From assembly GCA_002737595.1 (NCBI GenBank), contig NSHZ01000012.1, forward strand, positions 1 to 25,594: 25,594 bases of DNA, read 5' to 3'. The stretch comes from Actinomycetota bacterium. GTDB taxonomy: Bacteria; Actinomycetota; Actinomycetes; Nanopelagicales; Nanopelagicaceae. Positions 1 through 25,594 of the stretch are shown here, piece by piece. Within the stretch, counting starts at the first letter, position 1. The number at the start of each line of letters is the position of its first letter. Position numbers and translations under genes: made by a program. A model generated the notes under the pieces. It was not told where the DNA came from, did no database searches, and saw only the letters and a program-made list of their open reading frames with translations.

Positions 1-100
1 TGTGAGTGATGACTTGTGGTTTCCCTCGCTGGTAATCCCAGTTAATGAGGCCCACAGCAATCAATGTGTAGGCGAGCATTCGAAGATAACTTAGCTTCAC
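1..100 (-). CDS. Small membrane protein, 3' part cut by window edge
   Basis: The reading frame starts with GTG at 100 on the minus strand, 5 bases after a good Shine-Dalgarno (AGGAG at 110-106), and stays open for 33 codons to the window edge, so the C-terminus is missing. The visible residues begin MKLSYLRMLAYTLIAVGLIN and form one likely membrane segment behind a basic start, followed by a polar stretch (WDYQRGKPQ). It is the next gene downstream of the rhodopsin on the same strand, separated by a strong hairpin, so it may receive read-through transcription. I do not recognise the family. It could also be the signal anchor of a longer protein. Function is unknown. Confidence 0.5.
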   Translation of the reverse strand, partial: MKLSYLRMLAYTLIAVGLINWDYQRGKPQVITH

Positions 101-115
101 AGGTACTCCTTAAAT

Positions 116-154
116 GATGAGGGGGAGAGTAGCTAGGCTACTCTCCCCCTCATC
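116..154 (-). terminator. 18-bp perfect hairpin downstream of the rhodopsin gene
   Basis: Bases 116-133 and 137-154 are exact reverse complements with a 3-base loop (TAG). The hairpin begins 33 bases after the rhodopsin stop. On the minus strand it is followed by only a short ATTTA rather than a true U-run, and then directly by the Shine-Dalgarno of the next gene. It may be a terminator, a partial terminator, or a 3' stabiliser of an abundant rhodopsin message. Confidence 0.7.
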
Positions 155-186
155 GGTGACCAATTATTGGTGACCAGTGGAACTTA

Positions 187-960
187 CTAGTGAGTCTCTG
201 CCATACCTTCTGCAGCAGACTTCATACGGGCAATCTTGTAGATCGTGAGACCGAATATACACTTTGCCAAAACGTCAGCAACCGTGTAACCAATTTGCCG
301 AGCAGTGAAGAGTCCTGCCGCTTGTTCCATTGTTGGATTCGTAATGATCATTGGAATCAGGTAAGAGAGCGGGTAAACGCCCCATGTTCCAATGAGAAGT
401 AAGCGAAGCCGGCCGACTGTGGCTGCCACTCCATCGGGTTGATTACCAAGTGACTTGCTCAGCTCAACGAAAAGTACGTAAAGAATGTAGAGGAAGGGAA
501 GGGTCGACAAAGAACCCCAAATTACCTTTTCACTGATTACGGTAGAAATTTCGCCTGGGTAGCCGAGCATGATCATGGCGGCCGATGCAGGTATGAGTCG
601 GGTCATAAGTGACTTTGATGCTCCGCGGGCGAGAGCCAGAACGGCAATTACCTCAACGAGCAAAAGTGGAACGGTGAGGATCCAATCAACGTAGCGGTAC
701 GCCTCATTAAATGCGCCTTCCGAGGAGCCGATTTTGACCATGCCATTTTCCGAAGACTCTTCGAACGAATTGAAGATTCTCCAGTAGTGATATCCAGCGA
801 TCAAGGTGACCATTGAAGACATGATCAAGGCGGGGCGGTACTTGGGGAGGACCCGGCTCTGTGAAACTAGGGTGAATACGGTGCACGCTAACATCGAGAT
901 GAGACCGAAGGAGAAGATGTTAAAAGTTGCACTCCATTGGCCATCTGTCATTTCCAGCAT
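187..960 (-). CDS. Actinorhodopsin, light-driven proton pump
   Basis: A 257-residue seven-helix retinal protein of the xanthorhodopsin/actinorhodopsin type that would export protons across the cytoplasmic membrane in light. Helix C has R89-Y-V-D92 (counter-ion and proton acceptor), T96 and E103 (proton donor), the D-T-E pattern of outward proton pumps. L100, at the spectral-tuning position, predicts green absorption. H58 in helix B matches the conserved proteorhodopsin histidine. Helix G has D229 and the Schiff-base lysine K233. W148-G149 aligns with Trp137-Trp138 of bacteriorhodopsin, so the position that is Trp138 there is glycine here, as in carotenoid-binding xanthorhodopsin. The start could be M1 or M4, since no clear Shine-Dalgarno precedes either, only a GAGAGAGAG tract. 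No retinal or carotenoid synthesis gene is in the window. Confidence 0.96.
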   Translation of the reverse strand: MLEMTDGQWSATFNIFSFGLISMLACTVFTLVSQSRVLPKYRPALIMSSMVTLIAGYHYWRIFNSFEESSENGMVKIGSSEGAFNEAYRYVDWILTVPLLLVEVIAVLALARGASKSLMTRLIPASAAMIMLGYPGEISTVISEKVIWGSLSTLPFLYILYVLFVELSKSLGNQPDGVAATVGRLRLLLIGTWGVYPLSYLIPMIITNPTMEQAAGLFTARQIGYTVADVLAKCIFGLTIYKIARMKSAAEGMAETH

Positions 961-991
961 GAGTGACTCTCTCTCTGACGATGAAACATCT

Positions 992-1010
992 GGGGTGCCA
1001 CTGGGGTACC
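992..1010. promoter_or_regulatory. Tandem GGGGTRCC repeat upstream of the rhodopsin
   Basis: In the 265-bp gap between the divergent rhodopsin and clpC genes, GGGGTGCC (992-999) and GGGGTACC (1003-1010) repeat with an 11-bp period, about one helical turn. They are 32-50 bases upstream of the rhodopsin start. The second copy overlaps the palindrome GGGTACCC. They could be an operator, but this is inferred only from the repeat. A GATAAT-like -10 lies farther upstream on the minus strand near 1028-1034. Confidence 0.25.
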
Positions 1011-1109
1011 CAAGGATTTGGACAATGAATTATCCCGCCCTTCTGTGATGGTCGCCACTTGAAACCTGGGAAGAAGGTGAATTTCCTAAAGATTATCTGA
1101 GGATTGTGT

Positions 1110-1133
1110 TAAATGTCCCAAATAAGACATTTA
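1110..1133. promoter_or_regulatory. Inverted repeat upstream of clpC, candidate operator
   Basis: TAAATGTC at 1110-1117 and GACATTTA at 1126-1133 are exact reverse complements separated by 8 bases. The AT-rich site lies about 40-60 bases upstream of the proposed clpC promoter, in the divergent gap, a typical place for a dimeric regulator. It has no obvious match to a named operator that I can recall. Confidence 0.35.
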
Positions 1134-1172
1134 TTCCCAAGAGTGAGCGTACTAAGTGGTGGGAGGAAACTC

Positions 1173-1204
1173 GGGAAGTAACTCTGACCCCTGAGCGTTA
1201 GGCT
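1173..1204 (+). promoter_or_regulatory. Candidate clpC promoter (two overlapping readings)
   Basis: TAGGCT at 1199-1204 fits an actinobacterial TANNNT -10 and would start a leader of roughly 15 bases before the clpC ATG at 1226, containing AGGAG at 1215-1219. Overlapping it, GGAAG (1174-1178), 18 bases and GTT (1197-1199) resemble the SigR/SigH (ECF) promoter GGAAT-N18-GTT with one mismatch. clpC belongs to the SigR regulon of Streptomyces. The two readings cannot be told apart here. Confidence 0.4.
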
Positions 1205-1225
1205 TAAGAGAGAGAGGAGTACCCC

Positions 1226-3739
1226 ATGTTTGAGAGATTTACAGATCGAGCCCGCAGAGTTGTCGTCTTGGCCCAAGAAGAGGCCCGGATGCTCAATCAC
1301 AATTACATCGGCACCGAGCACATCCTTCTGGGATTGATTCACGAGGGCGAAGGCGTTGCCGCCAAGGGGCTTGAATCCCTCGGCATCTCATTAGAGGCCG
1401 TGCGAGCACAGGTAGAAGAGATCATCGGGCAAGGGCAACAAGCGCCGAGCGGTCACATTCCATTTACTCCGCGAGCCAAAAAGGTACTGGAACTCTCTCT
1501 TCGTGAAGCTTTACAACTCGGTCACAATTACATTGGCACTGAGCACATCCTTCTGGGATTGATTCGCGAAGGTGAAGGTGTGGCCGCTCAGGTGCTCGTC
1601 AAACTAGGCGCCGATCTTAATCGCGTGCGACAACAAGTAATTCAACTGCTCTCGGGTTACCAAGGCAAAGAGACCACAACTTCGAGTGGACCCGCTGAAG
1701 GTACTGCCTCGACTTCGCTTGTTTTGGATCAATTCGGTCGTAACCTCACCCAAGCAGCACGTGAAGGAAAACTCGATCCTGTTATCGGTCGCGAAAAAGA
1801 AATCGAACGCGTGATGCAGGTTCTCTCACGTCGCACCAAGAATAATCCAGTTCTTATTGGTGAGCCTGGTGTTGGTAAGACGGCCGTGGTTGAAGGACTT
1901 GCACAAGCAATCATTAAGGGTGATGTCCCTGAGACGCTCAAAGATAAGCAGCTCTACACACTCGACCTCGGTGCCCTTGTTGCTGGCAGCCGTTACCGTG
2001 GAGATTTCGAAGAACGCCTCAAGAAAGTGCTCAAGGAAATTCGCACTCGCGGTGACATCATTATTTTCATCGACGAAATCCATACGCTCGTAGGTGCCGG
2101 TGCTGCTGAAGGCGCCATCGACGCAGCGAGCATATTGAAGCCGATGCTTGCTCGTGGTGAACTCCAGACCATTGGTGCCACCACACTTGATGAGTATCGC
2201 AAGCACCTGGAAAAGGATGCTGCCCTCGAGCGTCGTTTCCAACCTATTCAGGTAAAGGAGCCATCCGTGGCTCACACCATCGAAATTTTGAAGGGTCTTC
2301 GTGATCGTTACGAAACTCATCACCGCGTTTCAATCACCGATGGCGCATTAGTTGCGGCGGCCACCATGGCTGATCGCTACGTCGCTGATCGCTTCCTGCC
2401 AGATAAGGCGATCGACCTCATCGACGAAGCAGGTTCACGTCTTCGTATTCGTCGCATGACTGCTCCACCTGAGCTCCGCGAGTTCGATGAGCGTATTGCG
2501 AACGTGCGTCGTGAAAAGGAGTCCTCAATCGATGGCCAAGACTTCGAAAAGGCTGCACAGCTTCGCGATAAGGAGAAGAACCTTCTTCTTGAAAAGACTG
2601 GGCGCGAAAAGCAATGGAAATCTGGCGATATGGATGTAGTCGCTGAGGTAAATGAGGAACTCATAGCTGAAGTTCTCGCGATCGCAACGGGTATCCCGGT
2701 CTTCAAGCTCACTGAAGAAGAGACGTCACGTCTGCTTCGCATGGAAACTGAACTTCACAAGCGCGTCATAGGCCAGGAGCAGGCTATTAAGGCGCTCTCA
2801 CAAGCCATTAGGCGCACACGCGCTGGTCTTAAGGATCCAAAGCGCCCTGGTGGCTCGTTCATCTTCGCCGGTCCTTCGGGCGTAGGTAAGACAGAACTTT
2901 CTAAGACACTTGCAGAGTTCCTCTTTGGTGATGAAGATTCACTTATCATGCTCGATATGAGCGAATATTCAGAGAAGCACACAGTCTCGCACCTCTTCGG
3001 TTCGCCTCCAGGATATGTGGGCTACGACGAAGGTGGACAGCTCACTGAGAAAGTGCGCCGCAAGCCGTTCTCGGTAGTGCTCTTCGATGAAATCGAGAAG
3101 GCGCATCCAGATATCTTCAACTCACTTCTCCAAGTACTTGAAGAAGGTCGCCTCACGGACGCCCATGGTCGTTCTGTTGACTTCAAGAACACCGTCATCA
3201 TCATGACCACCAATCTTGGTACTCGGGATATCTCCAAAGGCCTCAATCTCGGCTTCGCGAACGTTGGTGACACTCAAACGAGTTATGAGCGCATGAAGGC
3301 AAAGGTCGGCGATGAACTTAAGTCTCACTTTCGCCCAGAGTTCCTTAACCGCATCGATGACATCGTGGTCTTCCATCAGCTCGCGCAAGATGAGATTGTC
3401 ACTATCGTCGACTTGATGATTGGCCGCCTCGATGAGCGTCTGAAGGATAAAGACATGGGAATCGAGCTCACCACGGCAGCGAAACAATTGTTGGCCGAAC
3501 GTGGTTACGATCCAGTCCTTGGCGCACGTCCGCTTCGTCGCACCATTCAACGTGAAATCGAAGACTTGCTCTCCGAGAAGATTCTCTTTGGTGACATCAA
3601 GGCCGGCGAAATCATTGTGGTCGATGTTGAGGGCGAAGAGAGTGAGCGCAAGTTCACCTTCAAGGGCGAACCCAAAGCGACTGCTCCGGATAGCCCAGCT
3701 GACACTGCACCATTAGAAGAGAGCGGCGACCCCGCTTAA
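1226..3739 (+). CDS. clpC: ClpC, Hsp100 AAA+ unfoldase of the Clp protease
   Basis: An 837-residue hexameric ATPase that unfolds substrate proteins and feeds them to ClpP in the cytoplasm. The N-terminal domain holds two Clp repeats (about 1-145). The first AAA+ domain has Walker A GEPGVGKT (212-219) and Walker B IIFIDEIH (about 279-286). A UVR-like coiled middle segment lies near 416-455. The second AAA+ domain has Walker A GPSGVGKT (549-556) and Walker B VVLFDEIE (about 617-624). The ClpP-docking loop is LGF (675-677). Length and motif order are full and match mycobacterial ClpC1. AGGAG at 1215-1219 sits 6 bases before the ATG and fixes the start. It is monocistronic by layout, since the next gene is convergent. 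The last 30 or so residues are acidic and low in complexity. Confidence 0.98.
1297..1565 (+). repeat. Direct repeat inside clpC encoding the two Clp_N motifs
   Basis: Bases 1316-1340 and 1541-1565 are identical over 25 bases. With the preceding codons (from 1297 and 1522) they differ at only two silent positions over about 44 bases. They encode the two [13 protein letters not shown] motifs of the ClpC N-domain and are exactly 75 codons apart. The protein repeat is normal for the family; the DNA-level identity is notable. Confidence 0.8.
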
Positions 3740-3756
3740 TCATGGGGCTTTAACCA

Positions 3757-4587
3757 TTAAGGCAAGGAGAGCTGCTTACCCACTTGGGTGAGCAGCTTTT
3801 CTGCTTTCAGGGCGGCAATACAACGAAATAATTGCTCTTCGTCTGTCCATGAAATTTCCGAAAGAGTGGAATCTCCTTGTCGAAGAGTGGCCATGATGGT
3901 GCCACGACATTGTCGATCGCTCCCGTGCCACTTTCCTTGAGTGCGCATCGGCGTGCCTGCTGGGTATCCAGCCGCTCGCCACGCACACGTGTCGCGAAGT
4001 GGGCACTCGCTGCACTGCGGTTTCTTTGCTGTACAGACGAGGGCTCCCAGTTCCATAGTTGCACCCGCCCACAGCGCGCTTCTCTTCGGGATCAATTCTT
4101 CAGCGAGTGCGCGCTCTGATTTAGAGAGTGAGGAATGTGGGAATTCCTCACCCTGGTGCCAGCGGGTAATCACTCTGCGCACATTCGTATCTAGTACGAC
4201 GGCTCGTGTGCTAAATGCAAAGGAGAGAATTGCACCGGCGGTGTAATCACCCACACCAGGAAGGGCGAGTAGCTCCTCATAAGTGGATGGCACCTGACCA
4301 TCATATTTTGCAGTTATTACTTGCGCACTTTCGTAAAGGCGGAGAGCTCGCCTTGGATAACCAAGTCGATCCCATGCTTTAATCACCTCGCCACTTGTGG
4401 CTTGCGCCAAATCAGGAGGGGTAGGCCAGCGATCCATCCACTCCTTCCACTTGGGAAGAACGCGATTCACCGGAGTCTGTTGGAGCATGAACTCGCTTAC
4501 TAGCACTCCCCATGGAGTGCTCTTTCGCCAAGGTAGATCTCGTTGATTCTCTAGGAACCATTCGATCACCGAATCTTGGTCGCTCAC
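3757..4587 (-). CDS. mutY: A/G-specific adenine DNA glycosylase MutY
   Basis: A 276-residue glycosylase that removes adenine mispaired with 8-oxoguanine. Visible features are the catalytic glutamate E32 in SEFMLQQT, the helix-hairpin-helix LPGVGDYTAGAI (109-120), the catalytic aspartate D133 in VLDTNVRRV, and an iron-sulphur cluster motif with C185, C192, C195 and C201 (C-x6-C-x2-C-x5-C). The region after the cluster is only about 75 residues, so the C-terminal 8-oxoguanine-recognition (NUDIX-like) domain is absent or very reduced, as in many short actinobacterial versions. The start is GTG at 4587, overlapping the radA stop by the GTGA tetrad, which implies translational coupling. Its 3' end contains the clpC terminator on the other strand. 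Confidence 0.95.
   Translation of the reverse strand: MSDQDSVIEWFLENQRDLPWRKSTPWGVLVSEFMLQQTPVNRVLPKWKEWMDRWPTPPDLAQATSGEVIKAWDRLGYPRRALRLYESAQVITAKYDGQVPSTYEELLALPGVGDYTAGAILSFAFSTRAVVLDTNVRRVITRWHQGEEFPHSSLSKSERALAEELIPKRSALWAGATMELGALVCTAKKPQCSECPLRDTCAWRAAGYPAGTPMRTQGKWHGSDRQCRGTIMATLRQGDSTLSEISWTDEEQLFRCIAALKAEKLLTQVGKQLSLP
3770..3800 (+). terminator. Rho-independent clpC terminator inside the mutY 3' end
   Basis: AGCTGCT (3770-3776) pairs with AGCAGCT (3791-3797), and the inner ACCCA/TGGGT also pairs after one T-G wobble, giving a nearly continuous 13-bp stem with a tiny loop, followed by TTTT (3797-3800). It starts 31 bases after the clpC stop and lies wholly inside the last codons of mutY on the other strand. 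Confidence 0.75.
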
Positions 4588-5936
4588 GTAAGGCGAACTC
4601 GTTCTAATGCCGTTGTAAGACGAGTGACTTCTAAGATCTCCATTCCGGGAATCTTCAACTCACCTTTGAGGTCGGGCACGATGGCGCGCGTAAAGCCAAG
4701 TCGGGCAGCCTCATTGAGTCGTTGCTGAATGCCATTGACTTTGCGCACTTCACCAGCGAGGCCCACTTCACCTAGGGCGATGAGATCTGAAGGAAGAGCG
4801 AAACCTTTAGCTGCCGAACCCACGGCGAGTGCGAGCGCTAAATCGGCAGCTGGCTCGGTCAATTTCATGCCACCTACGGTGGCGAGGTATGTATCTCGTC
4901 CGGCGAGGGGAATTCCGGCGCGGAGTTCAAGGACTGCGAGGGTCATCATCGCGCGCGCATTATCGAGTCCGCTAGTTGTTCGTCGAGGATTGGTGTTATT
5001 TGATGCGCCCCCGACGAGTGCTTGAATTTCAGCGAGTAATGGACGGCGTCCTTCCATGGCCACCGTGATGCATGTGCCGGGGACTGGCTCACTATGTCGG
5101 CTTAAGAAGAGTCCCGTGGGATCAGCTAAACCTTCGATGCCATTTTCGTTGAGATCAAAACAGCCCACCTCGTCGGTAGCACCAAAACGATTCTTGATCG
5201 CGCGTACTAGGCGAAGGCGCGTGTGCTTTTCACCTTCGAAATTAAGGACGACGTCAACAAGATGCTCAAGCAATCTAGGGCCAGCGATGGAGCCATCTTT
5301 CGTCACATGTCCCACCAAGATGGTGGCGAGCGCGCGTTCCTTCGCAACTCGAATGAGGGCTCCGGCAACTTCGCGAACTTGCGTCACTCCGCCGGGTGAA
5401 CCATCTACTGATTGGGTAGAGATTGTTTGCACACTATCGACGATCAATAAATCTGGTTTTACTTGATCAACGTGGGCGAGCAAAACTCCGAGATCGCTTT
5501 CAGCAGCGAGAAAGAGGTTGGGGTGAAGTGCTTTGAGTCGTTCGGCTCTGAGGCGTACCTGGGAGGCGGACTCTTCGCCCGTCACATAAAGTACTTTCAT
5601 ATTCGCTTTAGCGCTCTCGGCACTTACTGCAAGAAGTAGGGTTGATTTACCCACTCCGGGTTCACCAGCAAGGAGGATTGCTGCGCCCGGGACGATGCCG
5701 CCGCCTAGCACTCGATCTAATTCTGGAACCCCTGAAGAGCGCGCAATAGCAGACGCGACATCGATCTCTGCGATGGGCTTGGCTGGCGTGATGATGCGCC
5801 CTGGTTGCAAAGAAGCTTTGGTAACTCCGCCCACTTCATCTACAGAGCCCCATGCTTGACACTCGGGACATTGCCCAAGCCACTTCACGCCACTCCAACC
5901 ACATTCCGTACAGCGGTAGAGATCCGGCTTTGCCAT
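4584..5936 (-). CDS. radA: DNA repair protein RadA (Sms)
   Basis: A 450-residue RecA-like ATPase that promotes branch migration of recombination intermediates. An N-terminal zinc finger has C9, C12, C23 and C26. The RecA core has Walker A GEPGVGKST (91-99), the acidic LLIVDSV strand (about 164-170) and the RadA signature KNRFG (249-253). The C-terminal third is the Lon-protease-like domain, for example GGMKLTEPAADLALALA. Length is normal. The ATG at 5936 lies 5 bases after the stop of the preceding cysteine-rich gene, and mutY overlaps its end, so the three genes form one tight minus-strand operon. A purine-rich AAGAAG about 8 bases upstream may be the ribosome site. Confidence 0.98.
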   Translation of the reverse strand: MAKPDLYRCTECGWSGVKWLGQCPECQAWGSVDEVGGVTKASLQPGRIITPAKPIAEIDVASAIARSSGVPELDRVLGGGIVPGAAILLAGEPGVGKSTLLLAVSAESAKANMKVLYVTGEESASQVRLRAERLKALHPNLFLAAESDLGVLLAHVDQVKPDLLIVDSVQTISTQSVDGSPGGVTQVREVAGALIRVAKERALATILVGHVTKDGSIAGPRLLEHLVDVVLNFEGEKHTRLRLVRAIKNRFGATDEVGCFDLNENGIEGLADPTGLFLSRHSEPVPGTCITVAMEGRRPLLAEIQALVGGASNNTNPRRTTSGLDNARAMMTLAVLELRAGIPLAGRDTYLATVGGMKLTEPAADLALALAVGSAAKGFALPSDLIALGEVGLAGEVRKVNGIQQRLNEAARLGFTRAIVPDLKGELKIPGMEILEVTRLTTALERVRLT

Positions 5937-5941
5937 GGTGG

Positions 5942-6769
5942 TTACTTCTTTAACCGATCGGCTTCGAGAGTAGCTGGGTGCACGATGAAGAGCGGCAGAT
6001 TGCGAGATTTGAGCGCTGATTGTGCCGCCATGCGCTGGTCACAAATATCGGCCAGCACTTCATAAGCCTTCTGGTTCATCATGGCAATAAGTTCAGTCTT
6101 GTTGGTGATGTAAAGCGGCTCTGAAGCGATATGTGCTTCGGGATTACCTGAGCAGTACCAGTCGAGTTCTTCGCCACCCTCACCCCAAGCACGACGATCA
6201 AATTCACCGATGACGTTGACTGAAATCTTTTTTCCGTCGCCGCGATCGAGTTCTTCGTACGACTGGCGGAGTGGAAGTTGCCAGCAGACATCTGGCTTCG
6301 TCTCTACAAAGTGCACGCCTTCACGAATCGCGAGGTGGTGGAAGGCACAACCTTCACCGCCAGCAAATCCTGGACGGTTAAGGAAGATGCATCCGTCTTC
6401 TACAACTCGAGTCTTCTTATCGCCTTCGTCATCTTTTTCGCTGATGTCTAACTTGCCCTTAGATTTCGCGGGCTGACCTTCAGCAAAGAATTGCCAGGTT
6501 TCTGGAGTGAGTCGTGCCGCCCAATCCCGGACTCGCTTCTCATCTTCTTTTCCGGTGAAGTGCGCTCCCTGGCTGCAACATCCATCGAATGGCCGCTCCT
6601 CGAAGATGCCCTTGCAACCGGCTCCATAAATGCATTGCCAAGAAGAGGTAAGCCAGGTGAGATCGCACTTCCACAACTCGGCGGGGTCCACCGGATCTGG
6701 GAACTCCACCCAGTCGCGGGCAAAATCAAGGGCTACTTCGTTGGTCTGAGAATGTTTCGTAGAAGGCAC
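5942..6769 (-). CDS. Cysteine-rich protein of unknown function upstream of radA
   Basis: A soluble 275-residue protein with no signal peptide or membrane segment. It has ten cysteines, mostly in clusters: C35, C46, C52, C64-C65, C127, C141 (followed by FHH at 143-145), C162, C206 and C243. Segments such as [16 protein letters not shown] and GEGCAFHH resemble iron-sulphur or zinc binding proteins of the YkgJ/UPF0153 kind, but I cannot place it firmly in a named family. A Lys/Asp/Glu-rich insert spans about 99-122. It is first in an operon with radA and mutY, the latter itself an iron-sulphur enzyme, so a repair or metal-sensing role is possible but only inferred. The start is GTG at 6769, 8 bases after TAGGCT (6783-6778), suggesting a leaderless message. 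Confidence 0.85.
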
Positions 6770-6777
6770 AAGAGATG

Positions 6778-6783
6778 AGCCTA
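6778..6783 (-). promoter_or_regulatory. -10 element for the leaderless cysteine-rich/radA/mutY operon
   Basis: On the minus strand TAGGCT (6783-6778) is followed by 8 bases and then the GTG start at 6769, leaving no room for a Shine-Dalgarno. The 13 bases GACCGTAGGCTCA around it recur exactly in front of the gene starting at 10941. Confidence 0.55.
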
Positions 6784-6797
6784 CGGTCTTCTCACGG

Positions 6798-6803
6798 TAA
6801 GTT
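6798..6803 (+). promoter_or_regulatory. -10 element for leaderless ppx, divergent promoter
   Basis: TAAGTT (TANNNT) is followed by exactly 7 bases and a GTG at 6811 that is in frame with ppx. Together with the opposite -10 at 6783-6778 it forms a back-to-back divergent promoter within 41 bases between the two starts. Confidence 0.5.
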
Positions 6804-6810
6804 CATCCTC

Positions 6811-7800
6811 GTGAGTTTTGAATCGGTGGATACCCGCTCGGTGGAGCCACTTTTGGGACCGATTTTGGGACGCCGACTCGGAGTTCTCGATGTGGGCTCG
6901 AACACCATCCACCTGCTCGTTGTTGATGCCCACCGCGGTGCAGCCCCGATACCAGCGACTACTCATAAGGAAGAGCTTCGCCTTACCGAGTTCCTCCTTC
7001 CCAACGGAGCCATCAGCCGAGAGGGGCGAGATCGCCTGGTTGCGGCCATTCAACGAGCAGTAGCCGCATCTGACATGCATGGCCCGGAGGAGCTACTAGC
7101 TTTTGCCACGTCGGCTCTGCGTGAGGCCGCCAATGGAGATGAGATTCTGCAGGAGATCACCAAAGAGTGCGGCATCGAGTTGCAGGTACTCTCCGGCGGC
7201 GATGAAGCCAGGCTTACCTTTCTCGCTGTCCGACGATGGTTCGGCTGGTCAAGTGGCCGTTTACTTGTCCTTGACATTGGTGGCGGATCACTTGAAGTCG
7301 CTTGTGGTACCAATGAGGAGCCTCAAGAAGCTTTCTCGCTGCCACTCGGGGCTAGCCGGCTCACAGTAACTCATCTCAAAGGCGATCCTTTTGATGCCGG
7401 TGACATCAAGAATTTGCGGCGCATGGTGCGCACATCAATTGCGGAAATAGTGCCTGAGATTCTTTCATTGGGGCAGATCGATCATCCCGTAGCTACCAGC
7501 AAAACTTTCCGCTCACTTTCACGTATTTGCGGTTCGGAACCCTCAACATCTGGACCGATGGTGCCGAGACTTCTTAAACGCGATGTGCTTGAAGATTGGT
7601 TGCCTCGTATTTTCTCTATGTCCATTCAAGAGCGCGCCAAACTGCCTGGTGTTTCGATCTCTCGTGCCAATCAACTAGTAGCCGGCGCCATCGTGGCACA
7701 CACCGCGATGGATCTACTTGATATTGAAGAACTTGAGATTTGCCCTTGGGCGTTGCGCGAAGGAATCATTCTCCGTCGATTGGATTGGCTCGATCAGTGA
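6811..7800 (+). CDS. ppx: Ppx/GppA-family exopolyphosphatase
   Basis: A 329-residue protein of the actin-like ASKHA fold that hydrolyses terminal phosphate of polyphosphate and/or pppGpp. Motifs, numbered from GTG 6811, are GVLDVGSNT (24-32, phosphate loop 1), [11 protein letters not shown] (99-109), [10 protein letters not shown] (128-137) and [10 protein letters not shown] (153-162, phosphate loop 2). Length fits the short actinobacterial Ppx class of about 310-330 residues (Rv0496-like), lacking the long C-terminal domain of E. coli Ppx. The frame is open further upstream to an ATG at 6775, but that would start within 6 bases of the divergent gene and cover its promoter. GTG 6811 follows TAAGTT by 7 bases and is preferred. 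GTGs at 6826 and 6841 are alternatives. Its TGA overlaps the next gene's GTG. Confidence 0.93.
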
Positions 7801-8567
7801 GTACGCCAGTTGGCTTATCTAGCGCTTCCTGTTTTCCAGAGACGCTGGCAGATACCTTCGCAATCGCCAAAGAGCTTGGTTACGATGGCATTGAGATCAT
7901 GGTTTCTAATGAAATAGCTACGCAAGATACTGGCTCTATCATGCGCCTCTCTGAACATTTTGATCTCCCTGTGCTTTCTGTTCACGCTCCATGTTTATTG
8001 ATTACGCAACGCGTTTGGGGTTTAGAACCTTGGGGGAAAGTACGCAAAAGTGTGGAATTAGCGCAGCGGCTCGGTTCTCAGGTCGTGGTATTGCACCCAC
8101 CGTTTAGATGGCAGAGAAAATATGCAAAAAACTTCGCGGAAAAAATCAACGTGCTCTCTCAGGAAAGTGGCGTAGATATTGCTATCGAAAATATGTTTCC
8201 GTGGAGTGCGCGGAATCGAGAACTCACGGGTTACTTACCCGACTACTCGGTGCTCAACATAGGATATAACAATGTGACCCTAGATCTCTCGCACACGGCG
8301 ACCTCTGGCGAAGATCCGTTTGAAATAATCGCTAGGGAGAATGTGGTCCACCTCCACCTCGCCGATGGACTGGGTTCTTCCCAAGATGAACATTTGGCCC
8401 CTGGACGAGGAAGCCAACCGTGCGCCGAAGTTCTCGCCCTCCTGAAGTCATCTACCAGCTTGAAGTCCGTGGTCTTAGAAGTCTCTACGAGGCGAGTAGC
8501 CACACGTGAGGAACGCCGGGAGATCTTGGCGGAATCTCTCGCTTTCGCTCGGGCAAACCTGGAGTAG
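7797..8567 (+). CDS. Sugar-phosphate isomerase/epimerase-like TIM-barrel protein
   Basis: A 256-residue protein of the xylose-isomerase-like / AP-endonuclease-2 superfamily, an eight-stranded barrel that usually binds one to three divalent metals. Likely ligands sit at strand ends: H in VVVLHPPF, E in IAIENMFP, D and H in TLDLSHT, H in VVHLHLADG and E in SVVLEVST. The substrate is unknown. Start GTG 7797 overlaps the ppx TGA as GTGA, so translation is coupled; an in-frame ATG at 7740 lies inside ppx and is unlikely. The pair ppx plus this protein, then proC, matches the Rv0496/Rv0498/Rv0500 order of mycobacteria. Confidence 0.88.
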
Positions 8568-8587
8568 GCTTTTCAACGAGAGAGAGG
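8565..8587 (+). promoter_or_regulatory. Candidate promoter and purine-rich ribosome site for proline dehydrogenase
   Basis: TAGGCT at 8565-8570 includes the TAG stop of the preceding gene and could act as a -10. GAGAGAGAGG at 8578-8587 precedes the GTG at 8594 by 6 bases. The same decamer after the same TAGGCTT occurs before clpC (1199-1217). Confidence 0.4.
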
Positions 8588-8593
8588 CACACC

Positions 8594-9523
8594 GTGTTAC
8601 GCGACACCATCCTGGCGGCAAGTCGAAATGAAAAGCTTCGTGAATTTGTAAGTACAGGCCCGCTCACCAAAGGCGTCGTCGAACGCTTCGTGGCTGGCGA
8701 AGAACCACTCGATGTCGTAGCGACTGCTAATCGCTTAACCAATAATGGGTTAAATCTCACCGTTGATCATCTTGGTGAAGATGTACTCGATCGTGATGCG
8801 GCAACCGGAACTAAGGAAGCTTATCTCACTCTCTTAAAATTAATTTCTGAGCACCAGATGGCTAGTCATGTTGAAGTGTCGGTAAAACTCTCAGCGTTGG
8901 GTCAGGCACTTCCTGGTGATGGAGAAAAGATCGCTTTAGAAAATGCATTTGAGGTTGTACGTGCGGCAACCCAAATTGGCACTACCGTCACTTTAGACAT
9001 GGAAGATCACACCACTACTGATTCCACGTTGGGTGTTCTTCGTGAGCTTCGCAAAGAGACCCCCTCTGTAGGTGCGGTACTTCAGTCATATCTCTTACGA
9101 ACGGAAGGTGACTGCCGGGATCTGACATATGAAGGTTCTCGCGTTCGCCTCTGCAAAGGTGCTTATAAGGAACCAGCCAGTGTGGCGTTTCAATCTAAGA
9201 GTGAAGTTGATCGTTCCTATGTGCGCTGTATGCGCGTGCTGATGATGGGTGACGGTTATCCCATGCTCGCAACGCACGATCCGCGCCTTATTGAGATAGC
9301 TACTTCACTAGCGCTTCGGTCACAGCGGGCAAGTGGAACTTTTGAATATCAAATGTTGCTTGGTATCCGCCCCGATGAGCAGATTCGGTTAGCGCAGCGT
9401 GGCGAGAAGGTACGTATCTATGTCCCGTATGGGCAGGATTGGTATGGGTACCTCATGCGGAGAATGGCAGAAAGACCGGCTAACCTGACATTCTTTCTCC
9501 GTTCGCTTATCTCTAGGGGGTAG
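8594..9523 (+). CDS. Proline dehydrogenase (monofunctional)
   Basis: A 309-residue FAD enzyme oxidising L-proline to pyrroline-5-carboxylate and passing electrons to quinone, the first step in using proline for carbon, nitrogen and energy. Seen are VSVKLSALG (95-103), TLDMEDHT (133-140), RLCKGAYKEP (185-194), the ATHD motif (226-229), FEYQMLLG (250-257) and the substrate-binding end RIYVPYG with DWYGYLMRRMAER (about 274-294, arginine pair binding the proline carboxylate). Length is that of the short one-domain class, without the P5C dehydrogenase part of PutA. The start GTG 8594 is supported by GAGAGAGAGG. It is followed 2 bases later by proC, which catalyses the reverse conversion. Confidence 0.95.
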   Translation: MLRDTILAASRNEKLREFVSTGPLTKGVVERFVAGEEPLDVVATANRLTNNGLNLTVDHLGEDVLDRDAATGTKEAYLTLLKLISEHQMASHVEVSVKLSALGQALPGDGEKIALENAFEVVRAATQIGTTVTLDMEDHTTTDSTLGVLRELRKETPSVGAVLQSYLLRTEGDCRDLTYEGSRVRLCKGAYKEPASVAFQSKSEVDRSYVRCMRVLMMGDGYPMLATHDPRLIEIATSLALRSQRASGTFEYQMLLGIRPDEQIRLAQRGEKVRIYVPYGQDWYGYLMRRMAERPANLTFFLRSLISRG

Positions 9524-9525
9524 TC

Positions 9526-10329
9526 ATGACCACGATCGCCATTTTGGGCGCTGGCGTCATGGGCGAGGCACTGCTCTCTGGTTTGATGCGCTCAGGTCAT
9601 GCCCCGTCAGATGTGGTCATTACTGATACTCGCCCAGAACGTCTGGAACATCTCTGCGAAAAGTTTGGCGTGTCTAGCGCATCGAATGTGCAAGCCGTCA
9701 ACGGCGCTGAAACAGTTTTCCTCGTGGTGAAGCCGCAAGACATGGCAAACCTTTTGCGAGAGGTTGCTTCCAGTATTCACCGCGACGCACTGGTTATATC
9801 GATGGCAGCAGGTATTACTACGGTCGCACTGCAAGCTGAATTACCGTCGGGTATAGCGGTGGTGCGCGTAATGCCGAATACGCCGGCTCTGGTGGACAAG
9901 GGTATGACAGCGATCTCTCCTGGCTCTCACTGCAGCGAAGACCACCTAGCGCATGCGGAGAATTTGCTCCGTAGTATTGGAAAAGTAATTCGAATAGCCG
10001 AGAAACACCAAGATGCGGTCACCGCAATTAGCGGTTCGGGACCTGCCTATATTTACTATGTTGTTGAAGCCATGATCGAAGCCGGAGTCTTACTTGGTTT
10101 GCCACGGGCCACGGCCTCGGCCCTAACTTTGCAAACCGTCGTCGGCGCAGCCGCCATGCTCGATGAAACTGGTGAGCATCCGAGTGTTCTTCGTGAAAAT
10201 GTCACCAGCCCCGCTGGTACCACCAGCGCTGCGCTTCGTGAATTGGATGATCATAAAGTTCGCGCCGCTTTTCTCTCGGCTATGGAAGCTGCTCGTGATC
10301 GTTCACGAGAATTAGCGCAGGGCCAGTAG
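9526..10329 (+). CDS. proC: Pyrroline-5-carboxylate reductase
   Basis: A 267-residue cytoplasmic enzyme that reduces pyrroline-5-carboxylate to L-proline with NAD(P)H. It has an N-terminal Rossmann motif ILGAGVMGEALLSGL (6-20), VVKPQDM, the family segment RVMPNTPALV, and a C-terminal dimerisation domain with SGSGPAYIYY and the signature around ENVTSPAGTT. Full length. AGGGGG at 9515-9520 precedes the ATG by 5 bases, and only 2 bases separate it from the proline dehydrogenase stop. It occupies the proC position (Rv0500) in the conserved actinobacterial order. Confidence 0.97.
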   Translation: MTTIAILGAGVMGEALLSGLMRSGHAPSDVVITDTRPERLEHLCEKFGVSSASNVQAVNGAETVFLVVKPQDMANLLREVASSIHRDALVISMAAGITTVALQAELPSGIAVVRVMPNTPALVDKGMTAISPGSHCSEDHLAHAENLLRSIGKVIRIAEKHQDAVTAISGSGPAYIYYVVEAMIEAGVLLGLPRATASALTLQTVVGAAAMLDETGEHPSVLRENVTSPAGTTSAALRELDDHKVRAAFLSAMEAARDRSRELAQGQ

Positions 10330-10339
10330 TACAGGGACG

Positions 10340-10924
10340 ATGACTTTCGCCCAAGTCGCCGGCTTCACACTTCTCGTTGCCCTACTCACCATTCTTCCAG
10401 GCGCAGATGTGGCGCTGATTCTCCGTGCGGCTCGTACCGAAAGTAAACGCGTTGCATTCATCACTGGCGTGGGCATAGCGGCTGGGTGTTTAGTGTGGGG
10501 CGGCGCGACTGCAGAAGGTTTAAGCGCTCTGCTTGTGAAATATCCGCAGGCATACCGCACCATTTCAATCCTTGGTGGGCTCTACCTCCTTTGGTTGGGT
10601 TGGTCGGCGCTACGCACGACCCACGCGAAAGGCGCCACCACTACAAATCTAGGATTTAAGAGTGGGTTTCTTACCAACATTCTTAATCCGAAGGTGGGCG
10701 TCTTCTACCTCTCGCTACTCCCGCAGTTCGCCCCGCCGGGTCCTGGATTGCTCTGGCGCTCGCTCCTGCTAGCTGCCATTCATGCCTTCTTTTCACTCCT
10801 CTGGTTCACCATCTTGATCTACCTTTTTAGCAGGGAACTCCCAGGTTGGTTGGCGAGATTATTGCCATGGGTAACGAGTGCGGCGCTAACGCTCTTTGGG
10901 TTACGCACAATCTTCCTCACCTGA
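10340..10924 (+). CDS. LysE/RhtB-family amino-acid exporter
   Basis: A 194-residue integral membrane protein with about six hydrophobic segments. The start FTLLVALLTILPGADVALIL carries the LysE-family motif (LPGAD in place of the common PGP), and GFLTNILNPKVGVFYLSLLPQF is the typical second conserved block. Such proteins export amino acids or related metabolites down the proton gradient. ATG 10340 lies 10 bases after the proC stop, with AGGGA just upstream. Its place behind proline dehydrogenase and proC suggests overflow of proline or another amino acid, but the substrate cannot be read from sequence. Confidence 0.9.
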   Translation: MTFAQVAGFTLLVALLTILPGADVALILRAARTESKRVAFITGVGIAAGCLVWGGATAEGLSALLVKYPQAYRTISILGGLYLLWLGWSALRTTHAKGATTTNLGFKSGFLTNILNPKVGVFYLSLLPQFAPPGPGLLWRSLLLAAIHAFFSLLWFTILIYLFSRELPGWLARLLPWVTSAALTLFGLRTIFLT

Positions 10925-10927
10925 CCG

Positions 10928-10933
10928 TAGGCT
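10928..10933 (+). promoter_or_regulatory. -10 element for a leaderless secreted-protein gene
   Basis: TAGGCT is followed by 7 bases and the ATG at 10941 with no Shine-Dalgarno. The surrounding GACCGTAGGCTCA is identical to the element at 6785-6776 on the minus strand. Confidence 0.5.
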
Positions 10934-10940
10934 CAGCCCC

Positions 10941-12305
10941 ATGAAACGCACTCACACCGTACGGCTGGCTGCATCTGCGGCCTTCTTCGTGCTGCTGAGT
11001 AGTGCACTCACCCACGCCGAAGCGGCCACTTCACTTTCGAAGACTCTGACGATTGGAGTCGATGATGATGCGGCAATTGCCCTTTCAACCAAGAACGGTT
11101 GGATCCTGGCCGGTACCACTTTTGAGAGCAGCGAAAGTTCGACTGTTTTTACAGATCGTGCACTTGGAGGAAGTGACATTTGGATAGCAAGCCTAGATGC
11201 CACACTTGCTCCAGCATGGAGTCATCGGGTTGGTACGGTTCAGGACGATATTTTTGGTGGCGCAGCTCTAGATCAAAGTGGAAACATTTGGCTTGTTGGT
11301 TCGTCGCAAAGTGAGAGTGTTACAGCCACTCCGATTGTAATGACGACTCCTACGCCCACCACTATCGGTCCAGGAAATACCCCGATCACTGTTAATCCTG
11401 ATGGGGTTTCGCTCGCTTCGCCACTAGTGGCAGCGCCAAGGCCGCTAAGCCAACTTTTTATTCAAGGAGTGCGCTCCGATGGCAGTGCACTACTTAAGAG
11501 CACAATTACTTTTGGTGCAAAGTATGCAGTGGTGCCCACCGGAGTGGTTTCTGATACCACTGGGCTCTGGATTGCCGGTACCATCTTGACACTTGAGAGT
11601 AAGGCAATACGAGGGTTTTATCTGAATTGTGATTTTGCTCTGCAATGTAAGGCGCCAATTTATCTAGGAAAGAGTGGAACATCGATTCGAAGTACTGCAT
11701 TGAGTGCGGGAAATTTATTAGTGGCCGGATCAACCACTGATGCATGGAAAGGCAAACCTGCCATCGGCAAGGTAGACGCCCTAGCATTGGTGATTAATGC
11801 GAAGAGCGGGGCCATTACGCAAACTCTACGAAGTGGAAATTCTGGCACTCAGCGATCGTGGGAGAGTGGAGCTTTCGTTAATGGCGGAGCAGTTCTTGCC
11901 GGCACTGTCGATTATGGAAAGAAGATGGAGATTGTCACTACGACATTCTCCAAGGTAGGGGCGGTGGTCAGCACACGGCGGTGGCTCGGATCTCCTCCGG
12001 TGGCTCTGGCACCCAGGACGGGTGGCGCAATAGCGCTCGCCTTTTCGGTAAGCCCAAGTGAGCTTAAAGTCATCTCGCCGCCCACCAAAGGGGTGGGCCT
12101 TGATGCGCTCTCGGTGAGCCTTTCAGCAAGCAAATCGGGTATACGTACGCTCAGCGCCTCTCAGGTGACTCCGAGAGTGGGAGATCAACCCCTGCTCGCA
12201 CTGGCGGCCAATGCCACTGGATTGCTCATGGTTTCAGGCGCTGGCGCCGGGCCTCTCTTGCTCGACTTCTACCCGGATTCGGGTTCCAGGGCGGTAAAGC
12301 GATAG
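10941..12305 (+). CDS. Secreted propeller-like repeat protein, function unknown
   Basis: A 454-residue exported protein. It starts [20 protein letters not shown] and has a clear signal peptide likely cut after SALTHAEA. The mature part has repeated beta-rich blocks of the type [36 protein letters not shown] and GAVLAGTV, each followed by a polar loop, which suggests a beta-propeller related to SBBP/YncE-like repeats. A Thr/Pro-rich linker ([14 protein letters not shown]) interrupts it near residue 140. No catalytic motif or membrane anchor is visible. The start at 10941 is chosen because the signal peptide begins there and TAGGCT lies 7 bases upstream. It is followed 31 bases later by bS22, so the ribosomal gene may be transcribed with it. 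Confidence 0.8.
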
Positions 12306-12336
12306 CCTGACGCTTTCAGCAACGAAAGGTTTACTC

Positions 12337-12435
12337 GTGGGTTCAGTCATCAAGAAGCGTCGCAAGCGGATGGCCAAGAAGAAGCACCGCAAGCTTCTTA
12401 AGAAGACTCGAATTCAACGACGTAACAAGGTTTAG
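12337..12435 (+). CDS. Small ribosomal subunit protein bS22 (AURKAIP1/COX24-like)
   Basis: A 32-residue, extremely basic peptide beginning [20 protein letters not shown] and ending RRNKV, which is the bS22 sequence known on the mycobacterial 30S subunit near the decoding site and shares the AURKAIP1/COX24 domain of mitochondrial ribosomes. It starts at GTG 12337 and stops with TAG at 12433-12435. GAAAGG at 12324-12329 is 7 bases upstream. It lies between proC and the epimerase, the same slot as Rv0500B between proC and Rv0501. TAGCCT at 12303-12308, overlapping the stop of the preceding gene, could give it its own promoter. Confidence 0.93.
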
Positions 12436-12476
12436 TCAGCGAAGAATCTGAGCTGCTTCTCAGTCTCAGTATCAGC

Positions 12477-14858
12477 CTAAGCCGCAAGCCAGAGTAGGCC
12501 GAGTGGGCTTCCAACAAGGAGGCCAGGTTTGCTGCTGACTCTGGCCCACATTGCTCCCCGACTCTGCGTCGTATCCACTCCGGAGATGAGTTTTCCGTTT
12601 CCGCTTGCTAGTGCCGCCGAACAGAGGCGACCTTGGCAGCCGAATGCCACATTGCTGCCATCAATAGCTAATGGCAACGTAGGTACACCTAATCCCGCAG
12701 TAATCACCTGAGAAGTTTCACTGGCAGTGAATTCTTTATAGAAGAGAGTGTCGGCGCTCGGGGTGCCCGCCCCTTTTGTGGATGCCGCAAGCCATGTTCC
12801 GTAAACCTTGGTGCCGACTGCTCCGATAGCTACGCCGTATCCAGCGACGGGGAATCGTGCATCTGCGGCATCAACAGTCTCAAACTTCCAATCTGTCGGA
12901 TTTGCTGATGCACGGACTGCATGTCGCACATCGCCTTGCGTCGCTTTGCGATCTCGGTCAATGGTGATTACTGAATCGTAAATAAGATGCACGCTCTTTC
13001 CTACTGCCGTGGCTGCTAAATGAAAAGCCACATCACCGGTTGTGCGCCCCTCTGTCTTGCGATCTCCATCGACAAGTTCGTACTGCCACGTCTTCCCACT
13101 TTGAAGAGCACCCAAGAGAATTCCTTGACTATCGTCTCGATAGTAAACTTGGAGACCGGCAGGAGTGGCGACACATGCATTGCTCACGTTGACATCGCTC
13201 TTAGTGCGTACTCGTATCGGATCCTCGACAGGTTGAGTGAGCAGACCATTTCCATCCACAATCTCATAACTCCACTTCTTTCCGTCGAACGCTGCATGGC
13301 GGAGATCTTTATCCTCCATATCTGAATAAAAAATATGGAGAACTTGGCTTTTGACCGGACCCGTGACGCATGTGCTCAGGGCTCCATCGAGATTATTTGT
13401 AGTGGTGCCTCCAATTACAGAGTTTCCATCAATAGTTTCGATGACCCACTTCTTATTGACCAAAGTGGCGCGCTTGAGATAACCGGTGCGCCTATCGTTA
13501 TAAACAAAGACAGTTTGATTTCGCCAGGTGGTCGCTGCTGCAAAGGAAGGATCGGCCCCAATGTCGATAGTGGAGGCCCTCCAGCTGAGTTGTGGGGTAA
13601 TTGGACCAGCCGCTGCGGCCACGCTGGTCCCTAAAGGATTTACCGCTCTGATGGCAAATGTATACGCGGTACCGACTTTAAGGTTTGGAATTGTAATTGG
13701 AGAACGCTCGACCTTTGTTAAGGCTGCTCCGGGCATCGTGGTTACTTCGTATCCCGAAACTTGAGTGATTCGAGCATCAGCGGGAGGGTCAAAATTAATC
13801 ATCACCGAACGATCACCCACGAGTGCGGATACATTCCGCGGTGGCGAAGGAAGTGTGGTGACGGCGCCTGCCGGAGGCTTGGTACGCAAGTCTTCAAGCA
13901 TGGCTGCCGCAATAGGACCCACGTCGTGGATAACTTCGCCAGCGTCTAATTGCGGGGACATGAGGGAGTTCTTATCTCCGCTTGGAAATGTGCTCTCATC
14001 AAGGTGGCTCACTGATGAACCATCGTCGTAGCGAGTAGGCGAATAAATCTTGGGTTTGATTCCGTTGTTAGCAGCGATTCCTAAGGCTCCACCCCAGTAG
14101 AGAGTGTTTGTAAGTGCGCGACCCAGCTCAACTGAGGGCGTTGGCAAATCAGAGAGTCGCTTGTCATCAACAGTTCGAGCGAAAGCGTCGTAAGCAGTTG
14201 GTTTATCAAGTGTTCCAATTCCGGAATAAGGATCGTATGTGTCGGAAGAGAGAAATCCGAGGCCATGACAGAGTTCGTGAAGGACGACGGTGACTAAGTC
14301 GTATCTCCCAAAAGATGGCCGACCATCGGTGCCGAAATACCACACAGTGCCCGATGAAAAGCGCGCCACAATTTCCGCACTTGAGGGGTCGAGATCTTTC
14401 CCAGCAATGGCATTGGCAAGGGCGGATGGATAGTAGAGATCTTTATCCGGTGCGTTAGTAAAACCACTGTAATAATTTCCAGGCCTTGCAGAGCCCAGCA
14501 CGCCTGCGCCTAGGTTAGACCAGGTGGCGTCGATCGTTACTGGCACATTTGAAGGGAAGAGGTCAGCCCAGATACCCACGGCGGCATCGAAAGCGACTTT
14601 GGCTTGCTCGGGAAAATTTGTGTACCGCACTGTGATACTCGTCGGCTTGGATACTGCCCGTTTCTCGCGCGGAAGTGGAGCATCCGGGGCGAACTCATTG
14701 GCAAGCCCACCGGCGTAGAGGTAGCCCCACTTAAGGGCTGGCTTGGTCTGTGCGGAGAGCGCTTGGGCGGGGGATATCGGAAACGTGCTGAGAAGGGAGA
14801 GCAGTAGAGCTCCGGTAATGAGCCCCGCGCGAGCTCTGTTCAGGTGACGACTGAGCAT
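12477..14858 (-). CDS. Secreted zinc-metalloprotease-like protein with FN3 and repeat domain
   Basis: A 793-residue exported protein, numbered from ATG 14858. Signal peptide: basic start, hydrophobic GLITGALLLSLLSTF, probable cut after AQA. The catalytic domain has HELCHGLGF (194-202), a zinc-protease HExxHxxG motif; the usual third metzincin ligand (H/D three residues after the G) is serine, so the third ligand must lie elsewhere. A fibronectin-III-like domain (PRNVSALVGDRSVMINF to about 430) follows. The remainder is a beta-rich region with four W-x-x-E-x-x-D repeats (KKWVIETIDG, KKWSYEIVDG, KTWQYELVDG, TDWKFETVDA), probably a propeller that binds a surface or glycan. An upstream ATG at 14900 gives a poor signal peptide, whereas 14858 follows TACCGT by 7 bases. 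It interrupts the conserved order between bS22 and the epimerase. Substrate unknown. Confidence 0.82.
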   Translation of the reverse strand: MLSRHLNRARAGLITGALLLSLLSTFPISPAQALSAQTKPALKWGYLYAGGLANEFAPDAPLPREKRAVSKPTSITVRYTNFPEQAKVAFDAAVGIWADLFPSNVPVTIDATWSNLGAGVLGSARPGNYYSGFTNAPDKDLYYPSALANAIAGKDLDPSSAEIVARFSSGTVWYFGTDGRPSFGRYDLVTVVLHELCHGLGFLSSDTYDPYSGIGTLDKPTAYDAFARTVDDKRLSDLPTPSVELGRALTNTLYWGGALGIAANNGIKPKIYSPTRYDDGSSVSHLDESTFPSGDKNSLMSPQLDAGEVIHDVGPIAAAMLEDLRTKPPAGAVTTLPSPPRNVSALVGDRSVMINFDPPADARITQVSGYEVTTMPGAALTKVERSPITIPNLKVGTAYTFAIRAVNPLGTSVAAAAGPITPQLSWRASTIDIGADPSFAAATTWRNQTVFVYNDRRTGYLKRATLVNKKWVIETIDGNSVIGGTTTNNLDGALSTCVTGPVKSQVLHIFYSDMEDKDLRHAAFDGKKWSYEIVDGNGLLTQPVEDPIRVRTKSDVNVSNACVATPAGLQVYYRDDSQGILLGALQSGKTWQYELVDGDRKTEGRTTGDVAFHLAATAVGKSVHLIYDSVITIDRDRKATQGDVRHAVRASANPTDWKFETVDAADARFPVAGYGVAIGAVGTKVYGTWLAASTKGAGTPSADTLFYKEFTASETSQVITAGLGVPTLPLAIDGSNVAFGCQGRLCSAALASGNGKLISGVDTTQSRGAMWARVSSKPGLLVGSPLGLLWLAA

Positions 14859-14865
14859 GAAGGTG

Positions 14866-14871
14866 ACGGTA
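14866..14871 (-). promoter_or_regulatory. -10 element for the leaderless metalloprotease gene
   Basis: On the minus strand TACCGT (14871-14866, TANNNT) is followed by 7 bases and ATG at 14858. There is no Shine-Dalgarno. The geometry equals that before 6811 and 10941. No TTGACA-like -35 is visible. Confidence 0.35.
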
Positions 14872-14945
14872 TCAGCCAGAGGGGGGAGAATAAGGGGCAC
14901 CTAGGGATATCTCCCCAACTTCCCAGGGTTGAGAGGCGGAGCGTG

Positions 14946-15917
14946 ATGAAGCGCGTACTTGTAGCCGGCGCCGCCCGCTACCTTGGTAACGCCCTGCTCT
15001 CCTCGCTGGCAAATGACCCGGAGATCGAGAAGATCATTGGGATAGATATCACCGCCCCTGACCACGATTTCGGACGGGCGGAGTTCATCCGGGCAGATAT
15101 TAGAAATCCAGTTACCAGCCGAATCATTGATGACCACAATATCGACACTGTCGTGCACGCTGGCGTGCTCTCCACACCGCTCGAACATGGTGGGCGTACG
15201 GTGATGAAAGAAATCAACGTAATCGGATCAATGCAACTTCTTGCCGCCTGCAAGAAATCCCCTTCAGTCAAGAACGTGATCATCAAATCTACGACTGCAA
15301 TTTATGGTGCGAGTTCCAAAAATCCTGCGCTCTTTAGAGAGAGTACGCAGCCAGGTCGTTTGCCAACAACTGGCTTTGCCAAAGACGCGAATGAAGTTGA
15401 AGGATACGTGCGCAATTTTGCGAGGCAGAGAAGTGATGTCCGTGTAACAACTCTTCGTTTTGCTAATGCGATTGGTCCTGAAATGGTGACACCACTCACC
15501 ACCTATTTCGAGTTACCTGTATGGCCGGCGGTTCTTGGGCATGATCCGCGGTTGCAGTTTATTCATGAGGATGATTTAGTGCGTGCGATGCACCATGCGG
15601 TGATTACAGACCAAGGTGGCACATTTAACATTGCCGGAGGAGGAACTATCACCCTCAGCCAGGCAGCTCGATTGGCAAAGCGCCCACTCCTTCGTCTGCC
15701 AGCCCAATTCTTCTCCCCAGCAAGTGGAACGTTGCGTCGCCTTGGGGTCGTCGATCTTTCACGCGAACAACTCTCACTTCTTAAATATGGTCGTTTGGTA
15801 GATACCTCTCGCGCTCGCGACTTACTTGGATTCACGGCTGACTTTTCCGCACGCGATACCTTCGAAGAGTTCGTAGCTCACCGAATCACGAAGCGAGCTG
15901 GTCTTCGTGGAAAATAA
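14946..15917 (+). CDS. NAD-dependent epimerase/dehydratase-like protein (Rv0501/GalE2-like)
   Basis: A 323-residue extended short-chain-dehydrogenase protein. The Rossmann start is MKRVLVAGAARYLGNALL, a GxxxxxG variant of the usual dinucleotide loop, followed by an acidic strand end IIGIDITAPD. Middle parts (VVHAGVLSTP, NVIGSMQLLAACKK, VTTLRFANAIGPE, LQFIHEDDLVRAMHHAV) are typical of the family. The usual catalytic YxxxK is not recognisable: the expected region reads TGFAKDANEVEGYVRNF. It may bind a nucleotide-linked ligand without the classical reaction. The annotation as UDP-glucose epimerase should not be taken literally. ATG 14946 follows GAGAGG (14931-14936); GTG 14943 is an alternative. 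It overlaps the acyltransferase start by 11 bases. Confidence 0.88.
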   Translation: MKRVLVAGAARYLGNALLSSLANDPEIEKIIGIDITAPDHDFGRAEFIRADIRNPVTSRIIDDHNIDTVVHAGVLSTPLEHGGRTVMKEINVIGSMQLLAACKKSPSVKNVIIKSTTAIYGASSKNPALFRESTQPGRLPTTGFAKDANEVEGYVRNFARQRSDVRVTTLRFANAIGPEMVTPLTTYFELPVWPAVLGHDPRLQFIHEDDLVRAMHHAVITDQGGTFNIAGGGTITLSQAARLAKRPLLRLPAQFFSPASGTLRRLGVVDLSREQLSLLKYGRLVDTSRARDLLGFTADFSARDTFEEFVAHRITKRAGLRGK

Positions 15918-16875
15918 TAAAGGGAGCGTCTCCGACGTTATCGACGCTACTGGCGAATTAGCAGCCAGCGTTGTCGGACTATTTCTTAAAATTAACCCTG
16001 AACTTTCACAAATAGTACAACAAGGAACTAAGGACTTGGTTTCAGAAATATCTAAATTACTCGGAGATAGTCTTGATCCAACCGTGCACTTTCTTGCAGA
16101 ACGTATGACCGGGGATTATTCAGTCGATGAGTTTGGTTTCGATCCGGAACTCACCGAACAAGTATTTCTACCCATATTGCGTGTGCTTTACGAAAAATGG
16201 TTCCGGGTAGAAGTAAGAGGGATTGAGAATCTGCCGGCAGAAGGAGCCTGCTTGCTAGTTGCTAATCATTCAGGAACGGTTGCACTCGACTCTTTGATGA
16301 CACAGGTGGCAGTTCACGATGCAGGTCATCGTCATATGCGCGGACTCGGAGCCGATTTAGTATTTGCCACTCCCTTCTTCGCTGACCTCGCTCGCAAGTC
16401 TGGAGTCACCCTTGCGTGCCAAGAAGATGCCGAACGACTTTTAGCCAATGGTGAGGTAGTAGGCGTCTGGCCCGAGGGTTTCAAAGGAGTGGGAAAGCTC
16501 TATAAAGATCGCTACAAACTTCAACGATTTGGTCGAGGTGGCTTTGTAAATGCTGCTGTGCGCGCGAAAGCACCGATCATTCCGGTATCCATCGTGGGCG
16601 CCGAAGAGACCTACCCAATGCTGGCGAATGTGCCGGTACTTGCCAGGCTTCTTGGCTTACCTTACTTTCCAATAACTCCCACTTTCCCCGCCTTTGGTCC
16701 GCTCGGAATGCTCCCGCTTCCCTCGAAGTGGATCATTGAATTTGGTACTCCTATTTCTACGGTCGAGTTAGAAGATGAACCCATTCAACATCTCGATCTT
16801 GCGGAGCAAATTCGTGGGGAGATTTCAGCGACGTTGGAGCGGTTACTCATTGAAAGAGGCAACCCCTTCTTATGA
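15907..16875 (+). CDS. PlsC-like (lysophospholipid) acyltransferase, Rv0502-like
   Basis: A 322-residue acyltransferase of the LPLAT superfamily, expected to act at the membrane on glycerolipids. The active site is NHSGTVALD (120-128), a His with an Asp six residues on, the spacing of the MGAT-like branch rather than the shorter H-x4-D of PlsC. PEGFKGVGK (189-197) is the phosphate-binding PEG block, and PIIPVSIVGAEE follows. The first 100 residues are an extra, mostly helical domain. No membrane-spanning helix is certain; the Leu/Pro-rich LARLLGLPYFPITPTFPAFG may dip into the bilayer. The GTG start at 15907 lies inside the preceding gene, indicating coupled translation. The pair matches Rv0501-Rv0502. 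Confidence 0.9.
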   Translation: MENNKGSVSDVIDATGELAASVVGLFLKINPELSQIVQQGTKDLVSEISKLLGDSLDPTVHFLAERMTGDYSVDEFGFDPELTEQVFLPILRVLYEKWFRVEVRGIENLPAEGACLLVANHSGTVALDSLMTQVAVHDAGHRHMRGLGADLVFATPFFADLARKSGVTLACQEDAERLLANGEVVGVWPEGFKGVGKLYKDRYKLQRFGRGGFVNAAVRAKAPIIPVSIVGAEETYPMLANVPVLARLLGLPYFPITPTFPAFGPLGMLPLPSKWIIEFGTPISTVELEDEPIQHLDLAEQIRGEISATLERLLIERGNPFL

Positions 16876-17117
16876 AAGTAACGATTATTGGAAAACCTGG
16901 ATGCCATTTATGCGATGTTGCTGAATACGTGATCAAGCATCTCATTTCAGAAAGCGAGATTGAATTCGAGAAGTTGTCAATTTTGGATGATCCCAAGTTG
17001 GCTGCTCGTTATAGTGAAGAAATACCCGTGATCCTCATCGATGGGAAAGTTCACGACATATTTAGGGTTGATGAGAAACGTTTTTTGAATGCGATTGGTA
17101 ATGGCAGTTCTCGTTGA
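16872..17117 (+). CDS. Glutaredoxin-like thiol-disulphide protein
   Basis: An 81-residue thioredoxin-fold protein. The redox motif is C11-H-L-C14, in GKPGCHLCDVAEYVI, followed by the cis-proline strand EEIPVILIDGKVHD. It belongs to the small glutaredoxin/DUF836 type often found in this actinobacterial gene order (Rv0508-like). It probably reduces disulphides with mycothiol or another thiol, which is inferred. The ATG at 16872 overlaps the acyltransferase TGA by four bases (ATGA), so it is translationally coupled. Confidence 0.92.
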   Translation: MKVTIIGKPGCHLCDVAEYVIKHLISESEIEFEKLSILDDPKLAARYSEEIPVILIDGKVHDIFRVDEKRFLNAIGNGSSR

Positions 17118-17373
17118 CAGCCCCATTTGGCCAGTGCATGGTCGATTGTGGGCTCATCTTGCTTCGGACACATCACTTGAGGAATTGCACTCCTTTGCCC
17201 AAGCGTTAGGCATTCCAGAGCGTGGCTTTGATCTAGATCATTACGACATTCCAGCAGAGTATGTTCCCAAGGCGATTGAAGCCGGTGCGCTCTTTATCCC
17301 GGCCCGGGAACTTCTTAAGCGTCTTATTGACTCCGGGCTCAGGGTCTCTGCTAAATCTCGGCGGTTCCGCTAA
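17101..17373 (+). CDS. DUF4031 small protein
   Basis: A 90-residue soluble protein whose start MAVLVDSPIWPVHGRLWAHL and the later DHYDIPAEY block are typical of DUF4031, a short actinobacterial family of unknown role. The ATG at 17101 lies inside the glutaredoxin gene with a 17-base overlap; an upstream ATG at 17089 adds only four residues. Its final 23 bases overlap the 3' end of the convergent helicase gene. Reading as the last gene of the epimerase-acyltransferase-glutaredoxin operon is likely. Confidence 0.8.
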   Translation: MAVLVDSPIWPVHGRLWAHLASDTSLEELHSFAQALGIPERGFDLDHYDIPAEYVPKAIEAGALFIPARELLKRLIDSGLRVSAKSRRFR

Positions 17374-19006
17374 ATACGTCGTCAGCATCAACAATTCGGT
17401 ATGCATAACCTTGCTCGGCCAGAAAACGTTGGCGATGCGCAGCGAAATCTTGATCAACGGTATCTCTGGCAACCACGCTGTAGAAGCGCGCACTACGTCC
17501 ATCGGCCTTGGGGCGCAGGATTCGGCCCAGCCGCTGTGCCTCTTCTTGCCTGGAGCCAAACGATCCTGACACTTGAATGGCAATAGAGGCTTCTGGGAGA
17601 TCAATAGAGAAGTTCGCTACCTTTGAAACTACTAAACATTTTACTTCGCCGGTGCGAAAGAGTTGAAAGAGCCGCTCGCGTTCCTTCACAGGTGTTTCGC
17701 CTTTGATGATGGGTGCGCCTAAGCGTTCACCTAGTTCATCGATCTGGTCAATGTATTGCGCAATGACGAGTACTTGATCATTTGCATGGTGGCGAGCGAG
17801 GGATTCCACAAGGCGACTCTTTGTTTGTGTGGTTGCGCAATAACGGTAGCGTTCTTCTGGCTCGGCCGTTGCGTAAAGTAGACGTTCCGCATCCGTCAAA
17901 GTCACGCGCACTTCGACGCAATCAGCGGGCGCGATGTAACCCTGGGCTTCAATCTCTTTCCAAGGAGCGTCGTAGCGCTTTGGACCGATGAGTGAAAAGA
18001 CATCACCTTCGTGGCCATCTTCACGAATGAGTGTGGCCGTAAGTCCAAGGCGACGCCTCGATTGAATATCGGCCGTGAAGCGGAAGATAGGTGCTGGGAG
18101 TAGGTGTACTTCGTCGTAAATAATTAAGCCCCAGTCGCGTGAATCGAAGAGCTCGAGGTGTGCATAAACACCTTTTCGCTTTGTGGTCATTATTTGATAT
18201 GTCGCAATGGTGACTGGACGAATCTCTTTCTTCGCTCCGGAATACTCACCGATCTCCTCGTCGGTTAAGTTGGTGCGTTTAAGAAGTTCATCACGCCATT
18301 GTCTGGCGGCAACAGTGTTAGTTACCAAAATGAGGGTGGTGGCTTGGGCAAGCGCCATCGCCGCGGCGCCCACCATGGTTTTTCCAGCACCGCAAGGGAG
18401 GACGACAACACCAGAACCGCCATGCCAAAAGTTTTCAGCTGCGTGTTTTTGATAATCGCGAAGTGCCCATCCTTCTTCTTTAAGGGAGATGGGGTGTGCT
18501 TCACCGTCGACATAACCTGCAAAATCCTCTGCCGGCCAACCTAGTCGTAGTAAGACTTGCTTGACGTGTCCACGTTCACTCGGATGTACCGCAACCATTT
18601 CGTGGTCGATACGAGCGCCCATAAGTGGAACCATCTTTTTGGAGCGCAACACCTCTTCCAGCACAGCGCGATCGTTGCTGACTAGCACAAGGCCATGCAC
18701 AGGATGAGATTCAAGGCGGAGGCGACCGTAGCGCGACATAGTGTCGGCAATATCGACAAGTAGTGCGTGTGGCACCACATAACGAGAATAACGAATCAAG
18801 ATGTCAATGACTTGCTCGGCATCGTGACCAGCTGCGCGCGCATTCCATAAACCAAGAGGGGTGAGTCGGTAAGTGTGCATGTGTTCCGGTGCACGCTCTA
18901 ACTCTGCAAAGGGAGCGATTGCGCGACGGCATTCACCGGCCAAGGCATGGTCGGTATCTAAGAGAATGGTCTTATCGGATTGGACGATAAGCGGGCCGTC
19001 GGTCAT
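17351..19006 (-). CDS. XPB/Rad25-type DNA helicase (ErcC3)
   Basis: A 551-residue superfamily-2 DNA helicase like mycobacterial Rv0861c, a 3'-5' translocase linked to repair or transcription. The N-terminal helicase-associated region (about 46-165) includes SRYGRLRL and shares its pattern with the separate protein encoded at the right edge of this window. Motif I is LPCGAGKT (203-210), motif II is YDEVH (297-301), the DEVH form of DExH, motif III is LTATLIRED (322-330), and motif VI is QRLGRILRP near 480. Length is normal. ATG 19006 is preceded by GGAGGG directly abutting it, too close for a Shine-Dalgarno, and by TAAACT 6 bases upstream, suggesting a leaderless message. Confidence 0.95.
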   Translation of the reverse strand: MTDGPLIVQSDKTILLDTDHALAGECRRAIAPFAELERAPEHMHTYRLTPLGLWNARAAGHDAEQVIDILIRYSRYVVPHALLVDIADTMSRYGRLRLESHPVHGLVLVSNDRAVLEEVLRSKKMVPLMGARIDHEMVAVHPSERGHVKQVLLRLGWPAEDFAGYVDGEAHPISLKEEGWALRDYQKHAAENFWHGGSGVVVLPCGAGKTMVGAAAMALAQATTLILVTNTVAARQWRDELLKRTNLTDEEIGEYSGAKKEIRPVTIATYQIMTTKRKGVYAHLELFDSRDWGLIIYDEVHLLPAPIFRFTADIQSRRRLGLTATLIREDGHEGDVFSLIGPKRYDAPWKEIEAQGYIAPADCVEVRVTLTDAERLLYATAEPEERYRYCATTQTKSRLVESLARHHANDQVLVIAQYIDQIDELGERLGAPIIKGETPVKERERLFQLFRTGEVKCLVVSKVANFSIDLPEASIAIQVSGSFGSRQEEAQRLGRILRPKADGRSARFYSVVARDTVDQDFAAHRQRFLAEQGYAYRIVDADDVFSGTAEI

Positions 19007-19012
19007 CCCTCC

Positions 19013-19018
19013 AGTTTA
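19013..19018 (-). promoter_or_regulatory. -10 element for the XPB helicase gene
   Basis: On the minus strand TAAACT (19018-19013) is followed by 6 bases and ATG 19006. The gene upstream on the same strand (M20 hydrolase) stops at 19059, so the helicase may have its own promoter rather than depend on the M20 gene. Confidence 0.35.
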
Positions 19019-19058
19019 TGGCCTCGAAGTGCTTACCGCTTACCGCGCCTCGACGCGG

Positions 19059-20126
19059 CTATTGAGCGAGGATTTTGGTAATAAGCGCGCTGGCCAATCG
19101 GGCGCGCTCAGGAATGGCGGAGGCACTTGCCCACTCGTTCGCCGCATGGGCGCCTTCGCCGACAGCACCGATTCCATCGATAGTCGGTATCCCTAACGCG
19201 GCGGTGAAGTTTCCATCACTTGCGCCGCCCACCTCAGCGCTACCCAATTTTGGCATACCAAGTTCTTCTGCACACTTCACAGCCATTTCAAAGAGTCGAG
19301 CACTTGAAGAGGGATCAAGTGGTGTTCGATTGACGCCACCTTCTATCCGTACAGATGCACCACCGCTCGTGGTGCCCGCTAGGGATGTTATTTCAGCATG
19401 AACGCGACTCTGCTCAGCACTTGTGAAAGCCCGTACATCAATATCTAATTGTGCGAGCGCCGGCACGGTGTTAAGAGTGGTGCCTGAGTGCAATACGGTG
19501 GGTGTTACCGTGGTGCCAACGCTACTTTTCGCAGCAGCGAGAATTGCCGGGTAGAGCGTGGCAATTTCTAAGGTGGCGTTTATTCCTTTCTCCGGGTCGA
19601 GACCGGCATGCGCTGCTCTTCCCTCCACAATAACCCGATACATGGAGGTGCCTTTGCGCGCAGTCTTTAATTTTCCATCAAGGGATGCTTCAAAAACCAG
19701 AACGGCTTCTGCACTAGCTGCTATCTCTTCAATAAGCGCTCTCGAACATTTGCTGCCGGTCTCCTCATCCGTTGTCGCCAGGATGGTGACGCCATCACGA
19801 TTGGCAAGAGATTGAAGTGCATAGGCGGCTTGTACAAAGCCAGCTTTCATGTCGAAGACTCCTGGACCACGAATCACATCGCCACTCACCTGCCAGAGTG
19901 GTTCGAAGGAGCCGTGTGGCCAGACAGTGTCTAAGTGGGTGAGTAGTAGAACGCGCGGTGTGGCACTACCCCATCGCAAGGTGGGGCGTCCGAGAACATC
20001 CTTTACCTCACCTGGTGAACCCAGAAGTTCAGTGAGGATGGCATTTGCCTCATCGATCACTCTTCGGCAGGCAGCGAGATCTTCAGTGGGGGAGGAGATC
20101 TCCACGAGGCGACGAACGAAGTCCAT
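19059..20126 (-). CDS. M20-family amidohydrolase, probable N-acyl-L-amino-acid hydrolase
   Basis: A 355-residue di-zinc hydrolase of the M20 family (glutamate carboxypeptidase / ArgE / aminoacylase group). Probable metal and catalytic residues: H64 in LLTHLDTVW, with D66; D92 in GVFDMKAG; the glutamate pair in TTDEETGS (E121-E122); E146 in VLVFEASLDG; and a late histidine in GEGAHAANEW. The lid domain is present (MYRVIVEGRAAHAGL). No signal peptide, so it acts in the cytoplasm. The start is taken at ATG 20126 because conservation begins there (MDFVRRLVEISSPT); an ATG at 20165 would run into the divergent gene. It is divergent by 37 bases from the GNAT gene, whose partner is an N-acylamino-acid-racemase-like enzyme. 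Deacylation (desuccinylation) of N-acyl-L-amino acids is therefore proposed. Confidence 0.88.
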   Translation of the reverse strand: MDFVRRLVEISSPTEDLAACRRVIDEANAILTELLGSPGEVKDVLGRPTLRWGSATPRVLLLTHLDTVWPHGSFEPLWQVSGDVIRGPGVFDMKAGFVQAAYALQSLANRDGVTILATTDEETGSKCSRALIEEIAASAEAVLVFEASLDGKLKTARKGTSMYRVIVEGRAAHAGLDPEKGINATLEIATLYPAILAAAKSSVGTTVTPTVLHSGTTLNTVPALAQLDIDVRAFTSAEQSRVHAEITSLAGTTSGGASVRIEGGVNRTPLDPSSSARLFEMAVKCAEELGMPKLGSAEVGGASDGNFTAALGIPTIDGIGAVGEGAHAANEWASASAIPERARLASALITKILAQ

Positions 20127-20163
20127 ATGGTTATCTTGCCACTCGAAGTGGTTAAGTAGGTGC

Positions 20164-20961
20164 ATGGGCGAAGTCAGAGTCGAGATCCTCTCGGAGTTAC
20201 CGCGGCAACGCCTGGCTCGAGAGATCTTCGATCTGGTCTGGCCAGTAGATGAGGGCACCCAAATTACTCCTAACCTCTTGCAAGCCATGGTGCATAGCGG
20301 TGCCTACCTCTCTGGAGCTTTTATTGGTGATGATTGCGTGGGGGCGGCATTTGCTTTTCCTTCGAAAGGCAGCGACGACCATTTGCATTTGCATTCGCAC
20401 ATGGCAGGCGTACTCGATGCCTACCGCGATCGAAATATTGGGTATGTGCTCAAGGTTCATCAACGCGATTGGGCAATAGCAAATGGCTACGATTTAATTA
20501 CATGGACTTTTGACCCATTGGTTTCGCGCAATGCAAATTTCAATCTCACTAAACTCGGTGTCGAAATACCCTATTACTTTCGGGATTTTTATGGTCAGAT
20601 GCCGGATGCAGTAAACGCTGGCGATGCAAGTGATCGCGCGATGGCCTACTGGCACTTAAATTCAGCACGAACAAAGAGTGCACTTACTGGGGCGGCAAAC
20701 GCAAAATCAGATGCCCCACTTCTACTCGCTGAAATCCATGGAGCACCTGTCGCACAAGTAGTTACTTCGGAGGCGAAAGAAGTGCGCGTTGCCCTTCCTG
20801 GAAACATCACCGAGTTGCGCTCGCAGAATATAGAGCTTGCTCGGAATTGGCGTCAGCATGTTCGTGGTGCGCTAGAACCACGCATGGCATCAGGCTGGAA
20901 GATCACCGGATTTACTCAAGATCACTGCTACGTACTGGAGGAAAAAGATGCGCATTCATGA
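20164..20961 (+). CDS. COG3375-type GNAT, probable D-amino-acid N-succinyltransferase
   Basis: A 265-residue acyl-CoA N-acyltransferase. The CoA-binding turn is YRDRNIGYVLK (87-97), an RxxNxG variant of the usual RxxGxG, followed by QRDWA. The blocks ITWTFDPLVSRNANFN (112-127), KLGV, YYFRDFYG and GDASDRAMAYWHL are the hallmark of the COG3375 GNAT group that neighbours N-acylamino-acid racemases. In Geobacillus kaustophilus the corresponding enzyme succinylates D-amino acids; that activity is inferred here from family and context. The frame is open far upstream through the opposite gene, but ATG 20164 is the only sensible start. It overlaps the racemase gene by 14 bases. Confidence 0.85.
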   Translation: MGEVRVEILSELPRQRLAREIFDLVWPVDEGTQITPNLLQAMVHSGAYLSGAFIGDDCVGAAFAFPSKGSDDHLHLHSHMAGVLDAYRDRNIGYVLKVHQRDWAIANGYDLITWTFDPLVSRNANFNLTKLGVEIPYYFRDFYGQMPDAVNAGDASDRAMAYWHLNSARTKSALTGAANAKSDAPLLLAEIHGAPVAQVVTSEAKEVRVALPGNITELRSQNIELARNWRQHVRGALEPRMASGWKITGFTQDHCYVLEEKDAHS

Positions 20962-22045
20962 AATTGAGATTCGCCATGTGGGTGTGCCCTTGGTGCGTCC
21001 TTTCCGCACATCGTTTGGTACACAGACAGATCGAGATCTACTGATTCTCAAAGTCACCACAGATGTCGGCGATGGTTGGGCAGAGTGCGTCGCAATGTCA
21101 GAGCCACTCTACTCGCCGGAGTACACGCATGGCTGCGCAGATATGCTTGAACGTTTTCTAGTTCCAGCATTGCGAAAAGTTGGAGATTTTCGAGCCGAAG
21201 AGGTTGCCGATATCCTGAAGCCGTTCTTAGGACATCACATGGCTAAAGCGGCAATTGAAACCTCCCTCCTTGATGCAGAGTTGAAGCATGAAGGTCGTTC
21301 CTTTGCCTCATTCTTTGGCGCCGTAAATGATGAAGTCGATTGCGGCGTTTCAGTAGGAATTGCAAACAGCATAGATGCCTTACTCGAAGAGGTGGGGGAC
21401 TACGTTAATCAGGGGTATCGCCGCATCAAACTTAAGATTGAACCAGGCTGGGATATTGAGCCGGTTCGCACCGTCCGCGAAACGTGGCCAAAGATTCTCC
21501 TACAAGTCGATGCAAACCAGGCTTACTCGCGCGACGATGCCGCTCATCTCGCTGGACTCGATGAATTCAACTTACTTCTCATCGAACAACCGCTCGATGA
21601 GCATGATGTTCTCGGCCACGCATTACTTTCACGCGCCATTCAGACTCCCGTCTGCCTGGATGAATCAATTACCTCGTTGCAGTCAGCGCGTGATGCAATT
21701 GCAATGGAAGCAACGACGATTATCAACATAAAACCTGGTCGTGTAGGTGGATACTTTGAAGCGATCAAGATTCATGACTTCTGCGTTGAAGAAGGTATCC
21801 CAGTGTGGTGTGGCGGCATGCTCGAAACTGGAATTGGTCGCGCCGCAAATCTTGCACTTGCGGCTCTTCCTGGCTTTACGTTGCCGGGCGACACTTCTGC
21901 CTCTAATCGCTACTACTTGAGAGACATCACCACACCGTTCGTGATGGTGGATGGTCGCATTCGTGTGCCAAGTGGTCCCGGGATTGGTGTGGAGATCGAT
22001 CACGCATTCCTGGAGAGCGTTACCGTAAGCAAGCGAACGATGTAG
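20948..22045 (+). CDS. Enolase-superfamily N-acylamino-acid racemase / o-succinylbenzoate synthase-like
   Basis: A 365-residue enzyme of the MLE subgroup. Catalytic and metal residues are all present: K161-L-K163 in RRIKLKIEPG, D188 in QVDANQAYS, E213 in LIEQPLDE, D238 in VCLDESIT, and K262 in INIKPGRVGG, nearly the same numbering as the Amycolatopsis N-acylamino-acid racemase. The C-terminal VWCGGMLETGIGRAANLALA block is also typical of that group. The enzyme would racemise N-succinyl-amino acids by a two-lysine mechanism; homologues can also make o-succinylbenzoate for menaquinone. Its linkage to a GNAT and an M20 hydrolase, and the absence of men genes, favour the racemase role. GGAGG (20937-20941) sits 6 bases before ATG 20948. 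Confidence 0.93.
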   Translation: MRIHEIEIRHVGVPLVRPFRTSFGTQTDRDLLILKVTTDVGDGWAECVAMSEPLYSPEYTHGCADMLERFLVPALRKVGDFRAEEVADILKPFLGHHMAKAAIETSLLDAELKHEGRSFASFFGAVNDEVDCGVSVGIANSIDALLEEVGDYVNQGYRRIKLKIEPGWDIEPVRTVRETWPKILLQVDANQAYSRDDAAHLAGLDEFNLLLIEQPLDEHDVLGHALLSRAIQTPVCLDESITSLQSARDAIAMEATTIINIKPGRVGGYFEAIKIHDFCVEEGIPVWCGGMLETGIGRAANLALAALPGFTLPGDTSASNRYYLRDITTPFVMVDGRIRVPSGPGIGVEIDHAFLESVTVSKRTM

Positions 22046-22192
22046 AACCTTTACCTCACCGTCGAAGATTTCAGCACGAAATTTGGCTCATGTACGGAAG
22101 TCAGGTATCAATCGCAGTGAGAGTTCCATGTTGAAGGGTTTTCTCTTGAGGTACACTCCACTAGTCAAAGTAGGTTTCCTGGGAGGCGGATC
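22046..22192 (+). promoter_or_regulatory. 147-bp gap with candidate promoter for the binding-protein gene
   Basis: No gene is seen here. TTGAGG (22146-22151) followed 19 bases later by TAGGTT (22171-22176), or TTGAAG (22131-22136) followed 15 bases later by TACACT (22152-22157), could be promoters; neither has ideal spacing. GGGAGG at 22181-22186 is the ribosome site. I see no riboswitch-like structure or terminator for the upstream gene. Confidence 0.35.
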
Positions 22193-23455
22193 ATGAAATC
22201 CATTGTTAAGTTCAGGATGGCTGTAGCACTTTTGTCCGCAACTGGATTAATTCTCCCGATTATTCCTGCAGAGGCTAAGACCGCCGCTGCCGCACTCAAG
22301 GTCGGCACTATATTTCCGCTCACTGGTGAACTAGAGGCTTACGGCCCTTCACTTGCAAGAGCAGCAGCATTAGGAATTACTCAAGTCAATGCTGCAATAA
22401 AGAAGAATAAGTTGACCGGATCTTGCACGTTAGCTGGAAGTGAAGATGACAAAACGGGCGCAGCGGGAGGTGTAGCTGCAGCAACTAATCTTGTAAAAAA
22501 GAAGAAGGCTAACATCGTCATTGGATCGATGGCCTCTTCCGTTACTTTGGCTATCGCGAAAGCAGTCACAGTTCCAAGCAACGTCATTTTGATTAGCCCA
22601 TTATCTTCCAGCAAGAACATTACAAGTTTGGCTGACAAGGACACCGTGTTTAGAACTTTTCCATCAGATCTCAAGCAAGCTAAAGCTCTTGTTGCATCGA
22701 TGGCTTTGAACTTGGGTGAAGATGCCACAATCAGTATTGGAAGTTTTGAAACTGATTTTGATAACGCTCTTGTGGCAGATTTTAAGAAAGCCTGGATCGC
22801 AAATGGTGGAAAAATAGGCGCCGAAGTAAGTTGGAATTCTGATGTAACATCATTAAAACCCCAAGCAGCGCAACTAGTCGATGGTGCTCCAGACGGTTGG
22901 CTATTGATCGACAATCAAAGCACAATCAGTGATTTAGTTCGCGCATTATCGAGCACCGGCAAATGGGACCCCGCTAGCACATTCACTACAGATATTTTAA
23001 ACTCGAAGGCACTCATTGCCTCTGTCGGTGCCAAGTATCTAGAAGGCATGCGGGGAGTTACTTCAACTTTCGCTGAGGAAAATCTCGATTCATTCCAAAC
23101 TCTTTTTGAATCAAGATTTCCTGATCTTACTTTCACAGGGTACGAGCCACTTGCATACGATGCTGCGGTTCTGGCTTGCTTGGCAAGTGTCTCCGCAAAG
23201 AGTGTGGATACCAAGAATTTGATTATTGCGCTTCGCAAAGTCTCTGGTCCTAAAGGAACCAAGTATTCTTGGCAGAAACTTGACGCAGCGGTGAAGGCGA
23301 TTGCTGCTGGGAAACCGGCAACTTATGTGGGGGCTTGGTCGGAGGTAGATTTTGATAAGCAGGGTGATCCGGGATTAACGTCCTTTGATCTCTTCACCGT
23401 GATCTCTGGAATCCCAGAAATTCTGCCCGAGGATAAATTTGTGGTGAAGGGTTAA
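22193..23455 (+). CDS. ABC-type branched-chain amino-acid-like substrate-binding protein
   Basis: A 420-residue exported receptor of the periplasmic-binding-protein type I (LivJ-like) class. The signal peptide MKSIVKFRMAVALLSATGLI is followed by a likely signal peptidase I site after PAEA (residue 28). The mature part begins LKVGTIFPLTGELEAYGPS, typical of the family, and continues with the two alternating lobes (SASSVTLAIAKAV-like and GYEPLAYDAAVLA segments). There is no lipobox cysteine, unusual for a Gram-positive binding protein. No permease or ATPase gene is present, so it is an orphan receptor. A strong GGGAGG precedes ATG 22193. It lies just after the amino-acid racemase cassette on the same strand, so an amino-acid ligand, possibly including D-forms, is plausible but unproven. 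Confidence 0.9.
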   Translation: MKSIVKFRMAVALLSATGLILPIIPAEAKTAAAALKVGTIFPLTGELEAYGPSLARAAALGITQVNAAIKKNKLTGSCTLAGSEDDKTGAAGGVAAATNLVKKKKANIVIGSMASSVTLAIAKAVTVPSNVILISPLSSSKNITSLADKDTVFRTFPSDLKQAKALVASMALNLGEDATISIGSFETDFDNALVADFKKAWIANGGKIGAEVSWNSDVTSLKPQAAQLVDGAPDGWLLIDNQSTISDLVRALSSTGKWDPASTFTTDILNSKALIASVGAKYLEGMRGVTSTFAEENLDSFQTLFESRFPDLTFTGYEPLAYDAAVLACLASVSAKSVDTKNLIIALRKVSGPKGTKYSWQKLDAAVKAIAAGKPATYVGAWSEVDFDKQGDPGLTSFDLFTVISGIPEILPEDKFVVKG

Positions 23456-23503
23456 ATAAGAGAACGGATTTCCTGCGTCCCTTCTAGCTTCAGCGATATT
23501 GAG

Positions 23504-25594
23504 TTATTGATCAATGGCTGCGACGCCAGAAATGCGAGCAATAGCGAAGCGCTTAATTTCACTGGAGAGCTGATCAAAGGCGGTGACGTAACCGGCAGCT
23601 ATAGCCATCGGTTCAATGATTCTGTGAGTCAGGCCACCGTCGGTATCTGCGTATCCGATCCACAGTGATCCGCCGCTACCGCTCATCTCTTGGAGAAAAC
23701 GTAAAGTTTCGCTTGCAGTAGTTCTCGGAGTCTTTGCAAGTTGAGGAAGAGTTCGTTGCTGTGTTGAAACGTGTTCACCCGTACGTAGGGCGCGTAATGC
23801 GGCGGTGAGTAACTCAGGTGTTGGTAGCGAATAGTCGCCAATGAGGCGAGGCGGTCGTGGTCTCGATTTGGACCTCTTAGATGACGGCGAAGTAAGGGTT
23901 GTCATTCCGTCTCTGCCTTCAGCGGCAGGTGCATATCCATGTGAGCGAAGCGTCTCCAATACTTCTTCAAGTGGGGCTGGGGAAATGATCACTGTGGGTG
24001 CAAGGCGTCGAAGTTCCAGAGCCACGAGGCGTTTATCTTGCATAGCTTCGGCCAATATTGCTTCATCATCGCACCGTAAGTAAGAGTGCACGGCTCCCAC
24101 CCGGAGGCGGCCATACCTCTTGGCGATGTTGTGTATTTGATAGGTGAGCGATTGGGGTATCTCGGTTTTGGAGACTCTCTTTATGAAGGCCTCAATTTTT
24201 TCCGCGTCGTATCCTACGTCGAGTGCATGGCGCAATGATTTTTCAGAGAACCTAAAGACGGTTGCCGTACCCCTACTCTCTACTTCTGCCATCAAGGAAA
24301 TTTCGCGAAAGATTTCTGGGTAGAGAGGTCCAGGTGCAATAGCGGTGTGATCTCCTTGTAGAAGAACATGGTCGATCAACGGTGGGAGTTGGCTCGCAAG
24401 CAGAGTTGGTTCTTCGTCGGCAATCAATTGCCTGGCAAATGAAGTGAAGGCTCCGCGGCCGGTAATCCCAAGCCAATGGGCCTCGCGCACTGTCCACTCC
24501 ACAAACTCGGCTTGCAAATGTTTTGCTCTCCGTGGTCGGTTCCACGCCACTAATTCGATAAGTGAATCAAGAGTGGGTGCAAGATCAGTATGTGTCGCGA
24601 GTAACTCAAGAGTAAGCGTGCGCAGTCCAGGCGCAGCGGCGCGGTCTAACTCAGACCCCAGGGGAGCGACGCCTTTACCTTCTTTTGGAGCGCAGAGTCC
24701 CGCGGCTCGAGAAGTGATGAGCCAATGGGCAGCAATCTCTCTCCATCTTTCAACTGGCGTTCGCGCGAGCCAAAGATCGTATGCACTAGTCGGCATGATG
24801 CGGTCGTCAAGATCGATGGAGACAAGACCGATGGCGAATGCGCTTTCAGCCACAAATGCCGCGCAGGCTTCGGTCACGCCTAAGAGTTGGGCAACGCGTT
24901 TAAGTTCGCGAATACTCATCCCGCCGCTGCGTAAGGCGCTTCCAGGTTCGCGTGACCAGGCTTCTAATAGATCCTCAACCCACATTAAGAAGGCAGCGGC
25001 TTCATGAGCGCCAGCGCGATCTGCATCTTTCACGCTCTCGCTGATAAGCAACGGTTTAACTGAGTGATACTCGCGATGGACTTTATCTCCACGCAATGCA
25101 ATTGCATGCTCCGCAGGAAGCATGACGTGATGCGCATCGGCGATTACGAGAATTTCTTGATCTAACAACCATTGCATTCCAGGTCCAGGATTTTTGACAT
25201 CCTTAACGCTGCCGCGTGATGGCCCCCAGGTGAGTTTTCTTAACATTTCTTGTGATGCTTCAGGCGCTTTCTTTAAATCAAATTTCTCGATGCGACGTCC
25301 AAGCCGCTGTCCGAGGCCACATAACTCCGGACCAAAAGTATCTCGCACACCACGAGGAATTCGGTAGGTCCCTTCGTCTTTATAAATCAGACAGATTCGA
25401 TAGAGGTGGGAGACCACACTCGATGATGGAATGCCTGTATAAAACTCGACATCTTCGAGGGAAACTGGCTCTTCTAGACAAGCCATCAGTTCTAGCACTT
25501 CTAATTCCCATTGATTGAGCGAATCTAAAGCGCGGGAAATGCTCGGGGTGGAATTTGCGCGTGCGGCCAGGGCGCTGATGTCTGGTGGCACTGG
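23504..25594 (-). CDS. Helicase-associated protein (Rv0862c-like), 5' end outside window
   Basis: At least 695 residues, open to the right edge. The first in-window GTG is at 25591, but the frame continues upstream as an ordinary codon and mycobacterial relatives have about 40 more N-terminal residues, so the start is probably missing. Numbering is from GTG 25591. The protein has an all-helical N-terminal half, then VLLQGDHTAIAPGPL (409-423), the opening of the XPB/Ssl2-like helicase-associated domain, and the segment GYDAEKIE to KRYGRLRV (460-498). A basic linker (SSKRSKSRPRPPR, 570-582) follows, and a WYL-like end (LWIGYADTDGG, then HRIIEPMAI and FAIARI, about 643-687). No helicase ATPase motifs. 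Probably a partner or regulator of the XPB helicase; it may sense nucleic acid through the WYL-like part. Confidence 0.88.
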   Translation of the reverse strand, partial: PVPPDISALAARANSTPSISRALDSLNQWELEVLELMACLEEPVSLEDVEFYTGIPSSSVVSHLYRICLIYKDEGTYRIPRGVRDTFGPELCGLGQRLGRRIEKFDLKKAPEASQEMLRKLTWGPSRGSVKDVKNPGPGMQWLLDQEILVIADAHHVMLPAEHAIALRGDKVHREYHSVKPLLISESVKDADRAGAHEAAAFLMWVEDLLEAWSREPGSALRSGGMSIRELKRVAQLLGVTEACAAFVAESAFAIGLVSIDLDDRIMPTSAYDLWLARTPVERWREIAAHWLITSRAAGLCAPKEGKGVAPLGSELDRAAAPGLRTLTLELLATHTDLAPTLDSLIELVAWNRPRRAKHLQAEFVEWTVREAHWLGITGRGAFTSFARQLIADEEPTLLASQLPPLIDHVLLQGDHTAIAPGPLYPEIFREISLMAEVESRGTATVFRFSEKSLRHALDVGYDAEKIEAFIKRVSKTEIPQSLTYQIHNIAKRYGRLRVGAVHSYLRCDDEAILAEAMQDKRLVALELRRLAPTVIISPAPLEEVLETLRSHGYAPAAEGRDGMTTLTSPSSKRSKSRPRPPRLIGDYSLPTPELLTAALRALRTGEHVSTQQRTLPQLAKTPRTTASETLRFLQEMSGSGGSLWIGYADTDGGLTHRIIEPMAIAAGYVTAFDQLSSEIKRFAIARISGVAAIDQ

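What the first reader, a model, noticed from the sequence alone, without database searches (positions are those of the whole stretch)
19059..22045. Three-gene D- to L-amino-acid conversion cassette in a streamlined planktonic actinobacterium
An M20 hydrolase, a COG3375 GNAT and an enolase-superfamily racemase with all catalytic residues (K161/K163/D188/E213/D238/K262) are packed together, the first divergent by 37 bp and the last two overlapping. This matches the Geobacillus kaustophilus set: N-succinylation of D-amino acids, racemisation of the N-succinyl product and desuccinylation of the L-form. It would let a small-genome cell harvest D-amino acids from peptidoglycan debris. The family match and motifs are seen; the acyl group and the direction are inferred.
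Basis: partly seen in the sequence, partly recalled or inferred. Interest (0 to 1): 0.78.

Follow-up and report, generated by a model that had tools for sequence, protein, structure and literature searches.

The report
D-to-L amino acid recycling genes
A freshwater actinobacterium carries a known kind of three-enzyme set that probably turns mirror-image amino acids, such as those left over from cell walls, into usable ones; the pathway is already known, but here its last enzyme is of a different type from the classic one.

Summary
The three genes are real and under purifying selection. The racemase is an NSAR/OSBS-type enolase-superfamily enzyme, close to the Amycolatopsis enzyme, with every catalytic residue and the arginine at the R266 position. 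The acyltransferase has a GNAT fold and is homologous to the GNAT beside NSAR in Geobacillus. In 60 related genomes the same 23 hold GNAT and racemase; in all 19 same-family cases they lie side by side. A separate MenC occurs in all 37 same-family genomes, so the racemase is not needed for menaquinone. This supports D-amino acid N-acylation, racemisation and L-specific deacylation.

Two corrections. First, the M20 hydrolase is not the Geobacillus type: it is carboxypeptidase-G2-like, found near the racemase in 0 of 69 mainly Bacillota loci. Second, it is a near-universal family gene (36 of 37 genomes) at a helicase-flanked site, with or without the pair; only 6 of 19 pairs adjoin it. Its role in the pathway is supported by class-wide co-localisation: 50 of 73 M20 loci outside the family lie within 3 kb of racemase or GNAT.

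The pathway is known (Sakai 2006). Acyl group, direction and substrates are untested. A new member of a known kind; modest interest.

The parts
19059..20126 (-). M20-family metallo-hydrolase (carboxypeptidase-G2-like); proposed N-acyl-L-amino acid deacylase. H64, D66, D92, E121, E122, E146, H327 align with carboxypeptidase G2; their metal and catalytic roles are recalled.
   Evidence: PF01546 80.5 bits, PF07687 57.7 bits; best NCBIfam PRK07338 226 bits, below its 357 cut-off; carboxypeptidase G2 alignment; the seven residues identical in 43 of 43 M20 rows over 340 aa, some genes being present twice.
20127..20163 (.). 37-bp gap between the divergent start codons of M20 and GNAT
   Evidence: Sequence; the same 37-bp gap in congeners G002 and G004 by coordinates. 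No promoter-like site found in it.
20164..20961 (+). GNAT-fold N-acyltransferase (265 aa) with a ~100-residue C-terminal part; proposed acyl-CoA:D-amino acid N-acyltransferase
   Evidence: No Pfam/NCBIfam hit; many relatives carry PF00583; AlphaFold model pLDDT 93.1 matches GNAT structures; homologous to the GNAT beside NSAR in Geobacillus and other Bacillota and to GNATs of Deinococcus, Streptomyces and Sulfitobacter plasmids.
20948..22045 (+). NSAR/OSBS-type racemase of the enolase superfamily (365 aa)
   Evidence: TIGR01928 316.8 bits against a cut-off of 200.65; Amycolatopsis NSAR/OSBS 1sja 473.6 bits; K161, K163, D188, E213, D238, K262, R265 present.

Best explanation
The genes encode a D- to L-amino acid conversion route of the NSAR kind. 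The GNAT transfers an acyl group (probably succinyl, from succinyl-CoA) to the amino group of a D-amino acid. The enolase-superfamily racemase interconverts the N-acyl-D and N-acyl-L forms with the lysine pair K163/K262 and a metal held by D188/E213/D238. The M20 metallo-hydrolase removes the acyl group from the L form, pulling the flow towards the free L-amino acid. Shown: the families, the catalytic residues, the near-constant pairing of GNAT with racemase, a separate MenC in relatives, and the class-wide association of this M20 type with the pair. Inferred: the acyl group, D-specificity of the GNAT, L-specificity of the M20, the substrate range, and a source in cell-wall or peptide debris.
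For: (1) Racemase closest to characterised NSAR/OSBS enzymes, with all catalytic residues and the arginine equivalent to R266. (2) In 60 related genomes the same 23 have GNAT and racemase and 37 have neither (racemase counted at 430 bits or more, next best 241); in 19 of 19 same-family cases the GNAT is directly upstream on the same strand. (3) Outside the family 65 of the 67 racemase genomes (of 222 in the class draw) have the GNAT; 2 more have the GNAT alone. (4) The window's M20 type occurs in 49 of those 67 racemase genomes against 16 of 155 without it; 50 of 73 M20 loci lie within 3 kb of racemase or GNAT. (5) A dedicated MenC in 37 of 37 family genomes; relative G048 has racemase, GNAT and M20 but neither MenC nor menD over the cut-offs. 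(6) Neighbours in distant relatives fit uptake and cleavage of D-containing peptides: in G056 oligopeptide ABC transporter, S9-peptidase/beta-lactamase-family serine hydrolase, M20, GNAT, racemase, PucR regulator; similar order in a Streptomyces plasmid; MurR/RpiR regulators beside it in Priestia, Cytobacillus and two Roseobacteraceae. (7) M20, GNAT and racemase in a row in three Geobacillus/Parageobacillus loci.
Against: The M20 is present in 36 of 37 family genomes, 17 of which lack the pair, so it has or had another job. Only 6 of 19 pairs in the family lie next to it. It is not of the subfamily found beside NSAR in Bacillota. The pairing is not universal further off: among plasmid records 64 hold a racemase relative and 45 a GNAT relative, and 11 of 69 mainly Bacillota loci have no GNAT within 4 kb. 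Some family members act as OSBS or on N-acetyl substrates (PMC8142540, passages), so the family does not fix the substrate. No assay or expression evidence was available.
Confidence: 0.66

Rival explanations
1. Only GNAT and racemase form the pathway; the adjacent M20 is a family housekeeping hydrolase (peptide or N-acyl-amino acid hydrolase) that happens to be the insertion site, and another enzyme deacylates the N-acyl-L-amino acid.
For: M20 in 36 of 37 family genomes regardless of the pair; between the XPB-like helicase and the Helicase_C_3 gene in all 5 sites without the pair that were read; 13 of 19 family pairs lie elsewhere; on the M20 tree the pair label needs 9 changes, scattered though fewer than the shuffled mean of 14.4.
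Against: The same M20 type is associated with racemase/GNAT across the class, often in the same direction (34 of 46 GNAT-M20 neighbours within 1 kb), which chance insertion does not explain.
Confidence: 0.2
2. The racemase is the o-succinylbenzoate synthase of menaquinone synthesis, as automatic annotation would name it.
For: TIGR01928 (menC) is passed; similar genes in public plasmid records are labelled menC. G044 and G053 have menD but no NF002782 MenC over the cut-off, so there the homologue may act as OSBS.
Against: A separate MenC next to menD exists in 4 of 4 congeners and MenC in 37 of 37 family genomes; the gene is paired with the GNAT in 19 of 19 family genomes that have it; G048 has it without menD over the cut-off.
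Confidence: 0.05
3. The set handles N-acetyl (or other N-acyl) amino acids rather than N-succinyl ones, as detoxification or salvage of D-amino acids or of exogenous N-acyl-amino acids. Not exclusive of the best explanation as to the order of steps.
For: The Amycolatopsis enzyme also racemises N-acetylmethionine (PMC8142540 table); the closest folds of the GNAT model are acetyltransferases; the M20 is nearest to carboxypeptidase G2 among solved structures.
Against: For the Amycolatopsis enzyme the review's table gives kcat/Km of 350-1,111 with N-acetylmethionine and 42,000 with N-succinylphenylglycine (different amino acids); the Geobacillus pathway uses succinyl-CoA (recalled from Sakai 2006; paper not held).
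Confidence: 0.12

Closest known systems
Geobacillus kaustophilus D- to L-amino acid pathway: succinyl-CoA:D-amino acid N-succinyltransferase, N-succinylamino acid racemase, L-desuccinylase (Sakai et al. 2006, doi 10.1021/bi060230b; title seen in a reference list; content recalled)
   Same: Homologous GNAT and racemase, adjacent and in the same order in three Geobacillus/Parageobacillus loci (L154, L155, L157); an M20 hydrolase next to them.
   Different: The hydrolase belongs to another M20 subfamily (carboxypeptidase-G2-like, not TIGR01891) and is divergent rather than co-directional. G. kaustophilus itself was not among the fetched loci.
Amycolatopsis NSAR/OSBS (N-acylamino acid racemase; PDB 1sja, 4a6g, 7s8w)
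   Same: About 473 bits over nearly the full length; identical catalytic lysines, metal ligands and (in 1sja) the R266 position.
   Different: An orthologue-like protein of another actinobacterial lineage; activity not measured.
Actinomycete M20-GNAT-NSAR operons (Streptomyces sp. SYP-A7193 plasmid, G056)
   Same: The same three families, including the carboxypeptidase-G2-like M20 (49% identity to the window's in both).
   Different: There with transporter and serine-hydrolase genes upstream and a regulator downstream (PucR domains in G056; weak AdeR/CdaR matches in Streptomyces); M20 co-directional. In the window none of these lies next to the pair.
Actinobacterial MenC (NF002782)
   Same: Enolase superfamily, OSBS chemistry.
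   Different: A separate gene in all 37 family genomes; the window racemase scores 53.5 bits against its 288-bit cut-off.

Membership tests
NSAR/OSBS subfamily (enolase superfamily) | Catalytic K-x-K and second lysine, metal ligands D/E/D | tested here: met
   K161, K163, D188, E213, D238, K262, aligned with 1sja
NSAR/OSBS subfamily (enolase superfamily) | Arginine equivalent to Amycolatopsis R266 (importance for NSAR specificity recalled) | tested here: met
   R265; the 7s8w sequence carries Q there
NSAR/OSBS subfamily (enolase superfamily) | Profile score over the TIGR01928 cut-off | tested here: met
   316.8 against 200.65 bits
NSAR/OSBS subfamily (enolase superfamily) | Racemase activity on N-succinyl-amino acids | not testable with these tools
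   Needs protein
Geobacillus-type D-to-L pathway | GNAT homologous to the NSAR-linked GNAT | tested here: met
   Of the best 80 loci kept from a capped scan, 69 with full flanks were counted: the window GNAT matches in 58 at E<=1e-6
Geobacillus-type D-to-L pathway | Hydrolase of the same M20 subfamily as in Bacillota | tested here: not met
   M20 of three Bacillota plasmid loci: TIGR01891 260-269 bits; window M20: 40.9 bits against a cut-off of 153.75; window M20 matches 0 of 69 loci at E<=1e-6 within their flanks
Geobacillus-type D-to-L pathway | Succinyl-CoA and D-specificity of the GNAT, L-specificity of the hydrolase | not testable with these tools
   Needs assays
GNAT superfamily | GNAT fold | tested here: met
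   Foldseek E 3.9e-8, TM-score normalised by target 0.84 to 6yzz
Menaquinone OSBS (MenC) | Only OSBS of the genome | tested here: not met
   Separate MenC in 37 of 37 family relatives; the window's own genome is not held

The most novel reading that the evidence does not exclude
Actinomycetes run the D-to-L pathway with a hydrolase of another M20 subfamily (carboxypeptidase-G2-like) in place of the Bacillota aminoacylase. In Nanopelagicaceae that hydrolase became a core gene, and a moving GNAT-racemase pair is plugged into genomes patchily, sometimes right beside it, as a nutrient-niche switch in abundant freshwater bacteria.
Probability: 0.45. Interest if true: 0.45.

Novelty: new member of a known kind. 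Interest (0 to 1): 0.32.

Why it matters
If true, part of a freshwater bacterial family can feed on D-amino acids from cell-wall and peptide debris without oxidases, and the trait varies between genera (19 of 37 genomes examined), so it could mark a niche difference. It also shows an annotation trap: such racemases are labelled menC in public records. The different hydrolase is a testable case of enzyme replacement within a known pathway.

Tried and rejected
Menaquinone role: rejected for this family from MenC and menD searches. Substrate-binding protein gene 22193-23455 as a fourth member: rejected, because it is missing at this site in G004, G011 and G017. Acyl donor from the GNAT structure: the nearest folds are generic acetyltransferases, so no decision. 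Promoter scan: one promoter-like site against 2.6 expected, not in the gap, so nothing learnt. Sequence search of PDB with the GNAT: none with one sequence, weak GNAT matches with the alignment. Prior report in acI/Nanopelagicaceae: none recognised in the listings (listings capped at 10-20 rows, 'nanopelagic' with 'D-amino acid', found 0 papers). Most subscription papers are missing from that library, so this is no proof of absence.

Rows left out: M20 tree 43 rows, without the split M20 of G001 and partial or duplicate copies; racemase tree 33 rows, without distant enolase-superfamily homologues and duplicate copies; without the 24 family genomes; without 11 of 80 loci with short flanks.
Full report
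What is there. Three intact genes lie at 19059-22045: an M20 hydrolase (-), a GNAT (+) divergent from it by 37 bp, and an enolase-superfamily racemase (+) overlapping the GNAT by 14 bp. dN/dS against three congeners is 0.03-0.20 in 9 of 9 comparisons. The window's own assembly is not held; the nearest genome shares 30% of sampled words, and some GNAT relatives at about 50% identity are named 'Candidatus Nanopelagicaceae bacterium' by their sources. All genome-wide statements below are about relatives; 'family' means f1 (G001-G037, 37 genomes).

Racemase. TIGR01928 is passed (316.8 against 200.65 bits), and the closest solved structures are Amycolatopsis NSAR/OSBS enzymes. K161, K163, D188, E213, D238, K262 and R265 are present. 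Across 55 aligned rows (several genes occur twice because loci overlap) the metal ligands and K262 never vary; K161, K163 and R265 are kept in 53, and both exceptions are copies of one distant homologue, G038.

GNAT. No Pfam or NCBIfam model matches it, but many relatives carry PF00583 and the predicted structure (pLDDT 93.1) matches GNAT folds over about 160-170 columns. It is homologous to the GNAT beside NSAR in Geobacillus, Parageobacillus, Priestia and Lysinibacillus and to GNATs on Deinococcus, Sulfitobacter and Streptomyces plasmids that carry a racemase.

Pairing. In 60 related genomes, the same 23 hold the racemase (430 bits or more) and the GNAT; 19 of 37 family genomes have both, side by side, and 18 have neither. 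At the looser limit of E 0.001, 50 of 60 genomes have some enolase-superfamily match to the racemase. In a draw of 246 genomes of the class (limits E 1e-90 racemase, 1e-20 GNAT, 1e-50 M20), 67 of 222 outside the family have the racemase, 67 the GNAT, 65 both; 57 of 83 racemase loci have the GNAT within 3 kb. The 83 loci include second, more distant copies. Among plasmid records, 64 hold a racemase relative (E 1e-30) and 45 a GNAT relative (E 1e-8); Listeria, Enterococcus, Cytobacillus and Pseudochrobactrum are in the first listing and not in the second, so the pairing is not universal, at least on one replicon.

The M20 is the surprise. It keeps seven residues of carboxypeptidase G2 (metal and catalytic roles recalled), identical in 43 of 43 rows. 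It occurs in 36 of 37 family genomes (the one without, G006, is 78% complete), with or without the pair. Five sites without the pair were read (G007, G013, G019, G021, G032): in all five it sits between an XPB-like helicase gene and a Helicase_C_3 gene. The pair lies between M20 and the Helicase_C_3 gene in genus g1 (window; G002 and G004 read), in G011 and in G017. By coordinates G001 and G003 also have it next to the M20, so 6 of 19 family pairs adjoin it. In the M20 tree genera g1, g8 and g14 form a clade (98/95), so adjacency in the family may be one event, with the pairs of two g8 genomes (G025, G036) elsewhere; the racemase tree does not group those two with G011. Horizontal movement or differential loss would both fit.

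Is the M20 part of the pathway? Outside the family the same M20 type occurs in 49 of 67 racemase genomes and in 16 of 155 others, and 50 of 73 M20 loci lie within 3 kb of racemase or GNAT. This supports membership. Against it stands the family-wide presence without the pair. In the class draw 24 of 24 family genomes have the M20 and 7 of 24 the racemase. The scan scored only the best candidates per genome, and relatedness was not corrected for, so the Fisher p-value should not be read as a probability.

Not the Geobacillus hydrolase. M20 proteins beside or near NSAR on Priestia, Lysinibacillus and Cytobacillus plasmids are TIGR01891 amidohydrolases (260-269 bits); the window M20 and those of the Streptomyces and Arthrobacter NSAR loci are nearest to the carboxypeptidase-G2-like models PRK07338/PRK06133 (below their cut-offs) and score 32-41 bits with TIGR01891. 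One of the 69 (L177) is an Arthrobacter with the Bacillota-type set.

Menaquinone. A separate MenC is in 37 of 37 family genomes (35 over the cut-off) and menD over the cut-off in 36 of 37. In 4 of 4 congeners the two are adjacent; in G002 they lie about 15 kb from the M20 on the same contig. Relative G048 has racemase, M20 and GNAT with neither MenC nor menD over the cut-offs. G044 and G053 have menD but no such MenC, so the homologue may double as OSBS there.

Context for D-substrates. In G056 the order is oligopeptide transporter, serine hydrolase with S9-peptidase and beta-lactamase domains, M20, GNAT, racemase, PucR-domain regulator. A Streptomyces plasmid has ABC ATP-binding protein, serine hydrolase with weak dipeptidyl-peptidase and class C beta-lactamase matches, M20, GNAT, racemase and a helix-turn-helix protein with weak AdeR/CdaR matches. 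G048 has Liv-type transporter genes and a PucR-domain regulator in the cluster. MurR/RpiR regulators lie near the genes in Priestia, Cytobacillus and two Roseobacteraceae, and a MurR relative in 40 of the 69 loci. This fits peptide or cell-wall debris as a source but proves nothing about the window; in the family loci where the pair lies elsewhere the neighbours were mixed (MFS transporters, arginase family, zinc dehydrogenase, PTS permease, glutamine amidotransferases). An acI study reports reliance on peptides and saccharides and amino acid transporters; the words searched for (D-amino, racemase, D-alanine, peptidoglycan) do not occur in its main text (PMC5574706, passages).

Literature. The pathway was published in 2006 (Sakai et al.; not held; title seen in the reference list of PMC8762209; content recalled). 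Kinetics of NSARs are listed in PMC8142540 (passages). PMC4922564 lists NSAR among enolase-superfamily families (passages). PMC12363236 (passages) surveys D-amino acid genes in trench microbes; 'N-acyl' does not occur in its main text. PMC3960212 (abstract) proposes racemases as consumers of D-amino acids.

Verdict. Observation confirmed; interpretation largely right for two genes, plausible but unproved for the third, which is of another subfamily. A known kind of pathway in a lineage for which no report was found in the held library: modest interest.

Noticed in passing
window 22193-23455: A Peripla_BP_6 substrate-binding protein gene follows the racemase in the window and in G002 but is missing at this site in G004, G011 and G017; no permease genes beside it in the window.
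   Followed up: partly
G001:C36:3596-4060, G002:C139:8820-9284: Two congeners carry a second, more distant homologue of the GNAT (44% over 159 residues) on a contig other than the racemase's.
   Followed up: no
L177 (Arthrobacter beigongshangensis): An actinobacterium with a Bacillota-type set: relatives of the Priestia MurR/RpiR regulator, the Bacillota M20, GNAT and NSAR in a row, suggesting transfer between phyla.
   Followed up: no
L057 (Deinococcus radiodurans plasmid MP1): NSAR and GNAT with two short substrate-binding-protein genes between them, so the racemase-GNAT neighbourhood extends to Deinococcota with a transporter part.
   Followed up: no
public plasmid records: NSAR-type genes, several beside a GNAT, are labelled menC / o-succinylbenzoate synthase; the TIGR01928 menC model also covers the window gene.
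   Followed up: partly
L024/L100 (G038): A 38% identical homologue lacks the K161, K163 and R265 equivalents, and its genome has no GNAT match: probably another function.
   Followed up: no
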